DNA of 64,000 nt from the NCBI GenBank assembly GCA_000585075.1, contig JEMY01000001.1, forward strand, positions 62,001 to 126,000, given 5' to 3'. Positions 1 to 64,000 of the stretch are shown here, piece by piece. The stretch's first letter is position 1. Every line of letters starts with the position of its first letter. Below the pieces are notes generated by a model, which saw nothing but the letters and a program-made list of their open reading frames with translations, made no database searches and was not told where the DNA came from. The stretch is from Candidatus Accumulibacter regalis (GTDB lineage: Bacteria > Pseudomonadota > Gammaproteobacteria > Burkholderiales > Rhodocyclaceae). Both the position numbers and the translations under genes were made by a program.

Positions 1-351
1 ACGCGCAACGAGCCCGACGCACAGGCCTTGCAGGCGGCGCGAGAAGTCGCCACGCGCTTTGCCGGCTGGCGGCCAACCATCGAACAGGCGCTGCTCGAGC
101 ATTACGGCCCGTATGCGGAATCTCTGGCGCGGGGCGAGCTGAGCGAAGCGAGTGCCGCTTTCCCCAGGCTGGCGGACGCCAGTCAGGTGTGGGGGGCGGT
201 GTCGCTGGTCGCCGTTACGGTCTCGTCGCTGGATGGCAAGGCGAGCACCGAGTTGGCCTACAGCACGCTCTGGGATGAAGAGCACACCGTCGGCGCCTGC
301 TTTGAGGGCGACGAGTTCATCGAACTTTGTGGCAGCGTCGTGCCGGTGTGA
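1..351 (+). CDS. C-terminal part of a hypothetical protein (DUF6985-like?)
   Basis: The reading frame is open from the first base, so the gene begins upstream of the window. At least 116 residues are visible. The end has a pattern of short strands, with an LWDEEHTVGACF stretch followed by an acidic/hydrophobic tail. This loosely recalls DUF6985-type small soluble proteins, where a W-D-E-E-H segment precedes the last strand; that link is from memory and weak. There is no signal peptide, transmembrane segment or catalytic motif in the visible part. It converges on murB across a 54-base gap. No function is assigned. Confidence 0.6.
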   Translation, partial: TRNEPDAQALQAAREVATRFAGWRPTIEQALLEHYGPYAESLARGELSEASAAFPRLADASQVWGAVSLVAVTVSSLDGKASTELAYSTLWDEEHTVGACFEGDEFIELCGSVVPV

Positions 352-405
352 ACGCGGCGATCTCGACCGGCCGCCGGTGAACGCCGTCTGATCGGCAGGC
401 AGCGC

Positions 406-1455
406 TCAGAGAAAGACCGGTTCCGGCACGAGTTCGACGGCGAAGCGTTCGCGTACGGCGGCCTGAACGGCCTGCGCCAACGCCAGCACGTCGGCGCCGC
501 GTGCGCCGCCGTGATTGACCAGCACCAGCGCCTGCTTGGCGTACATCCCGGCGCGGCCCAGATCCCTGCCTTTCCAGCCGCTGTGCTCGATCAGCCAGCC
601 GGCGGCGAGCTTGACCCGGCCGTCCTGCTGCGGGTAGCGCGGCAGATCGGGATGGGCAATGGCCAGGCTGGCGGCGACCGACGCGCTGACCACCGGGTTG
701 TGGAAGAAGCTGCCGGCGTTCGGCAGCGTCGCCGGGTCGGGAAGCTTGCGGCTGCGGACGCGGATCACCGCCGCGGCGATTTGCCCGGGCGTACAGGCGG
801 CGGGCGGGTTGCTGACCTGCTGGCGCTCGATTTCGGCGGCGAGGTCGCGGTAGGCGAGCAGCGGCTGCCAGGCTTTCGGCAGACGGAAGGTCACCCGGGT
901 GATCACCCGCTGCCCGCTCAGGTGCCAACCTTCCTGCTTGAAAACGCTGTCACGGTAGGCCAGGCGGCAGTCGTCGCGATCGAGGCGCAGGGCTCGGCCG
1001 GTGACCATGTCGATGGCTTCGACGGCGTGCAGGCGCTCGCCGACTTCCAGCCCATAGGCGCCGATATTCTGGATCGGTGCAGCGCCGACCGTGCCGGGAA
1101 TGAGCGCCAGATTCTCCAGGCCGGGCCAGCCCCTGGCCAGCGTCCACAGTACCAGCTGGTGCCAGTTCTCGCCGGCGCCCACGCGCAGGTACCAGGCGTC
1201 GTCGTCTTCGCCGATCAGCTGGCGACCGCGAATCGCCATGTGCAGGAGCAGGCCGTCGAAGTCGCCGGTGAGCACCAGGTTGCTGCCCGCACCGAGGACG
1301 AAGCGGCGACGGCGGTGATTGCCGGCGAGCGCTGCCAGTTGCGCGCTGGCGTCGATTTCGGCGAAAAACGCCGCCCGCCCCGGCAAGCGCAGCGTGGTCC
1401 GTGCGCCGAGGTCGACGTCGCGCACGACGAAGTCGGGCAGATCGTGCGCGCTCAG
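406..1455 (-). CDS. murB: UDP-N-acetylenolpyruvoylglucosamine reductase (MurB)
   Basis: FAD- and NADPH-dependent reduction of UDP-GlcNAc-enolpyruvate to UDP-MurNAc, the second committed step of peptidoglycan precursor synthesis in the cytoplasm. The FAD-binding GAGSN motif lies near residues 55-59, and the catalytic serine sits in NAGSFFHNP around residue 249. The C-terminus ends with the family's glutamate in VPEPVFL. With a start at 1455 the product is 349 residues, close to the type I MurB length of about 340. The start appears to be CTG: a GGGAGG sequence lies 7 bases upstream, and no ATG/GTG/TTG has a comparable site. The alternatives are a GTG at 1425 without a ribosome site, or an ATG at 1590 that would overlap metH by about 100 bases. 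It follows metH closely on the same strand. Confidence 0.93.
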   Translation of the reverse strand: MSAHDLPDFVVRDVDLGARTTLRLPGRAAFFAEIDASAQLAALAGNHRRRRFVLGAGSNLVLTGDFDGLLLHMAIRGRQLIGEDDDAWYLRVGAGENWHQLVLWTLARGWPGLENLALIPGTVGAAPIQNIGAYGLEVGERLHAVEAIDMVTGRALRLDRDDCRLAYRDSVFKQEGWHLSGQRVITRVTFRLPKAWQPLLAYRDLAAEIERQQVSNPPAACTPGQIAAAVIRVRSRKLPDPATLPNAGSFFHNPVVSASVAASLAIAHPDLPRYPQQDGRVKLAAGWLIEHSGWKGRDLGRAGMYAKQALVLVNHGGARGADVLALAQAVQAAVRERFAVELVPEPVFL

Positions 1456-1462
1456 CTTGCGG

Positions 1463-1468
1463 CCTCCC
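1463..1468 (-). promoter_or_regulatory. Shine-Dalgarno site selecting a CTG start for murB
   Basis: GGGAGG on the minus strand, 7 bases before the CTG at 1455 and inside the 34-base gap after the metH stop. It is the best ribosome-binding match near the murB N-terminus and argues for a non-AUG start. Confidence 0.5.
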
Positions 1469-1489
1469 GTTCGGCGCCTGCCCGTTTGC

Positions 1490-4400
1490 CTAGAGCAGAG
1501 GGGCCAGCCAGCGTTCGGCTTCGGCGACGCTGAAGCCGGCGCGCGCCGCCCAGTCTTCGAGCTGGTCGCGCGCGATCTTGCCGACGGCAAAGTAGCGTGC
1601 CTGGGGGTGCGCCAGATAGAAGCCGGCCACCGCCGCCGCCGGCGTCATCGCGAAATTCTCGGTCAGCCCCATGCCGGCGTTGGCCGGCGCGTCGAGCACT
1701 GCGAAGAGCGCGCGCTTGGCAGTGTGGTCGGGGCACGCCGGGTAGCCGGGCGCTGGCCGAGTGCCGCGGTAGTCCTCGCGGATCAGCGCTTCGCAGTCGA
1801 GCGTCTCATCGCTCGCGTAGCCCCAGTAGTCGCGCCGCACCTGCGCGTGCAACCATTCGGCACAGGCCTCGGCGAGGCGGTCGGCAAGCGCTTTCAGGAT
1901 GATCGCGTGGTAGTCGTCGTGCGCCGCGGCGAATTCGGCGAGCTTGCCTTCGATGCCGAAGCCGGCGCCGACGGCAAACGCCCCCAGCCAGTCCGGCGTA
2001 CCGCGCTCGGCGACGAAATCGCTCAGGCAGTAGTGGGGTTTGCCCGTCGGGCGCTCCTGTTGCTGGCGCAGATTGTGCCAGCTCATCAACTTCTCGCGGC
2101 GCGCTTCGTCGGCGTAGATCTCGATGTCGTCACCGACGGCGTTGGCCGGGAACAGGCCGAAGACGGCGTTGGCGCTCAGCCATTTCTCGGCAATGATCGT
2201 GTGCAGCATCTTCTGCGCGTCGGCATAGACTTCGCGCGCCGTCTCGCCCACCAGCGGGTCGTCGAGGATCTTCGGGAAGCTGCCGGCCAGATCCCAGGTC
2301 TGGAAGAACGGTCCCCAGTCGATGAACTCGGCGAGCGTTGCCAGGTCGATGTCACGCAGCACGTGCAGCCCCGGTTTGCGCGGCGCGAGCGGCCGGTAAC
2401 CCGCGTCGGGGTCAGCCTTGAAACGGTTGTCGCGTGCCGCGGCTAGGCCGACCAGCTGGACTCCCTTCTTGTTGGCGTGCTGTGCGCGCAGTTTTTCATA
2501 GTCGGCGGCGACCTCGCTCTTGAAGCTGGCCGCGTGGTCGATCGACAGCAGCTGGGTGACAACACCGACGGCGCGCGAGGCGTCGGGGACGTAGATCACC
2601 GGCCCGCTGTAGTTCGGCGCGATCTTGATCGCCGTATGCGCGCGGCTGGTCGTCGCGCCGCCGATCAGCAGCGGCACTGGCGGGCCGCCATCGGCGCCGT
2701 CGGCAAAGCCCAGGCGCTGCATTTCGGCGGCGACGTGACTCATCTCCTCGAGTGACGGGGTGATCAGGCCCGACAGCCCGACCGCCTGCGCGCCGTGTTC
2801 CCTGGCCGCGTGCAGGATCTTGTCGCAGGAGACCATCACCCCGAGGTCGACGACGTCGTAGCCATTGCAGCCGAGGACGACGCCGACGATGTTCTTGCCG
2901 ATGTCGTGAACGTCGCCCTTGACCGTGGCGACGACGATCTTGCCCTTGCTGCTCACCCCGGTACGCAGTTTCTCGGCTTCGATATAGGGGATCAGGTGGG
3001 CGACCGCCTGCTTCATCACCCGCGCCGACTTGACCACCTGCGGCAGGAACATCTTGCCGGCGCCGAAGAGGTCGCCGACGACGTTCATGCCGTTCATCAG
3101 CGGTCCTTCGATCACCGACAGCGGCGGCTTGCCCGCGGCTTCGAGCGCCGCACGGCATTCTTCGGTGTCGTCGACGACGAAGTTGTTGATGCCCTTGACC
3201 AGCGCGTGCGTCAGGCGCTGTTCGACCGGCAGCTCACGCCAGCTGAGATCGGGGCCGGTATCTTTGGCCTTGCCCTCCTTGACGGTCAGCGCGAACTCGA
3301 CCAGCGCTTCACCGGCTGCCGGGCTACGGTTGAGGACCACGTCCTCGACCTTGTCGCGCAGCGCCGGGTCGAGGTCGTCGTAGACGCCGAGCATGCCGGC
3401 GTTGACGATGCCCATCGACAGCCCGGCCTTGACCGCGTGATAGAGGAAGACGGTGTGGATCGCCTCGCGCACCGCGTCGTTGCCACGGAACGAGAAGGAG
3501 ACGTTGGAGACGCCTCCCGAGATCTGCGCACCGGGCAGATTGGCGCGGATCCACTTGCACGCCTCGATGAAGTCGACGGCGTAGTTGTTGTGCTCCTCGA
3601 TGCCGGTGGCGATGGCGAAGATGTTCGGGTCGAAGATGATGTCCTCGGGCGGAAATGCCGCCTGCTCGGTGAGCAGCTGGTAGGCGCGCGCACAGATTTC
3701 GGTCTTGCGCGCGTAGGTGTCGGCCTGGCCGCTTTCGTCGAAGGCCATCACCACGACCGCTGCGCCGTAGCGTCTGGCCAGCCGCGCCTGGCGCAGGAAT
3801 CCGGCCTCGCCCTCCTTCATCGAGATCGAGTTGACGATGCCCTTGCCCTGGATGCACTTGAGGCCGGCCTCGATGACCTCCCATTTCGACGAGTCGATCA
3901 TGATCGGCACGCGCGAGATGTCCGGCTCGCTGGCGATCAGCTTGAGGAAGCGCTCCATCGCCGCCTTCGAGTCGAGCATCGCCTCGTCCATGTTGATGTC
4001 GATGACCTGCGCGCCGTTCTCGACCTGCTGCCGGGCGACGGCCAGCGCGTCGTCGAAGCGGCCTTCGAGAATCATCCGTGCGAAGGCCTTCGAGCCGGTG
4101 ACGTTGGTCCGTTCGCCGACATTGACGAACAGCGATTCCTTGCCGACGTTGAAGGGTTCGAGTCCGGAGAGGCGCAGTTTCCGCTCGACCTGCGGCACGG
4201 CACGCGGCTTGACGCCGCTGACGCCCCTGCTGATCGCCGCGATGTGTTCGGGCGAGGTGCCGCAGCAGCCGCCGACGATATTCACGAAGCCCTGCCGGGC
4301 CCAGTCGGAAACTTCCGCGGCGAGCTGCTCCGGCGTCTCGTCGTAGCCGCCAAAGGCGTTCGGCAGCCCGGCATTGGGATACGCGGAGATGAAGCAGTCG

Positions 4401-5197
4401 CAAATGCGCGACAACTCTTCGACGTACTGGCGCAACTCAGCGGCGCCGAGCGCGCAGTTCAGACCGAAACTCAGCGGCCGAACGTGGTTCAGCGAGTTCC
4501 AGAAAGCCTCGGCAGTCTGCCCGGATAGCGTCCGCCCCGAGGCGTCGGTGATCGTTCCCGAGATCATCACCGGCCAGCGTCGTCCCACCTGCTCGAAGTA
4601 CTGCTCGACGGCAAACAGCGCGGCCTTGGCGTTCAGCGTGTCGAACACCGTCTCGACCAGGATGATGTCCACGCCACCCTCGCAAAGTCCGCGCACGGCT
4701 TCGCTGTAGGTGCCCACCAGTTCGTCGAAGCTGGTGTTGCGGTAGCCCGGATCGTTGACGTCCGGCGAGATCGACGCCGTACGCGACGTCGGCCCGAGGC
4801 CGCCGGCGACGAAACGTGGCCGGCTCGGGTCGCGGGCGGTGAACTCGTCGCAAACCGAGCGTGCGAGCTGGGCGCCGGCGACGTTCAGCTCGTGGACGAT
4901 GGCTTCGAGGTGGTAGTCGGCCTGCGAGACGCTGGTCGAGTTGAAGGTGTTGGTTTCGATGATGTCGGCGCCCGCCGTCAGATACTCGGCGTGAATTGCG
5001 CGGATCAGATCGGGCTGGGTGAGCACGAGGAGGTCGTTGTTGCCTTTCAGGTCGTGCGCGTGCCCGGCGAAGCGGCTGCCGCGGTAATCCGCTTCCTGCA
5101 GCCGATGGCGCTGGATCATCGTGCCCATGGCGCCGTCGAGAACGAGAATCTTCCTTTCGAGGCAGGCTTTGAGTTCGGCGGTACGGTCCGGCTGCAT
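1490..5197 (-). CDS. metH: Cobalamin-dependent methionine synthase (MetH)
   Basis: Transfers the methyl group of 5-methyltetrahydrofolate to homocysteine through methylcobalamin, giving methionine and THF. All four modules are present in 1235 residues: an N-terminal homocysteine/zinc domain with GGCCGTSP near 308; a pterin-binding domain ([13 protein letters not shown] near 365); a cobalamin domain with the DVHDIG histidine ligand near 760; and a C-terminal SAM-dependent reactivation domain with [12 protein letters not shown] near 1144. The ATG at 5197 has an AAGGAA site. An in-frame upstream ATG at 5230 lies in the terminator's U-tract and is not used. Expression is probably controlled by the upstream SAM-II riboswitch and terminator. 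murB follows 34 bases downstream. Confidence 0.98.
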
Positions 5198-5230
5198 GGC
5201 TATTCCTTGTCTACTGGTGCGGCGCTGCAA

Positions 5231-5265
5231 AACAAAAAACCCGTCGGCGCAAAGCTCGACGGGTT
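5231..5265 (-). terminator. Intrinsic terminator in the metH leader
   Basis: On the minus strand, AACCCGTCG (5265-5257) pairs perfectly with CGACGGGTT (5246-5238), followed at once by a U-rich tract. It ends about 34 bases before the metH ATG and just after the SAM-II aptamer, so it looks like the expression platform of an attenuator rather than the end of an upstream gene. Confidence 0.9.
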
Positions 5266-5274
5266 CTGATCTGG

Positions 5275-5332
5275 CTTCGCTTTAGCGGTATTTTTAACGC
5301 GCCCGCAATCTGTTTACGTCAAATCGGCGCGA
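5275..5332 (-). promoter_or_regulatory. SAM-II riboswitch aptamer upstream of metH
   Basis: Minus-strand sequence matches the SAM-II fold as I remember it from the metX-type aptamer. P1 is CGCGC (5331-5327) pairing with GCGCG (5302-5298). A GATTTGA loop segment follows the 5' arm, TTGC precedes the 3' arm, and the A-rich strand ends in GCTAAAG (5286-5280), which forms the pseudoknot. Order and spacing agree with the known structure. SAM is the end product of the methionine pathway that metH feeds. I recall SAM-II as mainly alphaproteobacterial with some betaproteobacterial cases. An intrinsic terminator follows, suggesting transcriptional rather than purely translational control. Confidence 0.85.
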
Positions 5333-5360
5333 ACCCGGCATGCTAGCCGGGCAGGACGCG

Positions 5361-5389
5361 AATCTACCCGTCGGGGAAAAGCTTGTCAA
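5361..5389 (-). promoter_or_regulatory. Sigma70 promoter of metH leader
   Basis: TTGACA (5389-5384), a 17-base spacer, then TAGATT (5366-5361) on the minus strand. The predicted start near 5354 places a GC hairpin, the SAM-II aptamer and the terminator in the transcript in that order. Confidence 0.8.
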
Positions 5390-5449
5390 GCCAGCGGTTT
5401 TCCCGCGGCTTTTCCCGACTTGCCGCTTTTCTTGCCGACGCCGGGGCCG

Positions 5450-8400
5450 TTAGGTGAGCAGTCTCTTCGCGTCGCTCAGTGTATTGCGCAACAGCGTGTC
5501 GACAAACGCCAGCGGCTTCCGGACATCGAAATCCACTGTCCAGCGCAGCGGCGTGGAGAATATCGCCAGCTCAACGTCCGCCTTGAACAACTCGCCTCGT
5601 TCAATCGCCTTCAGGCGGGCGGAGAGCGTGACCCGCCGGACATCGATCAGACCCCCGGCGTGCGCCGCGGCGTACTCCGACACCCGCAACATCGCTGCGG
5701 AACCCTGCCTGACGCCTTCCAGGCCGGCTTTGGCGCTCTCGAAGGCGAGCGCACTGGAACCTTGCTTGACCAGCTCAAGCGAATGGCTGGCAGCTTCCAG
5801 GGCGAGGTAGACGGACGACTGCCCGACCCCGGCCAGGCTCTGTTCGGCGGCATCGAGAGCCAGGCGGCCGCCGATCTCTACGGCGCTCAGCGTCTGCTTC
5901 GCCAGCTGCCAGGCGCTGAAGTCTGCGCCTGTCTGCGCCGCGGCAACGCTTCTCCTGGCCGCCTCCAGGACGCCGTAGCGGCCACCGATTCGAGCCGCCT
6001 CCACGCCTTTCTTCGCGACCTCCAGGGCGCCGTACTCGCCGCCGAAACGCACCCCTTCGAGCGCTGCCTTGGCGGCTTCGAAGGCGCCAAACTCGACGCC
6101 CTTCTGCACTCCCGTGAGCACCCCTTCAGCGGCATAGAGAACACCCTGCGCGGCGCGCATGGCGGTTTCCAGGCCGGCGATCTTCGCCGCGAGGTACGGC
6201 GCCTTGTACGACTTGGTCCAGCTCAGATGCTTCAGCTCGTGCACCGCAGCATCGCGCTCGCGCGCCAACGAGCCGACGGCTTCCCTGGCCGTCCTGACCT
6301 TGCTCGCCGCTCCCCCCATGGCGTTGCTGTACGCCTTCTGCGCGCGACTCACCTCGTTCCTGGCGTTGATCATCGCCGCGTCGTAATCGTGCTGCGCCTT
6401 GCTCAGCGCTGCCTGCGCGCTGCGCATTCCGCCGTCGTAGTCGGTCTGCGCCTTGCGCAGAGCCTTCTCGGCGTTCGCCAGCGCCTTGTCGAAAGCCTGC
6501 CTTGCTTTCGCGACATCGCGTTTCGCCTGCTTCAGGGCGCGGGCGTATTTTTCTCCTTCGCTGGCCACCGCCTGCTGGCACTGTTCGAGCAAGCGGCTCG
6601 CGTCGGCCTGCGCCCGCTCAAGCGCCTTCTTCGCCTTGTCGAATTCGGCCTTGTAAATCCGCTCGGCCCGGTCAACGTCTCTCGTCGCCGCCTTGAGGTC
6701 CGTTTCGACGACGCTGGTTGCTGCGTGCAGTTTGCGCGCCAGGTCATCTTTCAGATACGCGGTCAGTTGATTGTCAAACTCTCCAGCGAGCAGGAAATCC
6801 AGTGTGGCGGGTTCGCCAATCGAGCCTTCGCTGACGCCGTCGATCTGGTAGCTCAGGAGGCCAAGAAAACTCTGCCGGAAATGAAATTCGATCCCCCGGT
6901 TGGAGATGTCGGCAATGACAGCGGCGCTTGCACCGAGGAAATCGATGGCGCCGTCGACCAGGAGCGATTGTCTGGCGGTGGTCAACTGCAGATCAAGAAT
7001 CGCGTTCCGGCCTGCTTCGCCAGATATTTTTAGCGGGCCGATCGTGAGCCGGTCGAGATGAGCTTTGGCGACAACGCCGTCGTCGGACAGGCGCGTGTAC
7101 GCGGCAGCCTTCCTGCCAAACAACACGAGATCGCAGGCGAAGCTGAAACCGCGCTCAAAGCTGATCGTGCCAATGCTTCCACCTGCCGGCGCACAGTAGA
7201 TCTTGAGTTCGTGCAGGGTGAAAAAATTGGGGACGGCGTCCGCCGGCAGCTTCAGCTTCGATACCTGTTCGGCAAAACTCACCAGGTTGGCTGGCGACAA
7301 CTCCTGCAGTTCGCCATAGAGGATCTCCTCGCTGGGATCCTCGGAAATCTTCACCGCCATATTGGCGGTGACGTCGCCCAGCACTAGACCGCCGGCGAAG
7401 CCGAAGTCGGATGGCGTGCCGGTCGTCAGAAAGACGGGATAGAGTATGCCCAGTTCCAGCGCCAGCGCGGGACCGATCCTGAGGCCTTGCACACCGAAAG
7501 GGTTCTGCCAATAGGCTTTCATGGTTCCCGAGCCGGAAGCGCCCTCGATCCCCACCGCCAACTGGGCGTCGAAATGCAATACTTCATCCTGCCGGGGAAC
7601 GCTCACGTCCAGACCGAAGATCAGGTTGAACGACGGCTTTGGCGAAATCACGATCCTGACCTGGAAGGGATTGCAGGCGACCGAGTTGCCGAGCTGCAGC
7701 CGAGTGTCGGGCAGGGCAATGCCAATGTCGACGCCCTTCCCGTAGTAGGCCGACAGTTCGAGACCCACTTGCCTGTTGCCCGTGAGATCCGAAAGCGCCG
7801 GGATCTCCTGCAGCACGCACATCAGTTGCAGACCCTTGCGCACGGCAAAGGATAAATCGGGATCCCCCGTCCGGCCGTCGTGCGAGGCGTAGATGAACGC
7901 CGCCTTGGAAAAGGTCAGCGAGTCGACAAAGGTCTTTCTTGCCGCGGGAATGATCGCCGAGAAAGCAAAACTCTCGGCGTGGATGGCGGCATAGACAATC
8001 GCCGTCCAGCCGTCGGCGCCCTTTTCGTAGGCCAGCCTGCAATCGAGCTCCAATCCTTCGATGACGGCCTGGCCGACGACGGCGAATTGACTCGCCCGAC
8101 CACTGGCAGCGGTGAAGAACTGCATCTGCAGCCGTGCCTTCTTCACGGTGAGCGGTCCGATCGTCAATTCCCCAAGGTCGCCGGTGAAGGCCATTCCGCT
8201 GGAAGATATCTGCGCCAGCGCCTGACACTGGTGACCGTGCGCCTGCAAGCTGGCCCCCAGGGTCACGCCTTCTGCCAAAGCCTGCTCGCCGAGCTTGCAT
8301 TTGGCCGTCGCCATGGCGAGGTGGACTTCGCTCAGCGTCACCGCGAAATCCGGCAGGGCGAGGCTCAGAGAGGTGACCTCCTGAAAGAGGGCTTGCAGGT

Positions 8401-9397
8401 CGGTCAGCGAAAAATCACCGATCTCGGCGTACAGCGCACTGTATTTCCGGTTCAGGACGCCGCCGAGCGCGTAGGTCTTGCCGGCGGCGTCAAGCTTGGC
8501 CTGCAGCCGTATGGATTTCTCCCCGCCCACCGCGAAGTCGGCTTTCAGCTCCTTGAGCGACAAGGTCGAGATGCCGAACAGTCCGTCCACCCGCGCGGCT
8601 TGCGCGCTGACCTTCAGCGCTTTCCCGGCGTATTCGATTCGACAGCGGCAGTCGACCGCCTGGTGGCCGAGGTTCGCGAGCGCCACCTTGCCCTCCAGGC
8701 TCGGCAGCACGCTCCAGGCCGTCGCTGCGCCTGGCGAAGACTTCGCCGGCTTGATTTCGACACCGAGCTGCAGATCGCTGAAGACGACATCGTCGCCGAG
8801 CGCGACGTGAAAGCTGGCGGCGCTGGTCAGGATCATGCCCGACGGCCGGAGTTTCTGCGCCAGGTCCTGATTGCTGACGTCCAGTGTGCCGCCGACCAGC
8901 AGACCTTCGTCCTGCCTGATGAACTTCTGCAAGGGCCGCAGCAGGGCGCTGCGCATGCGCAGGATACCGCTGAAGATCAGACGCGACTTCTCCTGGTCGG
9001 CCTTCAGGACGACTTTTACCTGGTCGAAGACAAAGTCCTGATTGCTGCTGCTGGCGAAGTCTGTGAAGAGCAGATCGAAGGTAAAGCCGTCCTCCTGGAG
9101 GTCGAGGCTCGAGCGGCTGGTCCCGTCATCCGATTGCGCGACACGAATGCTGACGCCTTTCTTTCCCAGCGCGTCGGTGCTCGCGACAAGGGCCTTGCCG
9201 CCGGGCGTCGCAGCAACTGGCGCCAGCACGGCCCGCTTCGCCGTCGCGGCTTTCCCCCTGGCGACTGGCGCTGCTGCGGGGATCGGCGTGTCGGCCGTCG
9301 GCATGACGACAAACTCGTTGTTCACCACAGTCGCCAGACGTACGGATCTGAGCGACAGGCCCGGCAGGGATTTTTCAAACGCTTCTGGTGCGGTCAT
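5450..9397 (-). CDS. Giant 1315-residue protein, coiled coil and 19-residue repeats
   Basis: I do not recognise this family. The ATG has a GGAGGA site 7 bases upstream. There is no signal peptide and no obvious transmembrane segment. Residues about 90-870 are rich in alternating beta-type sequence and look like repeated sheet-forming units (LTIGPLKISG and LTIGPLTVKK are near duplicates). Residues about 895-1050 are a long charged coiled coil rich in A, K, R, D and Q. Residues about 1100-1249 form roughly eight imperfect 19-residue repeats of the type EAAKxxLExVxxGGxYGAL. A short beta-rich tail follows. The composition suggests an elongated structural or membrane-/lipid-surface-associated protein, but this is inference. 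It sits alone between the metH leader and ratA/glnS, with base composition like its neighbours. Confidence 0.85.
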   Translation of the reverse strand: MTAPEAFEKSLPGLSLRSVRLATVVNNEFVVMPTADTPIPAAAPVARGKAATAKRAVLAPVAATPGGKALVASTDALGKKGVSIRVAQSDDGTSRSSLDLQEDGFTFDLLFTDFASSSNQDFVFDQVKVVLKADQEKSRLIFSGILRMRSALLRPLQKFIRQDEGLLVGGTLDVSNQDLAQKLRPSGMILTSAASFHVALGDDVVFSDLQLGVEIKPAKSSPGAATAWSVLPSLEGKVALANLGHQAVDCRCRIEYAGKALKVSAQAARVDGLFGISTLSLKELKADFAVGGEKSIRLQAKLDAAGKTYALGGVLNRKYSALYAEIGDFSLTDLQALFQEVTSLSLALPDFAVTLSEVHLAMATAKCKLGEQALAEGVTLGASLQAHGHQCQALAQISSSGMAFTGDLGELTIGPLTVKKARLQMQFFTAASGRASQFAVVGQAVIEGLELDCRLAYEKGADGWTAIVYAAIHAESFAFSAIIPAARKTFVDSLTFSKAAFIYASHDGRTGDPDLSFAVRKGLQLMCVLQEIPALSDLTGNRQVGLELSAYYGKGVDIGIALPDTRLQLGNSVACNPFQVRIVISPKPSFNLIFGLDVSVPRQDEVLHFDAQLAVGIEGASGSGTMKAYWQNPFGVQGLRIGPALALELGILYPVFLTTGTPSDFGFAGGLVLGDVTANMAVKISEDPSEEILYGELQELSPANLVSFAEQVSKLKLPADAVPNFFTLHELKIYCAPAGGSIGTISFERGFSFACDLVLFGRKAAAYTRLSDDGVVAKAHLDRLTIGPLKISGEAGRNAILDLQLTTARQSLLVDGAIDFLGASAAVIADISNRGIEFHFRQSFLGLLSYQIDGVSEGSIGEPATLDFLLAGEFDNQLTAYLKDDLARKLHAATSVVETDLKAATRDVDRAERIYKAEFDKAKKALERAQADASRLLEQCQQAVASEGEKYARALKQAKRDVAKARQAFDKALANAEKALRKAQTDYDGGMRSAQAALSKAQHDYDAAMINARNEVSRAQKAYSNAMGGAASKVRTAREAVGSLARERDAAVHELKHLSWTKSYKAPYLAAKIAGLETAMRAAQGVLYAAEGVLTGVQKGVEFGAFEAAKAALEGVRFGGEYGALEVAKKGVEAARIGGRYGVLEAARRSVAAAQTGADFSAWQLAKQTLSAVEIGGRLALDAAEQSLAGVGQSSVYLALEAASHSLELVKQGSSALAFESAKAGLEGVRQGSAAMLRVSEYAAAHAGGLIDVRRVTLSARLKAIERGELFKADVELAIFSTPLRWTVDFDVRKPLAFVDTLLRNTLSDAKRLLT
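5653..6100 (-). repeat. Tandem 57-bp coding repeats in the giant protein gene
   Basis: About eight imperfect 57-base units encode 19-residue repeats with consensus EAAK-x2-LE-x-V-x2-GG-x-YGAL. The early units are the most alike (EAAKAALEGVRFGGEYGAL and EVAKKGVEAARIGGRYGVL). Later units drift, and the array ends before a beta-rich C-terminal tail. Confidence 0.8.
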
Positions 9398-9739
9398 GGG
9401 AGAGTCCTCCAGTCATTCGCTGAAACACACACGGGGAAATCGGGAAGTCGAGCAGCACTCTGCAGGCGGAGCGTCGCGACGCGGGCTTGGCCGTTTTTTT
9501 TCTGAGCGTCGAGTCCCGCTTAAGTTCTTGCGCCGTTCCCTGCTCGGCCCGCGGCACGCCGGGCGAGTGCCGCGGCAATCCCACTGCGCGCAAGCGGTCA
9601 GTGATTGCTATGATCGCTCCTGTTTCGCATGCGCGGTGTCGCCAGGCCCCGTACTCGGCGCGTGCTTCTGCGCCCTGCGCCGCAAGCATCCGAACACGAC
9701 GGCGAGCAGTGAAACGCGGCAATCAGGAGGCAGCAGCCC
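9398..9739. other. Divergent intergenic region, giant gene / ratA
   Basis: 342 bases between two divergent genes. It holds a 9-bp inverted repeat (CCGCGGCAC 9549-9557 with GTGCCGCGG 9567-9575), an eight-T run at 9493-9500 after a GC-rich stretch, and a possible -10 hexamer TATGAT at 9609-9614 for the rightward genes, without a clear -35. The minus-strand open frame of 115 codons here shows no protein-like features. smpB, the common ratA neighbour, is absent. Confidence 0.5.
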
Positions 9740-10201
9740 ATGGCAACCCATCGCGAAAGTCGCGCCATTGCGCTCCCCGCCGAGTGCCTGTTCGATGTCG
9801 TCGCCGATGTCGAACGCTACCCCGAGTTCGTGCCGCTGGTCTGCGAGGCGAGGATCGTTCGCCGCGAAGAGGCGGCCTACGAAACCGAGCAGAGCCTGGC
9901 GCTCGGGCTGCTGCTGCATCGCTTCCGCACGCGCACCGAACTCGACCGACCGCACCGGATCAGCGTTCGTTCCAGCGATCGCTCGTTCGCTCACTTCGAC
10001 ATCCTCTGGGCCTTCACGCCGCTCGCCGACGATCGCTGCCACGTCGACTTCGCGCTCGACTGCGAGACCCGCTCGCTGTTCCTGATGCCGGTGATCCAGC
10101 TCATGGTCGTGCCGATGGCCGCCGGCATGGTCAGCGCCTTCGAAGCGCGAGCGCACGCTCTGGCCGCGAAAAGCGGCGGTGGCGCCGGCCCGGGCGGGTA
10201 A
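9740..10201 (+). CDS. RatA/COQ10-type START-domain protein
   Basis: 153-residue single-domain SRPBCC protein. The N-terminus (SRAIALPAECLFDVVADVERYPEFVP) is the characteristic helix-grip start of the polyketide-cyclase/COQ10 family, and a C-terminal helix closes a hydrophobic pocket. Family members bind ubiquinone or other lipids (COQ10), and E. coli RatA has been described as a ribosome-associated toxin. Sequence alone does not separate these roles. It is preceded by an AGGAGG site. glnS begins 33 bases downstream on the same strand, so the two may be co-transcribed. Confidence 0.88.
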   Translation: MATHRESRAIALPAECLFDVVADVERYPEFVPLVCEARIVRREEAAYETEQSLALGLLLHRFRTRTELDRPHRISVRSSDRSFAHFDILWAFTPLADDRCHVDFALDCETRSLFLMPVIQLMVVPMAAGMVSAFEARAHALAAKSGGGAGPGG

Positions 10202-10233
10202 AATGCGAGGCTTCTCGAATCAAGGATTTTCCC

Positions 10234-12081
10234 GTGAGCCAGGAGCCCAGCAGTCATTCGGCGAGCATCGCCGCAGTCGCCAGCACGAACTTCATTCGCA
10301 ACCTCATCGAAGCCGACCTTGCTGCCGGAAAGCACGTGGCGCGCCGATGGTCGGGCCAGCCCGGGCCGGCCGCGCAGCAACTCGCCGGTGAACTCGACCC
10401 GGCCCGGATCCGCACGCGCTTTCCGCCCGAGCCGAACGGCTATCTGCACTTCGGCCACGCCAAGTCGATCTGCCTGAACTTCGGGCTGGCGCAGGACTAC
10501 GGCGGTCGCTGCCACCTGCGTTTCGACGACACCAACCCCGAGAAGGAAGAGCAGGAATACGTCGATTCGATCATCGATGCCGTGCATTGGCTCGGCTTTT
10601 CCTGGGAAGGCCCGCTCGTCGAAGGGTCGGCCGACAGCGAGTGCAACCTCTATTTCGCGTCCAACTACTTCGACTGGATGGTCGCCTTCGCCGAATACCT
10701 GATCAGCAGCGGCCACGCCTACGTCGATAGCCAGAGCGCCGAGGAAATGCGCGCCAGCCGCGGCACGCTCACCGAAGCCGGCGCCGATTCGCCGTTCCGC
10801 CAGCGCAGCGCCGACGAAAGCATGGACCTCTTCAAGCGCATGCAGAAGGGCGAGTTCCCCGACGGCGCGCACATCCTGCGCGCGCGTATCGACATGGCCG
10901 CCGGGAACATCAACCTGCGCGATCCGGCGATCTACCGCATTCGCCACGCCAGCCATCACAACACCGGCGACCGCTGGTGCGTCTATCCGATGTACACCTA
11001 CGCGCATCCGATTGAAGATGCGCTCGAGAACATCAGCCACTCGATCTGCACGCTCGAGTTCGCCGACCAGCGACCTTTCTATGACTGGCTGCTCGAGCGG
11101 CTGGCCGAAGGCGGGCTGTTGCAGCGGCCACTGCCGCAGCAGATCGAGTTCTCGCGACTGAACCTGACCTACATCGTCCTCTCGAAGCGCAAGCTGATCC
11201 AGCTGGTCGAGGAAAGGCACGTGAGCGGCTGGGACGACCCACGTTTGCCGACGCTGGTCGGCGCCCGCCGGCGCGGCTATCCGGCGGCCGGTTTTCGCCT
11301 CTTTGCCGAGCGCGTCGGCGTTTCGAAATCCGACTCGCTGATCGAGTACTCGCTGCTCGAGGATTGCATGCGCGAAGTGCTCAACGACGCGGCCGAACGC
11401 CGCGTCGCGGTGCTCGATCCGCTCAAGCTGATCATCGACAACTACCCGGCCGGAGAAAGCGAGGAGTGCTTTGCGCCCAACCACCCGCTGAAGCCGGAAA
11501 CCGGCAAGCGCGCGATGCCCTTTGGCCGTGAGCTGTGGATCGAGCGCGAGGACTTCATGGCCCAGCCGAGCAAGGGTTACCACCGCCTCTACCCGGGCAA
11601 CATGGCCCGCCTGCGCTACGGCTATGTCGTCAAATGTACCGGCTTCGACCGTGACGACAGCGGTGTCGTCAGCGCCGTCCATTGCGAATACTTCGCCGAC
11701 TCGAAGAGCGGCACGCCCGGCGCCGACGGCTACAAGGTCAAGGGCAACCTGCACTGGATTTCGGTAGCCGAGGCCTGTCGCGCCGAAGTGCGCCTGTACG
11801 ACCGGCTGTTCGCCGTTCCGTCACCGGGCGCCAGGCGCGACGGTGACCCCGAAGGCGTCGAGCGCGATTTCCGCGCTGACCTGAATCCGGACAGCATGCG
11901 CGTCATCCAGGCCTGGCTCGAGCCCTCGCTGAAGGGCGTTCAGCCCGAAGAGTGCTTCCAGTTCGAACGGCACGGCTATTTCGTAGCCGATCGCCTCGAC
12001 TCGCAGCCTGGCGCGCCGGTCTTCAACCGCACGGTGACGCTCAGGGATTCCTGGTCGGTAAAGGGCGGCGCGCGCAAGTAG
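10234..12081 (+). CDS. glnS: Glutaminyl-tRNA synthetase
   Basis: Class I synthetase charging tRNA-Gln with glutamine. The HIGH motif appears as HFGH near residue 72 after RFPPEPNGYL, and the KMSKS-type loop as VLSKRKL near 314. The region after about residue 400 is the beta-barrel anticodon-binding part. The predicted 615 residues exceed the usual 550-560, including a roughly 50-residue polar N-terminal extension before PARIRTRF. The GTG start at 10234 is chosen for its AAGGA site; the open frame continues far upstream but overlaps ratA. A putative -10 TAAAAT overlaps the ratA stop. Confidence 0.97.
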   Translation: MSQEPSSHSASIAAVASTNFIRNLIEADLAAGKHVARRWSGQPGPAAQQLAGELDPARIRTRFPPEPNGYLHFGHAKSICLNFGLAQDYGGRCHLRFDDTNPEKEEQEYVDSIIDAVHWLGFSWEGPLVEGSADSECNLYFASNYFDWMVAFAEYLISSGHAYVDSQSAEEMRASRGTLTEAGADSPFRQRSADESMDLFKRMQKGEFPDGAHILRARIDMAAGNINLRDPAIYRIRHASHHNTGDRWCVYPMYTYAHPIEDALENISHSICTLEFADQRPFYDWLLERLAEGGLLQRPLPQQIEFSRLNLTYIVLSKRKLIQLVEERHVSGWDDPRLPTLVGARRRGYPAAGFRLFAERVGVSKSDSLIEYSLLEDCMREVLNDAAERRVAVLDPLKLIIDNYPAGESEECFAPNHPLKPETGKRAMPFGRELWIEREDFMAQPSKGYHRLYPGNMARLRYGYVVKCTGFDRDDSGVVSAVHCEYFADSKSGTPGADGYKVKGNLHWISVAEACRAEVRLYDRLFAVPSPGARRDGDPEGVERDFRADLNPDSMRVIQAWLEPSLKGVQPEECFQFERHGYFVADRLDSQPGAPVFNRTVTLRDSWSVKGGARK

Positions 12082-12112
12082 GGAGTCCCTGTTGGCGTCG
12101 CGCCGCGTGGCC

Positions 12113-12147
12113 GTCACTGCGAGGAGCGAAGCGACGCGGCAGTCCAG
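12113..12147 (+). repeat. REP-like palindromic element, copy A
   Basis: A 35-base element starting GTCACTGCGAGGAG and ending GCAGTCCAG, with an inner GCGAAGCGACGC palindrome. It resembles a short dispersed repeat recalled from many proteobacterial genomes (GTCATTGCGAGGAG...GCAATCCAG). Two related copies lie at 17581 and 17673. The copy sits between glnS and arsC, outside coding sequence. Confidence 0.65.
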
Positions 12148-12231
12148 GGAGCACCTGTCCGGTCACGCGTTGAAACCTGGGGCACCGCGCCAGGAGCGCC
12201 GTCCGTCCTGCCGTCGCCGCTCCCGCCGCGC

Positions 12232-12585
12232 CTACAGCAACTCCAATACCTTCTCCGGCGGCCTGCCGAGAACCGCCCGCTCGCCGCGCACGACGATCGG
12301 GCGCTCGATGAGAATCGGGTGTGCGGCCAGCGCGTCCAGCCACTCGTCGTCGCTCAGCGAACGTCCGGCGTAGTTTTCCTTGAACACCGCTTCGCCGCGA
12401 CGCACGAGTTCCGCCGGTTTCATTCCCAGCTTGTCGAGCAGCGCGCGCAGCTCGTCCCGGCTTGGCGGCGTCTTGAGATAGTCGACCACCTCCACTTCGA
12501 AGCCCCTGTCAGCGATCAACTGGCAGGCGGCACGGCTCTTCGAGCAGCGGTTGTTGTGATAAATGCGCAGCGGAATGTCGCCCAT
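12232..12585 (-). CDS. arsC: ArsC-family (glutaredoxin-type) arsenate reductase
   Basis: 117-residue thioredoxin-fold ArsC. The catalytic cysteine is Cys14 in HNNRCSKSR, followed by the family's PIxxRPIVV-like segment (ILIERPIVVRG near 92-102). It reduces arsenate to arsenite with glutaredoxin and GSH. Chromosomal stand-alone copies such as YfgD may act on other substrates. No arsenite efflux gene or ArsR regulator is next to it, so a dedicated arsenic operon is not indicated. It converges on glnS. Confidence 0.92.
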   Translation of the reverse strand: MGDIPLRIYHNNRCSKSRAACQLIADRGFEVEVVDYLKTPPSRDELRALLDKLGMKPAELVRRGEAVFKENYAGRSLSDDEWLDALAAHPILIERPIVVRGERAVLGRPPEKVLELL

Positions 12586-12627
12586 CGATGACCCCTGGAG
12601 AAAGAAAACGCGTGTTCGCCACGCGAC

Positions 12628-12649
12628 GAGCCCCGCCGCAGCGGGGCTC
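12628..12649. terminator. GC-rich hairpin between arsC and the GDSL esterase
   Basis: Perfect 9-bp stem GAGCCCCGC / GCGGGGCTC with a CGCA loop, 22 bases after the esterase stop on the minus strand. There is no adjacent U-tract, so termination would be weak or factor-assisted. Confidence 0.45.
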
Positions 12650-12670
12650 CGGGCAAACCAGCGAGGTCGC

Positions 12671-13702
12671 CTACAGCGCCTTGCGCCGGCCGGTCACCAG
12701 CAGACCGACGAAGCCGATCGCGAACAGAAGAATGGCGCTCGGCTCGGGCACTGCGGAGAAGAACCTTGCCGCCAGGATCTCATGCGTCCTGGTCGTCGGG
12801 TGTACCCCGTCCCAGAACATCCAGGTGGCCGGATTGCACTGACCGTTGAGGAGGTTATTGACGCAGGCCTGGTCCGTGACGTCAAAACCATAGGCGCCCT
12901 TGTTGGCGATGATCTCGCTGAGTGTCGCGGCGGTATCGAACTGGACGATCTCGAGCGAGGGCAGTGCCGCATCGAGCGCGCTCATCGCCAGCCCAAGACT
13001 GTTGTTGAAGAGGGCGCTTAAGCCCGACAGGCCGACGTTACCGAGAAAGCCGGGGGTTTGCCCGAGGTCCGGCATGTTCGCTACCAGAACGTGTTGCGCG
13101 CCGGCTGCGGCCAGCGTCTGCACCGTGGCCACGATGTTCGCGACGCCATTGCTGATCACGTTGGCGCCACCGGCGGAACCGGGCACGATCCCGGGCAGCG
13201 TTGCGGTGGTATCCGCGTAAAACACGTCGTTCGGGAACAACCACACGACGAAGAGCGAAGTCGCCGGGTCGAAGACCGGGCTCTGGGTCGCGAAGGACGC
13301 CAGCTGCCAGGCGTTGCTTTTCTGCGCGTAGACCGGCTGCAGCGCGACGGGCACGTTCGGATTGACCGAACTGAAGCTCTCCAGCCCGGTGGTCGCGCCG
13401 CCGATCGCATAGTTGGTTCCGCCGGCCAGCGAAGGCCCGAAACTGGTATTGCCCGGGTTGTACATGTTCCACAGATATTCGACGGCGACCGGGCCGTTCG
13501 AATACTGACCGTTGTAATAGGGCGGCGGCGGGAAGGTGACCGTGCCGCCGGTAGCCGCCTGGCTCAGCAGCCCGCTGTTGCCACCATCGGAAAGACTGTC
13601 GCCAAAGACGAAGAGATTGGTCAACTGCTGCAAAGCAGCGCTGGCCGAAGTCGGAACGCCGACCACCAACAGCAACGCCAGGATGCGGAGAAGCTTGTTC
13701 AT
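12671..13702 (-). CDS. Secreted SGNH/GDSL hydrolase with PEP-CTERM sorting signal
   Basis: 343 residues. An N-terminal signal peptide (residues 1-22, cleavage near SASA-A) is followed by the GDSL block FGDSLSDGGN with nucleophile Ser36. The Asp/His pair is in WDGVHPT near 298-301. The last 26 residues carry VPEP, a hydrophobic helix and a basic RRK tail, the PEP-CTERM signal recognised by exosortase/EpsH systems. It is probably an esterase or lipase exported and anchored with extracellular polymer. A strong AAGGAGT site precedes the ATG. No exosortase gene is in the window, so the sorting machinery must lie elsewhere. Confidence 0.93.
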   Translation of the reverse strand: MNKLLRILALLLVVGVPTSASAALQQLTNLFVFGDSLSDGGNSGLLSQAATGGTVTFPPPPYYNGQYSNGPVAVEYLWNMYNPGNTSFGPSLAGGTNYAIGGATTGLESFSSVNPNVPVALQPVYAQKSNAWQLASFATQSPVFDPATSLFVVWLFPNDVFYADTTATLPGIVPGSAGGANVISNGVANIVATVQTLAAAGAQHVLVANMPDLGQTPGFLGNVGLSGLSALFNNSLGLAMSALDAALPSLEIVQFDTAATLSEIIANKGAYGFDVTDQACVNNLLNGQCNPATWMFWDGVHPTTRTHEILAARFFSAVPEPSAILLFAIGFVGLLVTGRRKAL

Positions 13703-13752
13703 CTTGTACTCCTTTCCAGTTGATCCACGTCGGTTTGACGAACGTCAACTCG

Positions 13753-13779
13753 CAAGCAAGAAATGCGCCGAAAGGCGCA
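13753..13779 (-). terminator. Hairpin with U-rich tail, end of ABC permease unit
   Basis: TGCGCC-tttc-GGCGCA stem on the minus strand (13779-13764) followed by TTTCTTGCTTG. It lies downstream of the ABC permease and upstream of the GDSL gene, so it could end the exporter transcript or form a leader hairpin. Confidence 0.5.
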
Positions 13780-13919
13780 AGAAGCTGTTTTAACGATCTA
13801 TCTTGTTTCCTGTACAGGCTGGATCGTTGTCGACTGTAAAAATTACCGACACCCTTCGTGCGCCAGGGTCAACGGCGGAAAGCGCCAGCGCCAGCTGGCC
13901 TCCGCCGATCCGCGGCGTC

Positions 13920-15125
13920 TCATTCGGCGCGCAACGCGTCCACCGCGTTCAGCCGAGCCGCGCGCCGGGCCGGCAGGACGCCGGCCAGCAGGCCGATGGC
14001 CACGGCGATGAGTTCGGCGAGGGCGACGAAGCTCAGCGGCGTATGTACCGGGAGCGCCGGGACCAGCAGGTGGATCAACTGCGCCAGCCCGAAGCCGAGC
14101 AGCAGGCCCATCAATCCGCCGAGCGCCGAGAGGGCGACCGCTTCGCCGAGGAAGAGGCCAAGGATCGTCTGGCGTGGCGCGCCGAGGGCGACCAGCAGGC
14201 CGATCTCGCCCGTCCGCTCGTTGACCGCGATGGTCATGATGGTGACGATGCCCACACCGCCGACGAGCAGCGAGATGCTGCCCAGCGCGCCGACGGCCAT
14301 GGTCAGCACGTCAAGGATGTTCGACAGCGTGCGCAGCATGTCTTCCTGGGTGGTGATCGTGAAATCCTCGCGGCCGTGGCGAGCCGTCAGCGTGCTCCTG
14401 ACCAGCGCGCTGACGCCGGCGGCACGCACCCCTTCCTCGTACGACAGGTCGATCTTCATGATCCCGTCGCGGTTGTACAGCTCGAGCGCGCGTGCCGTCG
14501 GGATGTACGCGGCGTCGTCGAGATCGATGCCCAGGAACTGCCCCTTGGCTTCGAGGACGCCGATGACGCGAAACTGCATGCCGCCGACGTGTACCTTGGC
14601 ACCGAGCGGGTTGGCGGTGCCGAACAGCTCCTCCTTGAGGCGTGCGCCGAGGACCATGAAGGCGCGCGCGCTGTCGGCGTCCTCGGCGGGCAGGAACTGG
14701 CCGCTGCGCACCTTGATGCTGAACACCTTGAGCATGTCGGCGCTGACGCCATTGACCGTCGTGCGCCGCAGGCGGCCATTGGCATTGACTTCGGAATTTC
14801 CCCAGACGGTCGCCGTCATGCCGGTAATGTGCGGCAGACGTTCGAGGGCGCGCGCGTCGTCGAGGGTCAGCGGCCGCACCGACGTCGGAATGCCGCTCGG
14901 CGCGTGCCCGGCGGTTTTCGTCCGGCCGGGCGAGACGCTGATGACGTTGGTGCCGAACTGCGTGAATTCGGCGAGCACGAAGCGATGGATGCCCTCGCCG
15001 ATCGACGTCAGCAGGATCACCGCCGCGACGCCGACGGCAATGCCGAGCAGGGTCAGGAAGCTGCGCAGGCGGTGCGCGGTGATCGCGCGCAGGGCAAGGA
15101 GCAGGGAGTCGCGGGGGCGGATCAT
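13920..15125 (-). CDS. MacB/FtsX-type ABC transporter permease (second copy)
   Basis: 401-residue inner-membrane permease. A single N-terminal membrane helix (about 21-43) is followed by a large periplasmic MacB core domain (about 45-270), then three C-terminal helices of the FtsX fold, ending ARRAARLNAVDALRAE. No ATPase domain is fused. It is homologous to the permease encoded at 17761-18969. The two probably pair with the shared ATPase and MacA-like adaptor upstream to form a tripartite exporter. Its ATG overlaps the hipA stop as ATGA, which would couple it to an apparently unrelated toxin gene. A GGAAAG site precedes the start. Confidence 0.9.
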   Translation of the reverse strand: MIRPRDSLLLALRAITAHRLRSFLTLLGIAVGVAAVILLTSIGEGIHRFVLAEFTQFGTNVISVSPGRTKTAGHAPSGIPTSVRPLTLDDARALERLPHITGMTATVWGNSEVNANGRLRRTTVNGVSADMLKVFSIKVRSGQFLPAEDADSARAFMVLGARLKEELFGTANPLGAKVHVGGMQFRVIGVLEAKGQFLGIDLDDAAYIPTARALELYNRDGIMKIDLSYEEGVRAAGVSALVRSTLTARHGREDFTITTQEDMLRTLSNILDVLTMAVGALGSISLLVGGVGIVTIMTIAVNERTGEIGLLVALGAPRQTILGLFLGEAVALSALGGLMGLLLGFGLAQLIHLLVPALPVHTPLSFVALAELIAVAIGLLAGVLPARRAARLNAVDALRAE

Positions 15126-16426
15126 CTTTCCGGAAAAGACAGTCTGTGGGTCGTTTGAATGGCGTCGCGCCGTTCGTCGGCGACGCGCGCCTCGGCGGCA
15201 AACTCGGGCCAGCGCTGCACGGCTGCCTGCACTTCCGCGATGATCGTCGCCGCGCGGCCCCGTTTCATCAGCGCCGCCTGCGCGCAGGCCTTGAAATCAT
15301 TGCGCGCGAACCCGTCCCGTTTTCCATTCAGCGTCATCTGGTGCGTGGCCGTCCAGGCCCCCGACGGATTGTAGCTGTAGGTGAGGTCGAAGGCCGGGGC
15401 GAGCGACCACTCGCCTTCCCGGTTCATCAGGAAGGCGATGTTCTTCACGTGGTCGTCCTGGTTGCGCGCGACGATGTTGAAGACCATCCGTCGGAACTGC
15501 TCCTCGACGGCGGCCATTGGCAGCCGCAATTGGTGGAGGGTCAGCAGTGCCTGCTCGTAGGCCGTGGCGCCGGCGTGGTTGAAATCGAAATGCGCCAGTG
15601 CGGCCAGCGACTGCATGTGCAGCTTTTCCCCACCCGGCAGGCGATCGAAGCGGCGGGTCATGAAGTGCCGCCGTCCGTTCTCCTCGAGCAGCCGGCAGGC
15701 GCTCATCGTGATCCCCGCCGCCTTGGCCATCAGGTGATAGGCGTACTCGATGGCGCCGTATCCCTGCGGATCTTCCAGCTCCTTGTCCTTGTTGCCGGAA
15801 ACGCCGTCGAATTTCAGCAGCCAGTATTCGCAACCGTCGCCGGCCGCGATTGGTCCCGAACGCACCTCGCTGGTCGTCGGGTTCCACGCGATCACCGCCT
15901 TGGCCCGCGCCCCGCCGGCGGCCGTGCCGACGCTCAGGAGGTCGCGCAGCGCCTTCGCCTTGCCCGCCTGGTGAAAACGTTCCTGGAGATCGTCCCGATG
16001 CGTCAGGACTTCGCTCGCCCGCCGTACCAGCGCAGCGACGTCGACCGGCCTTGCCTCGCGCCCTCGCGGCCCCCGTGCCGGCATAAACTCCAGCGCACCC
16101 ATGCCGCGCCTGCCGGTGTAGCAAAGGCGCTGCACCGCGTTGAAACTCTCCGGCCTGCGGCCCTGCGTGGCCAGCCAGGCGTCGATCAAGGCGTTGCCGA
16201 AGCGGTCCGGCAGCGAATCCGCGAGCAGTCCCGGCAAACCGTGGAAGGCCTCGCGCGGCAACGCCGGGAATTCATACACCCGCTCGTTCAGGGGCATGGT
16301 CAGCGGCGCAATCTCGATGCCGCTGCGCGCGAACTCCGGGTCGTACTGAAAGGCCGCGACGTCCCGTCCTTCCGGCCGCGACACGGCGCCGATCGTCCGG
16401 CCCCAGAGCTGGACCCTGGCGATCAT
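15122..16426 (-). CDS. hipA: HipA-family serine/threonine kinase toxin
   Basis: 434 residues, full length for HipA. The N-terminal subdomain begins MIARVQLWGRTIG. The kinase part has the GGARAKAVIAW loop near 170, the catalytic RNQDDHVKNIAF segment near 320, and LAPAFDLTYS carrying the metal-binding aspartate. HipA kinases phosphorylate aminoacyl-tRNA synthetases (GltX in E. coli) and induce dormancy. They are normally preceded by the DNA-binding antitoxin HipB. Here only a short HipB-like tail precedes the gene. Key residues look intact, so activity is possible, though an unneutralised toxin would be costly. The end overlaps the downstream ABC permease start. Confidence 0.9.
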   Translation of the reverse strand: MIARVQLWGRTIGAVSRPEGRDVAAFQYDPEFARSGIEIAPLTMPLNERVYEFPALPREAFHGLPGLLADSLPDRFGNALIDAWLATQGRRPESFNAVQRLCYTGRRGMGALEFMPARGPRGREARPVDVAALVRRASEVLTHRDDLQERFHQAGKAKALRDLLSVGTAAGGARAKAVIAWNPTTSEVRSGPIAAGDGCEYWLLKFDGVSGNKDKELEDPQGYGAIEYAYHLMAKAAGITMSACRLLEENGRRHFMTRRFDRLPGGEKLHMQSLAALAHFDFNHAGATAYEQALLTLHQLRLPMAAVEEQFRRMVFNIVARNQDDHVKNIAFLMNREGEWSLAPAFDLTYSYNPSGAWTATHQMTLNGKRDGFARNDFKACAQAALMKRGRAATIIAEVQAAVQRWPEFAAEARVADERRDAIQTTHRLSFPER

Positions 16427-16505
16427 GTCGGATCACCCCAGGTCAATTTCTTCTCGCCGGGCTGCTTTGCCAGCGCCGCCTGGGTAGGCTTGCGCTTTCG
16501 AGCGT
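16423..16505 (-). pseudogene. Remnant of hipB (C-terminal tail only)
   Basis: In the frame ending with TGA inside the ATGA overlap with hipA, the last codons read RKRKPTQAALAKQPGEKKLT plus WGDPT. This is a basic, flexible tail of the sort that ends HipB antitoxins, and the 4-base overlap is typical of hipBA. Upstream the frame has no start codon or helix-turn-helix sequence and reaches a stop near 16580. The N-terminal DNA-binding domain has therefore been lost. Assignment rests on position and tail character only. Confidence 0.45.
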
Positions 16506-17063
16506 CCCTAAAATGTGCGGAGCTCGACTGCAAAAGTGCGGAGCGTTCGGGGATTGTGCGGAGCCCAAGTGCGCGGCGTCACCCATTCGAGGACATGGCT
16601 GGACTCGACCAATCGGAGTCAAATCGGCATTCTCTTGCAGAGAAATAGCCCCAATTGGCCCGAATAAGCCCGAATTGCCCCGGAACAGCCCTGATGAGAG
16701 TTCAGGATCCCTCATGACAAGCCCCATCGTGAGCCGCGACCGTGCACCGTCGGGCCAAGCCAAGGATCCGCAGGGGGGGCCGCACGTGCGGAGTCAAACG
16801 CAGGAGGTCGGGTCCTCCCCTGTGCCTTGGGCAAAAGTCACGACGCGTTTCTCGCGCTACCTGCCGAGCGCCTTCCCGGCGAACCATCCGGAATCTCCGG
16901 ATAGTTACCTCTCTCAGGGAGCTCAAATCCAGATCCAGGGAACTCGGTGGCGAAATTCGGGGAGGTCGAGCCAAAACGCCAGCGGTGGTCATGCGACCGC
17001 CTCCCGTCTGCGAATGCCCCAATAGGGGGTTCAATCTGGCTGGGCAGGACGGTTGAGAATCAT
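16506..17063. other. Gene-free remnant region with short repeats
   Basis: About 560 bases between the hipB remnant and the broken vapC with no credible gene. Open frames here lack ribosome sites and domain character. It holds three phased GTGCGGAGC repeats, a fourth GTGCGGAG at 16786-16793, and an imperfect run of GCCCGAAT/GCCCCAATT-like units at about 16647-16690. The pattern looks like scar tissue from lost mobile or toxin-antitoxin DNA. Confidence 0.5.
16515..16564 (+). repeat. Three helically phased GTGCGGAGC direct repeats
   Basis: GTGCGGAGC occurs at 16515-16523, 16536-16544 and 16556-16564, with start-to-start spacing of 21 and 20 bases (two helical turns). Each is preceded by an A/T-rich triplet or longer. 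A fourth core lies at 16786-16793. They could be a protein-binding array, for example an operator or end-binding sites of a lost element. Confidence 0.7.
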
Positions 17064-17213
17064 TCATGGCGAGGCTTCTGGTGCGATCAGTGTCACCTCG
17101 GAAAAATAGGAGGTGTAGCGTCGCGTATCTCGGGTCAATAGCGGAAATCGCGATACAGCGGCATGCGCACCGATGAAGAAGTCGGCGAGCACCTTGGTGT
17201 CGACCAGCAGCAT
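17064..17213 (-). pseudogene. vapC with a large internal in-frame deletion
   Basis: A 49-codon frame whose ATG overlaps the vapB stop (TGATG). It starts MLLVDTK, the first strand of a PIN ribonuclease carrying the first metal-binding Asp. It then jumps to VLADFFIGAHAAVSRF and LLTRDTRRYTSYFSEVTLIA, the usual C-terminal third of VapC proteins. About 80-90 residues, including the central acidic residues, are missing compared with a typical 130-residue VapC. The frame is kept. The junction falls at a VL motif that occurs both after the initial DTN and before the ADFFIGAHA segment, suggesting deletion by short homology. The product is unlikely to be a nuclease. Confidence 0.75.
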
Positions 17214-17458
17214 CAGCCCTCACTCTCACTGTGCAGTAGCGCCATCAGCTCGTTAGTCCGCCATTTGACATCGGCTTTGCCACGGGCAGCTTCGAAGCGG
17301 TCGGGCTTGTGACTCGGCCTCGCGCCGGCCTTGTGGATTACGACATCCCCTTCGCGATTGACCGAGAAATCCACGGAGCAACCGGGTGCCAGGTTCAAGG
17401 CATCACGAATCTGCTTGGGGATGGTGACCTGACCCTTGCTGGTAAGTGTCGTCGCCAT
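17213..17458 (-). CDS. vapB: AbrB/SpoVT-type antitoxin VapB
   Basis: 81 residues starting MATTLTSKGQVTIPKQIRDAL, the swapped-hairpin AbrB DNA-binding domain of VapB/MazE-like antitoxins. A basic linker and a C-terminal toxin-wrapping helix (FEAARGKADVKWRTNELMALL) follow. A GAGG site precedes the ATG at 17458; a longer frame begins at 17560 but lacks family similarity. It normally neutralises VapC and autoregulates the operon. The partner here is internally deleted, so the protein may survive as a solitary regulator or simply not yet have decayed. Confidence 0.85.
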   Translation of the reverse strand: MATTLTSKGQVTIPKQIRDALNLAPGCSVDFSVNREGDVVIHKAGARPSHKPDRFEAARGKADVKWRTNELMALLHSESEG

Positions 17459-17580
17459 GTCTCGCGCCTCCTTCTGGATTGCGTTGGCGAATATTGTAAT
17501 GCCCGGTGAGTGGGTGTGCTGTCGAGGCCACGGCCGGCAAGTGATTTCCTCGCCATGCACACCATGCGCCTCGCCAGTGC

Positions 17581-17618
17581 GTCATTGCGCGGAGGCGTGT
17601 CGACGTGCCAGTCCAGAG
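17581..17618 (+). repeat. REP-like palindromic element, copy B
   Basis: Starts GTCATTGCGCGGAGG and ends GCCAGTCCAG; diverged in the centre relative to copy A. Together with copy C in the opposite orientation 55 bases away it forms an inverted pair between vapB and the first ABC permease. Confidence 0.55.
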
Positions 17619-17672
17619 GTCTTTTTCCTGGTGCTGGCGATGCGTCGTCCGTGAAGAAATCAGAGGGTGGAG

Positions 17673-17709
17673 CTGGATTGCCGCGTCGGCTTTGCCTCCT
17701 TGCAATGAC
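17673..17709 (-). repeat. REP-like palindromic element, copy C
   Basis: On the minus strand starts GTCATTGCAAGGAGG and ends GGCAATCCAG. It is the inverted partner of copy B and the copy closest to the consensus I remember. It lies between the vapB promoter region and the end of the ABC permease at 17761. Confidence 0.6.
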
Positions 17710-17760
17710 GGTGTAGGTGCGTGCCGCTCGGCAGGAGTTCTCTGCCGCTCCGTCGCCCGC

Positions 17761-18969
17761 TCAGCGCCGGGACAGCGACAGCACCGGATCCAGCCGCGCG
17801 GCCTGGCTGGCGGGCAGGACGCCGAAGAGCACGCCGGTGACGAGCGCCGTGCCGAGCGCGGCGAGCACGGCCCAGTCGGGGGGGAAGGCCGGGTAGACCG
17901 GGTAGAGCTGGCGGATGAGCGCCGCGCCCGCCTGCCCCAAGACGAAGCCGAGCACGGCGCCGGCGACCGAGAGCATCGCCGCTTCGGTCAGGAAGGCGTT
18001 GCGGATCGTCGTGCCGGTGGCGCCGAGGGCCTTGAGCAGACCGATTTCGGCGGTGCGCTGGGCGACCGAGACGAGCATCACGTTCATCACCAGGATGCCG
18101 GCGACGGCCAGGCTGATGGCGGCGATGCCGGCGACGGCGAGGGTCATCGTTCCGAGCAGGCGGTCGAAGGTGGCGAGAACGGCGTCCTGGGTGATGATCG
18201 TCACGTCCTCCTCGCCGTCGTGACGCTGCTTGATGATCTCGGTCACCTGCACCTTGGCCGGTTCGATCGCTTCGCGGCTGCTCGCTTCGACGAGAATCCG
18301 GAACAGGGTGTTGCTGTTGAACATCGCCTGCGCCAGCGCCACCGGGACGATGACCAGCTCGTCGGTATTCATCCCCAGCCCCTGGCCGCTGGACGCGAGG
18401 ACGCCGACGATGCGAAAGCGGCGGTCGCCGACGCGCACCAGTTGTCCGAGCGCCGACTCGTGGCCGAACATTTCGTCGCGCACCTTGGCGCCGATGACCG
18501 CCTCCGAAACGCCACGACGCCAGTCGCCGGTGGGCAGGAAGCGCCCCTGTGCGAGCGCCAGGCGGCGCACGTCGATGAACTCGGCGGTGGTGCCGACGAC
18601 CATTACTTCGCGCAGCTTGCCGGCAAAGCTGATCTCGGACGTGCCGACGGCCAGCGGTGCGGCGCGGTGCACGGCGTTGGCGCGCAGCAGCGCCTGCGCG
18701 TCGTCGATGGTCAGGTCGCGCGGCGTGCTGGTGACCGCGTTGCCGGGGTTGAAGCCGCCGGTCTGCGAGCGCCCGGGCAGGACGATGACCAGGTTGCTGC
18801 CGATCGACGAGAACTCCCTGAGCACGTAGCGGCGGGCGCCGTCGCCGAGCGCGGTGAGGACGACGACCGCGGCCACGCCGATGGCCATCGCCAGCACCAG
18901 CAGGAAGGTGCGCAGGGGATTGCCGGTCGCCGCGTCGCGGGCGAAGCGGATCAGGTCGGGAGTACGCAC
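17761..18969 (-). CDS. MacB/FtsX-type ABC transporter permease (first copy)
   Basis: 402-residue permease with one N-terminal helix (about 20-42), a periplasmic MacB core, and three C-terminal helices ending PASQAARLDPVLSLSRR. Its start overlaps the ATPase gene by 19 bases, indicating translational coupling. With the ATPase and the HlyD-like adaptor it forms the core of a MacAB-like exporter that pumps peptides, lipids or macrolide-type compounds from the periplasm. A second homologous permease lies downstream beyond the toxin-antitoxin patch, so the native complex may be a heterodimer. Confidence 0.92.
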   Translation of the reverse strand: MRTPDLIRFARDAATGNPLRTFLLVLAMAIGVAAVVVLTALGDGARRYVLREFSSIGSNLVIVLPGRSQTGGFNPGNAVTSTPRDLTIDDAQALLRANAVHRAAPLAVGTSEISFAGKLREVMVVGTTAEFIDVRRLALAQGRFLPTGDWRRGVSEAVIGAKVRDEMFGHESALGQLVRVGDRRFRIVGVLASSGQGLGMNTDELVIVPVALAQAMFNSNTLFRILVEASSREAIEPAKVQVTEIIKQRHDGEEDVTIITQDAVLATFDRLLGTMTLAVAGIAAISLAVAGILVMNVMLVSVAQRTAEIGLLKALGATGTTIRNAFLTEAAMLSVAGAVLGFVLGQAGAALIRQLYPVYPAFPPDWAVLAALGTALVTGVLFGVLPASQAARLDPVLSLSRR

Positions 18970-19673
18970 GTGCTGGTGGTCGCTTCAGGGGGCGCGCTGT
19001 CGTGTTGCAGCGCGCCGTCTTCCATCAGCAGCTGGCGCCTGGCGCGCGCGCCGAGGGCGCCGTCGTGGGTGACGACGATCAGCGTCACGCCGCGGCCGTT
19101 GAGCGTTTCGAGCAGGCGCATGACTTCCTCGCCGGTGGCGCGATCGAGGTTGCCGGTGGGCTCGTCGGCGAGAATCACGGCCGGCTGCATGATCGTCGCG
19201 CGGGCGATCGCCACGCGTTGACGCTGGCCACCGGAGAGCTGGTTCGGGCGATGGTCGGCGCGGTTCTCGAGCCCGTAGTCGCGCAGCGTCTGCGCCACCC
19301 GCTCGGCACGTTGCGCGGGCGCGATGCCGGCGAGAATCATCGGCAGGGCGACGTTCTCGGCGGCGGTCAGGCGCGGCACCAGGTGAAAGCTCTGGAAGAC
19401 GAAACCGATGCGCTCGCTGCGTACCCGCGCCTGCTCTTCCGCCGACAGCGTGGTGACGTCGCGGCCTGCGAGCTGGTAGGTGCCGGCATTGGGGCGGTCG
19501 AGCAGGCCGAGGAGGTTGAGCAGCGTCGATTTCCCCGAGCCGGACGGGCCCATCACCGCGACGTACTCGCCGGCGGCGATGGTCAGGTCAAGGCGGCGCA
19601 GCGCGTGCACCTCGCTGTCGCCGAGCTGAAAAACGCGCTCGATGCCGGCCAGTTCGATCAGCGCTGCGCCCAT
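18951..19673 (-). CDS. ABC transporter ATP-binding protein (MacB/LolD type)
   Basis: 240-residue nucleotide-binding domain with Walker A GPSGSGKST near 41-49, signature LSGGQRQRVAIARA near 146-159, and Walker B VILADEPTGNLD near 166-177. It belongs to the LolD/MacB subclass that drives mechanotransmission exporters rather than channel transporters. It follows the adaptor gene by 3 bases and overlaps the permease gene, so all three are one operon. Cytoplasmic, membrane-associated. Confidence 0.95.
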   Translation of the reverse strand: MGAALIELAGIERVFQLGDSEVHALRRLDLTIAAGEYVAVMGPSGSGKSTLLNLLGLLDRPNAGTYQLAGRDVTTLSAEEQARVRSERIGFVFQSFHLVPRLTAAENVALPMILAGIAPAQRAERVAQTLRDYGLENRADHRPNQLSGGQRQRVAIARATIMQPAVILADEPTGNLDRATGEEVMRLLETLNGRGVTLIVVTHDGALGARARRQLLMEDGALQHDSAPPEATTSTCVLPT

Positions 19674-19676
19674 TGG

Positions 19677-20837
19677 CTAGCGGCCGGCGGCCGCCTGGCC
19701 GTCGACCGAATAAGGCGCGCCGGCCTTGACGCCGGCGCGTTCGAGCGAGGTCACGACGCGGTCACCCGGCGCCAGCCCGTCGAGCACTTCGGCGAACTCC
19801 CAGTTGGCCAGACCGGTCTTCACCTTGCGCTCTTCGAGCCTGCCTTCGGCGCCGGCGACCAGCACTCGTCCGCCTTCGAGCAGCGCCGAGGTCGGTACCC
19901 GGACGACGTTCTCGCGCACGTCGAGGATCACTTCGATGTCGGCGCTGTAGCCGACGAGCAGCTTGCCGGGCGCCGTCGGGTCGTCGAAAGTGGCCTCGAT
20001 ATCGACCGTGCGCGCCTGCTTCTCGAGCGCCGAGACGTAGGGCGCGACGCGCTTGACCTTGCCCGGGAACGATTGCCTGGGCAGCGCGTCGAGGCTGATC
20101 CGCACCGGTTGCCCGGCAGCGATGCGCGGCGCATCGACTTCGTCCATCGGCGCCTTGACGTACAGGCACGAGTCGTCGATCAGGTCGATCGCCGGCGGCG
20201 TCGGCACGCCCGGCGGCGACGGCGTCGAGTACTCGCCGACCTCGCCGACGATCTTGGCGACAGTGCCGGCGAAAGGCGCGTAGAGCACGGTCCGGCCCTC
20301 CTCGACGCGGGTCAGGCGGACTCGCGCTTCGGCTTGCACGACGTCGGCCCTGGCGGCGGCACAACCGGCGCTCCTGGCCTGCGCCTCGCTGCGCGCGCTG
20401 TCCTCCTTGGCGGGCGACACAAAGCCCTTGGCGCGCAGGCTCGCCTGTCGCTCGGCCTCGCGTTCGGCGTTGGCGGCGACGGTGCAGGCTTCGCTTACGC
20501 GCTGGCGAGCGGTGGCCACCTGCGTGGCGTACCACGCCCGCTGCGCCTGCTGGTCGTCGTTCCACAGCTTCATCAGCAGCTGGCCCTTCTCGACGCGGTC
20601 GCCCTCCCTGACCGCCAGCACCTCGATGCGGCCACCGGTGATCGTCGACAGCTTGGTGCGCTGGCAGGCTTCGATGGTCCCGGCGCGGGTGTTGGCGATC
20701 GTCGATTCGACCAGGCCGCGTTCGATTTCCCTGAACACCACCGCCACCGGCTCTGGCCGCGTTGCCCACCACACGCCTCCGCCGATCAGCACGACGACGG
20801 GCACAGCAAGCAACAGACGGCGAATCAGCGAAGACAT
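19677..20837 (-). CDS. MacA/HlyD-type periplasmic adaptor subunit
   Basis: 386 residues from the ATG at 20837; a TTG frame extends to 20885. The N-terminal helix (about 5-25, ending GGGVWWATRP) anchors the protein in the inner membrane. A biotinyl-lipoyl hybrid (ITGGRIEVLAVREGDRVEKGQ), an alpha-hairpin (about 90-165) and beta-barrel/membrane-proximal domains follow. It bridges the ABC permease to an outer-membrane channel; no TolC-like gene is in this window. It is the first gene of the exporter operon and is divergent from rep. Confidence 0.9.
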   Translation of the reverse strand: MSSLIRRLLLAVPVVVLIGGGVWWATRPEPVAVVFREIERGLVESTIANTRAGTIEACQRTKLSTITGGRIEVLAVREGDRVEKGQLLMKLWNDDQQAQRAWYATQVATARQRVSEACTVAANAEREAERQASLRAKGFVSPAKEDSARSEAQARSAGCAAARADVVQAEARVRLTRVEEGRTVLYAPFAGTVAKIVGEVGEYSTPSPPGVPTPPAIDLIDDSCLYVKAPMDEVDAPRIAAGQPVRISLDALPRQSFPGKVKRVAPYVSALEKQARTVDIEATFDDPTAPGKLLVGYSADIEVILDVRENVVRVPTSALLEGGRVLVAGAEGRLEERKVKTGLANWEFAEVLDGLAPGDRVVTSLERAGVKAGAPYSVDGQAAAGR

Positions 20838-21041
20838 GGCGACATGGCGGGGAGGCTCAGGGTTGGCGAGGCAGCTTGAGGGCAAGGTCCGTCATGTTCT
20901 GACGAAACCGTGCCCAGGGCAAGGACGGAACGTCTCGTCGCGCCTCGCTGCCGCTGGCCGGCCCGGCGCCAGCTCGGTGGCCCTCGGCGAGCATGCTAGA
21001 ATCGCCCCCCGCTTCCGCCCCCGCTGGTGTCCGCCCGCCCG

Positions 21042-23027
21042 ATGTCCTCGCTCAACCCCCCGCAACGCGAAGCGATCCGCTACCTCGACGGTCCGCTGCT
21101 GGTTCTGGCTGGCGCCGGATCGGGAAAGACGCGGGTGATCACCGAGAAGATCGCCTATCTGATCGAGGTCTGCGGTTTCAGCCCGGGCAATATCGCCGCC
21201 ATCACCTTCACCAACAAGGCGGCGAAGGAAATGCAGGCGCGGGTGAGCAAGCTGCTCGCCGACAAGCCGTCGAAAGGCCTGACCATCTCGACCTTCCACG
21301 CGCTCGGCGTGCGCATCCTGCGCGAGGAAGCGCGCACGCTCGGCTACAAGCCGAACTTCTCGATTCTCGATTCCACCGACTGTTTTGCCATCGTCTCCGA
21401 ACTGGCCGCCAGCGTCGACAAGGCGGTCATCCGCAAGCTGCAATCGCTGATCTCGAACTGGAAGAGCGCGCTGGTCTCGCCCGATCAGGCGCGCAAGGAA
21501 GCGCAGAACGACACCGAACTGCTCGCCGCGAACGCCTTCGCCAGCTATTCGGCGACTCTGCAGGCGTATCAGGCGGTCGATTTCGACGACCTGATCGCGT
21601 TGCCGGTGGCGCTCTTCGAAAATCATCCGGAAGTGCGCGAGAAGTGGCAGAACCGCCTGCGCTACCTGCTCATCGACGAATATCAGGATACCAACACCAG
21701 CCAGTACAGATTGCTCAAGCTGCTCGCCGGACCGCGCGCCGCGTTCACCGCGGTCGGCGACGACGACCAGGCGATCTATGGCTGGCGCGGCGCCGACATC
21801 GAAAATCTGCGCGGGTTGCCGCGCGACTATCCGCAGCTCAAGCTGATCAAGCTCGAACAGAACTATCGCTCGACGGTGCGCATCCTCAAGGCGGCCAACG
21901 CGCTGATCGCGCACAACGAAAAGCTGTTCGACAAGAAGCTGTGGTCCGACCTCGGCCACGGCGACCCGATCACCGTCAGCATCTGCCAGGACAACGAAAA
22001 GGAAGCCGAGGCGGTGGTCATGAAGCTGCAGGCGCACCGCTTCGAGCATCGCGGCGCGTTCCGCGATTACGCCATCCTCTACCGCGGCAACTTCCAGGCG
22101 CGGGCGCTCGAGCATTTCCTGCGCAACCAGCGCATCCCCTACCTGCTGTCCGGCGGCCAGTCGTTCTTCGAGAAGAGCGAGATCAAGGATCTCGTCGCCT
22201 ATCTGCGCCTGCTGGCCAACGACGCCGACGACCCGGCGTTCATCCGTGCGGTGGGCACGCCGCGGCGTGGCGTCGGCGCCAGCACGCTGCAGGCGCTCGG
22301 CGGCTACGCTGGCGAACGCCACCTGTCGCTGTTCGCCGCCGCTTTCGAACAGGGCTTCGCGCAGCGCGTGCAGCCGCGCCAGCTGGCGCCGCTGCTCGAA
22401 TTCTGCGAATTCATCAATCGCCTGCAGGCGCGCGCCGACCGCGACCCGGCGGCGCAGCTACTCGGCGAACTGCTCGACGCCATCGCTTACGAGGACTGGC
22501 TCAACGAGCGCGACGAGAAGCGTGCGGCGCAAATAAAGTGGGGCAACGTCCAGGAGTTCTGCGACTGGCTGGGCAAGAAGGGCCAGGAGGAAAACAAGAC
22601 GCTGATCGACCTCACCCAGACCATTGCCCTGATCAACCTGCTCGACAAGAACGAGGCGGACGTCGACGCCGTCCAGCTATCGACCCTGCACGCCGCCAAG
22701 GGGCTGGAGTTCAGGCACGTCTTTCTGATCGGTATCGAAGAAGGCATTCTGCCGCACCGCGAAGCGCAGGCCGACGGCCGCATCGAGGAGGAGCGCCGCC
22801 TGATGTACGTCGGAATCACCCGCGCGCAGCGGTCGCTGCACCTGAGCTATTGCGAGCGACGCAAGCAGGGCCGCGAAACGATTCCCTGCGAGCCGTCGCG
22901 TTTCGTCGCCGAAATGGGCAGCGAGGATCTGCGCGTGTCCGGCGGCAAGAGCGCCGCGCCGCCGGACAAGGCCGCCAACTCCGACCGCCTGGCAGCGATG
23001 AAAGCGATGCTCGGCAAGGCCCGGTGA
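21042..23027 (+). CDS. rep: ATP-dependent DNA helicase Rep
   Basis: Superfamily 1A 3'-5' helicase of 661 residues that removes proteins ahead of replication forks. Walker A GAGSGKT is near residues 24-30, followed by AAITFTNKAAKEM, STFHALG, LLIDEYQDTN (motif II), GDDDQAIYGWRGA (motif III), QNYRST (motif IV), STLHAAKGLEF (motif V) and VGITRAQ (motif VI). Length and motif set fit Rep rather than UvrD (about 720 residues with a Tudor-like tail). The ATG at 21042 aligns with the known N-terminus; a GTG at 21027 is the alternative. A TAGAAT hexamer at 20997 may be the -10. Confidence 0.96.
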   Translation: MSSLNPPQREAIRYLDGPLLVLAGAGSGKTRVITEKIAYLIEVCGFSPGNIAAITFTNKAAKEMQARVSKLLADKPSKGLTISTFHALGVRILREEARTLGYKPNFSILDSTDCFAIVSELAASVDKAVIRKLQSLISNWKSALVSPDQARKEAQNDTELLAANAFASYSATLQAYQAVDFDDLIALPVALFENHPEVREKWQNRLRYLLIDEYQDTNTSQYRLLKLLAGPRAAFTAVGDDDQAIYGWRGADIENLRGLPRDYPQLKLIKLEQNYRSTVRILKAANALIAHNEKLFDKKLWSDLGHGDPITVSICQDNEKEAEAVVMKLQAHRFEHRGAFRDYAILYRGNFQARALEHFLRNQRIPYLLSGGQSFFEKSEIKDLVAYLRLLANDADDPAFIRAVGTPRRGVGASTLQALGGYAGERHLSLFAAAFEQGFAQRVQPRQLAPLLEFCEFINRLQARADRDPAAQLLGELLDAIAYEDWLNERDEKRAAQIKWGNVQEFCDWLGKKGQEENKTLIDLTQTIALINLLDKNEADVDAVQLSTLHAAKGLEFRHVFLIGIEEGILPHREAQADGRIEEERRLMYVGITRAQRSLHLSYCERRKQGRETIPCEPSRFVAEMGSEDLRVSGGKSAAPPDKAANSDRLAAMKAMLGKAR

Positions 23028-23195
23028 ATCCTGGCAAGTCCCTCTGCTCCGGGAGGTGGTTACAGCGCGTTACGCGACGTTACGCGCGACCTGACATCGC
23101 ATTGGCAAGCGCCCGCGTTAATGCTGGCAAGGCCGAAACAACAGAAACAGCAAAACGGCCGAGCGCACAATACCAATCAATCTCAGGAGATCCAC

Positions 23196-23693
23196 ATGTT
23201 CAAGAACATCATCGCCGTTGCCATCGCCGCCGCTTTCAGCACCGCCGCTTTCGCACAAGCGCCTTCTGCCGCCGGCGCAACCAAGGCCGTCGAGGCCGTC
23301 AAGCCAGCCGCAGCGGTTGCCGCAACGCCAGCTGCGACGACGCCAGCGGTTGCGACCCCTGCAGCGACTCCCGCGGTGACCCCGGCAGTTGCTGCCACCG
23401 CAGCGACCGCCAAGCCCGAAGCGATGGCTACCGAAACCATGCACGACGCCAAGCCGAAGGCGAAGGCGCCGGCGCACAAAGCAGTGGCCAAGCATCCGGC
23501 GGGCGATAAGATGGACGCCGCCCCGGTCGAAGGCGCGACCGCCAAGCCGGAAGCGATGGCTGGCGAGAAGATGCACGATGCCAAGCCAAAAGCAAAGGCG
23601 CCCGCTCACAAGGCAGCGGCCAAGCCTGTGGCAGGCGAGAAGATGGACGCGGCACCCGCGGCTGAGAGTGCTGCTCCGGCTACGACCAAGTAA
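23196..23693 (+). CDS. Secreted Ala/Lys/Pro-rich repeat protein
   Basis: 165 residues behind a strong AGGAGA site. A signal peptide (1-20, AFA-Q) is followed by an Ala/Pro/Thr-rich stretch. Then come two tandem copies of a roughly 44-residue unit containing TAKPEAMA, MHDAKPKAKAPAHKA and DKMDAAP or EKMDAAP. The mature protein is low-complexity, highly charged and probably disordered. Similar periplasmic histone-like or cell-envelope proteins are common in betaproteobacteria, but no defined family is recognised. A symmetrical terminator ends the gene. Confidence 0.85.
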   Translation: MFKNIIAVAIAAAFSTAAFAQAPSAAGATKAVEAVKPAAAVAATPAATTPAVATPAATPAVTPAVAATAATAKPEAMATETMHDAKPKAKAPAHKAVAKHPAGDKMDAAPVEGATAKPEAMAGEKMHDAKPKAKAPAHKAAAKPVAGEKMDAAPAAESAAPATTK

Positions 23694-23738
23694 TCACTGC
23701 CGCACGCCGTGAGCCTGGGAAGAAGCTTCTTCCCAGGT

Positions 23739-23768
23739 AAAAAAAGAGACCCTGCGGTCTCTTTTTTT
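23739..23768. terminator. Bidirectional intrinsic terminator
   Basis: Perfect 13-bp inverted repeat: AAAAAAAGAGACC, loop CTGC, GGTCTCTTTTTTT. It has U-tracts for both strands and serves the repeat-protein gene and the convergent cytochrome gene. A second palindrome (CCTGGGAAGAAGCTTCTTCC, extending to 23737) precedes it. Confidence 0.95.
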
Positions 23769-23788
23769 GTTACACCCGAGCAAACGCC

Positions 23789-24238
23789 TTACTTGACGAG
23801 GCCCAGCAGATGTTCGACGGCAGCCTTGATCTCGTCGTCGGTCAGGTCCGCGGCGCCACCCTTGGGCGGCATCGCGCCCTTGCCGTTGGTGGCACTGGCG
23901 ACCAGTGCGTCGGTTCCGGTGGCAATGCGCGGCGCCCAGGCTTCCTTGTCGCCTGCCTTCGGCGCGCCGGCGGCGCCACTGGCGTGGCAGGCCATGCAGA
24001 CTGCCTTGTAAACCGCCTCGCCGCTACGCGGCTCCCCTGCGGCTGCAGTCGCTGCCGGCTTCTGGTACGCCAGCTTGGCCACCGGCAGAATGCGGGCATA
24101 GATCGCGTCGGCGTCGCTGGCGGACTGGGCGCTGCCCTTGCCGATCATCGACAGCGGCCAGATGACGACCATCAGGAGAACGGCGATGACGATGGTGATC
24201 ACCAGGATCGTCCGTGAAGAAAATTGTTTTTGCGCCAT
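23789..24238 (-). CDS. Cytochrome c5-family protein
   Basis: 149-residue membrane-anchored or secreted monoheme cytochrome c. There is an N-terminal hydrophobic helix (about 11-33), a linker, then the heme site CMACH near residue 81. The distal ligand methionine lies in GKGAMPPKGG near 121, and a C-terminal helix follows. The small-class cytochrome c5 fold carries electrons to terminal oxidases in the periplasm; the oxidase cluster about 18 kb downstream is a plausible acceptor. It converges on the repeat-protein gene across a shared terminator. Confidence 0.92.
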   Translation of the reverse strand: MAQKQFSSRTILVITIVIAVLLMVVIWPLSMIGKGSAQSASDADAIYARILPVAKLAYQKPAATAAAGEPRSGEAVYKAVCMACHASGAAGAPKAGDKEAWAPRIATGTDALVASATNGKGAMPPKGGAADLTDDEIKAAVEHLLGLVK

Positions 24239-24353
24239 GCCGAATCCTTGGTTGTCTGCGGGTTAGATGACGAATTGTAACGCCGTTTGCCGCCGCCCAG
24301 AAGTGCCGAGCTGGACGGCCCAGGGCAAACCGGTTAAGCTTGCCGTCCTGCAC

Positions 24354-24430
24354 GCGCCCGTAGCTCAGTTGGATAGAGTACTGCCCTCCGAAGGCAGGGG
24401 TCGGACGTTCGAATCGTCTCGGGCGTGCCA
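24354..24430 (+). tRNA. tRNA-Arg (anticodon CCG)
   Basis: 77-base cloverleaf. Acceptor GCGCCCG pairs with CGGGCGT (one G-U), with a GCTC/GAGT D-stem, anticodon loop CCCTCCGAAGG centred on CCG, a TTCGAAT T-loop and encoded CCA. It closely matches tRNA-Arg(CCG) of other proteobacteria. A terminator follows immediately, so it is a single-gene unit. Confidence 0.97.
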
Positions 24431-24442
24431 GAAGCACAGGAA

Positions 24443-24476
24443 AATGGGCACCTCATTGGGTGCCCATTCGGTTTTT
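24443..24476 (+). terminator. Intrinsic terminator of tRNA-Arg
   Basis: AATGGGCACC / GGTGCCCATT stem of 10 bp with a six-base loop, followed by CGGTTTTT, 13 bases after the CCA end. Confidence 0.92.
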
Positions 24477-24562
24477 ACGACGGCTCGACGGCTCTCTTCG
24501 CGGCTGCGCAACGCGCCGCTGATCGGGCTCGCTACGCAGCCTTTCCTGCCAGCGCGCTCGCG

Positions 24563-25294
24563 CTAACCCGAGCGACCGACGAATCCCGGCAGTCCCGCCG
24601 CCTCGGGAGAACTCGCCAAATAGCGCGCCCAGCCGATCTTCTCGTCGTAGTCGTCGGGGTCGGCCTGGCGAATGTCTTCCAGGGTCATCTCCATGCAGTT
24701 CTTCTTGCACGTCAGCTGCTCGGCGAAGATCACGCGGGTGCGGAAGAAGCTGCCCCATTTGAACTCGGCGAAGATGGCGTTATTGGGGTCCTTGACGTAG
24801 CCGTAGCCTTCGCGCACCAGCCAGGAGAGGCTCCGATACAGGTCGTTGTCGAGGTCTTTGACGTGCTGCTTGAGTGTGCTCGGATTGTTCGGACCGGCGC
24901 CCATGGCGTCGAAGGGGTACACCCAGTTATTGGCTGCCATCGTTTTCCAGAAGTGCTTTCCCGCGATGGAATTCCAGTTGCGCGTGACGAGGACCGGGAC
25001 CTCCATGTCGCCTTTGGCGCGCCACAGCGAAACGCTCAAGTGGTGGTGGTCGATGAGGTAGAACTGCCCGCCGTTGCCGATGATCACCGGGACGGTGCGC
25101 GGCAGGAGATAGTCTTCCAGAGCGCTGTCGCTCTTTTCCTTGATTTTCGCCACCTTGACGTTCACTTCGTCCATGCCGACGGCGTTCTGGGTGGGCTTGA
25201 GGTCACTGAGCTTGAGACGCCCCAGAGTGCCTTGCGGACTCTGCGCGTCGATTTTGGGGAGAAAACCGCATACTTCGTCACTCTTCTTGGCCAT
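24563..25294 (-). CDS. ParB-like nuclease family protein (ParBc_2 type)
   Basis: 243 residues. The middle holds a ParB/Srx-like fold with the diagnostic FYLIDHHHLSVSLW near 79-92, placing it with the ParB-like nuclease-2 proteins (PF08857 by recall) rather than chromosome-partition ParB. There is no helix-turn-helix domain or parA neighbour. The C-terminal part carries CKKNC and a charged tail. Proteins of this type are poorly characterised; a nuclease or nucleotide-binding activity is inferred from fold only. It ends about 85 bases from the tRNA-Arg terminator. Confidence 0.75.
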   Translation of the reverse strand: MAKKSDEVCGFLPKIDAQSPQGTLGRLKLSDLKPTQNAVGMDEVNVKVAKIKEKSDSALEDYLLPRTVPVIIGNGGQFYLIDHHHLSVSLWRAKGDMEVPVLVTRNWNSIAGKHFWKTMAANNWVYPFDAMGAGPNNPSTLKQHVKDLDNDLYRSLSWLVREGYGYVKDPNNAIFAEFKWGSFFRTRVIFAEQLTCKKNCMEMTLEDIRQADPDDYDEKIGWARYLASSPEAAGLPGFVGRSG

Positions 25295-25539
25295 TGATCG
25301 CTCCTGGTGTGGTGGACATCGTGGGCAATTCCCCGGCGCGGCGTGGCTGCCCGGTGCGCCGCCCGCAGCTTGTGGAGACGGGGAATGGTCTCGGCACCGG
25401 GGTTGAAACTCTCGCGATGGTATTCCGATAGGCCCCGGAGATTCAACCCTGCACCGAACAGCGGATTCGACGATAATCCCTGGCCTGACGCCTGCGCTTC
25501 TCGCGCCGGCGCGAACAGATAGTTCCTTACAGCGAAGTG

Positions 25540-26229
25540 ATGCAGCGAATGACGAATGCGATGGCTCCGCAGCGCCCGACCCGGGAAGAAATTGCGCAGC
25601 TCCCGCCTTTTGCCGGCTTGCCCCTTGAGCGTATTCATTTGCTGAGGACAGCAGCGCAGTTCGAGGCCGCGCGCGGCGAAATCCTGCGTGCCGGTTTCGT
25701 CGGTTTCGACACCGAGAGCAAGCCGACCTTTGCCAAGGGTGAGCTGACCAGCGGGCCGCACGTCGCCCAGTTCGCGCTGCGCGAGCAGGCCTTCATCGTC
25801 CGCGTCGAAGGCGCGGCGGCGTGCGAATTCATCAAGAGCGTCGTCGAATCAGACGCGGTGGTGAAGGTCGGCTTCGGGCTGAAGTCGGATCGGACGGTGC
25901 TGCTGAGCAAGCTTGGCGCCAGCATTCGGGCGATGATCGATCTTGCGGACGCGCTGCGCAGGAAGGGAATTCGCCAGACGATTGGCGCGAAAGCCGCGGT
26001 GGCCATGGTCCTCGGACAGCGCCTGCAGAAGTCGCGCTCGGTGACGACGTCCAACTGGGCGCGCCAGACGCTGCTGCCGAACCAGCTTCTTTATGCGGCC
26101 AACGACGCCTACGCCGCTCTGGCCGTGTTCTATGCACTGGACCTGCACCTTGCACCCGTCGCCCCGGCTGGACCCTCCGCCTCTGCCGAGTCGGTGGAGC
26201 CGGTGGAGTCCGTCGAATCGCCCGATTGA
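25540..26229 (+). CDS. 3'-5' exonuclease, RNase D-like (DEDDy)
   Basis: 229 residues. A DEDD fold is visible: motif I FVGFDTESKP near 54, motif II VVKVGFGLKSD near 107, and motif III LLYAANDAYAAL near 183 with the tyrosine/aspartate pair of the DEDDy subclass. It lacks the HRDC domains of full RNase D and matches compact stand-alone 3'-5' exonucleases acting on RNA or DNA ends. The ATG at 25540 directly follows an in-frame GTG; the ribosome site is weak. The acidic C-terminal tail ends in the hairpin shared with the convergent gene. Confidence 0.85.
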   Translation: MQRMTNAMAPQRPTREEIAQLPPFAGLPLERIHLLRTAAQFEAARGEILRAGFVGFDTESKPTFAKGELTSGPHVAQFALREQAFIVRVEGAAACEFIKSVVESDAVVKVGFGLKSDRTVLLSKLGASIRAMIDLADALRRKGIRQTIGAKAAVAMVLGQRLQKSRSVTTSNWARQTLLPNQLLYAANDAYAALAVFYALDLHLAPVAPAGPSASAESVEPVESVESPD

Positions 26230-26256
26230 TACGCGCTGCGCCAGCGCATCAATCGG
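26222..26256. terminator. Symmetric hairpin covering both convergent stop codons
   Basis: CCGATTGAT (26222-26230) pairs with ATCAATCGG (26248-26256), and GCGCTG pairs with CAGCGC inside, with a CGC loop and a 2-base bulge. Each outer arm contains the TGA stop of one of two convergent genes. It probably acts as a shared terminator or 3'-end stabiliser; U-tracts are absent. Confidence 0.7.
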
Positions 26257-26839
26257 CGTGGTACTGGCTGGCGTTCCTGCCTTTGAACGGTGCATAGAAA
26301 GCCTTGATGGCAGCGATGTCGGCCTCGACGTCGCCGGTCGGCACGAAGATTTCTCCCAGGCCACTGACCTTTTTCTCGTAATCCATGTAGGCGAGGACGA
26401 TCGGCACCTGTGCACTGACGGCGATATGGTAGAAGCCGGTCTTCCATTGCCGCGTCTTGCTGCGTGTTCCTTCGGGCGGGACGATCAGTTGCACCGGGCC
26501 ATCGGCGGCCTTGAGCGCGGCTGCCGACGCGGCGACCAGATTGTTGGCCGTTTCGCGCGCAACGGGGATGCCGCCGAGCCACATCATCAGGCCGCGAAAC
26601 GGCGGCCTGAAAATCTGCGCCTTGCCCATCCAGTAGATATTCAGCCGCAGGGCGAAGGCGACCATCAGCGTGTAGGGCAGGTCCCAGTTGCTGGTGTGCG
26701 GAGCGGCGATCAACACGCTCTTGCTCGCCGACGGCGGCAGACTGCCCTCGATCTTCCAGCCGGTGAGCTTCAGGAAGCTCACCGAGAAAGCGCGCAGCAG
26801 GGTGTTGACGATCGGGGTGCCGAAAATGGTTCGGTGCAT
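26249..26839 (-). CDS. Lysophospholipid acyltransferase family protein (PlsC-like)
   Basis: 196 residues with the acyltransferase motif H-x4-D in APHTSNWD near 45-52 and the glycerol-phosphate-binding PPEGTRSK near 119-126. It transfers acyl chains to a lysophospholipid or glycolipid at the inner membrane. The compact length and HTSNWD variant resemble the 1-acylglycerol-3-phosphate acyltransferase-like proteins found outside phospholipid operons, so the true acceptor is uncertain. The ATG at 26839 gives the family N-terminus; the frame stays open upstream without similarity. Confidence 0.85.
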   Translation of the reverse strand: MHRTIFGTPIVNTLLRAFSVSFLKLTGWKIEGSLPPSASKSVLIAAPHTSNWDLPYTLMVAFALRLNIYWMGKAQIFRPPFRGLMMWLGGIPVARETANNLVAASAAALKAADGPVQLIVPPEGTRSKTRQWKTGFYHIAVSAQVPIVLAYMDYEKKVSGLGEIFVPTGDVEADIAAIKAFYAPFKGRNASQYHAD

Positions 26840-27018
26840 GGGTCTGCCTGTCAGTTGGCGCGCAGTACCGGTCGCCGGAAGGCAGGCCACCGCGTTTGAA
26901 ACGGGACGCGCATTATCGCCTGTCCTGGCCGCCGGTAGGCGTGCAATGAGTCGGTTGGCTGCGATCAGGGGCGTTCGCGACGGCCTTGTCGCGTGATTGC
27001 CTGAATGCAACGGCGCGG

Positions 27019-27339
27019 CTACGCCACCAGCTTCAGGCCGAGGATGCCGGCGACGATCAGGCCGATGCAGAAGAAACGGGCCAGCGTTGCCGCCTCCCCG
27101 AATACCGCGATGCCGAGCGCAAAGGTGCCGACGGCGCCGATCCCGGTCCATACCGCGTAGGCGGTGCCCATCGGAATGCTCAGTTGCGCGTAGAGCAGCA
27201 GTGCGCCGCTGGCGACGATGCACACGCCGGCAAAGGAGATCCATCCCCAGTGCGTGCCGCGCTCGCCGTGCCCGAGTTTGAGCCCCAGCGGCCAGCCGCA
27301 CTCGAAAAGTCCGGCGACGAGAAGTGCCACCCAGTCCAT
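27019..27339 (-). CDS. Small multidrug resistance protein, SugE/Gdx-like (second of pair)
   Basis: 106 residues, four transmembrane helices, conserved glutamate in LFECGWPLGLK near 11-21 and the signature GTAYAVWTGIGAVGT near 58-72. The WTGIGAVG form and the GW-GLK start resemble SugE/Gdx guanidinium exporters rather than EmrE. A paralogue of 107 residues lies 11 bases upstream, suggesting a heteromeric antiparallel dimer driven by proton exchange. Confidence 0.9.
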   Translation of the reverse strand: MDWVALLVAGLFECGWPLGLKLGHGERGTHWGWISFAGVCIVASGALLLYAQLSIPMGTAYAVWTGIGAVGTFALGIAVFGEAATLARFFCIGLIVAGILGLKLVA

Positions 27340-27350
27340 CGTTCCGGCGC

Positions 27351-27674
27351 CTACTTCGAGGCGATCTTGAGGCCGACGATGCCGGCGACGATCAGGGCAA
27401 CGCAGAAGAAACGCTCTATCGTTGCTGCTTCGCCAAAGAGGAGTATGCCGAGAACGAAGGTACCGACGGCGCCGATGCCGGTCCACACGGCGTAGGCGGT
27501 GCCCATGGCAATTTGCCGCTGCGCGATCAGCAGCAGCGCGCCGCTGGCGCCCATGCTCAGTGCGGCGAAGGCCAGCCAGCCCCAATGGGCGCCACTCGGC
27601 GACCAGCCGAGCTTCAGCCCGACCGGCCAGCCCCATTCGAAAACGCCGGCGACGAGCAGCGCCATCCACTCCAT
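27351..27674 (-). CDS. Small multidrug resistance protein, SugE/Gdx-like (first of pair)
   Basis: 107 residues, four helices, glutamate in VFEWGWPVGLK and the same GTAYAVWTGIGAVGT block as its neighbour. The inside-positive charge pattern differs between the two proteins, as expected for paired SMR subunits with opposite membrane orientation. No guanidine riboswitch is visible upstream, because the GTPase gene ends only 13 bases away. Confidence 0.9.
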   Translation of the reverse strand: MEWMALLVAGVFEWGWPVGLKLGWSPSGAHWGWLAFAALSMGASGALLLIAQRQIAMGTAYAVWTGIGAVGTFVLGILLFGEAATIERFFCVALIVAGIVGLKIASK

Positions 27675-27687
27675 GCTCTGTTCTCGC

Positions 27688-29178
27688 TCAGCCCGGGGCA
27701 GCGGGATAGAGGTCGTCGAGCAGCTTGCGGGCGATCTCGGCGATCAGCGGCGTGGCGGCGCCGGCAACGCTGCCCGGGTCGATGTCGCTCGCCGCGACGC
27801 CCGTCTCGCGGCCGGCCCAGGCAGCCAGCAGCCTGGCCCTGCTCGCCGCGACGGCCGCGGTCACCAGCGGGGGCCAGAACGCCGGATACTCGGTTTCTCG
27901 CCACTCGCCGCGTCCGCGCCCGTAATGCGCGACGGCCAGGTAGCGCAACAGCGAGCTGACCACCAGTTCGCACAGGAAGCTGTCGTCCCAGCGCAAGGTG
28001 GTGCCGCGTCGACCGCGCGCCATATTGACGCCGCGGGCAATGCCGGCGCCGCCCAGCGCGCCGACGACGGCGCCGGTGATCATCCCGGCGCCGAGCGTCA
28101 GGCCGGCGTGCGCGATGTCGACGCCGAGGCCGGTCAATGCGCCGGATACCGCGCCGCCCATGAGCGCCGCCTTGCGCTCATTGACCGGGGCTTCGACGCT
28201 CACGGTCAGCGCGATGCGCCGCAGCAGCTCTTCGCTGGCGTGGCCTTCGAGTTCGTGAATGGCGATCAAACGATCGAGCCCCGCCTGCAGATCGCTGTCG
28301 ACGCGCGAAGCGAGCGCCTGCGGGGCGCGCGCCTTGTCGTCCCCGGCAGCGTCGTCGCCAGCCGCCGCGTTGCGGCCAACACCGAGCGCGCGCTTGAGGT
28401 CGCGCAGCGTTCCTGTCAGCCGCGTTTCGGGCAAGGTTTCGAGATCCAGCGCGGCGCGCGCCAGCGTTTCTGCCAACACCGCCATCGACGCGTCGAACTG
28501 TGCCTCACGGCGCGCCTGCCAGGCGCCGACCAGGCGTGCGTAGGCTTCCCCGCGTTGTGCCGGCAACATCGTGCCGACTTCGTGCAGGAGGGTGATCTCC
28601 TGCACCCAGCAGCGTGCAAAAGCGTCCAGCGGGAGCACCGAGTGGACGATTGGATAGCCGCCGAGGAGGCTTCGCCAGCGGTCGTGTTCGGCGGCTTCCT
28701 CGGCGGGCGGTCGCGAACGGCCGGTCTGGTTGAGGAGGACGATGACCGGTTTGCCGATCCACTCGAGAACGGCAAGCTCGGGTTCGAGGTAACCGGCGTC
28801 AGCCGGTTCCTCCGAGGCATTGACCAGGTAGAGCACCACGTCGGCCTGGTCGCGGACGTTGGCCACCGCCTGCTGGGTAAACCACATCGAGCGATCACGA
28901 AAGCGATCCCAGACCTGCCCGACGAACCAGCCGATGGGGTTGCCCTGCTGGCGCAGGCGCTTGGCAAGTCGGGCGCTGTCGCCAAACCCGGGGGTGTCCC
29001 AGAGCGTCAATTCGTCGCCTTCGGGCGTGCTGATCAGCGAGTAGGCGTTGACGTCGACGGTGACGTGCGGTGCGTCGCGTACCTCGCCGACGTCGCAGCC
29101 GAGCAGCGTCCGCGCCAGCGTTGTCTTGCCGGCGTTGGTATGCGAAATCAGCGACAGGGAGATGCGATCTGCGCTCAT
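27688..29178 (-). CDS. GTPase with DUF3482 domain
   Basis: 496 residues. The N-terminal TRAFAC GTPase domain has P-loop SHTNAGKTTLART near 12-24, a G3 DTPG motif (LWDTPGFGD near 61) and NQTG (G4-like) near 149. The C-terminal half has a hydrophobic, glycine-rich stretch (about 335-385) that may insert in the membrane. The name DUF3482 comes from recall of proteins that pair with DUF2868. Its ATG overlaps the DUF2868 stop as ATGA, so the two are made together. Role unknown. Confidence 0.85.
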   Translation of the reverse strand: MSADRISLSLISHTNAGKTTLARTLLGCDVGEVRDAPHVTVDVNAYSLISTPEGDELTLWDTPGFGDSARLAKRLRQQGNPIGWFVGQVWDRFRDRSMWFTQQAVANVRDQADVVLYLVNASEEPADAGYLEPELAVLEWIGKPVIVLLNQTGRSRPPAEEAAEHDRWRSLLGGYPIVHSVLPLDAFARCWVQEITLLHEVGTMLPAQRGEAYARLVGAWQARREAQFDASMAVLAETLARAALDLETLPETRLTGTLRDLKRALGVGRNAAAGDDAAGDDKARAPQALASRVDSDLQAGLDRLIAIHELEGHASEELLRRIALTVSVEAPVNERKAALMGGAVSGALTGLGVDIAHAGLTLGAGMITGAVVGALGGAGIARGVNMARGRRGTTLRWDDSFLCELVVSSLLRYLAVAHYGRGRGEWRETEYPAFWPPLVTAAVAASRARLLAAWAGRETGVAASDIDPGSVAGAATPLIAEIARKLLDDLYPAAPG

Positions 29179-30635
29179 GCCGAGCCCTCCAGACGACGTT
29201 CGATCTCGTCCTGCGCCGCGTTCAGATCGGCTTGGGCGAGATCCAGGAAAACCGGGGTGAGCCCGAGTTCGGCGAGATCGGCGAGTTCGCTGCGCCAGGC
29301 GGCCCGGCGCTGTTCGATACGGCGTGGATCGGGGTCGAAACGGGCGCGCCACGGCGCTTCATCGACCAGCACGAGGACCGGCCCGCCATTTCCCATGGCG
29401 CGCACGGCACGAACGAAGGCGCCCTGTGTTTCGCGCTCCGGGGTGGCCAGCAGACTGAACAGCGCGACGCTCAGGCCGTGGCCCTCGCGGTGCCCGCCTG
29501 CCGGTAGCGTCTCTTCTCCGCCATAGCTCACCGGCGTCGCCCAGGTGAGCTGCGCGTTGTCGCCGAAGACCCGCCTGAGCAGCCGCTGCAGGCCGGTCGT
29601 CGTTGCCGGCGCCGGGTGATAGCTGTAGGGGATGACGGTCAGCTGAGCCGGTCCGGCCAGGTAGCCGTGCAGCAGGCGCTGGAAATAGGGGTCGCCAAGG
29701 TCGCCGAGCAGGCGTGCGCGGCGATGGCGTTCAAGCAGGCCGCTGGCAATACCGAGAACGCTGCGCGGCACGATGACGACGATGAACAGCGTGGCGGCGA
29801 GAAGATGCAACCAAGGCGCGGCGTTTTCCGTCGCCGGCAGGACGCCGAAGCGGATCGCGGCGAGTCGGTCAACGTCGGGCAGGAGCGAACCGGTGAGCCA
29901 CAGCGCCGGTGCCAGCAGCACGCTCAGCAGGCGGTGCACCGTTTCGGCGTCGAGGAAGGTACTCTCCCAGCCGGCGCGATATTCGAAGGCCAGTCCGCGC
30001 AGATAAAGCCCGCTCAGGATGCCGGCGGCAAACAGTGCGGCGGCGAAGTGCAGCAGGCGTGCGACGCGTGCGGCGTAGAGAGGCGCGGCAATCTGACTCC
30101 AGTCGCCCAGCAGTCGGGGCAGCACGGCAGCCGGCATGGCGACGCCGCGTTGGCGCAGCCGGCGACCGCTGCCGGCCAGGCCGGCGACCAGCGCGCGGCG
30201 CACGGGGCCCGCTTGACGGGCTGGTTTGCCACCGCGGCGCAGGCTATTGACGAGAAGCAAGAGGTAGACCGCGACGTTCCACGCCAGCAGGCCGAGCACC
30301 GGTGGCGCCAGCAGGTTGATGTTCTGGCCCGATCCGATGCGGTCGATGAGCACACCGGCGGCAAAGGAGAGCACCATCACCAGGGCAGCGATCCAGCCGC
30401 GCCACAGCAGACCGTCTACGACGCGAACGAAACCGGGGTCACGCGGTCGCAAGCGGTCGAGCGCAAATCGCGCGCGGCAGGCGATGAAATCAGCGGCTCT
30501 GGCGCCTTCACCGACGGCCTCTGCCGCCGCCTGGCTGGACCACGAGCGGTCCTCGTCGGTCCAGCTTTGCCTGTCCCCGTCGACGGTCTCGACGGCGCGC
30601 ACTGCGGTGGTCAGCAGGGCGTCGCGTTCATTCAT
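29175..30635 (-). CDS. DUF2868 membrane protein
   Basis: 486 residues with about four to five transmembrane helices (near 80-100, 110-130, 190-215, 235-260 and 285-310), separated by basic loops and followed by a soluble C-terminal domain with a Rossmann-like VLVLVDEAPW strand. It is usually found beside a DUF3482 GTPase, and here the two genes overlap by 4 bases. The pairing suggests a membrane-bound GTPase complex of unknown task. The ATG at 30635 is preferred over the upstream frame start. Confidence 0.82.
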   Translation of the reverse strand: MNERDALLTTAVRAVETVDGDRQSWTDEDRSWSSQAAAEAVGEGARAADFIACRARFALDRLRPRDPGFVRVVDGLLWRGWIAALVMVLSFAAGVLIDRIGSGQNINLLAPPVLGLLAWNVAVYLLLLVNSLRRGGKPARQAGPVRRALVAGLAGSGRRLRQRGVAMPAAVLPRLLGDWSQIAAPLYAARVARLLHFAAALFAAGILSGLYLRGLAFEYRAGWESTFLDAETVHRLLSVLLAPALWLTGSLLPDVDRLAAIRFGVLPATENAAPWLHLLAATLFIVVIVPRSVLGIASGLLERHRRARLLGDLGDPYFQRLLHGYLAGPAQLTVIPYSYHPAPATTTGLQRLLRRVFGDNAQLTWATPVSYGGEETLPAGGHREGHGLSVALFSLLATPERETQGAFVRAVRAMGNGGPVLVLVDEAPWRARFDPDPRRIEQRRAAWRSELADLAELGLTPVFLDLAQADLNAAQDEIERRLEGSA

Positions 30636-30937
30636 CGTCGGGCGATATGAGGGAGGGATGGCGGGCCGCAATGAGCGGGGAGTGGTCGGGGGTAGGCGTG
30701 CGCACTGCGCAGAGTTTCTCTGGCCCGGTCGGCGCTGTCAAGCGCGGGAAACCAGTACGGGTAAGCGGCGGCCGCCTGCGCGCTCGGGCGCAGTGGCTGG
30801 CGTCGTTGGCGAAGCGCCGGGCCGGTGCAAACGCTCTTGCGCGGCAAGGTACCGCCAGACTTGCTGGCAAATCTTGTCGTTTTCGTGAAACCTGTCATGC
30901 TCTTTCCCGTCTCCTTTTCACGATTCGAGGTTTACGC

Positions 30938-31336
30938 GTGCCAGTTCATCGCCCGCTCATCGTCAGCATCGCCATTCTGCCGATCGTCCTCGCCGGCTGC
31001 GCGCTCTTCGAGCAGCGGCCGCCGTCGGTTGTTGCCGCCGCGCAACCAGGTATCACCAGCGAGGGCGGGCAACTGCAGATTCCCCTCGGCAGCGGGGTCT
31101 ACTTCTGTGAACTCGGGCGCAGCGTCCTGGTCCGGCGCAATGAAAAAAACACCCGCATGATCGAGCTGGACTGGCAGGGCAAGCGGCGCACCTTGCTGCG
31201 CTACGACTCGAGCTCGGGCCTGCCTCGCTACGAGGATCGGCAGAATGGTCTGCTGTGGATCGATCTGCCCTGGAAGAGCGTCTTGATGAACGCCAGGACC
31301 GGCCAGCCGCTGGCCAACGAGTGCAAGCTGAGTTAG
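30938..31336 (+). CDS. Putative lipoprotein
   Basis: 132 residues from a GTG with a GAGG site. Residues 1-19 form a lipoprotein signal with lipobox LAGC (lipid-modified Cys near 19). The mature part is a small beta-rich domain with GSGVYFCELGRSVLVRR and LDWQGKRRTLLRYDSSSGLPRYED, somewhat like small membrane-bound lysozyme-inhibitor (MliC-type) or similar envelope lipoproteins. That family link is tentative. It stands alone between the DUF2868 and kinase units. Confidence 0.75.
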   Translation: MPVHRPLIVSIAILPIVLAGCALFEQRPPSVVAAAQPGITSEGGQLQIPLGSGVYFCELGRSVLVRRNEKNTRMIELDWQGKRRTLLRYDSSSGLPRYEDRQNGLLWIDLPWKSVLMNARTGQPLANECKLS

Positions 31337-31422
31337 GCGTTTTGTGTTGGCGCGCCGGGATGGGCGATCAGACCGCAGCGGGCCGAGGCGCTGAAATCAC
31401 ATGCCCCGTCGCTGCCGTTGGC

Positions 31423-32358
31423 TTACCAGGGGCGACTGCCAAAAGCGCTGGCGAAATGATCGGCGATCTCGTTGCGTGTCGGGCGATGGTTCTGTCCGCC
31501 ACGATGGGCGATCTTGATCGCCCCCATCACGGCGGCAAGCTGACCCGTTTTCTGCCAGTCCCAGCCGGCGCCAATACCGTAGAGCAGCCCTGAGCGGTAG
31601 GCATCCCCGCAACCGGTGGGATCGACGACGGCAGTGGCCTGGACAGCCGGGATTTCGTGGCAAAGGCCTTTGGCGTAGATGCGCGAGCCTTCGCCACCGA
31701 GGGTCACGACCAGCGCGTCGACCTCGTCGGCCAGTCGTTCGATCGATCGATCGGTGCGGTCACAGAGCAGCTTCGCCTCGTAATCGTTGAAACAGGCGTA
31801 GCTGGCGAGCTTCATGAAGCCCATCAGGTCCTCGCCGGAGAACATCGGCAGCCCCTGGCCGGGATCGAAAACGAAGGGGACGCCAGCCGCCGCGAGGTCC
31901 TGCGCGTGCTGCAGCATGCCGTCGCGTCCGTCCGGTGCGACGATTCCGAGGGTCGCTCCAGGCACATCGGCGACGTGATTGAGGTGCGAGTAGGTCATCG
32001 CGCCGGGGTGGAAGGCGGTGATCTGGTTGTCGTCGAGGTCGGTGGTGATGAAAGCCTGGGCGGTGAAGCTGCCGGCAATGCGGCGCACGTGCGCCCGCGA
32101 CAAGCCAAGATCGTCCAGGCGCAGCAGATAGGGGTCGGCGTCGTCACCGACCGTGGCCATGATCAGGGGTTCGCCATTGAGCAGCTTGAGGTTGTAGGCG
32201 ATGTTGCCGGCGCAGCCACCGAACTCGCGCCGCATCTCGGGAACCAGGAACGCGACATTGAGGATGTGAATCTGCTCGGGCAGGATGTGGTTCTTGAAAC
32301 GATCATGGAAGACCATGATGTTATCGAAGGCGATTGAGCCGCAAATGAGTGTCGACAT
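31423..32358 (-). CDS. PfkB-family carbohydrate/adenosine kinase
   Basis: 311 residues. The ribokinase fold is shown by the N-terminal GG motif (REFGGCAGNIAYNL near 44-57) and the C-terminal PfkB signature VDPTGCGDAYRSG near 250 with the catalytic Asp. Betaproteobacterial homologues in this position are usually named adenosine kinase or sugar kinase. The second glycine motif and substrate loop do not settle the substrate. It is the last gene of the run that begins at aroQ or earlier. Confidence 0.9.
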   Translation of the reverse strand: MSTLICGSIAFDNIMVFHDRFKNHILPEQIHILNVAFLVPEMRREFGGCAGNIAYNLKLLNGEPLIMATVGDDADPYLLRLDDLGLSRAHVRRIAGSFTAQAFITTDLDDNQITAFHPGAMTYSHLNHVADVPGATLGIVAPDGRDGMLQHAQDLAAAGVPFVFDPGQGLPMFSGEDLMGFMKLASYACFNDYEAKLLCDRTDRSIERLADEVDALVVTLGGEGSRIYAKGLCHEIPAVQATAVVDPTGCGDAYRSGLLYGIGAGWDWQKTGQLAAVMGAIKIAHRGGQNHRPTRNEIADHFASAFGSRPW

Positions 32359-32405
32359 TGACTTTCCGGGGAGTTACATCGGGATGAGGGAATGATGGGC
32401 AAGGC

Positions 32406-33530
32406 TTACGGATAGAAGACGTAAAGCCGGTAGCCGGCGGCCTTGACCTCACTGGCGTCCAGCCACAGGCGAACTTCGACGTCGGCGTTGGCGGCGAACG
32501 ATTTTTCGGCAAGCTGTGCCGGCGCGAGGTACTCGTCGGCCATGAAAACGCGGCGCACGATGGGCTTGTCGGCGCTGTCGGTGAGCGTCAGTTCGATCGC
32601 CGGGTACGCCTGCGCATAGCTGGCCCGGTTGCGCAGGGTCGCCTGGAGCACGAGTTGCTTGTTTCGTCCCGGTTCGCTCTGCAGATCCGAGGCTTCGATA
32701 CTGACCAGATCGACGTGACGCGGCAGCGGGATGTCGGTGCCCAAAGCGGCGCTCAGCGCGGCCAGTGCCGGTCGTGTGCTGGGTGTGGTGAGGGCGATCA
32801 CCCCGCGGAAATGAAAGATCGTCTGGCCGATCAGGGTCAGGACCAGGAGGACGATGACGATCACGAAGGGCGCGGCCGGCGCCTTGCCGGCGACCGGCGG
32901 CGCGGGCTGGCTGATGGCGCCTTCCAGCCAGCGATCGTAACCCGGCAGGTCCTTTTTTTCACGCGGCAGGAGCCCGTGCTCGGCGTCGTGGATGGCGTCC
33001 CTTTCCGTGCCGTTCGCCACTCGCCCGGTGGCCATTGGCGGCGAATCGGTTGGCGGGCTGACGCGCATGCTGTCCGCAAGGCTTTCGCGAGCGCCCTCGG
33101 GAATCGCATGGTGCGTACTGTCGGCGACAGTGTCGAGGGTGTAGGCAGCAAGGTAAGGCTCGGCGCGACCGGAAGGCTCGGCGTCGGCGGGTGCGTGTTC
33201 GTCGTCCTCCCCGCTCGCGGTCTCGGCGGCGTCGATGTCCTCGCGCAGCAGCGCGGCGACGGCGGGGGCCGCCTCGTCCGCGCTGTCCGACCGCGGCGGT
33301 GTTTCCGCTTGCGGCGGGGTTTCCGTGTGCAGTGGCGTTGCCGACTCGAGCGGGACATCCGGCGCCGTCGCTGGCGGCGCAGCGACGACCGGTTCAGCGT
33401 CGTCGAGCAGGCTGTCGAGAGCGTTGAACACCCGTCGACACTGCCCGCAGCGGACCTTCCCGGCACGCGCCTTGAGTTGCTCCGGGGTTACGCGAAAAAT
33501 CGTCTGGCAGCCCGGGCAGCAGGTTTTCAT
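32406..33530 (-). CDS. Zinc-ribbon/DUF3426 single-span membrane protein
   Basis: 374 residues. The N-terminal MJ0042-type zinc ribbon (CCPGCQTIFRV ... VRCGQCRRVFNAL) has two CxxC pairs. A long acidic Pro/Ala-rich linker follows, then one transmembrane helix near 225-245 and a C-terminal DUF3426 beta domain ending LDASEVKAAGYRLYVFYP. The zinc ribbon is cytoplasmic and the DUF3426 domain likely periplasmic. Function unknown. It starts 3 bases after the prmA stop, a conserved pairing. Confidence 0.9.
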   Translation of the reverse strand: MKTCCPGCQTIFRVTPEQLKARAGKVRCGQCRRVFNALDSLLDDAEPVVAAPPATAPDVPLESATPLHTETPPQAETPPRSDSADEAAPAVAALLREDIDAAETASGEDDEHAPADAEPSGRAEPYLAAYTLDTVADSTHHAIPEGARESLADSMRVSPPTDSPPMATGRVANGTERDAIHDAEHGLLPREKKDLPGYDRWLEGAISQPAPPVAGKAPAAPFVIVIVLLVLTLIGQTIFHFRGVIALTTPSTRPALAALSAALGTDIPLPRHVDLVSIEASDLQSEPGRNKQLVLQATLRNRASYAQAYPAIELTLTDSADKPIVRRVFMADEYLAPAQLAEKSFAANADVEVRLWLDASEVKAAGYRLYVFYP

Positions 33531-33533
33531 CGG

Positions 33534-34424
33534 CTAGTCCTTCACGCCGGCGAGGCATACCCAGCCATCGCGCGTGTCGGCAACGCGCAGCGGCAGGTAG
33601 GGCGCGTAGGCAGCGACAAGCTGATCGCTCTGCTCGGCGAGGATCCCCGACAGCGCCAGGCGACCGCCGCGACGTACGTGGCCACAGATCGCTGGTGCCA
33701 GAACCTTCAGCGGGTTGGCCAGGATGTTGGCGACGACGATGTCGAACTGCCCCTTCACTTCGCGTTCCGAGTCCTGGAAGCGGACGGCGACACCGTTGCG
33801 CTCGGCGTTGCTGACCGACGCGGCCACCGCCTGTGGGTCGATGTCCACTCCCAGCACATCGCTGGCCCCGAGTCTGGCCGCGGCGATGGCCAGGATGCCC
33901 GAACCGCAACCGTAGTCGAGGACCGAGACTGCCGGCGCAATGCAGTTTTCGAGCCACTCCAGGCACAACCGGGTCGTGGGGTGCGAACCGGTGCCGAAGG
34001 CCATCCCGGGATCGAGGACCAGAACGATGGCCTGCGGATCGGGCGCGTCGTGCCACGACGGAACGATCCACAAACGCTCGGAGACGCGAATCGGTTCGAA
34101 CTGCGCCTGGGTGACCTGCACCCAGTCCTGCTCGGCGATCTCCTCCTCGGCAAAGGCAGGTGCCTGGTCGAGGCCGGCTCGCGCCGCACAGAGGCTGACC
34201 AGTCGCGTGCTATCGGTGTCTGGCTTGAGCAGGGCGACCACGCGCGAGCGCTCCCATCCCGGCCGGGTCATCGAACCGGGCTCGCCAAATTGCGGCGTCT
34301 CGTCGACGGTGCCGGCGTCGGCATCCTCGATGCTCGCTGCCAGCGCCCCTTCCTCAAGGAGCGCATCGGCCAGGGCCTCGGCGTGCAGGCAGTCGGTTTG
34401 GATACTGAGGGATAGCCAGGCCAT
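33534..34424 (-). CDS. prmA: Ribosomal protein L11 methyltransferase
   Basis: 296 residues. The N-terminal substrate-recognition domain begins MAWLSLSIQT. The SAM-binding Rossmann domain has VLDPGMAFGTGSHPTT near 141 and motif I VLDYGCGSGILAIAAA near 170, with IVVANILANPL as the NPP-like catalytic loop. It trimethylates several amino groups on L11. It sits 16 bases downstream of accC, as in many betaproteobacteria. Confidence 0.96.
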   Translation of the reverse strand: MAWLSLSIQTDCLHAEALADALLEEGALAASIEDADAGTVDETPQFGEPGSMTRPGWERSRVVALLKPDTDSTRLVSLCAARAGLDQAPAFAEEEIAEQDWVQVTQAQFEPIRVSERLWIVPSWHDAPDPQAIVLVLDPGMAFGTGSHPTTRLCLEWLENCIAPAVSVLDYGCGSGILAIAAARLGASDVLGVDIDPQAVAASVSNAERNGVAVRFQDSEREVKGQFDIVVANILANPLKVLAPAICGHVRRGGRLALSGILAEQSDQLVAAYAPYLPLRVADTRDGWVCLAGVKD

Positions 34425-34440
34425 CGCTGATCGGCGCCGC

Positions 34441-35805
34441 TCAGGCGCCCTTGTTGAGTTCGTTCTTGGCGGCCAGCCGCTGTTCGAGATAGTGAATGCT
34501 GGTGCCACCTTCCATGAAGCGGGCATCATGCATCAGTTCCTGATGAAGGGCGATGTTGGTCTTGATGCCTTCGATACTCATTTCCGACAGTGCGGTGCGC
34601 ATGCGGCGAATCGCTTGATCGCGAGTGTCACCGTAGGCAATCACCTTGGCGACCATCGAATCGTAGTGTGATGGCACGGTGTAGCCCTGATAAATATGCG
34701 AGTCCACGCGGATGCCGGGTCCGCCGGGGGGGTGGTAGAAGGTGATCTTGCCGGGCGAAGGAACAAAGGTGAACGGGTCTTCGGCGTTGATTCGGCATTC
34801 GATGGCGTGGCCGCTGAAAGCCAGATCCCGCTGTTTGAAGCGCAGCCGTTCGCCGTCGGCAATACGGATCTGCTCGGCGACCAGATCGACGCCACTGATC
34901 AGTTCGGTGACCGGATGTTCGACCTGAATGCGCGTGTTCATCTCGATGAAATAGAACTCGCCATTCTCGTAGAGGAATTCGAAGGTTCCCGCACCGCGAT
35001 AGTTGATGCGTCGACAGGCTTCGGCACAACGCTCACCAATGCGCGCGATGTGGCGGGCGGCAATTCCCGGAGCAGGAGCCTCCTCGATGATCTTCTGGTG
35101 GCGGCGCTGCATCGAGCAATCACGCTCGCCGAGAAAGACCGCATTGCGAAAACTGTCGGCGAGCACCTGGATCTCGACGTGGCGCGGGTTTTCCAGGTAC
35201 TTTTCGAGATAAACTTGTGGATTGCTGAAGAAATTCTGCGCTTCGCTACGGGTCATGGTCACCGCGTTGACCAGCGCTGCTTCGGTGTGTACGACGCGCA
35301 TGCCGCGCCCGCCACCGCCACCCGCCGCCTTGATGATGACCGGGTAGCCGACTTCCTTGGCCAGGCGCAGGATTTCCTTGGGGTCTTCGGGCAGCACGCC
35401 CAGCGATCCGGGGACGCAGGGAACCCCGGCGGCGCGCATGGCCTCCTTGGCAGAGACCTTGTCGCCCATCAGGCGGATAGTCTCCGGACGGGGGCCGATG
35501 AAAACGAAGCCCGAGGACTCCACCCGCTCGGCAAAGTCCGCGTTTTCGGAGAGAAAGCCATAGCCGGGGTGAATGGCTTCGGAATCCGTGACTTCGGCCG
35601 CCGAAATGATCGACGGGATGTTGAGGTAGCTCAGCGCCGAAGGTGGCGGACCGATGCAGACCGATTCATCAGCGAGTCTGACGTACTTGGCTTCGCGATC
35701 GGCTTCCGAGTGAACGACCACTGTCTTGATGCCGAGTTCGCGACAGGCACGCTGGATACGCAGGGCGATTTCGCCGCGATTGGCGATAAGGACTTTCCCG
35801 AACAT
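34441..35805 (-). CDS. accC: Acetyl-CoA carboxylase biotin carboxylase subunit
   Basis: 454 residues, full length. The order is N-terminal Rossmann domain ([17 protein letters not shown]), ATP-grasp loop [14 protein letters not shown] near 159-172, then the catalytic [14 protein letters not shown] near 288-301. It carboxylates biotin on AccB with ATP and bicarbonate in the first half of malonyl-CoA synthesis. It is 15 bases from accB, making an accBC operon. Confidence 0.98.
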
Positions 35806-35820
35806 GACGGAAGATTCTCC

Positions 35821-36276
35821 CTAGCCGATGACGAATAGCGGCTCGCCGTATTCGACTGGCTCGCCATTCTCGACCAGAATGGCCATCACCGTACCCGCGT
35901 GATCGGCTTCGATCTCGTTGAGCAATTTCATTGCCTCAATGATGCAGAGCGTGTCGCCGGCTTTGACGACGCTGCCCAGCCGGACGAAGGGCTCGCCGCC
36001 TGGACTGGCTGAGTGGTAAAAAGTGCCGACCATCGGCGCCTTGACGACGTCGCCGTCCGGCAGTTGCGGTCCGTCGGATGCCGTGACGGCGACCGTTGCC
36101 GGCGCGGCGGCCATCATCTGGGTCGGCGTGGCCATGGTCATGGCGTAGGCTTGATGAGCCATGGCACCACCATGTTTCACGATGCGAACCCTCTCTTCGG
36201 CGTCATTGATCTCGAGTTCGGTGATACTCGACTCCTCGACGAGATCAATCAGTTTCTTTAACTTGCGCAGATCCAT
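35821..36276 (-). CDS. accB: Biotin carboxyl carrier protein of acetyl-CoA carboxylase
   Basis: 151 residues. The N-terminus [18 protein letters not shown] mediates contact with AccC. A methionine/alanine-rich linker follows, then the C-terminal biotinyl domain with the acceptor lysine (about Lys117) in [11 protein letters not shown]. The ATG at 36276 has a GGAGAG site; an upstream in-frame ATG at 36333 is not needed. It lies 73 bases downstream of aroQ. Confidence 0.97.
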
Positions 36277-36349
36277 TAATTCTCTCCGGATGAACATACT
36301 CGTTCGCGGCCAGGGGCCACGAGCGCCAGACAACGTATTGCTCGAAGGC

Positions 36350-36841
36350 TCACTCAGCTGAAACCTTGCTCAGTAGGTATTCGAGCGCCAGCAGATAACC
36401 CTCGCTGCCAAGGCCGGTGATGACGCCAATCGCCAGATCGGAGAAGTACGAATGGTGGCGGAAAGCTTCGCGCGCGTGCACATTGGAGAGGTGGACTTCG
36501 ATAAAGGGAATGCCGGTTCCTGCAATCGCGTCGCGCAGGGCGACGCTGGTGTGCGTGTAGGCCGCTGGGTTGACGATCATGTAGCTGACGCCTTGCTGGC
36601 CGGCGGCGTGCACACGTTCGATCAGTGCGCCTTCATGATTGCTCTGGAACGACTCCAGGTTGACGCCGGCAGCCTCGGCGCGCTTGGCCAGGGCCAAATT
36701 GATTTCGGCGAGAGTGGTCGATCCGTAGTGCTTGGGTTCTCGCGTGCCGAGGAGGTTGAGATTGGGCCCGTGCAGGACGAGCAGGTGCGGACTGAGCGGT
36801 TCTTTGTCGGTTTCCGCGGTGTGGGTCTTTTGCTTCTTCAT
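36350..36841 (-). CDS. aroQ: Type II 3-dehydroquinate dehydratase
   Basis: 163 residues, slightly long because of a roughly 15-residue polar N-terminus before [17 protein letters not shown]. Active-site features include the [16 protein letters not shown] loop with Arg and Tyr, the asparagine in [11 protein letters not shown], and [17 protein letters not shown]. It carries out the third step of the shikimate pathway as a dodecamer. The aroQ-accB-accC order is common in proteobacteria. Confidence 0.97.
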
Positions 36842-36888
36842 GGCTGCAAGTTTGCCGCAAATGGGCGCATTTTGTCCAGCAACTGTCT

Positions 36889-37440
36889 TCAGCGGGCGGT
36901 CAATTTGCGCAGGAAATCGTCGAGTTCGTTTTCCGCCAAGGGCCCCAGTCGAAGGAGACGCCCGGCGCCGTCCTGATCGAGGACGATGGTGTAGGGCAGA
37001 CTGAGCGACGAATTGCCGAACTGGCCTGCCAGCTCAACACCTTTGGCGCCACCCATCAACAGCGGGTAGGCGACCGGATGGCGTTCGGAAAAGTCTCGAA
37101 CGCTGTCGGCCGAATCCAGCGCGATACCGACAAATTGCACCCCGTTAGCCGCATATGCCCGCTGTAGTCGCGAAAAAGCCGGCATCTCCTCTCGACAGGG
37201 GGGGCACCAGGTGGCCCAGAAATTGACCACCAGAGTCTTGCCGCGCCATTGTGAAAGTGGCTGCGGCAGACCGTTCTCGTCGTCGAGCGTGGTGGCGAAC
37301 AGGTGCGCGACGGTGTCGGGCGGGACAGCTGCAAAAGCCCGCTGGACGGTGCTCGAGTGCTGCGTTGCGTTGTAGATGGCTGCCAGTAAGGCGATGATAG
37401 CGGCAAGGAGCCCAATCAGGAAACCGCGCCCTCTGCTCAT
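36889..37440 (-). CDS. TlpA-family membrane-anchored thioredoxin
   Basis: 183 residues. One N-terminal helix (about 7-25) is followed by a periplasmic thioredoxin domain with the WCPPC active site near 78-82 in [17 protein letters not shown], and a cis-proline segment SLPYTIVLD near 153. It is likely a reductant for cytochrome c or oxidase maturation in the periplasm. Its ATG overlaps the preceding gene's stop (ATGA). Confidence 0.93.
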
Positions 37441-38045
37441 GCTGCGGGCCTGCCGTTGCCGGCCAGTAGTTGCTGCACCGCCGCCAGGCGCGCGCGCTCG
37501 CGGACCCGGCCGTCGCGTGTCTTGAAGCTCACGCGCTCGTCGTCGCGTGGGTAGACCACCAGGTTGGCGACCGCATCGTCAATGAGCAGGGTCAGCACTG
37601 CTTCTGCGCGATCGTTACGCGGCGGGCTGTGGCGGTAGTTGATACGCTCGTTGAGGAGGAAGATCTCAACATCCTTGGCGCTGTCGGCGAAGAGCTGAAT
37701 GTCGATCTCGGCGTAACGGCCGGCAGTGCCGTCAAGCACCGAACCGCTGAGGTAGGGGTTGAAGCGCTGCACGGCGGTCATCAGCCGCGCCGCGATTCCC
37801 AACAGGTGCAGGCGCCTCGCCTGCTGTTCGTCTTCCTGGAAGAGGCGCTGGTAGGTTCGCAGTTCGGCCTCGACTTCGGCATCGTCGGGCATCGCGGCGC
37901 TGTCCGGCAAGCCGAGGCTGCGCGCCGCCTTGCGTTTGGCCAACGCCGCCGAGTTAATGCCGTCCTCGGCCATCAGCCGTGCTGCGAGGCTGGCGATGCG
38001 GCTGCGCTGCTGTGGGGCGCGCTGGCGATCCTGTCGGCTGCTCAT
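37437..38045 (-). CDS. Nucleotidyltransferase-like hypothetical protein
   Basis: 202 residues; not recognised as a named family. The centre reads YLSGSVLDGTAGRYAEIDIQLF (GS near 100-101, DI about residue 117). This matches the hG-S-x-G ... D-x-D pattern of the minimal nucleotidyltransferase fold; here it is E-I-D-I. The N-terminus is helical and basic, and the C-terminus (VYPRDDERVSFKTRDGRVRERA) carries a conserved-looking basic tail. Whether it still binds metal is uncertain. It is translationally coupled to the TlpA-like protein and divergent from mpl. Confidence 0.65.
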   Translation of the reverse strand: MSSRQDRQRAPQQRSRIASLAARLMAEDGINSAALAKRKAARSLGLPDSAAMPDDAEVEAELRTYQRLFQEDEQQARRLHLLGIAARLMTAVQRFNPYLSGSVLDGTAGRYAEIDIQLFADSAKDVEIFLLNERINYRHSPPRNDRAEAVLTLLIDDAVANLVVYPRDDERVSFKTRDGRVRERARLAAVQQLLAGNGRPAA

Positions 38046-38175
38046 CAAAGCTTTCCGGTGGCGCGTGGTGGTGTCGAAGGGCAAGCTGGGGTCGTCCGGG
38101 CAGGCCAGGAAGGCAGGCCTGCGGGCGGGGTACAATCGCGTCTTCTGCGCAGCAATTCTAACTTGGATCGGCCAA

Positions 38176-39534
38176 ATGCATATTCATATCCTCGGCATCT
38201 GTGGCACCTTCATGGGGGGGCTTGCCCAGCTGGCGCGGGCCGCCGGGCACCGCGTAACCGGCTGCGACAGCAGCGTTTACCCACCGATGAGCAGGCAGCT
38301 CGAAGCGGCACAGATCGAGCTCGTCGAAGGCTACGATGCGGCACAGGTCGCTTTCGAACCCGATTGTTACCTGGTTGGCAACGCCATTTCCCGCACCAAC
38401 CCGCTGCTCGAGGAGATCCTCGACCGTGGCTTGCCCTACGTCTCTGGGCCGCAATGGTTGGCCGAGCACGTGCTGCATGGACGCTGGGTACTGGCCGTCG
38501 CCGGGACGCACGGCAAGACCACGACCGCCGCCATGCTGGCGTGGATTCTCGAGCAGGCCGGCCTGAGCCCCGGCTTCCTGATCGGGGGGGTGCCGCTGAA
38601 CTTCGGCGTTTCGGCACGCCTGTCCGGCGACGACAGCGACTCGCCGTTCTTCGTGATTGAAGCAGACGAATACGATAGCGCCTTTTGCGACAAGCGATCG
38701 AAGTTCATTCACTACTCCCCGCGAACGACGATCCTGAACAACCTTGAGTTCGATCATGCCGACATCTTCGCTGATCTGGCGGCGATCGAGACGCAGTTCC
38801 ACCATCTGGTGCGTACTCTGCCGGGCAATGGCCTGCTCCTGACGAATGCCGCCGAGGCCAGTCTGGAGCGCGTCCTGGCGCGCGGCTGCTGGACCCCGGT
38901 CGAACGCTTCAACGATGCGCAAGGCTGGCGTGTCGAGGGCGACGACGCCGACGGTTCGCTGCAGTTGTGGCAGGGCGAGCAACTGATTGGTCGCACGCCA
39001 TGGGCGCTGAGCGGCGCGCACAACCGGCTCAACGCGCTGGCCGCCCTGCTCGCGGCCAGACATGTCGGGGTGTCTTTCGCTCAGGGCCTGGCGGCGCTGG
39101 CGGCGTTCGAGAATGTCAAACGACGCATGGAGCTGCGCGGTACTGTCCGCGGCGTCGAGGTCTACGACGATTTTGCGCACCATCCGACGGCGATCGCGAC
39201 CACTCTCGCCGGTTTGCGGCACAAGGTCGGCCGGGCGCGCATCCTGGCCGTTCTCGAACCGCGTTCGAACACCATGAAGCTGGGGATCATGAAGGCACTG
39301 CTGCCAGGCAGCCTGGCCGACGCCGACGAGGTCTTCTGCTACGCGGCGAATCTTGGCTGGGACGTTGCGGAGGCGCTCGTTCCGCTGGGCGAAAAAGCGA
39401 TCGTCGAGAACGATCTGGAGCAGCTGGTGGGGCGGATTGCGGGCGCTGCAAGCGCCGGCGACCAGATTCTCGTGATGAGCAACGGCGGTTTTGGCGGCAT
39501 TCACGAGAAGCTGCTGGCCGCGCTCGCGGCCTGA
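38176..39534 (+). CDS. mpl: UDP-MurNAc:L-alanyl-gamma-D-Glu-meso-DAP ligase (Mpl)
   Basis: 452-residue Mur ligase that recycles murein tripeptide onto UDP-MurNAc. It starts MHIHILGICGTFMGGLAQLA and has the ATP loop AGTHGKTTT near 111-119, the central-domain VIEADEYDSAFCDKRSKF near 161, and SGAHNRLNALAA near 279. GTFMGG and the overall length separate it from MurC. A possible -10 TACAAT lies at 38131. The last bases converge on ctaB with a 4-base gap. Confidence 0.96.
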   Translation: MHIHILGICGTFMGGLAQLARAAGHRVTGCDSSVYPPMSRQLEAAQIELVEGYDAAQVAFEPDCYLVGNAISRTNPLLEEILDRGLPYVSGPQWLAEHVLHGRWVLAVAGTHGKTTTAAMLAWILEQAGLSPGFLIGGVPLNFGVSARLSGDDSDSPFFVIEADEYDSAFCDKRSKFIHYSPRTTILNNLEFDHADIFADLAAIETQFHHLVRTLPGNGLLLTNAAEASLERVLARGCWTPVERFNDAQGWRVEGDDADGSLQLWQGEQLIGRTPWALSGAHNRLNALAALLAARHVGVSFAQGLAALAAFENVKRRMELRGTVRGVEVYDDFAHHPTAIATTLAGLRHKVGRARILAVLEPRSNTMKLGIMKALLPGSLADADEVFCYAANLGWDVAEALVPLGEKAIVENDLEQLVGRIAGAASAGDQILVMSNGGFGGIHEKLLAALAA

Positions 39535-39538
39535 GCGA

Positions 39539-40435
39539 TCAGCGCAGGAAATGATCGGCGAGCAGTGCCGCGAAGAGCAGGGTCAGATAGATGATCGAAT
39601 AGCGAAACGTCAGCCTGGCCAGCTTGTCGCTGTAGTCCCGCCAGAGGGTGACACTGTAGAGGAGGAAGATGCCGTCGAGAATCAGCGCTGCCGCCAGATA
39701 CCAGGGACCACTCATGCCGAGCGTGTAGGGCACGATGGTTGCGCCGGTGAGCATCACCACGTAAAGCAGGCTGTGCAGGCAGGTCAGGCGGATGCCGTGG
39801 GTGACCGGCAGCATAGGCAGACCCGACTTGGCGTACTCGGCGCAGCGGTAACAGGCTAGGGCCCAGAAGTGCGGTGGCGTCCAGATGAATATAATCAGAA
39901 ACAGGACCAGCGCTTCGGCGCCGACCTGGCCGGTGATCGCCGCCCAGCCGAGTAGCGGGGGCATGGCGCCGGAGGCGCCGCCGATGACGATGTTCATCGG
40001 CGTCGCCGGTTTCAGCACCACGGTGTAGATCACCGCATAGCCGAAAAAGGTGGCCAGCGTCAGCCACATGGTGAGCGGATTGACGAAGGCGTGCAGAATC
40101 CACAATCCCAGGCCGCCGACCACGGTTGCCAGGGTCAGCGTTTCGCGTGCCGAAACCTCGCCCCGCGCGGTCGGTCGGGCACGCGTTCGCGCCATGCGAG
40201 CATCAATCTCCTGCTCGATCAGGCAGTTGATTGCGGCGGCCGCGCCAGCGACCAGGGCGATGCCGACCGAGGCGGCGACAAAAAGCCCGAACGGCGGGAA
40301 CGATGGCGCCGCCAGAAACATGCCGATCATCGCGGTGAACACGATCAGGCTGTTGACCCGCGGCTTGCACAACTCGAAGAAAGCCCCCAGGCGCTGCCCG
40401 GGCGAACGCCGGGAGCTGGTGCTGATCACTGCCAT
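39539..40435 (-). CDS. ctaB: Protoheme IX farnesyltransferase (heme O synthase)
   Basis: 298 residues with about eight transmembrane helices. The prenyl-diphosphate site [19 protein letters not shown] (about 69-87) and the second aspartate-rich loop near 190 ([11 protein letters not shown]) define the UbiA/CyoE family. It converts heme B to heme O for the aa3-type oxidase. It is transcribed away from coxB, together with the DUF2244 and subunit-II-anchor-like genes. The heme A synthase ctaA is not in this window. Confidence 0.96.
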
Positions 40436-40630
40436 ATCGCTTTCCTGTCGCTTCTTTGTTTCATCGTCTCAACCCCTGCTTCCGCGCAAGCTGGCAACTT
40501 CCGAGGATTTCTGAATAAGCGCACGCCGCAGCGCTGGCGAATGATGCCATCCCCGCGGGAATCAGTCACCTGCACGCGCGATGTGGTCTTTGTTTGACGA
40601 CGATCACTTCTTTCCAGGCTGCGCGGTGGT

Positions 40631-40981
40631 TCAGCCGGCAAAGTGGAGGCTGATCAGAATGTAGTCGACGAAAAGCAAGATGGCGAACGGCACCATCGCC
40701 CACAGCCACTGCACCGTTCCGGTCGGCCCCGAGAACGTGCTCGCCTGATTGCCGGCGCCCTTCCGGTGCTTGGCCATCGAGTAGATGGTGATCGCAAAAA
40801 TCGTCACGAAGAGCACGGTAAGCATGACCAGAACATAGCCGTGCATGGCCGACGGCTCGTGGCTCGCAGTGGCGGAGAAGGCGGTGTCGGCAGTCGACTC
40901 GGCGCGTGCCAGCGCCGGCGCCGCTGCGGCAAGCAGGCCCGACCATAAGACGTTCGCGCGTTGACAGAAACGATGAGGCAT
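40631..40981 (-). CDS. Stand-alone subunit-II-anchor-like membrane protein
   Basis: 116 residues. A signal-like N-terminus (cleavage near ARA-E, 28) is followed by two transmembrane helices separated by a KHRKGAGNQASTFSG loop. The segment from the first helix into TVQWLWAMVPFAILLFVDYIL aligns in pattern with YHRKSKGHKAATFHDN and TVELAWTIVPALILVAIAF of CoxB encoded next door. It therefore looks like the membrane hairpin of cytochrome oxidase subunit II without the CuA domain. A TTG at 40987 is an alternative start. A role in oxidase assembly or as an extra subunit is inferred from location. Confidence 0.7.
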   Translation of the reverse strand: MPHRFCQRANVLWSGLLAAAAPALARAESTADTAFSATASHEPSAMHGYVLVMLTVLFVTIFAITIYSMAKHRKGAGNQASTFSGPTGTVQWLWAMVPFAILLFVDYILISLHFAG

Positions 40982-40997
40982 CTTCAAAACGCTCTCC

Positions 40998-41486
40998 TCA
41001 GAGAGTTTTCTCGGGCCGAGCGGCGCCCAGGTTCTTCTTCAGCTCGTTGCCGAGCACCCACTTCTGTTCTTCCGTCAGCCAGCGGCCAACTTCGACTTCC
41101 TTGCCATGCGAGCGGATCAGCAGGCGGCGCTGCTGTCCCGGAGTCCGATCGAACTGCAGCTGCGCCCAGTACGGATGAAAGGCATGGCGTTGCCACCGCG
41201 CGCCGCAACGTGTCTCGATCGTCAAGCGTTCCGCTTCAAGGGTGATCCTCTCGAAGTCGTCGGCGCTGGCGTCGATTTGCCGTAGAGCCCACCACAGCAG
41301 ACAGAGCTCGAGTCCGGTAAAGGGAAGTACCGGCCAGGCGCCGAAATACGAGAAAGCGATTGCGATGGCACCCGACCAGGTCGCCGTGACACGAAACAGC
41401 CACTTGCGTTCGACCACGGAAAGCGAGCAGTCCCGGCGGGCCTCCCAGGTTTGCGCTGCCGGTGTCTGTGCCGCAACCAAGCTCAT
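40998..41486 (-). CDS. DUF2244 family membrane protein
   Basis: 162 residues with a strong AGGAGGA site. Two adjacent hydrophobic helices (about 33-73) are followed by a beta-rich cytoplasmic tail. This is the DUF2244 pattern, commonly located beside coxB in proteobacteria. Function is unknown; a link to oxidase biogenesis is inferred from conserved position. An FNR-type box lies 46 bases upstream of the ATG. Confidence 0.85.
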   Translation of the reverse strand: MSLVAAQTPAAQTWEARRDCSLSVVERKWLFRVTATWSGAIAIAFSYFGAWPVLPFTGLELCLLWWALRQIDASADDFERITLEAERLTIETRCGARWQRHAFHPYWAQLQFDRTPGQQRRLLIRSHGKEVEVGRWLTEEQKWVLGNELKKNLGAARPEKTL

Positions 41487-41531
41487 CGATTCCTCCTGCA
41501 TGCTCAGACCCCGCGAGCGGCTCGGCTGGGC

Positions 41532-41545
41532 TTGACACAGATCAA
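41532..41545. promoter_or_regulatory. FNR/ANR-type box upstream of DUF2244-ctaB unit
   Basis: TTGACACAGATCAA, one base off the TTGAT-N4-ATCAA consensus. It is positioned to act on the leftward genes (46 bases before the DUF2244 ATG). Confidence 0.6.
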
Positions 41546-41794
41546 GGGATCTAGCGCGAAATTCTAACACGGGGCCCGGCGCGCTTGGCAAGGTGGGCAG
41601 GCAACTGCATGATTATATGTACCTTCACTTGGCGTTGCGCCGCCTCGCGGCGGCTGCGCCTGGGCATTCCGCGCATTCGCCGGGTGGCCCTCGGCGGGGG
41701 CTTCCGGTCGAACCGGGGGCCAGTCTTGGGGTGCGTCACGGGCCGTGGCGACTAAGGCTTCGTGACTGGCCCCGGCATTTTTTTCGCTTGAACA

Positions 41795-41808
41795 TTGATC
41801 CACATCAA
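41795..41808. promoter_or_regulatory. Perfect FNR/ANR box upstream of coxB
   Basis: TTGATCCACATCAA matches TTGAT-N4-ATCAA exactly. It overlaps a possible -35 (TTGATC), with GTTAAC 17 bases downstream. If that is the promoter, the regulator would repress coxB without oxygen. Confidence 0.75.
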
Positions 41809-41850
41809 GTGGAGTGTGTTAACCTCCGCGGTTGGTGAAAAACTGGAACG

Positions 41851-41871
41851 GAGCCCGCGCGGGCTCTTTTT
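41851..41871 (+). terminator. Intrinsic terminator in the coxB leader
   Basis: GAGCCCGC/GCGGGCTC palindrome followed by TTTTT, 43 bases after the FNR box and 82 bases before the coxB ATG, on the coxB strand. It either attenuates coxB or ends a very short transcript. Confidence 0.8.
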
Positions 41872-41953
41872 GGCACGTTTTCGAGAACGTCAGGGGCTGG
41901 CGCCGATGTTCTGCCGCACGGCAGGCGCGGTACCTTGCGGGGAAAGGGAGAAG

Positions 41954-43111
41954 ATGGCACGAAACTCAAACAGCAATCGTCTACGAAGCGGTTCTAGCGG
42001 ACGCTTCTTTGCCGCATTGCTCGGCTTGTTCAGCGGCGCGGCGAACGCAGCCTGGGAGCTTAATCTGCAGGAACCAGCCACCGCTGTCGCGCGCCGCGTC
42101 TACGAGCTGCACAGTCTTTTGTTGTGGGTGATCGTCGTCATTTTTGTCGGCGTTTTTGCAGTCGTTGCCTACTCGCTCGTTTATCACCGCAAGTCGAAGG
42201 GTCACAAGGCGGCAACTTTCCACGACAACACCACCGTCGAACTGGCGTGGACGATCGTGCCGGCGCTGATCCTGGTGGCGATAGCCTTTCCGGCGACATC
42301 GGCCCTGGTCGACATGCGCGACACCTCGGAGCCCGATCTGACGGTCAAGGTCACTGGCTATCAGTGGAAATGGGGCTACGAATACCTCACTGGTGACGCC
42401 GCCGGCGTCAAGTACATGAGCGTGCTGTCGACGCCGCGCGAGCAGATTGAGAACAAGGCCCCCAAGGGCGAGCACTATCTGCTGGAAGTCGATCGCCCGC
42501 TGGTGGTGCCGGTCGGCAAGAAGGTGCGCATTCTGACGACGGCCAACGACGTGATTCACAACTGGTCGGTGCCGGCGTTCGCCGTCAAGACCGACGCCGT
42601 GCCGGGCTTCCTGCGCGACACCTGGTTCCGAGCCGACAAGGAAGGCACCTACCGCGGCCAATGTTCCGAGCTTTGCGGCAAGGACCACGGCTTCATGCCG
42701 GTGGTCGTCGAGGTCGTTTCCGCGGAAAAGTACGCGGCCTGGGCTGGTGAGCAGAAGCAGCAGATGGTTGCGGTTGCCGAGGATCCGAACAAGGTCTGGA
42801 CGCTTGACGAACAGCTTGCCCTTGGTGAGAAGGTTTACACCACCAACTGTGCCGCCTGTCACCAGGCGACCGGCGAGGGATTGCCGCCGGCGTTCCCGGC
42901 GCTCGACGGCTCGGCAGTTGCCAAGGGGCCACGAGCGGCGCATGTCGAGATGGTTCTCAAGGGCAAGGCTGGTACCGCCATGGCCGCCTTTGGAGAACAG
43001 TTGAGCGAAACCGATATCGCCGCCGTTGTCGCTTACGAGCGCAACGCATGGAGCAACAAGCTCGGTGAAGTCATCCAGCCCGCCGAAGTCAAGGCGCTTC
43101 GCGGCAAGTAA
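41954..43111 (+). CDS. coxB: Cytochrome c oxidase subunit II with cytochrome c domain
   Basis: 385 residues. A signal peptide (to about 33, AANA-A) precedes two membrane helices (about 55-80 and 95-115) and the CuA cupredoxin domain with CSELCGKDHGFMPV carrying both Cys, Glu, His and Met ligands. A C-terminal cytochrome c domain has NCAACH near 300 and a likely Met ligand in GTAMAAFGEQLS. The fused heme makes it a caa3-type subunit that takes electrons from a soluble cytochrome c. The ATG at 41954 has AAAGGGAG; a longer frame upstream runs through the terminator and is rejected. Confidence 0.97.
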   Translation: MARNSNSNRLRSGSSGRFFAALLGLFSGAANAAWELNLQEPATAVARRVYELHSLLLWVIVVIFVGVFAVVAYSLVYHRKSKGHKAATFHDNTTVELAWTIVPALILVAIAFPATSALVDMRDTSEPDLTVKVTGYQWKWGYEYLTGDAAGVKYMSVLSTPREQIENKAPKGEHYLLEVDRPLVVPVGKKVRILTTANDVIHNWSVPAFAVKTDAVPGFLRDTWFRADKEGTYRGQCSELCGKDHGFMPVVVEVVSAEKYAAWAGEQKQQMVAVAEDPNKVWTLDEQLALGEKVYTTNCAACHQATGEGLPPAFPALDGSAVAKGPRAAHVEMVLKGKAGTAMAAFGEQLSETDIAAVVAYERNAWSNKLGEVIQPAEVKALRGK

Positions 43112-43142
43112 TCGCGCCACAGGCCATCAGGAGAATCTGATT

Positions 43143-44753
43143 ATGCAAGCCACGTCACACACCGGTTACGCCGGCCACCACGACCACGATAGCCACGGGC
43201 ACCCGACGGGTTGGAAGCGCTGGGTGACCACGACCAACCACAAGGACATCGGTTCAATGTACCTGTGGTTCAGTTTCGTGATGTTCCTCGTTGGCGGCGC
43301 GATGTCGCTGATCATCCGCGCCGAGCTGTTCACGCCGGGGCTGCAGTACGTGTCGCCCGAGTTCTACAACCAGATGCTCACGCTGCACGCGCTGATCATG
43401 GTCTTCGGTGCGATCATGCCGGCCTTCGTCGGCTTCGCCAACTGGATGATCCCGATGATGATCGGGGCTTCGGACATGGCCTTCGCACGGATGAACAACT
43501 GGAGTTTCTGGTTGTTGCCGCCGGCCGCGATTCTGTTGACCGCGTCGATCTTCGTTCCCGGCGGCGCCGCCGGTACCGGCTGGACCCTGTACCCGCCCCT
43601 GTCGATCCAGATGGGCATGGGCATGGACATGGCCATTTTTGCGGTGCACATCCTCGGCATGTCGTCGATCATGGGTTCGATCAACATCGTCACCACCATC
43701 CTCAACATGCGCACTCCCGGCATGACGCTGATGAAGATGCCCCTGTTCTGCTGGACCTGGCTGGTCACGGCCTTTCTGCTCATCGCCTCGATGCCCATCT
43801 TGGCCGGCGCGGTGACCATGCTGCTGACCGACCGCCACTTCGGCACCAGCTTCTTCAGCGCTGCCGGTGGCGGTGATCCGGTGCTCTTTCAGCATATCTT
43901 CTGGTTCTTTGGCCACCCGGAGGTGTACATCATCGCCTTGCCGGCCTTTGGCGTCGTTTCGCATGTGATTCCGGCTTTCTCGCGCAAGCCGCTGTTCGGC
44001 TACGTCTCGATGGTCTACGCGATTGCTGCGATCGGACTGATTTCGTTCTTCGTCTGGGCGCACCACATGTACGTCACCGGCATCCCGCTCACCGGCCAGC
44101 TGTACTTCATGTACGCGACGATGCTGATCGCGGTGCCGACCGGGGTGAAGGTGTTCAACTGGGTCACCACCATGTGGCGAGGCTCGCTGACCTTTGAGAC
44201 GCCAATGCTGTTTGCCCTCGGTTTCCTGGTGTTGTTCACCATCGGCGGCCTGACCGGACTGGTGCTGGCAATGACCGCGGTGGACATCCAGTTGCAGGAC
44301 ACCTATTACGTCGTCGCCCACTTCCACTACGTGATGGTCGCAGGCGCGCTCTTCTCCGCCTACGCCGGCCTGTACTTCTGGCTACCGAAGTGGACCGGCC
44401 ACATGTACAACGAAACCCTCGGCAAGTGGCACTTCTGGCTGTCGATGATCTTCTTCAACATCGCCTTCTTCCCGCAGCACTTTCTCGGCCTGGCCGGGAT
44501 GCCGCGACGGATTCCGGACTATGCGCAGCAGTTTGCCGACTTCAACGTCATTTCCGGCATCGGCGCCTTCGGCTTCGGCTTCAGCCAGTTGCTGGTCCTG
44601 GTGATCGTCGTCCAGACAGTCAGGGGCGGCGCTCGTGCCGCGAGTCGGCCCTGGGATGGGGCGCACGGGCTGGAATGGACGGTGCCCTCGCCGGCGCCTT
44701 ACCACACCTTTGAAGATCCGCCGCATTTTGACCAGGCCGAGGCGCACGGATGA
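43143..44753 (+). CDS. coxA: Cytochrome c oxidase subunit I
   Basis: 536 residues, 12 helices. It holds the low-spin heme and the heme a3-CuB centre. HALIMVFGAIMP carries a heme ligand histidine, WFFGHPEVYIIALPAFG carries the CuB His cross-linked to Tyr, WAHHMYVTG carries the two CuB histidines, and YYVVAHFHYVMVAG carries the a3/a ligands. It reduces O2 to water and pumps protons. The N-terminus has a His/Asp-rich tail (HHDHDSHGHP) before the first helix. An AGGAGA site precedes the ATG. Confidence 0.98.
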   Translation: MQATSHTGYAGHHDHDSHGHPTGWKRWVTTTNHKDIGSMYLWFSFVMFLVGGAMSLIIRAELFTPGLQYVSPEFYNQMLTLHALIMVFGAIMPAFVGFANWMIPMMIGASDMAFARMNNWSFWLLPPAAILLTASIFVPGGAAGTGWTLYPPLSIQMGMGMDMAIFAVHILGMSSIMGSINIVTTILNMRTPGMTLMKMPLFCWTWLVTAFLLIASMPILAGAVTMLLTDRHFGTSFFSAAGGGDPVLFQHIFWFFGHPEVYIIALPAFGVVSHVIPAFSRKPLFGYVSMVYAIAAIGLISFFVWAHHMYVTGIPLTGQLYFMYATMLIAVPTGVKVFNWVTTMWRGSLTFETPMLFALGFLVLFTIGGLTGLVLAMTAVDIQLQDTYYVVAHFHYVMVAGALFSAYAGLYFWLPKWTGHMYNETLGKWHFWLSMIFFNIAFFPQHFLGLAGMPRRIPDYAQQFADFNVISGIGAFGFGFSQLLVLVIVVQTVRGGARAASRPWDGAHGLEWTVPSPAPYHTFEDPPHFDQAEAHG

Positions 44754-44866
44754 CGAGTGACCCGTCACGTAATCAGGGCAACCGGCGCATCGCGATCGGT
44801 CTGGCTCTGTTCGCGGCCGCCGTGTTTCTGAGCTACATCATCCGCCAGTGGATGGGCAACACGTGA
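44750..44866 (+). CDS. Cytochrome oxidase small assembly protein
   Basis: A 38-residue frame starting in the ATGA overlap with the coxA stop: MTSDPSRNQGNRRIAIG, then one transmembrane helix (about 14-32) and RQWMGNT. Tiny single-span proteins at this spot are annotated as oxidase small assembly proteins in betaproteobacteria (recall). The 4-base overlaps with coxA and ctaG, together with a charged N-terminus and clean helix, support a real gene. It is below usual gene-caller length. Confidence 0.8.
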   Translation: MTSDPSRNQGNRRIAIGLALFAAAVFLSYIIRQWMGNT

Positions 44867-45432
44867 ACCCTGCGTTGCACCCGCCAGCGTCGGCGACTGC
44901 CCAGTCGCCGGCGCGCTCCGGGAAGAACCTGCGCCTGGCGCTGATCCTGCTGGCGATAGTGGTTGGGAGCCTGCTCTTCGTGTCGGTGCAGCCGGGCCTG
45001 TACCGGGCTTTCTGTGAGTGGACCGGGCTGTATGACATCGATCGCGCGCAGGAAGTCGCCGCATCGGCGATTCCGGGTCGTCCGATCACGCTGCAGTTCG
45101 ATGCCAACAGCCATGACGGAGCCTTGCTTTTCCGCCCCGAGACGACCGTCCTGTCTGCCAAGACCGGCGACATCATGCACGTGGTTTATCGGGTCGAGAA
45201 CACGCTTGACCGCACGGTGGTCGGTCAGGCGGTCCCCAGTTACGGGCCGCAGTATGCGGGTAACTACGTGAAGAAGCTGGATTGCTTTTGCTTCAAGCAG
45301 CAGACTTTTGCGCCGCGCGAAGTGCGTGAAATGCCGGTCGTCTTCTTCCTGGATACCAGGCTGCCCGAAGAGGTCAATACGGTCACGCTTTCATATACGT
45401 TTTTCGAGGTGCCGGTGGAAAGCCGGAAGTGA
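44863..45432 (+). CDS. ctaG: Cytochrome c oxidase assembly protein CtaG (Cox11)
   Basis: 189 residues from a GTG overlapping the previous stop (GTGA). A membrane helix (about 24-44) is followed by a periplasmic immunoglobulin-like domain. The copper-binding CFCF motif lies in LDCFCFKQQTFAPRE near 139-153. It delivers copper to the CuB site of subunit I. A GTG at 44848 is an alternative start. Confidence 0.94.
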   Translation: MNPALHPPASATAQSPARSGKNLRLALILLAIVVGSLLFVSVQPGLYRAFCEWTGLYDIDRAQEVAASAIPGRPITLQFDANSHDGALLFRPETTVLSAKTGDIMHVVYRVENTLDRTVVGQAVPSYGPQYAGNYVKKLDCFCFKQQTFAPREVREMPVVFFLDTRLPEEVNTVTLSYTFFEVPVESRK

Positions 45433-45435
45433 GCG

Positions 45436-45648
45436 ATGGCGCTACGCGATACCCCGACGGGGAAAGGCCAACGCTTCAGTACCATCCGCACGGTTGCCTG
45501 GGCTCTTCTGGGCGTACGCGGACACAAGCCGCACGAGCACGACGTAGCACCCTTGTCGCCGTTGCAGATTTTGATCACCGCATTGGTTTTCATGCTGATC
45601 TTTGTGCTCGTGCTGGTGAGCGTCGCAATTTACATCAGCCGTCAGTGA
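45436..45648 (+). CDS. DUF2970 small membrane protein
   Basis: 70 residues. A conserved-looking FSTIRTVAWALLGVRG at 14-29 is followed by one C-terminal transmembrane helix (about 45-66). DUF2970 genes commonly sit between ctaG and coxC in betaproteobacteria. It is 3 bases downstream of ctaG and probably takes part in oxidase assembly; no biochemical role is known to me. Confidence 0.88.
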   Translation: MALRDTPTGKGQRFSTIRTVAWALLGVRGHKPHEHDVAPLSPLQILITALVFMLIFVLVLVSVAIYISRQ

Positions 45649-45707
45649 TCGGACGCATCAACGAAGTAACCGGGTAACAACGATAATATGATCTGGAGGA
45701 AGTCAAG

Positions 45708-46562
45708 ATGAGTCACCCCGCATCCGCAAGCCGCTATTTTGTTCCCCAGCCGTCGTACTGGCCGCTGGTGGGCTCGTGCGCATTGCTCCTGCTGGCTAGC
45801 GGCGCCGTGCTGATGATGAATTCGGTGGCCAACGGCGGTTTCGTCGTGCTGGCGGGCTTTGCCGTCCTGACGACCATGCTCTTCGGCTGGTTTGGGCGGG
45901 TGATCGGCGAGTCCGAGGGCCAGCGTTACAACCTGCAGGTCGATCGTTCGTTTCGCTGGGCAATGTCCTGGTTCATTTTTTCCGAGGTGATGTTTTTCGT
46001 CGCCTTTTTTGGTGCCCTTTTCTATATTCGCGTACTGTCGATTCCCGACCTGGCCAGTCCGGCGCAGGCCGCGCTGTGGGAAGGGTTCCAGAATTCGTGG
46101 CCAAGTGCGGGACCCGCGGCGACCGATCCCTTTTCGAAGATGCACGCCTGGGGAATTCCGGCGATCAATACGCTGCTGTTGCTGACTTCCGGCGCCACGC
46201 TGACCTGGGCGCACTGGGGGCTGGTTGCCGAGAAGCGCTCGCAGCTGATTATCGGGCTGGTGCTGACCATCGCGCTGGGTGTGCTCTTTCTTGGCTTGCA
46301 GGTCTTCGAGTACGCCGAAGCCTACGGCCACATGAACCTGAAGATGACCACCGGCGTTTACGGGTCGACCTTCTTCATGCTTACCGGCTTCCACGGTTTC
46401 CACGTCACTCTCGGAGTGACGATGCTGACGGTGATTCTGTTCCGAGTACTGAAGGGCCACTTCACTGCCGAGCGTCATTTCGCCTTCGAGGGGGTTGCCT
46501 GGTACTGGCACTTCGTCGACGTCGTCTGGCTCGGTCTGTTCATCGTCATCTACTGGCTGTAG
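45708..46562 (+). CDS. coxC: Cytochrome c oxidase subunit III
   Basis: 284 residues with seven helices. The FRWAMSWFIFSEVMFFVAFF stretch near 84-103 and FFMLTGFHGFHVTLG near 223 are diagnostic. The subunit stabilises the proton-uptake path and turnover of subunit I. It starts after an AGGAAGTCAAG ribosome region 59 bases downstream of the DUF2970 gene. A GC hairpin marks the end. Confidence 0.97.
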   Translation: MSHPASASRYFVPQPSYWPLVGSCALLLLASGAVLMMNSVANGGFVVLAGFAVLTTMLFGWFGRVIGESEGQRYNLQVDRSFRWAMSWFIFSEVMFFVAFFGALFYIRVLSIPDLASPAQAALWEGFQNSWPSAGPAATDPFSKMHAWGIPAINTLLLLTSGATLTWAHWGLVAEKRSQLIIGLVLTIALGVLFLGLQVFEYAEAYGHMNLKMTTGVYGSTFFMLTGFHGFHVTLGVTMLTVILFRVLKGHFTAERHFAFEGVAWYWHFVDVVWLGLFIVIYWL

Positions 46563-46588
46563 AAGCGGGATTGCCGATTGCAGGGATC

Positions 46589-46611
46589 GCGGCGCACACA
46601 GGGTGCGCCGC
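46589..46611. terminator. Hairpin between coxC and the DUF2909 gene
   Basis: GCGGCGCAC / GTGCGCCGC, 9-bp perfect stem with a 5-base loop between convergent genes. There is no U-tract, so its strength is uncertain. Confidence 0.55.
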
Positions 46612-46623
46612 TGCACCCGCAAG

Positions 46624-46824
46624 TCACATCAGGCGCTCGCCAATCCAGCCAAATCGCTGCGAGGCGATGAGCAGCGCAAACAGCACAAACGACAGGCCGA
46701 CGCGCAGCGAGAGCGCCTTCACGGCGCGGGTCTTTCCCTGGCCCTGGTCGCGATAGATGAACACCAGGGCACTGCCAAGACTGGCGACTATCGTAATCAG
46801 CATCAGCGCAACGATGATGTGCAT
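46624..46824 (-). CDS. DUF2909 (twin-transmembrane) protein
   Basis: 66 residues with two transmembrane helices (about 3-22 and 43-60) joined by a short basic loop (YRDQGQGKTRAVKALSLR). A strong GGAGG site precedes the ATG. DUF2909 genes are typically located next to coxC, on the opposite strand to the oxidase genes, as here. Likely an assembly accessory; role unknown. Confidence 0.88.
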   Translation of the reverse strand: MHIIVALMLITIVASLGSALVFIYRDQGQGKTRAVKALSLRVGLSFVLFALLIASQRFGWIGERLM

Positions 46825-46901
46825 CGCATTTCCTCCAGAAAGCTCGCAGTCTACCGGACTAGCGACCTCATAGGACCCCGGGCTGGGCCAAGCGTTCTCC
46901 A

Positions 46902-47600
46902 ATGCCGATTTTCCCGTTCAAGCGTCGTATCGTACGCCTGCTGCTGGTCAGCCTGGTGGTTCTCGCCTGCCTGGCCATGGCGCGCTTCCAGCTCTGGCGC
47001 GCGGAAACCCGTGGTGAGCGCTTCGAACGCGAGCAGGCCGCGCTGATCGCGGCGCCAATCGCCTTGTCGGCGGGGCAGCGACACGGCGACGAGCTGATCG
47101 ATAGAGCAGCGACGGCGCGCGGCCATTGGCTGGCGGACAAGGTGCTGTTTCTGGACAACAAGATCAATCGTAGCCGACCGGGCTACCATGTCCTGACGCC
47201 CTTGCAGTTGTCGGGTAGCGACACCGTCGTGCTCGTCAATCGCGGCTGGATAGCCGCGCCGCGGCTGCGCTCCGATAGTCCGTCCGTGGTGACGCCGGCC
47301 GGCGAGGTCGAAGTCGTCGGGGTGACCCGCGGCTTCGAGACGCGGATTTTCGAGCTCCAGCGAAGCGAGCCCGAAGGGCCACTCTGGCAACACGTGCGCG
47401 AAGCCGATTACCGTCAGCGCAGCGGTCTCGACGCACTGCCGGTGATCCTCCTGCAGACGGGCGGAGAAGGCGATGGCCTGGCCCGTGACTGGGGCAGTGC
47501 GGATAATCCCGGGACGAAACACTATGGCTACGCGGCCATGTGGCTGGTTTTCGCTCTCATGGCCGTTGCCTACGGCTTCCTTGCATGGCAGAACAAATGA
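46902..47600 (+). CDS. SURF1-family oxidase assembly protein
   Basis: 232 residues with helices at both ends (about 10-27 and 207-227) and a periplasmic domain between. The core carries GHWLADKVLFLDNKINRSRPGYHV-like sequence (about 73-96), VVLVNRGWI, and the end motif KHYGYAAMWLVFALMAV. SURF1 proteins help insert heme A into subunit I. It overlaps the next gene by ATGA. Confidence 0.93.
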   Translation: MPIFPFKRRIVRLLLVSLVVLACLAMARFQLWRAETRGERFEREQAALIAAPIALSAGQRHGDELIDRAATARGHWLADKVLFLDNKINRSRPGYHVLTPLQLSGSDTVVLVNRGWIAAPRLRSDSPSVVTPAGEVEVVGVTRGFETRIFELQRSEPEGPLWQHVREADYRQRSGLDALPVILLQTGGEGDGLARDWGSADNPGTKHYGYAAMWLVFALMAVAYGFLAWQNK

Positions 47601-48223
47601 AAACACCGCAACAGACGATAGGGCCGCTCGAAGGCGCTACCCCTCCCACCCTCACACCCGCCGGCATGCGCGCCCGGCAGCGCAAGGGTCGATTGACGCT
47701 GCTCGCCGTCGTTGCGGTATGTGTGTTGCCTCTTCTCGCCGCCCTGTACTTTCGCTTCGTTTCGCCCCCCGAGGCTGCGGCGATGGTCGGTCAGCCGCTG
47801 GCAGAGCCGGTGCAGCTGCCTTTTGAGATGCTGCAGCGCTGGGACGGCGCGGTCATCGAGCATCCTGAAGTCAGCGGCAGGTGGCTGGCGATTTTCGCGG
47901 CCCCTGGCGCCTGCGATGAACGTTGCCAACACACGCTCTACCTGACCCGCCAGGCGCGGACGGCGCAGGGGCGAAACATGGCGCGCCTGGAACGGCTGTG
48001 GCTGATTACCGATGGCACCGCACCGGCGACCGAGCTGCTCGCGGCACACCCGGATCTGGTGCTCGTCAAGGCCAGCGATGAGAAGGTCCTCGCGCTTCTC
48101 GGGGGAGCCGACGCGCGCAAGATAAATCTCGTAGACCGGCGGGGTTTCCTCGTCTTTCGCTACCCGGACGACGCCGAGCCAAAGGGCTTCATCCGCGAAC
48201 TCGGAAAACTGATCAAGTTCTGA
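47597..48223 (+). CDS. Oxidase-cluster thioredoxin-like (SCO-like) membrane protein
   Basis: 208 residues. One helix (about 34-52) is followed by a periplasmic domain with thioredoxin-like strands: RWLAIFAAPGACDERCQHTLY near 95-115, then RLWLITDG, ARKINLVDRRGFLVFRYP and KGFIRELGKLIKF. The C-x3-C in CDERC resembles the copper/thiol site of SCO1 proteins, though the canonical His was not located. Its position after SURF1 is the same as in other betaproteobacterial cox clusters. Copper delivery or CuA thiol reduction is inferred. Confidence 0.75.
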   Translation: MKTPQQTIGPLEGATPPTLTPAGMRARQRKGRLTLLAVVAVCVLPLLAALYFRFVSPPEAAAMVGQPLAEPVQLPFEMLQRWDGAVIEHPEVSGRWLAIFAAPGACDERCQHTLYLTRQARTAQGRNMARLERLWLITDGTAPATELLAAHPDLVLVKASDEKVLALLGGADARKINLVDRRGFLVFRYPDDAEPKGFIRELGKLIKF

Positions 48224-48320
48224 GTCATCGCTCCCGGTGTGCATGGGGTGGCTTGCTTCCCGGCCGGGAGCTTGCCTGCCGAAGTGAGCCGCGCCGCGCG
48301 TGGCCGCTTGGCGGCTTGAG

Positions 48321-49589
48321 TCAGCTCTCGTCCTTGCTTCGCTCGAGACAGCTTCGGTAGCGGTCGTCGACCCGCCTCGCGAACCACTCGGTGGTCAGCT
48401 GGCGGGTGATCTTCGGACTTTTCAGTTCGATGCGGGGGAGCAATTCGCGCGGCCAGTTTTCCTGGCGCGTCGCGTCGGCAGTCGTGAACAAGCGGCGATA
48501 GAGCGTTGACTGCTCAAAGGCGAAGCTTTTCTCGAGTTTGAGATCGCGCTCGATCTCGGCCGCGCTGAGTTGCAGGCGGGGCCCCAAAGCGAGTAGCGCG
48601 CGCAGGGTGTCGCTGGATTCGCCGGCGGGCTTGCCATCCTTGTAGCGCAATAGGTCGCCGTCGAGTTCCAGCCGCTGCCCGCCAAGGCCGGCGGCGGCGT
48701 TCTGGAAGGCAGCGTTACGGCTGCTGTAGCGGCCGGCGTTGAAGTCGGCAAAGCGGTAGATCATCTGGCTGTAACTGGTCGGGTAGTCGAGCAGGATGGC
48801 TACCCCGAAATAGACGCCGCCGCGGCGGCTGAACACCTCGTCCCGGACGCTGCCCTGGCGTGGGTAGGGGTAGGGCCGGTTCCGAAGGTGCTCCTCTGCA
48901 AAGTCGACGCTGACCTGCATCGGGCCGCCGGTGCGCACCGGGTTGTAGCCGGCGAACAGGGTCTTGCCGCCGGGAAGCTCCGAGATCATGTCGTCGTAAA
49001 GGGTGTTCATCTGCTTTTCGGTGCGCAGGGCGTCGATGCGCGCCTTGTAAGTGCTGCCGTCCGGTGATGACTTGCGCACCGCGAGGTCGAGTACGAGTTG
49101 CGGGATGGCGTATTTCTCGCGCCGCCGTTCGAGTTCCTTCCAGACGATGCGTGCCAGGCCGGGAACCGCAGGATCGGCCTGGAAGCTCGATTCCTGCGCG
49201 ATGACCGACACCGCTGCACAGAGATTCTCGGGGGTTGGCGGAATGCGCAGCGCTGCAAAAGCGGCGAAGATATCCGTCGCCCAGCCGGCGCGATCAGCGA
49301 TCTGCCGAGGCAGCAGGCGGTCGACCCGCGCCTGGCCTTCGCGGTTGCCAGGGTACGGTGCCCGCTGGGGCAGCGCCAACGGTGCGTCCGGCGCGGGCGT
49401 CGTCGGTAGCTTGCCTGGGGAGGGCGCCGGCGAGGGTTGCGCTTCGCGTGGCACGGGGGCTGGTCGCGATTCGTAGCCGCCCTCGGTCGCGCAGCCGGCG
49501 AGGGCGGCTGCGATCAACAGCAGGCATGCTGGAGTGTAGAGGGTTTGCCGACCTTCCCGGCAGCAGCGTGCGAGAAGCAGGACGCTCAC
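48321..49589 (-). CDS. DUF1615 lipoprotein
   Basis: 422 residues. The lipobox is ALAGC near residue 33, followed by a Pro-rich linker and a helical domain (VIAQESSFQADPAVPGLARIVWKEL near 120) resembling lysozyme-like transglycosylases. DUF1615 proteins are outer-membrane lipoproteins of unknown function. The GTG start sits directly on a GGGAGG sequence (no spacer), so the true start could be one of the next few CTG codons. It follows the gamma-glutamyltransferase gene by 5 bases. Confidence 0.85.
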   Translation of the reverse strand: MSVLLLARCCREGRQTLYTPACLLLIAAALAGCATEGGYESRPAPVPREAQPSPAPSPGKLPTTPAPDAPLALPQRAPYPGNREGQARVDRLLPRQIADRAGWATDIFAAFAALRIPPTPENLCAAVSVIAQESSFQADPAVPGLARIVWKELERRREKYAIPQLVLDLAVRKSSPDGSTYKARIDALRTEKQMNTLYDDMISELPGGKTLFAGYNPVRTGGPMQVSVDFAEEHLRNRPYPYPRQGSVRDEVFSRRGGVYFGVAILLDYPTSYSQMIYRFADFNAGRYSSRNAAFQNAAAGLGGQRLELDGDLLRYKDGKPAGESSDTLRALLALGPRLQLSAAEIERDLKLEKSFAFEQSTLYRRLFTTADATRQENWPRELLPRIELKSPKITRQLTTEWFARRVDDRYRSCLERSKDES

Positions 49590-49594
49590 CCTCC

Positions 49595-51394
49595 CTACTC
49601 GCCCATCACCCGGCCGTCACGGCGCGGATCGGCGCCGCCGAGGAAAGCGCCGCGCCGTTTCTGAATCGCCTGCAGACCACTGCTCAATCCGACCTCCCGG
49701 ACCGTGTGGCCTCTGCCCTGCAGGGCGGTGACAAAGTCGGGCGCAAAACGCTGCTCCTCGAGCAGGGTCGGGCCGTTCAGCGAACCAAAGTTGGGCAGGT
49801 TGATCGCTTCCTGGGGCGTCAGGCCCCAGTTGAGCGTCGCGTAAAGCAGCTTGGCGGTGTAGTTGATGATCATCGCTCCACCCGGCGACCCACCGCTCAT
49901 CAGCAGCTCGCCGCTGGCGTTGTCGAATACCAGTGTCGGGCTCATCGACGAGCGTGGCCGTTTGCCGGGCTCGACGCGGTTGGCGATCGGCGTGCCGCTG
50001 CTGTCGCTGGGCAGGAAGGAAAAGTCGGTGAGTTCGTTGTTGAGCAGGAAGCCGCGCACCATCTGGCGCGCGCCAAAGGCGTCCTCGATGCTGCTGGTCA
50101 TCGCCACGGCGTTGCCATAGGCGTCCACGACGCTGATATGTGAAGTGCCGTACTCGACCTGCTCCGGCATCGGTGCAAGTGTCGCCTTGAGCGGCGTCGG
50201 GGTGCCCGCCTTGGCGACCCCCATGCTCTGCGGACCGATCAGCCGCGCCCTTTCGGCCAGGTAGTCCGGCCGGATCAGCGACGCCCAACTGCCTGCCGGG
50301 GCGGCAACGAAGTCCGGGTCGGCAATATACTGGGCGCGATCGGCGAACGCCAGGCGTGCCGCCTCCGTGTAATAGTGCATCCACAGAGGATCTTCGAAGC
50401 GCAGGAACGGGGCGCGTGTGCGGTCGAGAATTCCCAGAATCTGGGCGATCGCGATCTCTCCCGAACTCGGTGGAGGGAAGCCACATATGCGGTAACTGCG
50501 CGGTGGCAACACTGCCCGCGGTTCGTAGATGGAGCACAGCGGCGCGCGCCGCTTTGCCTGGTAGCCGGCCATGTCGGCCAGGCTCAGGTAGCCCGGGTTA
50601 TCCGGGTGCTGGCGCACCCGGTCGACAACCGCCTGTGCGACCTCGCCTTCGTAGAACGCCTTCGAGCCTTCGCTGGCGATCCTGCGCAGGACCGCCGCCA
50701 GTTCGTTATTGCGCAGGATCGTACCCACTGCGTGCGGCTCGCCATCCCGGTCATAGAAGTACGGCCCTGCCTTGGGATCCTTGCGCAGGTCGCGCTCGCT
50801 TCTGAGCAGGGTGTACAGGCGAAGGCTGAGCGGGAAGCCATCCTCGGCGAGCGCTATCGCCGGCGCGAAGAGACGTGACCAGGGTAGCCGCCCGTACTCG
50901 GCGTGCGCCATTTCAAGCATCCGCACGGTACCCGGAACGCCGACCGCGCGGCCGCCGACCACCGCCTCGCGAAAGGCCATCGGTTTGCCGTCGGCGCGGG
51001 TGAACAGCGTTTCGCTGACCCCTGCTGGCGCCGTCTCACGGCCATCGAAAGCGGTGATTTCCCGACCATCGTAGTGCATCAGGAAAGCGCCGCCGCCAAT
51101 GCCGCTCGACTGCGGTTCGACCAGTGTCAGGACCATCTGCGCGGCAATTGCCGCATCGACTGCCGAGCCGCCGGCCTGCAGGATCTCCAGCCCAGCGTCA
51201 CTGGCCAGCGGATGGGCGGCGGCAATCGCGAAGTACTGCCCGCTCCAGCCGGGCTGCACGGTCGGCGCGGAGGTCCCTTCCGGTTGATGCACTCCGCTAG
51301 CGGCGGCGGCGCTGCTCGTGTGCGATGTCGTTGGGACCTGTGAACAGCCGGCGGCGAACAAGGCCGAGAGCAGAACGAAATAGGCAGGTTTCAT
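49595..51394 (-). CDS. ggt: Gamma-glutamyltransferase (lipoprotein form)
   Basis: 599 residues. The lipobox is FAAGC near residue 17. The Ntn-hydrolase nucleophile is the threonine of EYGTSHISVVDAYGNAVAMT near 410-429, where autoproteolysis splits large and small subunits, and GGSPGGAMI near 500 forms part of the oxyanion/substrate loop. It hydrolyses glutathione and transfers gamma-glutamyl groups in the periplasm or at the outer membrane. Divergent from the RND adaptor gene. Confidence 0.95.
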   Translation of the reverse strand: MKPAYFVLLSALFAAGCSQVPTTSHTSSAAAASGVHQPEGTSAPTVQPGWSGQYFAIAAAHPLASDAGLEILQAGGSAVDAAIAAQMVLTLVEPQSSGIGGGAFLMHYDGREITAFDGRETAPAGVSETLFTRADGKPMAFREAVVGGRAVGVPGTVRMLEMAHAEYGRLPWSRLFAPAIALAEDGFPLSLRLYTLLRSERDLRKDPKAGPYFYDRDGEPHAVGTILRNNELAAVLRRIASEGSKAFYEGEVAQAVVDRVRQHPDNPGYLSLADMAGYQAKRRAPLCSIYEPRAVLPPRSYRICGFPPPSSGEIAIAQILGILDRTRAPFLRFEDPLWMHYYTEAARLAFADRAQYIADPDFVAAPAGSWASLIRPDYLAERARLIGPQSMGVAKAGTPTPLKATLAPMPEQVEYGTSHISVVDAYGNAVAMTSSIEDAFGARQMVRGFLLNNELTDFSFLPSDSSGTPIANRVEPGKRPRSSMSPTLVFDNASGELLMSGGSPGGAMIINYTAKLLYATLNWGLTPQEAINLPNFGSLNGPTLLEEQRFAPDFVTALQGRGHTVREVGLSSGLQAIQKRRGAFLGGADPRRDGRVMGE

Positions 51395-51491
51395 GGTGGC
51401 AGCCGGGTGGACAGAACAGCACTTTGTCTCATTGAAGGCAGGCAAACGTCAAGGGGGAACGAAGCTGAATGCTCTCCAGGCGACACAGGCC

Positions 51492-51520
51492 TTGTCCGCG
51501 AATCTATATCAGTATATGCT
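51492..51520 (+). promoter_or_regulatory. Possible promoter of the RND efflux operon
   Basis: TTGTCC (51492-51497), 17-base spacer, TATGCT (51515-51520). The start would fall near 51527, which makes the upstream in-frame ATG at 51516 unlikely to be used. Confidence 0.35.
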
Positions 51521-51527
51521 TATGGAC

Positions 51528-52559
51528 ATGATGAACGACCCCGCACCCCGCATTTTCTGGTGGCATGGACTGCTGGCCAGTGTGGCCGCCGCCGTTTCCC
51601 TTGCCGTGCACGCAGAAGCGCTGCCGTCGGTCGTCGTCGAGCCGCATGCGGTTGAAGTGACGTTGCCCGCCGAGGCCTTGGTCGAGGCGGTCACTCAGGC
51701 GACGCTGGCGGCGCAGGTCTCCGGTCGCGTCGTCGAAGTGCTGGTCGACGCCGGGCAGGTGGTCCGCAAAGGCGATCTCCTGATGAGGATCGACGCGCGC
51801 GAGGCCAACGAGGCCGCCGCTGCCGCGGCAGCCGTGTATGGCAATGCGCGCGCTCACTACGAGCGCACCCTGAGCCTGCGCCAGCAAGGCTTCGTCAGCC
51901 AGGCGGCGGTGGATAAGGCAAGAGCCGAACTGGAGACCGCGCAGGCGGCGCGCGGGCAAAGCGCAGTGGCTGCCGGACACGCGACCGTACGGGCCCCGAT
52001 CTCCGGAGTCGTCGCGGCGCGGCTGACCGAGCTCGGCGAGATGGCAGCGCCGGGAAGGCCGCTCTTGATCATCCACGACCCGAGCGGCCTTCGCGTCGCC
52101 GCCAGCGTGCCGCAGTATCGGCTGGCGCAGATGCGCGCGATAAAGCAGGCGCGAGTCGAATTCCCCGAACTTGGCAGGTGGGTGGACGCCAGCAGCGTCA
52201 CCGTGCTGCCTACCGCTGATGCGGCGACGCATGTCTCGGTGGTGCGTGTCGGCCTGCCCGCTGCTGGCAACGATCTCGTCGATATCGTCCCCGGCATGCA
52301 CGCACGGGTGCACTTCGTCATCGGCCAGGCGACCAAGCTCACCGTGCCGCAGGCCTCAGTCGTGCGCCGCGGCGCGGTGGCTGCGGTTTATGTCCACCAT
52401 GCGGACGGCAGCCTGTCCTTGCGCCAGCTGCGTCTCGGTGAAGCCGTCGGCGCGGGCGAGATCGAAGTCCTCGCCGGTCTGCACGCTGGCGAGCGCGTCG
52501 TGCTCGACCCGGTGAAGGCGGCCATTGTGCTGAAGTCGGCGAAGCGGCCGGGTGAGTAG
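51528..52559 (+). CDS. RND efflux periplasmic adaptor (MFP)
   Basis: 343 residues from the ATG at 51528; ATGs at 51516, 51522 and 51531 compete and none has a strong ribosome site. A signal peptide (to about 30, AVHA-E) precedes a lipoyl half with QVSGRVVEVLVDAGQVVRKGD, an alpha-hairpin, and ATVRAPISGVVAARLTELGEMA. The adaptor links the RND pump encoded next to an outer-membrane channel not present here. Substrate unknown. Confidence 0.88.
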   Translation: MMNDPAPRIFWWHGLLASVAAAVSLAVHAEALPSVVVEPHAVEVTLPAEALVEAVTQATLAAQVSGRVVEVLVDAGQVVRKGDLLMRIDAREANEAAAAAAAVYGNARAHYERTLSLRQQGFVSQAAVDKARAELETAQAARGQSAVAAGHATVRAPISGVVAARLTELGEMAAPGRPLLIIHDPSGLRVAASVPQYRLAQMRAIKQARVEFPELGRWVDASSVTVLPTADAATHVSVVRVGLPAAGNDLVDIVPGMHARVHFVIGQATKLTVPQASVVRRGAVAAVYVHHADGSLSLRQLRLGEAVGAGEIEVLAGLHAGERVVLDPVKAAIVLKSAKRPGE

Positions 52560-52563
52560 CACG

Positions 52564-55500
52564 ATGGGTGTCTCCGGCCGCATTGCGCGCTACTTCGTCA
52601 GCTCGCAGATGACGCCCTTGCTCGCGTTGGTTGCTCTGCTGATGGGCATCTTCGCCACCCTGGTGACGCCGCGTGAGGAGGAGCCGCAGATCGACGTCAC
52701 CATGGCCGACGTGTTCATCGCTTTTCCCGGCGCGTCGGTACAGGATGTCGAGAATCTGGTCGCCACGCCGGCCGAACAGGTCCTGTCGCGCATGTCCGGC
52801 GTCGAACACGTGTACTCGATGTCGCAGCCGGGAATGGCGGTGGTCACCGTGCAGTTCGAAGTTGGCGTCAAGTACAACGATGCCGTCGTGCGTCTGTACG
52901 ACAGCGTACATTCCAATCGCGACTGGCTATCGCCGAATCTCGGAGTCCTCGAACCGGTGGTCAAGCCGCGCGGCATCGACGACGTGCCGATCGTCTCGCT
53001 GACCTTCTGGACCGCCGATCCTGCGCGCTCGGCTTTCGAGCTGCAGCAGGTGGCGCGCGCCGCCGAAGTCGACTTCAAGCGGGTCAAGGGAACACGCGAC
53101 GTGTCCACGCTTGGCGGCCCGGATCATGTTCTGCGCGTGTCGATGGACAGCGAGCGCATGAACGCCTTTGCCGTGACGGCACAGGATATTGCTGCCGCCT
53201 TGCGTCTCGGTAATGCCCGCCAGACGTCGGGAAACCTGGTCGCCGGCAACCGCGAAGTCCTCGTCGAGACGGGCAGCTATCTCGAATCGGCCGCCGACGT
53301 CAGGCAACTGGTCGTCGCCGTTCGTGGCAGCGCTGGCGAGCGCAAGCCGGTTTTCATCAGCGACGTCGCCGACGTCGAGGACGGTCCTGATCAGCCGCGC
53401 CGGTACGTCTGGTTCGGCAATCGCGACGGCGAGTTTCCGGCGGTCACGGTACAGGTCTCGAAGAAGCCCGGAGTCAATGCCGCCGACGTTGCCAGCGCGG
53501 TCATTGCCCGCGCCGAATCACTCAAGGGCACCCTGATCCCGGCTGGCATCGAGGTCACGACGACGCGCAATTACGGCCAGACGGCAACCGACAAGGCCCA
53601 GAAGCTGATCGGCAAGCTGGTCTTCGCCACCGCTTTCGTGGTTGTGCTGGTCTTCTTCGCCCTCGGCCGACGCGAAGCGCTGATCGTCGGTGTTGCGGTC
53701 AGCCTGACCCTCGCCGCGACGCTCTTTGCCTCCTGGGCCTGGGGATTCACGCTCAACCGCGTTTCGCTCTTCGCACTGATCTTCTCGATCGGCATTCTCG
53801 TCGATGACGCCATCGTCGTCGTCGAGAACATTCATCGCTGGCAGGCGCTGCAGCCGGGCAAGCCGCTGCTCGACATCATCCCGCTGGCCGTCGACGAGGT
53901 CGGCGGCCCGACGATACTCGCCACTTTCACGGTCATCGCCGCGCTGTTGCCGATGGCTTTCGTCACCGGCCTGATGGGGCCGTATATGAGCCCGATCCCG
54001 ATCAACTCGTCGCTCGGCATGTTCATTTCGCTGGCCGTCGCCTTTGTCGTCACGCCGTGGCTGGCTGCCCGGCTGCTGGCAAAGACTGCGCACGCGGACG
54101 CGGACGCTGGCGACGGGTCGCACGGGGGAACGGGCGAGTCGCGGAGCCAAGGTCGGCTCGATCGCCTGTTTCGCCGCCTGCTGACGCCGTTTCTCGATGT
54201 TCGGAAAGGCGGTGCGGCGCGCCGCTGGCTGCTCCTCGCGATCGTGTTGCTGATCGTCGGTTCGGTGGCCCTGGCAGCGGTGCAGCTGGTCGTGCTGAAG
54301 ATGTTGCCCTTCGACAACAAGAGCGAATTTCAGGTGGTGCTCGACATGCCGGTGGGCACGCCGCTCGAGGAAACAGCGCGCGTGTTGCACGAGCTCGGCG
54401 CCGCCATCGGCAAGGTGCCGGAAGTGAGCAACTACCAGGCCTACGCCGGCACCGCCAGCCCGATCAACTTCAATGGGCTGGTGCGTCAATACTATCTGCG
54501 CGCCGCACCCGAACTCGGCGACCTGCAGGTCAACCTGGTCGACCACCAGCAGCGCGCACGCAAGAGTCACGAGATCGCCATCTCGGTGCGCGAGGCGATC
54601 GAAGCGATCGGCAAGCGCGCCGGCGGCAACGCCAAGGTCGTCGAAGTGCCGCCGGGGCCGCCGGTGCTTTCGCCGATCGTCGCCGAGGTCTATGGTCCGG
54701 ACTACCGTGGGCAGAGGGCGGTGGCCAAGGAAGTGCGCAAGGTCCTCGAAGCGACGCCGGATCTGGTGGCCATCGACGACTCGGTCAATGCCGGCGGCCA
54801 GCGCAGTGTCCTGCACGTTCTGCAGAACAAGGCTGCGCTGCTCGGCGTCGCGCAAAGCGACATCGTCGAGGTCACCCGCATGGCCATCGCCGGCAACGAC
54901 GTCACGCCGGTGCACAATACCGGTTCGAAGTACGAAATCCCGGTTCGTCTGACGCTGCCGGCCGAGCAGCGGAGCTCGCTCGACGCGCTGCTCAAGCTGC
55001 GCGTGCGCTCGCGCGACGGGCAGCTGGTGCCGGTTTCCGAACTCGTCGAAGTGCGCGAGCTGGGTCGCGAGCAGGCGATCTACCACAAGAACCTGCTGCC
55101 AGTGGTCTACGTCGTTGCCGACATGGGCGGCAAGCTCGATTCGCCGCTCTACGGCATGTTCGCCGCGCGCAGCGAGATCGTCGGGCGCGCGCTGGACGGC
55201 GTAGATCACGCCGCCGGCACGCTCGACGAGTGGTTCATCACGCAGCCGACCGCGCCGGACGCCTCGTACAGCATCAAATGGGACGGCGAGTGGCAGGTGA
55301 CCTACGAGACTTTCCGCGACATGGGCATCGCCTACGGCGTCGGCCTGATCCTGATCTACCTGCTGGTCGTCGCGCACTTCAAGAGCTACCTGGTGCCACT
55401 GATCATCATGGCGCCGATCCCCCTGACCATCATTGGCGTCATGCCGGGGCACGCCTTGCTCGGCAGCCAATACACTGCCACGTCGATGATTGGCATGATC

Positions 55501-55797
55501 GCCCTGGCTGGGATCATCGTCCGCAACTCGATCCTGCTGGTCGATTTCATCCGTCAGCAGATAGGCGAGGGAATGGAGCTACGCGAAGCCATCGTCCAGT
55601 CCGCCGCGGTGCGCGCCAAACCGATCGCGTTGACCGGGCTGGCAGCGATGCTCGGCGCGATGTTTATCCTCGACGACCCGATCTTCAACGGGCTGGCGAT
55701 CAGCCTGATCTTCGGCATTTTCGTCTCCACCCTGCTCACGCTGGTGGTGATCCCGGTGTTGTACTACGCAGCCTTCAGAAAGGAGAATCAGACATGA
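52564..55797 (+). CDS. RND-family efflux transporter permease
   Basis: 1077-residue inner-membrane pump with 12 helices and two large periplasmic loops. The central helix 4 stretch FALIFSIGILVDDAIVVVENI near 408-428 carries the two proton-relay aspartates. ISLIFGIFVSTLLTLVVIPVLYY closes the C-terminal bundle. Sequence style (REEEPQIDVTMADVFIAFPG) matches the AcrB-like HAE group but with a compact adaptor. The GTG at 52552 is an alternative start that would overlap the adaptor stop. The DUF2892 gene is coupled downstream. Confidence 0.94.
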   Translation: MGVSGRIARYFVSSQMTPLLALVALLMGIFATLVTPREEEPQIDVTMADVFIAFPGASVQDVENLVATPAEQVLSRMSGVEHVYSMSQPGMAVVTVQFEVGVKYNDAVVRLYDSVHSNRDWLSPNLGVLEPVVKPRGIDDVPIVSLTFWTADPARSAFELQQVARAAEVDFKRVKGTRDVSTLGGPDHVLRVSMDSERMNAFAVTAQDIAAALRLGNARQTSGNLVAGNREVLVETGSYLESAADVRQLVVAVRGSAGERKPVFISDVADVEDGPDQPRRYVWFGNRDGEFPAVTVQVSKKPGVNAADVASAVIARAESLKGTLIPAGIEVTTTRNYGQTATDKAQKLIGKLVFATAFVVVLVFFALGRREALIVGVAVSLTLAATLFASWAWGFTLNRVSLFALIFSIGILVDDAIVVVENIHRWQALQPGKPLLDIIPLAVDEVGGPTILATFTVIAALLPMAFVTGLMGPYMSPIPINSSLGMFISLAVAFVVTPWLAARLLAKTAHADADAGDGSHGGTGESRSQGRLDRLFRRLLTPFLDVRKGGAARRWLLLAIVLLIVGSVALAAVQLVVLKMLPFDNKSEFQVVLDMPVGTPLEETARVLHELGAAIGKVPEVSNYQAYAGTASPINFNGLVRQYYLRAAPELGDLQVNLVDHQQRARKSHEIAISVREAIEAIGKRAGGNAKVVEVPPGPPVLSPIVAEVYGPDYRGQRAVAKEVRKVLEATPDLVAIDDSVNAGGQRSVLHVLQNKAALLGVAQSDIVEVTRMAIAGNDVTPVHNTGSKYEIPVRLTLPAEQRSSLDALLKLRVRSRDGQLVPVSELVEVRELGREQAIYHKNLLPVVYVVADMGGKLDSPLYGMFAARSEIVGRALDGVDHAAGTLDEWFITQPTAPDASYSIKWDGEWQVTYETFRDMGIAYGVGLILIYLLVVAHFKSYLVPLIIMAPIPLTIIGVMPGHALLGSQYTATSMIGMIALAGIIVRNSILLVDFIRQQIGEGMELREAIVQSAAVRAKPIALTGLAAMLGAMFILDDPIFNGLAISLIFGIFVSTLLTLVVIPVLYYAAFRKENQT

Positions 55798-56021
55798 CCA
55801 CCGATCGCGCCGTGCGCATCATGGCCGGCAGCTTCATCCTCATCTCGCTCGCGCTGGGTGTCGAAGCCAGCCCGCTCTTCGTTTCCGGGCACTTCCTGTG
55901 GTTGACCACCTTCGTCGGCGCCAACCTCCTGCAGAGCGGCTTCACCCGCTTCTGCCCGGCCGAGAGCCTCATGGTCAAGCTCGGCATGAAGCGGCTCGAC
56001 GAAGCGTCCTGCGGACGCTGA
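55794..56021 (+). CDS. DUF2892 inner-membrane protein
   Basis: 75 residues, two hydrophobic helices (about 9-27 and 30-50), with a conserved CPAESLMVKLGMK tail (C near 54). DUF2892 (YgaP C-terminal-like) proteins often follow rhodanese or transporter genes. The ATGA overlap with the RND pump suggests it is a companion subunit; no function is established. Confidence 0.85.
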   Translation: MTTDRAVRIMAGSFILISLALGVEASPLFVSGHFLWLTTFVGANLLQSGFTRFCPAESLMVKLGMKRLDEASCGR

Positions 56022-56091
56022 AGTACGCAAAGTCGCCGCCGGGAGCGACGACTGCTGCGCATTCGCGCCCGGCCAAGCCTGCCGCTGAGCT

Positions 56092-57075
56092 TTACCGACT
56101 GACGTCCACCACCACCCGTCCGCGCACCTTGCCTGCGAGCAGTTCGGCGCCGACGGCAACTGCCTCGGAAAGCGGGATTTCGCGCGTAATGGAGTCCAGC
56201 TTGGCGATTTCGAGATCGCGACCGAGGCGTTCCCAGGCTTCCTGGCGGACGGTCAGCGGAGCCATCACGCTGTCGATACCGTAGAGCGTGACACCGCGCA
56301 GGATGAAAGGCGCCACCGTCGCCGGGAAGTCCATTCCCCCGGCCAGGCCGCAGGCCGCCACCGCGCCGCTGTACTTGGTCGTTGCGCAGGCGTTGGCCAG
56401 CGTATGGCTGCCGACGGTGTCGACCACCCCCGCCCAGCGTTCCTTGCCGATCGGCTTGCCCGGCGCCGACAGTTCACTGCGCTCGACGATCGTGCTGGCG
56501 CCCAGGGCCTTGAGGTGCTCGGCTTCGTCGGGGCGGCCGGTCGAGGCAGCCACCTGATAGCCGAGCTTGGCGAGCACGGCAATGGCCACGCTGCCGACAC
56601 CACCGTTGGCGCCGGTGACCAGAATTTCGCCGTCGGCAGGCTTGATCCCGTGCTTCTCGAGAGCGAGGACGCAGAGCATCGCGGTATAGCCGGCGGTGCC
56701 GATGGCCATCGCCTGCCGCGCGCTGAAACTTGCCGGTAGCGGTACCAGCCATTCACCCTTGACGCGGGCCTTCGCGGCGAGGCCGCCGCAGTGCGTTTCG
56801 CCGACGCCCCAACCGTTGAGAACGACACGGTCGCCGACCTTCCAGGCCGTATTCGAAGTCTCGATCACGGTGCCGGCAAAGTCGATTCCGGGGACCATCG
56901 GAAAGCGGCGAACCACCGGCGACTTGCCGGTCAGGGCCAGACCGTCCTTGTAGTTGAGCGTAGACCACTCGACCTGGACGGTGGTGTCGGCGTCCGGCAG
57001 CACGGCGTCGTCGATGTCCTGCAGTAGCGCCCGGTAAACGCCGTCGTCTTTGGTAATCAGGATTCCCTTGAACAT
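56092..57075 (-). CDS. acuI: Acrylyl-CoA reductase (NADPH), MDR family
   Basis: 327-residue medium-chain dehydrogenase without zinc ligands. It has the YhdH/AcuI N-terminus (MFKGILITKDDGVYRALLQDID) and VEWSTLNYKDGLALTGK near 35-51. The NADPH site VTGANGGVGSVAIAVLAKLGY lies near 153 and GRPDEAEHLKALGA near 179. It reduces acryloyl-CoA to propionyl-CoA, detoxifying acrylate from DMSP or propionate metabolism. An AAGGAGAAAG site precedes the ATG. Adjacent acuR supports the assignment. Confidence 0.92.
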   Translation of the reverse strand: MFKGILITKDDGVYRALLQDIDDAVLPDADTTVQVEWSTLNYKDGLALTGKSPVVRRFPMVPGIDFAGTVIETSNTAWKVGDRVVLNGWGVGETHCGGLAAKARVKGEWLVPLPASFSARQAMAIGTAGYTAMLCVLALEKHGIKPADGEILVTGANGGVGSVAIAVLAKLGYQVAASTGRPDEAEHLKALGASTIVERSELSAPGKPIGKERWAGVVDTVGSHTLANACATTKYSGAVAACGLAGGMDFPATVAPFILRGVTLYGIDSVMAPLTVRQEAWERLGRDLEIAKLDSITREIPLSEAVAVGAELLAGKVRGRVVVDVSR

Positions 57076-57130
57076 CGTCTTTCTCCTTGGTGGTGAAAAT
57101 TGGATAAGAAAACCATACGTGTAAAAAATA

Positions 57131-57772
57131 TCAGCGGCGTGGCAGGGCCGCCAGGAAGAGCTTGAAGAATGCGTGCATCGGCGCCGTCGAGCGCGTCAGC
57201 CTGGCGCGCAGTATGGCTCCTTCCCAGCCAACCCAGAAAGCGTGCGCCAGCGCCGGACAGTCCGCGTCTGCCGTCAGTTCGCCGCAGCTTGCTGCGCCGG
57301 ACAGGCACGCCGCCAGGGCTCGCTCCCAGTCGGCAAGAACCGCTTCCAGGCGAAGGCGCAAGCTTTCGTCGAGTGCGCTGACTTCCTGGCCCAGATTGCC
57401 GACCAGGCAGCCGCGGGTGAAGGCATGTTTCTCGACACCGCGACAGGCGTCATCGACAAACGCTGCCAGTCGTGTCAGCGGTGTCAGGAGTGGGTTGTCA
57501 AAATGTTGCTTGAGCTTGCGTGCAAAGTACTCGGCGTAGGCGTCGAGGGTCACTGCGACAAAAGCATCCTTGCTCTCGAAGTAGTGATAAAAGGAGCCCT
57601 TCGGCACGTTGATCGATTTCAGGACATCGTCGAGGGCCGTTGCACTGACGCCCTGGGTGGTCAGGATTTCCAGCCCGCGGCGAATCAGCAAGGCGCGGGT
57701 GTCGGCATAATCAAGACCATTGCGGGCGGGGCGACCGCGCGGACGGCGAGGGAGTGAGCGAACGGTTTCCAT
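57131..57772 (-). CDS. acuR: TetR-family regulator, AcuR-like
   Basis: 213 residues. A basic N-terminal arm (RRPRGRPARNGLDYADTR) is followed by a TetR helix-turn-helix (GVSATALDDVLKSINVPKGSFYHYFESKDAF, about 40-71) and a C-terminal ligand domain with CLVGNLGQEVSALDE near 120-134. That motif and the neighbouring acuI fit AcuR, which I recall as an acrylate-responsive repressor of DMSP/acrylate genes. An imperfect palindrome upstream is the probable operator. Confidence 0.85.
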   Translation of the reverse strand: METVRSLPRRPRGRPARNGLDYADTRALLIRRGLEILTTQGVSATALDDVLKSINVPKGSFYHYFESKDAFVAVTLDAYAEYFARKLKQHFDNPLLTPLTRLAAFVDDACRGVEKHAFTRGCLVGNLGQEVSALDESLRLRLEAVLADWERALAACLSGAASCGELTADADCPALAHAFWVGWEGAILRARLTRSTAPMHAFFKLFLAALPRR

Positions 57773-57784
57773 TGGCCGCTATAT

Positions 57785-57799
57785 TGGACTGTATGTCTA
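57785..57799. promoter_or_regulatory. Candidate AcuR operator
   Basis: TGGAC-TGTAT-GTCTA, an imperfect inverted repeat (one mismatch) 12 bases upstream of the acuR ATG, within the expected promoter. Autorepression of acuR-acuI is inferred. Confidence 0.45.
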
Positions 57800-58168
57800 G
57801 AATGGTCAAGAAGCTCTTCGCGAGACTCCTCCCGCGTTGGGCTGGCGGCGTGTCGATTCCCGTCGGCCCTGCGCCTCCTGCGGCGAACGGCGCGGTCGGA
57901 CTCGCTGCGCCGGCGTCACAGGGCGAAGTCGGAAAACTTCAACGTGCTAGAATCTCATGGCATTGGCAGTCGCCCTGTCCTTGGCTTGCGCTGCGCGTGC
58001 ATGTGGAATCAAGAAATGCGCAATGGATGCGCTCGCAAGCGCCGTCGGCTCGGGGTGGAGCGGTCAACGATGGTAAAACGGCGGTGGCCCACCGGGAACT
58101 CCGCCAGGCGCTACGGCTGGCGCGCCAATGCCCGGGCTGAATGTGATCAGTGCTGAGGGGGAGTGCCC
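57800..58168. other. Intergenic region before the HDOD gene
   Basis: About 370 bases. A TAGAAT at 57949-57954 is a possible -10 for the HDOD gene. The plus-strand open frame here (MVKKLFARLLPRWAGG...) superficially resembles the HDOD protein's N-terminus (MFKTVLRWLGLVPPAP) and then loses similarity. It may be a decayed partial duplicate, but this is weak. Confidence 0.35.
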
Positions 58169-59557
58169 GTGTTTAAGACTGTCCTGCGCTGGCTGGGTCT
58201 TGTCCCGCCTGCTCCTGCTCCGGCTTCCGTGTCGGACACCGCTGCCGAGCAGCTCGACGCGCTGGCTCCCCTCAGGTCGGCGGGAAGACCGCAAGCAGCC
58301 GACAAATCGCTGCGCGTCACGTCCTTTGTCTGCCGCGACGAGCTGCTCGATCGCAACGAACAGATAGCCGGCTACGAGTTCGCCCTTGGGCGCAACCTGC
58401 AATCGGCGATGCTGGAGAAAAGCGCGAAGCTGCGTCAGGTCCATGACGAAGCCCTGCTGCACAACCTTTCGCCGCTGGCGGTTTCTTCGCTTCTCGGCAA
58501 TCGCTTTGCTTTTATCCGCTTGTCATCGGCGTCGCTGAGCAGCCTTCTCCTGCCCACCTTCGCCAATCGCAATGTGATCATCATGATTACGCCAGCGACG
58601 GCGGTGGAGGGTGACCTCGCTGCCGTGCGAACGGCGCTGCGACGCTTGCAGGACCTTGGCGTCAAGCACGGCTGGTCGCTTGATCGGCCGCTTCCCGGGA
58701 TGGCCGATCTATTCGAGCAGGCGACAATCGTCGAGATCGACACCACGGCTTTCGACGGCATCCAGTTGAAGAAGATGTGCGTCGATCTGCACGCCAGCAA
58801 GGCCAAACCGAGAGTCATTGCCGGCAGGATCCAGACCGCCGACGACTTCAGTCTTTGCTATCAGAGCGGCTTCGATTATTTCATGGGGCCCTTCGTTTGC
58901 AGCCGTGAGAACTGGCATCCGCCGAAGAGCGAAGTCAACCGGCTGCTGGTTTTCGAAGTCCTGAACATGATTCGCTCGGGAGCCGATTTTGCCGACATCG
59001 CCGATCGGCTGCGCAACGATCCGATCCTGACCTACAAGCTCCTGCGCTACATCAATTCGCCCGGGATCGGCATGCTCAGGCGTATCGACAAGATTCCGCA
59101 AGCGCTGCTGATTCTGGGCCGGGACCAGTTCTCGCGCTGGCTGTCGCTGCTGCTTTTCGATCTGAATCAGCCGGGTTACGTCGGGCGCGTCCTGAACGAG
59201 AATGCGCTGACCCGCGCGCGCTTCATGGAAAGGCTGGCCGGACGCGGCGAGTTGCCGAAGGAGGCCGACAAACTGTTCATGATCGGGCTGTTTTCCCTGC
59301 TCGATGTCATGATGAAACAGCCGCTGGCCGAGATCCTCAAGCAGGTTTCGCTGCCCGATGACGTCGTCTCTGCGCTGCAGGGCGAGCCGGGCGCGATGCG
59401 CGATGCCCTGGCCCTGGCCATCGCCGTCGAATCGAAATCGCCCGAGGAGATCGCCGCCGCCGCGCTCGTGTGTGCGCTCGACGCAAGGCAGGTCGCGGCG
59501 CTGATGCTGGAGGCGCTGGACTGGGCACAGAACGTCGTCGGCGCCGCCAGGCAATGA
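58169..59557 (+). CDS. EAL-HDOD domain signalling protein
   Basis: 462 residues. The degenerate N-terminal EAL-like half has CRDELLDRNEQIAGYEFAL near 54-72 and RVIAGRIQTADDFSLCYQSG near 213; catalytic acidic residues look lost. The C-terminal HDOD half is recognisable by DPILTYKLLRYINSPGIG near 285 and LILGRDQFSRWLSLLLF. Such proteins regulate motility or biofilm as c-di-GMP-pathway effectors without enzymatic activity. The GTG at 58169 is spaced 8 bases from GAGGGG; a GTG at 58163 is closer and less well spaced. Confidence 0.88.
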   Translation: MFKTVLRWLGLVPPAPAPASVSDTAAEQLDALAPLRSAGRPQAADKSLRVTSFVCRDELLDRNEQIAGYEFALGRNLQSAMLEKSAKLRQVHDEALLHNLSPLAVSSLLGNRFAFIRLSSASLSSLLLPTFANRNVIIMITPATAVEGDLAAVRTALRRLQDLGVKHGWSLDRPLPGMADLFEQATIVEIDTTAFDGIQLKKMCVDLHASKAKPRVIAGRIQTADDFSLCYQSGFDYFMGPFVCSRENWHPPKSEVNRLLVFEVLNMIRSGADFADIADRLRNDPILTYKLLRYINSPGIGMLRRIDKIPQALLILGRDQFSRWLSLLLFDLNQPGYVGRVLNENALTRARFMERLAGRGELPKEADKLFMIGLFSLLDVMMKQPLAEILKQVSLPDDVVSALQGEPGAMRDALALAIAVESKSPEEIAAAALVCALDARQVAALMLEALDWAQNVVGAARQ

Positions 59558-59615
59558 CCGCCTCCCGTCGATTTGCCAGCCCCTGGCTGCGGCTGCCGAC
59601 TGGCAGTCGTGCGTT

Positions 59616-59981
59616 TCAGCCGCCCGTCCGCTTGGCTGCGAAACCCTCCTTTCTGAGGTGCTCGAGCAGACGGTCGCAATGATCCCCCTGCACTTCGACG
59701 ACGCCGTCCTTGACCGTGCCACCGGCTCCGCAGGCGGCCTTCAGGCGTTTCGCCAGCGCCGCGAGATCACCGGCGTCGAGCATCAGCCCACGTACCAGGG
59801 TCACTGTCTTGCCGCCTCGCCCCTTGCTTTCGCGGCTGACGCGCACGCCGCCGTCACCCTGGCCAGGCGATGGCACCCGCGTCGCGGCGCAGACGCAGCC
59901 GGCCAGCGCTCTGCGGCAGGACGGGCACATGCGGCCGCCGTCGGTCGAGTAGACCAGCCCTCCGGTGGCCGGTTTACGCAT
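59616..59981 (-). CDS. SUI1/eIF1-like translation factor (YciH family)
   Basis: 121 residues. A small N-terminal zinc-like knuckle (CPSCRRALAGCVC near 19-31) precedes a SUI1 domain with KTVTLVRGLMLDAGDLAALAKRLKAACGAGGTVKDG and the end EVQGDHCDRLLEHLRKEGF. YciH may influence start-codon choice during stress in bacteria. It is convergent with the HDOD gene and upstream of nothing on its strand; glnE ends 57 bases away. Confidence 0.92.
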   Translation of the reverse strand: MRKPATGGLVYSTDGGRMCPSCRRALAGCVCAATRVPSPGQGDGGVRVSRESKGRGGKTVTLVRGLMLDAGDLAALAKRLKAACGAGGTVKDGVVEVQGDHCDRLLEHLRKEGFAAKRTGG

Positions 59982-60037
59982 GCCTGCGCTGGCGCTGCTG
60001 TTCAGTGCCGGCGCAGCGGCTCACCCGCCGCGCCTGC

Positions 60038-62800
60038 TCACGACGCATCGAAGACCCGCTGCCACAGTGCGCTGACCGCTTCGATCTGACGCCTCACCGA
60101 AGCACGCTCGACGCGCGCCCGGCGGTCCGCGTTCAGCCGCAGAACGTGCTGCAAGCGGCGAAGCTCGCGATACGCGTCACGCGCCGGGTCGGCCAGTTCG
60201 ACCGGGATCAGGCCCAGCTCGGCAGCGATCCCGAGCAGGGCGATATTGCCCAGGTTGCCGCATAGTTCGGCATGCGCGTGTGCGTGTCCGAGGACCAGGT
60301 ACTGGACGATGAACTCGGCGTCGATCAGGCCGCCACGGTCGTGCTTGATATCGAAGTCTTCCTTGCTGCGTGAGCCGTGCTCGTCGAACATGCGCTGGCG
60401 CATCGAGAGCACGTCTTCCCTGAGCCTGGCCAGATCGCGCGGCTGGCGCAGGATTTCGATGCGCAGCGCTTCGAACTGCTGTCCGACCGCCGGGTCGCCG
60501 GCGCAGAAGCGGGCTCGGGTCAGCGCCTGATGCTCCCAGGCCCAGGCGTTTTTCAACTGATAATCGCGGAAAGCGCTGATTGGCGACACCAGCATTCCCG
60601 AATCGCCGTTCGGGCGCAGCCGCAGATCGACCTCGAAGAGCATGCCGGCCGAGGTACGGCTCGACATCCAGGTGCTCATCCGCTGGCCCAGGCGCGCGTA
60701 GACTTCGCCCGCTCCGTCCGCGGGGTCGTCGTGCAGATAGATCAGGTCGAGATCCGAGGCGAAGCCGAGCTCCTTGCCGCCGAGCTTGCCGTAGGCAATG
60801 ACCGCGAAACGCGGCGCCTGCTCGGGATGGGGATGGCGATCGCGCAAGCGCCGCCAGCACAGATCCATCGTCGTCTGCACCAGGATGTCGGCAAGCTGGC
60901 TGAGCCGGTCGGCCAGGTGCTCAACGGTGTGCAGGCCGGCGATATCCTGCGCCAGGAAGCGCAGGACCTGCGCGTGGTGCACCTCGCGCAGGATGTCCAT
61001 CTCGCGCTCGGTATCGTCGAGATGCTGGGCCAGTCGCAGCTGCAGTTCGTCGCGAAACTCCTGCCAATCGGTCTTCACGTCAAAGATTTGCGAGTCCAGC
61101 AGCTCGTCGAGCAGGATCGGGTGCCGGTTCAGGTAGTCGGCGGCCCAGGACGAACTGCCGATCAGTTCGGCGAGGTGGCTGAGCGCTTGCGGGTACTGCT
61201 GCAGAAGCGCCAGATAGGCGCCTCGGCGGCTGATCGTCTCGAGAAAGTCGAGGCCGCGCTGCCAGGTCGCGTCGGGGTTGCTGGTGGCCGCCGCCGCTTC
61301 GATCAGGCGCGGCCCGAGAGCGTCGAGGCGCTCGCGGTTGGGCGCCGGCAGCTGCGCGTAGCGACTGCTTTGGCGGAAACCGTGCAGGCGTTCGAGAATT
61401 GCTTTCGGCTGGCGAAAGCCGAGGCTGGACAAACGTTCGAGCCCATCGTCGCCGGCGACGACTTCTTCCCAGATGCCGAGAAGCGGGTGGGTGCCTTCCT
61501 CCGGTTCGGAAAAGACGGCTTCGAAACAGCGGGAAACGATTGCCCGATGCTCGTCGAGAACGGCGACGAACGCGCTCCAGTCGGCAAAGCTCAGCGAGCT
61601 GGCGATTTGCTGGCGTTCCTCTTCGGTTCCCGGAAGGCGGTGCGTCTGGGCGTCGTTGACGTATTGCAGGCGGTGTTCGAGGCGGCGCAGGAAAGTGTAG
61701 GCAGCGGCGAGTTCGTGTTCGTTGTCGGCGGGCAGCAGGCGGCGTTCGGCAAGCAGCGCCAAGACCTCGAGGGTTGGTTTTGTTTGCAGGACGGGATCGC
61801 GGCCCCCACGGATCAACTGGAAGACCTGGGCGATGAACTCGATTTCGCGGATGCCACCCGGGCCGAGCTTGATATGCTCGGCCATTTCCTTGCGCGCCAC
61901 CTCGCGGCGAATCTGCGCGTGCAGATCGCGCATGGCATTGATGGCGCCAAAGTCGAGATACTTGCGAAAAACGAAAGGGCGACAGATGTTCTGTAGCGCG
62001 CTCACCCACTGCGGCTGCAGATTCTCGCCGTGGTTCAAGACCCTGGCCTTGATCCAGGCGTAGCGTTCCCACTCGCGGCCTTGCGCGATCAGGTAGTGTT
62101 CGAGCGAGTCCAACGAGCAGACCAGCGGTCCGGAATCGCCGTTCGGGCGCAACCGCATGTCGACCCGGAAAACCCGGCCATCCTCGGTGAGCTCGCCGAG
62201 AGTGCCGATCAGGCGCTTGCCGAGGCGCTGGAAGAAGTCGTAGTTGTCGATCCGGCGGCCTTCGCCGGCGGTCTGCCCATCCTCCGGGTAGATGAAGATG
62301 TAATCGACGTCGGACGAGACGTTGAGCTCGCGTCCGCCGAGCTTGCCCATGCCGATGACCAGCAGCCGTTGTGCCTGCCCGTGACTGTCGAGCGGCTCGC
62401 CAAACTGCTCGCAGAGCTGCCGATGATGGAAATCGAGGGCGCGATTGGTGCTGATTTCGGCGAGCACGGTCATGCTTTCGACGACTTCGGCGAGCGTCGC
62501 CAGACCGCCGACGTCGCGCACCACCAGCGCCGCCATTACCCGCTGACGGAGGCCGCGCAGGGCACTTTTCAGCGGCTCATCGCCAGTCGTCGCAGGCGAA
62601 CCACTCGCCGCAGCGCCGTTGAGAAAGTCATTCATCTGCTCGACGCCGAGCGCCTGCGCTGCGTGCGCTTCCAGCCAGGCACCTATTTCGGGGCGGGCGG
62701 CGAGCAGATTGCGCAGGTAATGACTGTGTTTCTGCGCTGCCTGCAGCGCGCTTGCCAATGGCGCCGGGCACTTGCTGGAGGATTCTATGGTCGGATCCAT
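60038..62800 (-). CDS. glnE: Glutamine synthetase adenylyltransferase/adenylyl-removing enzyme
   Basis: 920-residue bifunctional enzyme controlling glutamine synthetase by adenylylation of Tyr397 (E. coli numbering). Two nucleotidyltransferase domains are visible: the N-terminal deadenylylase with GMGKLGGRELNVSSDVDYIF near 150, and the C-terminal adenylylase with YGKLGGKELGFASDLDLIYL near 675. A helical linker lies between. It responds to PII proteins and glutamine. Length is close to the E. coli 946. Divergent from yhdP. Confidence 0.97.
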   Translation of the reverse strand: MDPTIESSSKCPAPLASALQAAQKHSHYLRNLLAARPEIGAWLEAHAAQALGVEQMNDFLNGAAASGSPATTGDEPLKSALRGLRQRVMAALVVRDVGGLATLAEVVESMTVLAEISTNRALDFHHRQLCEQFGEPLDSHGQAQRLLVIGMGKLGGRELNVSSDVDYIFIYPEDGQTAGEGRRIDNYDFFQRLGKRLIGTLGELTEDGRVFRVDMRLRPNGDSGPLVCSLDSLEHYLIAQGREWERYAWIKARVLNHGENLQPQWVSALQNICRPFVFRKYLDFGAINAMRDLHAQIRREVARKEMAEHIKLGPGGIREIEFIAQVFQLIRGGRDPVLQTKPTLEVLALLAERRLLPADNEHELAAAYTFLRRLEHRLQYVNDAQTHRLPGTEEERQQIASSLSFADWSAFVAVLDEHRAIVSRCFEAVFSEPEEGTHPLLGIWEEVVAGDDGLERLSSLGFRQPKAILERLHGFRQSSRYAQLPAPNRERLDALGPRLIEAAAATSNPDATWQRGLDFLETISRRGAYLALLQQYPQALSHLAELIGSSSWAADYLNRHPILLDELLDSQIFDVKTDWQEFRDELQLRLAQHLDDTEREMDILREVHHAQVLRFLAQDIAGLHTVEHLADRLSQLADILVQTTMDLCWRRLRDRHPHPEQAPRFAVIAYGKLGGKELGFASDLDLIYLHDDPADGAGEVYARLGQRMSTWMSSRTSAGMLFEVDLRLRPNGDSGMLVSPISAFRDYQLKNAWAWEHQALTRARFCAGDPAVGQQFEALRIEILRQPRDLARLREDVLSMRQRMFDEHGSRSKEDFDIKHDRGGLIDAEFIVQYLVLGHAHAHAELCGNLGNIALLGIAAELGLIPVELADPARDAYRELRRLQHVLRLNADRRARVERASVRRQIEAVSALWQRVFDAS

Positions 62801-63112
62801 GATGTTCTCGGTAAATTGAGTGTTGCGCGGGGTCGCTGTGCCTGGCGCCGGGGAACAGGGGCAAAGCCGTTACAATGCCGGCTTGAAGCTGAAAACAGCA
62901 GTCGCTCGCCGACAACCTGGCTGCCATTTTTCTTCCTGGACATCACCATGCGCATGCACAGCAGCGCTGCCCCGCGCCCATTCGGTCAATCGCCCGCAGC
63001 ATCCTGCGTGCGCGCTGCAGCGCGGACTTCCCTCGCCATTGTCTAGCGCTCCCGACATTCTAGTGATGCCCGGCGGCTATTGGCAAAACTCCGTACGCGA
63101 CGATCAGGCCTG
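62801..63112. other. Divergent intergenic region, glnE / yhdP
   Basis: 312 bases with a putative -10 TACAAT at 62871-62876 for the yhdP direction and no clear -35. Small frames through it show no protein-like features. No repeats or hairpins stand out. Confidence 0.5.
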
Positions 63113-64000
63113 ATGCGCCAGGACGAACTGCGCCCAGCGCTCTATCATCGCCTTCATTTGCTGATGCCGCTGCTCTCGCATCCGGCAACGGGCCGCATCT
63201 GGCGCCTTCTGGTACGCGTTTTCTGGCTCGCCTATTTTGCCTTCGTGCTGCTGATTCTGGCGCTGCGCTACCTGATCCTGCCGAACATCGAAGCCTACCG
63301 AGTCGACATCGAGGAGCAGGTCAGCCAGGCGATCGGCCTGTCGGTCAGCGTCGGACAAATTGCGGCCAGCTGGGACGGAATCCATCCCGATCTGCTCCTC
63401 TCCGATGTGATTATCGCCGATAGCAAGGGACAGCCGGCCCTGGCCTTGCCACGGATTCATGGCGTCCTCTCCTGGTCTTCGCTACCGCGCCTGGCGCTGC
63501 GTCTGCGCTTGCTGCAGATCGACGAGCCGACCCTGCATCTGCGTCGGGATAGCGACGGACGCTTTTTCGTCGCCGGGATCGCACTCGCCGACGCCGGAGG
63601 CGACAATGCCGTTGGTGACTGGATACTGGCGCAAAAGGAGATCCGCGTCCGCGGCGCGACGGTCGCCTGGGAGGACGCCAAGCGCGAGGCGCCGCCGCTG
63701 ATTCTCGAAGCCGTCAATTTTGCGCTCGACAACGACGCTCACCACCACCGCTTCGCTCTGACTGCCTTGCCGCCGCCCGCACTGGCAGCCGCGATCGACC
63801 TGCGTGGGGATTTTCGCGGCCAGCATCTCGGCGAGCTCGAGGCCTGGAATGGCCAGGCCTTCGTCCAGATCGACTATGCCGACCTCGCCGTCTGGCGGAC
63901 GTGGATCGACTACCCGATCGTCCTCCAGCACGGCCGCGGCGCAATGCGCGCCTGGGTCGGCTTCACCGCAGGCAAGCTCGACGCGCTGACGGCCGATCTG
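63113..64000 (+). CDS. yhdP: YhdP-family protein, N-terminal part (window edge)
   Basis: The frame is open from the ATG to the window end, so at least 296 residues of a protein usually about 1250 long are present. One N-terminal helix (about 29-55) is followed by an AsmA-like repeated beta domain (LSVSVGQIAASWDGIHPDLLLSDV near 79). This is the TIGR02099/YhdP family, one of the AsmA-like bridge proteins carrying phospholipids to the outer membrane. It runs off the right end. The start is set by the N-terminal helix; its ribosome site is weak. Confidence 0.88.
   Translation, partial: MRQDELRPALYHRLHLLMPLLSHPATGRIWRLLVRVFWLAYFAFVLLILALRYLILPNIEAYRVDIEEQVSQAIGLSVSVGQIAASWDGIHPDLLLSDVIIADSKGQPALALPRIHGVLSWSSLPRLALRLRLLQIDEPTLHLRRDSDGRFFVAGIALADAGGDNAVGDWILAQKEIRVRGATVAWEDAKREAPPLILEAVNFALDNDAHHHRFALTALPPPALAAAIDLRGDFRGQHLGELEAWNGQAFVQIDYADLAVWRTWIDYPIVLQHGRGAMRAWVGFTAGKLDALTADL

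Follow-up and report, generated by a model that had tools for sequence, protein, structure and literature searches.

The leader of the cobalamin-dependent methionine synthase gene (metH) of Candidatus Accumulibacter regalis raises the question of how a SAM-II aptamer followed by an intrinsic terminator might control the gene behind it, and of whether such an arrangement is exceptional. In the stretch of 64 kb analysed here (hereafter the window), the minus strand carries, in this order, a consensus-like promoter, a SAM-II aptamer, a terminator hairpin with its U-tract, a ribosome-binding site with an ATG start codon and metH (Table 1). The elements lie at or very near the coordinates of the original prediction, which had been made from the letters of the sequence. 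Judged by sequence comparison, the leader is a real riboswitch of a known kind that is new in its exact place, and we consider it likely that it would act as a beta/gamma-type SAM-II transcriptional OFF switch for metH.

The SAM-II leader of metH

The SAM-II family model (SAM_alpha, RF00521) matches the metH leader above its gathering score, which bears out the aptamer that had been predicted there, and no other match in the window reaches an Rfam threshold. In the alignments the aptamer retains its P1 helix and its core motifs GAUUUG, UUGC and GCUAAA. The strands that pair to form the P2 pseudoknot are also present, in a register which we take to be that of the published structure, and there is little covariation of P2 to score because most P2 strand columns are invariant in the alignment (A1). 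The window leader and the other metH leaders of the genus have CAGAUUGC in place of the CAGCUUGC found in metH leaders of the order set, and this replacement may weaken P2. A second model (R1), which was built from 16 beta/gamma aptamers, scores the window aptamer at 75.1 bits, the window sequence being one of its 16 training rows. The window has one aptamer only, it is located before a methionine-synthesis gene, and SAM is presumably its ligand. The SAH riboswitch (RF01057), reported to precede metH in Comamonadaceae (PMC4239095), has no match at the gathering threshold in the window, metH leader included; the one match in the genome scores 62.4 bits (L346, G000:C38:59676-59748). The modest score of the window aptamer against RF00521 (38.5 bits, with a cut-off of 36) is what one might see in a decayed SAM-II relic that no longer responds to a ligand and happens to stand upstream of an ordinary terminator. 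Since these core motifs are all intact, and since the genus and order sets alike preserve the element together with its terminator, we find such a relic hardly credible.

Table 1. Features of the metH leader and gene, in window coordinates
Feature	Position	Strand	Evidence
Promoter-like TTGACA-17-TAGATT	5361..5389	-	10/12 matches, 0.1 expected in shuffles
5' hairpin P0 (5352-5346 with 5339-5333)	5333..5352	-	predicted folds; strand covariation
SAM-II (SAM_alpha, RF00521) aptamer	5259..5340	-	38.5 bits, gathering score 36, E 3.9e-5, model 1-79
P1 helix	5331-5326 with 5303-5298	-	within aptamer
P2 3' strand and following bases CGCUAAAGCGAAGC, proposed antiterminator	5274..5287	-	complementarity, covariation
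Intrinsic terminator hairpin, 9 pairs, 10-nt loop	5238..5265	-	fold -19.2 kcal/mol
Terminator 5' arm AACCCGUCG	5265-5257	-	letters checked
Terminator loop AGCUUUGCGC	5256-5247	-	letters checked
Terminator 3' arm CGACGGGUU	5246-5238	-	letters checked
U-tract UUUUUUGUUUU	5229..5239	-	letters checked
Likely RBS AAGGAA (5208-5203) and start ATG (5197-5195)	5195..5208	-	letters; spacing
metH, cobalamin-dependent methionine synthase	1490..5197	-	TIGR02082, NF007024

The promoter proposed earlier was recovered with the spacing claimed for it. Of 20 distinct metH leaders compared, 19 likewise have TTGACA upstream; here the -35 element alone is independent, because the leaders were picked by their match to a -10-like sequence. 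Judging from the -10 position, transcription would start at about 5354. The region between the promoter and P1 can fold into a hairpin, P0, which lies directly upstream of P1 and, to our knowledge, outside the SAM-II consensus. The two strands of P0 covary among 19 distinct metH leaders (the usable ones out of 28 with a recognisable -10, of which 20 are distinct and one is too short), their mean pairing being -9.92 as against -7.86 (sd 0.42) when permuted, with the observed value reached in 0 of 1000 permutations. RNAalifold found no structure in the P0 alignment, probably because the hairpin shifts along it, and the permutation test was used in its place.

The gene downstream had been called a methionine synthase, and it is metH: the open reading frame at 1490-5230 is a full-length match to TIGR02082 (1688.5 bits, cut-off 1010.85) and to NF007024 (2107.8 bits). 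Its start is likely the ATG listed in Table 1 and not the TTG at 5230 given by the ORF tool. The gene murB (window 406-1590, minus strand; 419.1 bits) comes directly after metH on the same strand, and the switch may therefore also affect this cell-wall gene.

Terminators and targets in related SAM-II leaders

The hairpin and T-run of the window agree with the U-tract terminator that had been proposed. The built-in terminator scan reported 0 terminators at the window leader (shuffles had a mean of 1.3), because it allows loops of up to 8 nucleotides and the loop here has 10. With our own finder and one score limit, 122 of 131 SAM-II aptamer matches have a terminator behind them, made up of all 23 in the genus set and 99 of the 108 in the order set outside the genus; on random segments the same finder calls a terminator in 26 of 546, and on shuffled leaders in 5 of 131. 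Terminators are common in this branch rather than exceptional. The original prediction was right about the SAM-II aptamer, the terminator, metH and the betaproteobacterial setting; the surprise that it implied at a terminator next to SAM-II does not hold, given these counts and reports of such terminators in 2005 and 2007. Putative intrinsic terminators were noted in many SAM-II representatives, with Bordetella bronchiseptica listed in the legend, and a near-consensus promoter was described as usually lying just upstream (Corbino 2005, PMC1273637). SAM-II was subsequently singled out as the sole aptamer which, in alpha- and betaproteobacteria, seems to occur most often with regulatory terminators, its mechanism being not yet established by experiment at that time (Barrick and Breaker 2007, PMC2258182). 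The metZ switch of Sinorhizobium (S.) meliloti is predicted to act by termination, and at high SAM the short terminated metZ RNA goes up, the mRNA goes down and promoter activity is also lower (Scheuer 2022, PMC9373788).

As these sources describe them, the known SAM-II leaders with terminators (Corbino 2005; Barrick and Breaker 2007; S. meliloti metZ) share with the window the aptamer core, the near-consensus promoter, the terminator placed between aptamer and gene, and a methionine gene as target. The window differs from known SAM-II in its beta/gamma-type sequence, which scores near or under the Rfam cut-off, in its metH target and in the added P0. The tandems of SAM-II with SAM-V, and of two SAM-II aptamers, described in PMC9481103 resemble it in having the first aptamer before a terminator, whereas the window has a single aptamer. 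In the library of papers searched, none on a riboswitch in Accumulibacter was found.

Elsewhere in the genome, a further SAM-II element lies before metX, is followed by a terminator and scores 34.3 bits, just below the cut-off. Counting this genome in each case, RF00521 matches 26 of 41 near relatives, 58 of 299 genomes of the phylum and, in the order, 178 of 399 genomes at an E-value of 0.001, with 70 of 399 above the cut-off. Model R1 matches 284 of the 399 order genomes, a count made at E 0.0001 and thus at another limit than that of RF00521, with rough E-values, with no decoy control and with some of the searched genomes having supplied training rows. The order set consists of the best-ranked RF00521 matches together with seven further loci and is no random draw. 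The search pattern was fitted by 23 of 24 genus loci and 103 of 116 order loci, and loci without it stand outside the tallies (1/24 genus, 13/116 order, 21/30 phylum and 4/116 pattern-scan).

The targets are largely genes of methionine or SAM synthesis. Behind the genus-set aptamers are metH (13) and metX (10), and behind the 108 order-set aptamers are metX (35), metZ (35), metH (9) and metK (5), with 24 having no name assigned; the pattern-scan set, some of whose loci are also in the genus set, contains 35 metH leaders. Curated models were used to check metH and murB of the window and one metX, one metZ and one metK, the remaining names being given by similarity to three reference proteins or by a sequence motif. 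The portions of the cited literature considered here do not name metH as a SAM-II target, yet with metH leaders in all three sets this target is not confined to the window. The SAM-II aptamers with terminators before metK are those of L045, L051, L218, L229 (confirmed as metK) and L230.

Some leaders depart from the common layout. A metX-type leader (L008:1501-1700) has the SAM-II 3' strand split by an insertion of about 120 bases with inverted repeats. Two loci (L145:3719-7790 and L176) each have a cluster of SAM-II-like aptamers spanning about 4 kb, in which tandem copies occur and a terminator is sometimes missing; even at E 0.5, part of these aptamers are absent from the Rfam matches. Another genome of the same order has, besides SAM-II, a SAM-V match below the cut-off (L039:600-666, minus strand; 33.4 bits, cut-off 41, E 0.12), and a start codon follows it at a short distance.

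Proposed pairing between the P2 3' strand and the terminator

Control of the terminator by the aptamer would require a strand common to both. Candidate strands were compared over a collection in which 286 loci gave 265 aptamer-like matches, 210 of them with a terminator score of at least 12 and 107 of these distinct; 96 of the distinct leaders, which are of the beta/gamma type and have a short linker, were used for covariation, and 95 for the profile. A first complementarity test with the terminator loop plus 3 nucleotides in all 107 leaders gave 0 of 200 permutations, and it was redone with the whole 5' arm and loop because some of the stems called by the finder ran on into the loop. In the 96 leaders, the P2 3' strand (around GCUAAAGCG) pairs with the 5' arm and loop of the terminator with a mean of -9.28, as against -5.92 for shuffled terminators. 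When strands are exchanged between leaders the mean is -8.43 (sd 0.15), and 0 of 300 permutations reach the observed value. For example, locus L003 has GCUAAAGCG in the aptamer and CGCUUUAG in the terminator, and locus L148 has GCUAAAACG and CGUUUUAGC in the corresponding places.

The same permutation applied to other segments reached the observed value in 75 of 200 cases for the P2 5' strand, 28 of 200 for the P1 5' strand, 40 of 200 for the P1 3' strand and 59 of 200 for J1/3. The P1 strands, the joining region and the GAUUUGA segment have no complementarity excess over shuffles in the 96 leaders. The P2 5' strand was rejected as a partner: its complementarity exceeds that of shuffles (-8.27 as against -6.43) but covariation is absent, and the stable GCAA loops of the terminators may explain the excess. 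Permutation tests of this kind ignore ancestry, an effect that is lessened and not removed by thinning, which gave 0 of 500 permutations with 70 leaders, 0 of 500 with 13, 2 of 500 with 6 and 74 of 500 with 3. A sliding profile over 95 leaders rises at the two P2 strands and at the bases that follow GCUAAA, and nowhere else. On folding the leaders minus the 3' arm of the terminator, a prediction made with no control, the last 10 nucleotides of the aptamer or the first 12 of the linker form at least 5 pairs with the terminator in 83 of 95 leaders; the other 12 fall below 5 predicted pairs, and some terminators, at the foot of the leader list, have little complementarity to the P2 strand. The few leaders of the alpha type that fit the pattern differ from the window in that the 5' arm of the terminator and the bases adjacent to it complement the P2 strand, whereas in the window the terminator loop does; the alpha-type complementarity is 6 to 10 nucleotides long in 6 of the 7 leaders printed, several of which are close relatives.

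The window offers two pairings of this kind, CGC(U)AAAGC with GCUUUGCG in a duplex of -9.4 kcal/mol, or GCGAAGC with GCUUUGC in a nascent fold of -12.1 kcal/mol. From the geometry of the joints between the helices, which look too short, the P2 pairing and the antiterminator pairing would be mutually exclusive. The complete terminator (-19.2 kcal/mol) outweighs the nascent antiterminator fold, and once its 3' arm is present it is the predicted fold even without a ligand; switching would therefore have to be kinetic, that is, a matter of timing during transcription. This stability also suits a reading in which a real aptamer is followed by a constitutive terminator that merely lowers read-through into metH, with SAM acting elsewhere, and there is a parallel in the S. 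meliloti metA terminator, which has been validated and for which no effect of SAM is predicted (PMC9373788). A constitutive terminator, however, needs no complementarity to the P2 strand, and such complementarity is conserved and covaries in the relatives. The hairpin moreover begins 13 nucleotides after GCUAAA, and the ribosome-binding site lies past it and outside the pseudoknot, all of which makes a constitutive terminator improbable to us.

Another strand that might have served as antiterminator is the G-rich CGGGUU (5337-5332) upstream of P1, which in the window is fully complementary to AACCCG (5265-5260) of the terminator arm, and a switch built on it would behave differently. The covariation of this strand with the other half of P0 (0 of 1000 permutations) led us to reject it. 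In L103 and L117 the G-rich strand is replaced by GAGGU together with GCCUC in P0, and the terminator arm is still AACCCGUCG; metH leaders of another type, such as L021 and L213, have no G-rich strand, yet have GACCCG in the arm. We therefore regard an antiterminator at this place as very unlikely.

For the OFF switch acting through the P2 3' strand, direct support comes from the aptamer, the promoter match, the terminator, metH, the conserved layout, and the complementarity and covariation of strand and terminator in relatives. RNA polymerase starting at about 5354 would first make P0 and then the aptamer. With SAM bound, the 3' strand CGCUAAAGCG would be held in the P2 pseudoknot, the hairpin would form undisturbed and transcription would stop at the U-tract. 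When SAM is absent, the P2 3' strand would pair with the nascent terminator loop GCUUUGCG before the second arm is made; this pairing of CGCUAAAGC with the loop would delay or prevent the terminator, giving read-through at low SAM and transcription of metH. SAM binding needs the P2 3' strand to be in P2, and SAM should therefore favour the terminator, as expected of an OFF switch for methionine synthesis. Both the direction of the switch and its kinetic control are what we infer from these pairings.

The metXZ element and Bp2_287

Two RNAs that have been described separately resemble the leaders aligned here. A 'metXZ' RNA element, which stands ahead of metX and metZ, was reported as new in 35 betaproteobacterial genomes and was described as having a pseudoknot, a terminator and conserved regions; it was kept separate from SAM_alpha, whose 28 genomes are placed in two alphaproteobacterial groups in the table of that study, and the account of the element names no ligand (Leyn 2014, PMC4239095). 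Its pseudoknot regions (1 with 4 and 2 with 6, region 5 pairing alternatively with 1 and 2) fit the aligned leaders, its consensus has an A-or-C position as does CAGMUUGC in these leaders, and its terminator and its metX and metZ targets in betaproteobacteria match them as well (PMC4239095). The difference lies in the antiterminator, for which regions 3 and 4 were guessed in PMC4239095, whereas covariation here points to the P2 3' strand. From this comparison, which follows the verbal description of the element rather than the figures, metXZ appears to be SAM-II. A literature search for metXZ together with riboswitch found Leyn 2014 only.

The second RNA is Bp2_287 (RF02424), a Burkholderia sRNA candidate near metZ and metX, for which a role as cis-acting element for methionine metabolism has been suggested (PMC3521395). 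It is listed as an sRNA and, as the matches run, lies on the strand opposite to the riboswitch. Of the 41 RF02424 matches listed, 25 loci were fetched, 24 of which score below the RF02424 cut-off, the one above it (107.5 bits) being located before metZ. The SAM-II pattern is found antisense to the RF02424 match in 24 of the 25 fetched loci, L287:1531-1602 included, the remaining locus (L300) having no such pattern. In L287, the locus above the cut-off, an extra hairpin separates P1 from GCUAAA, and this may account for the lack of an RF00521 match in that genome; R1 does match there (E 7.2e-5). RF02424 is probably a wrong-strand annotation of the riboswitch.

With good confidence, we propose that the metXZ element, Bp2_287 on its wrong strand and SAM-II are one SAM riboswitch family. 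In its beta/gamma branch the terminator loop would have become a decoy for the SAM-binding strand of the pseudoknot, to which it is complementary; this antiterminator design would be common to metX, metZ, metH and metK and would mostly escape the Rfam cut-off. The window itself adds metH as a target of a known switch. If the proposal is true, three annotations would be merged, a public RNA family would prove to be drawn on the wrong strand, and the RF00521 cut-off would be missing many members in the order. The element reported without a ligand in most of the betaproteobacteria that its authors studied would then gain a likely one. The comparison would also suggest how SAM-II can control a terminator, and it would offer a testable antiterminator for doing so.
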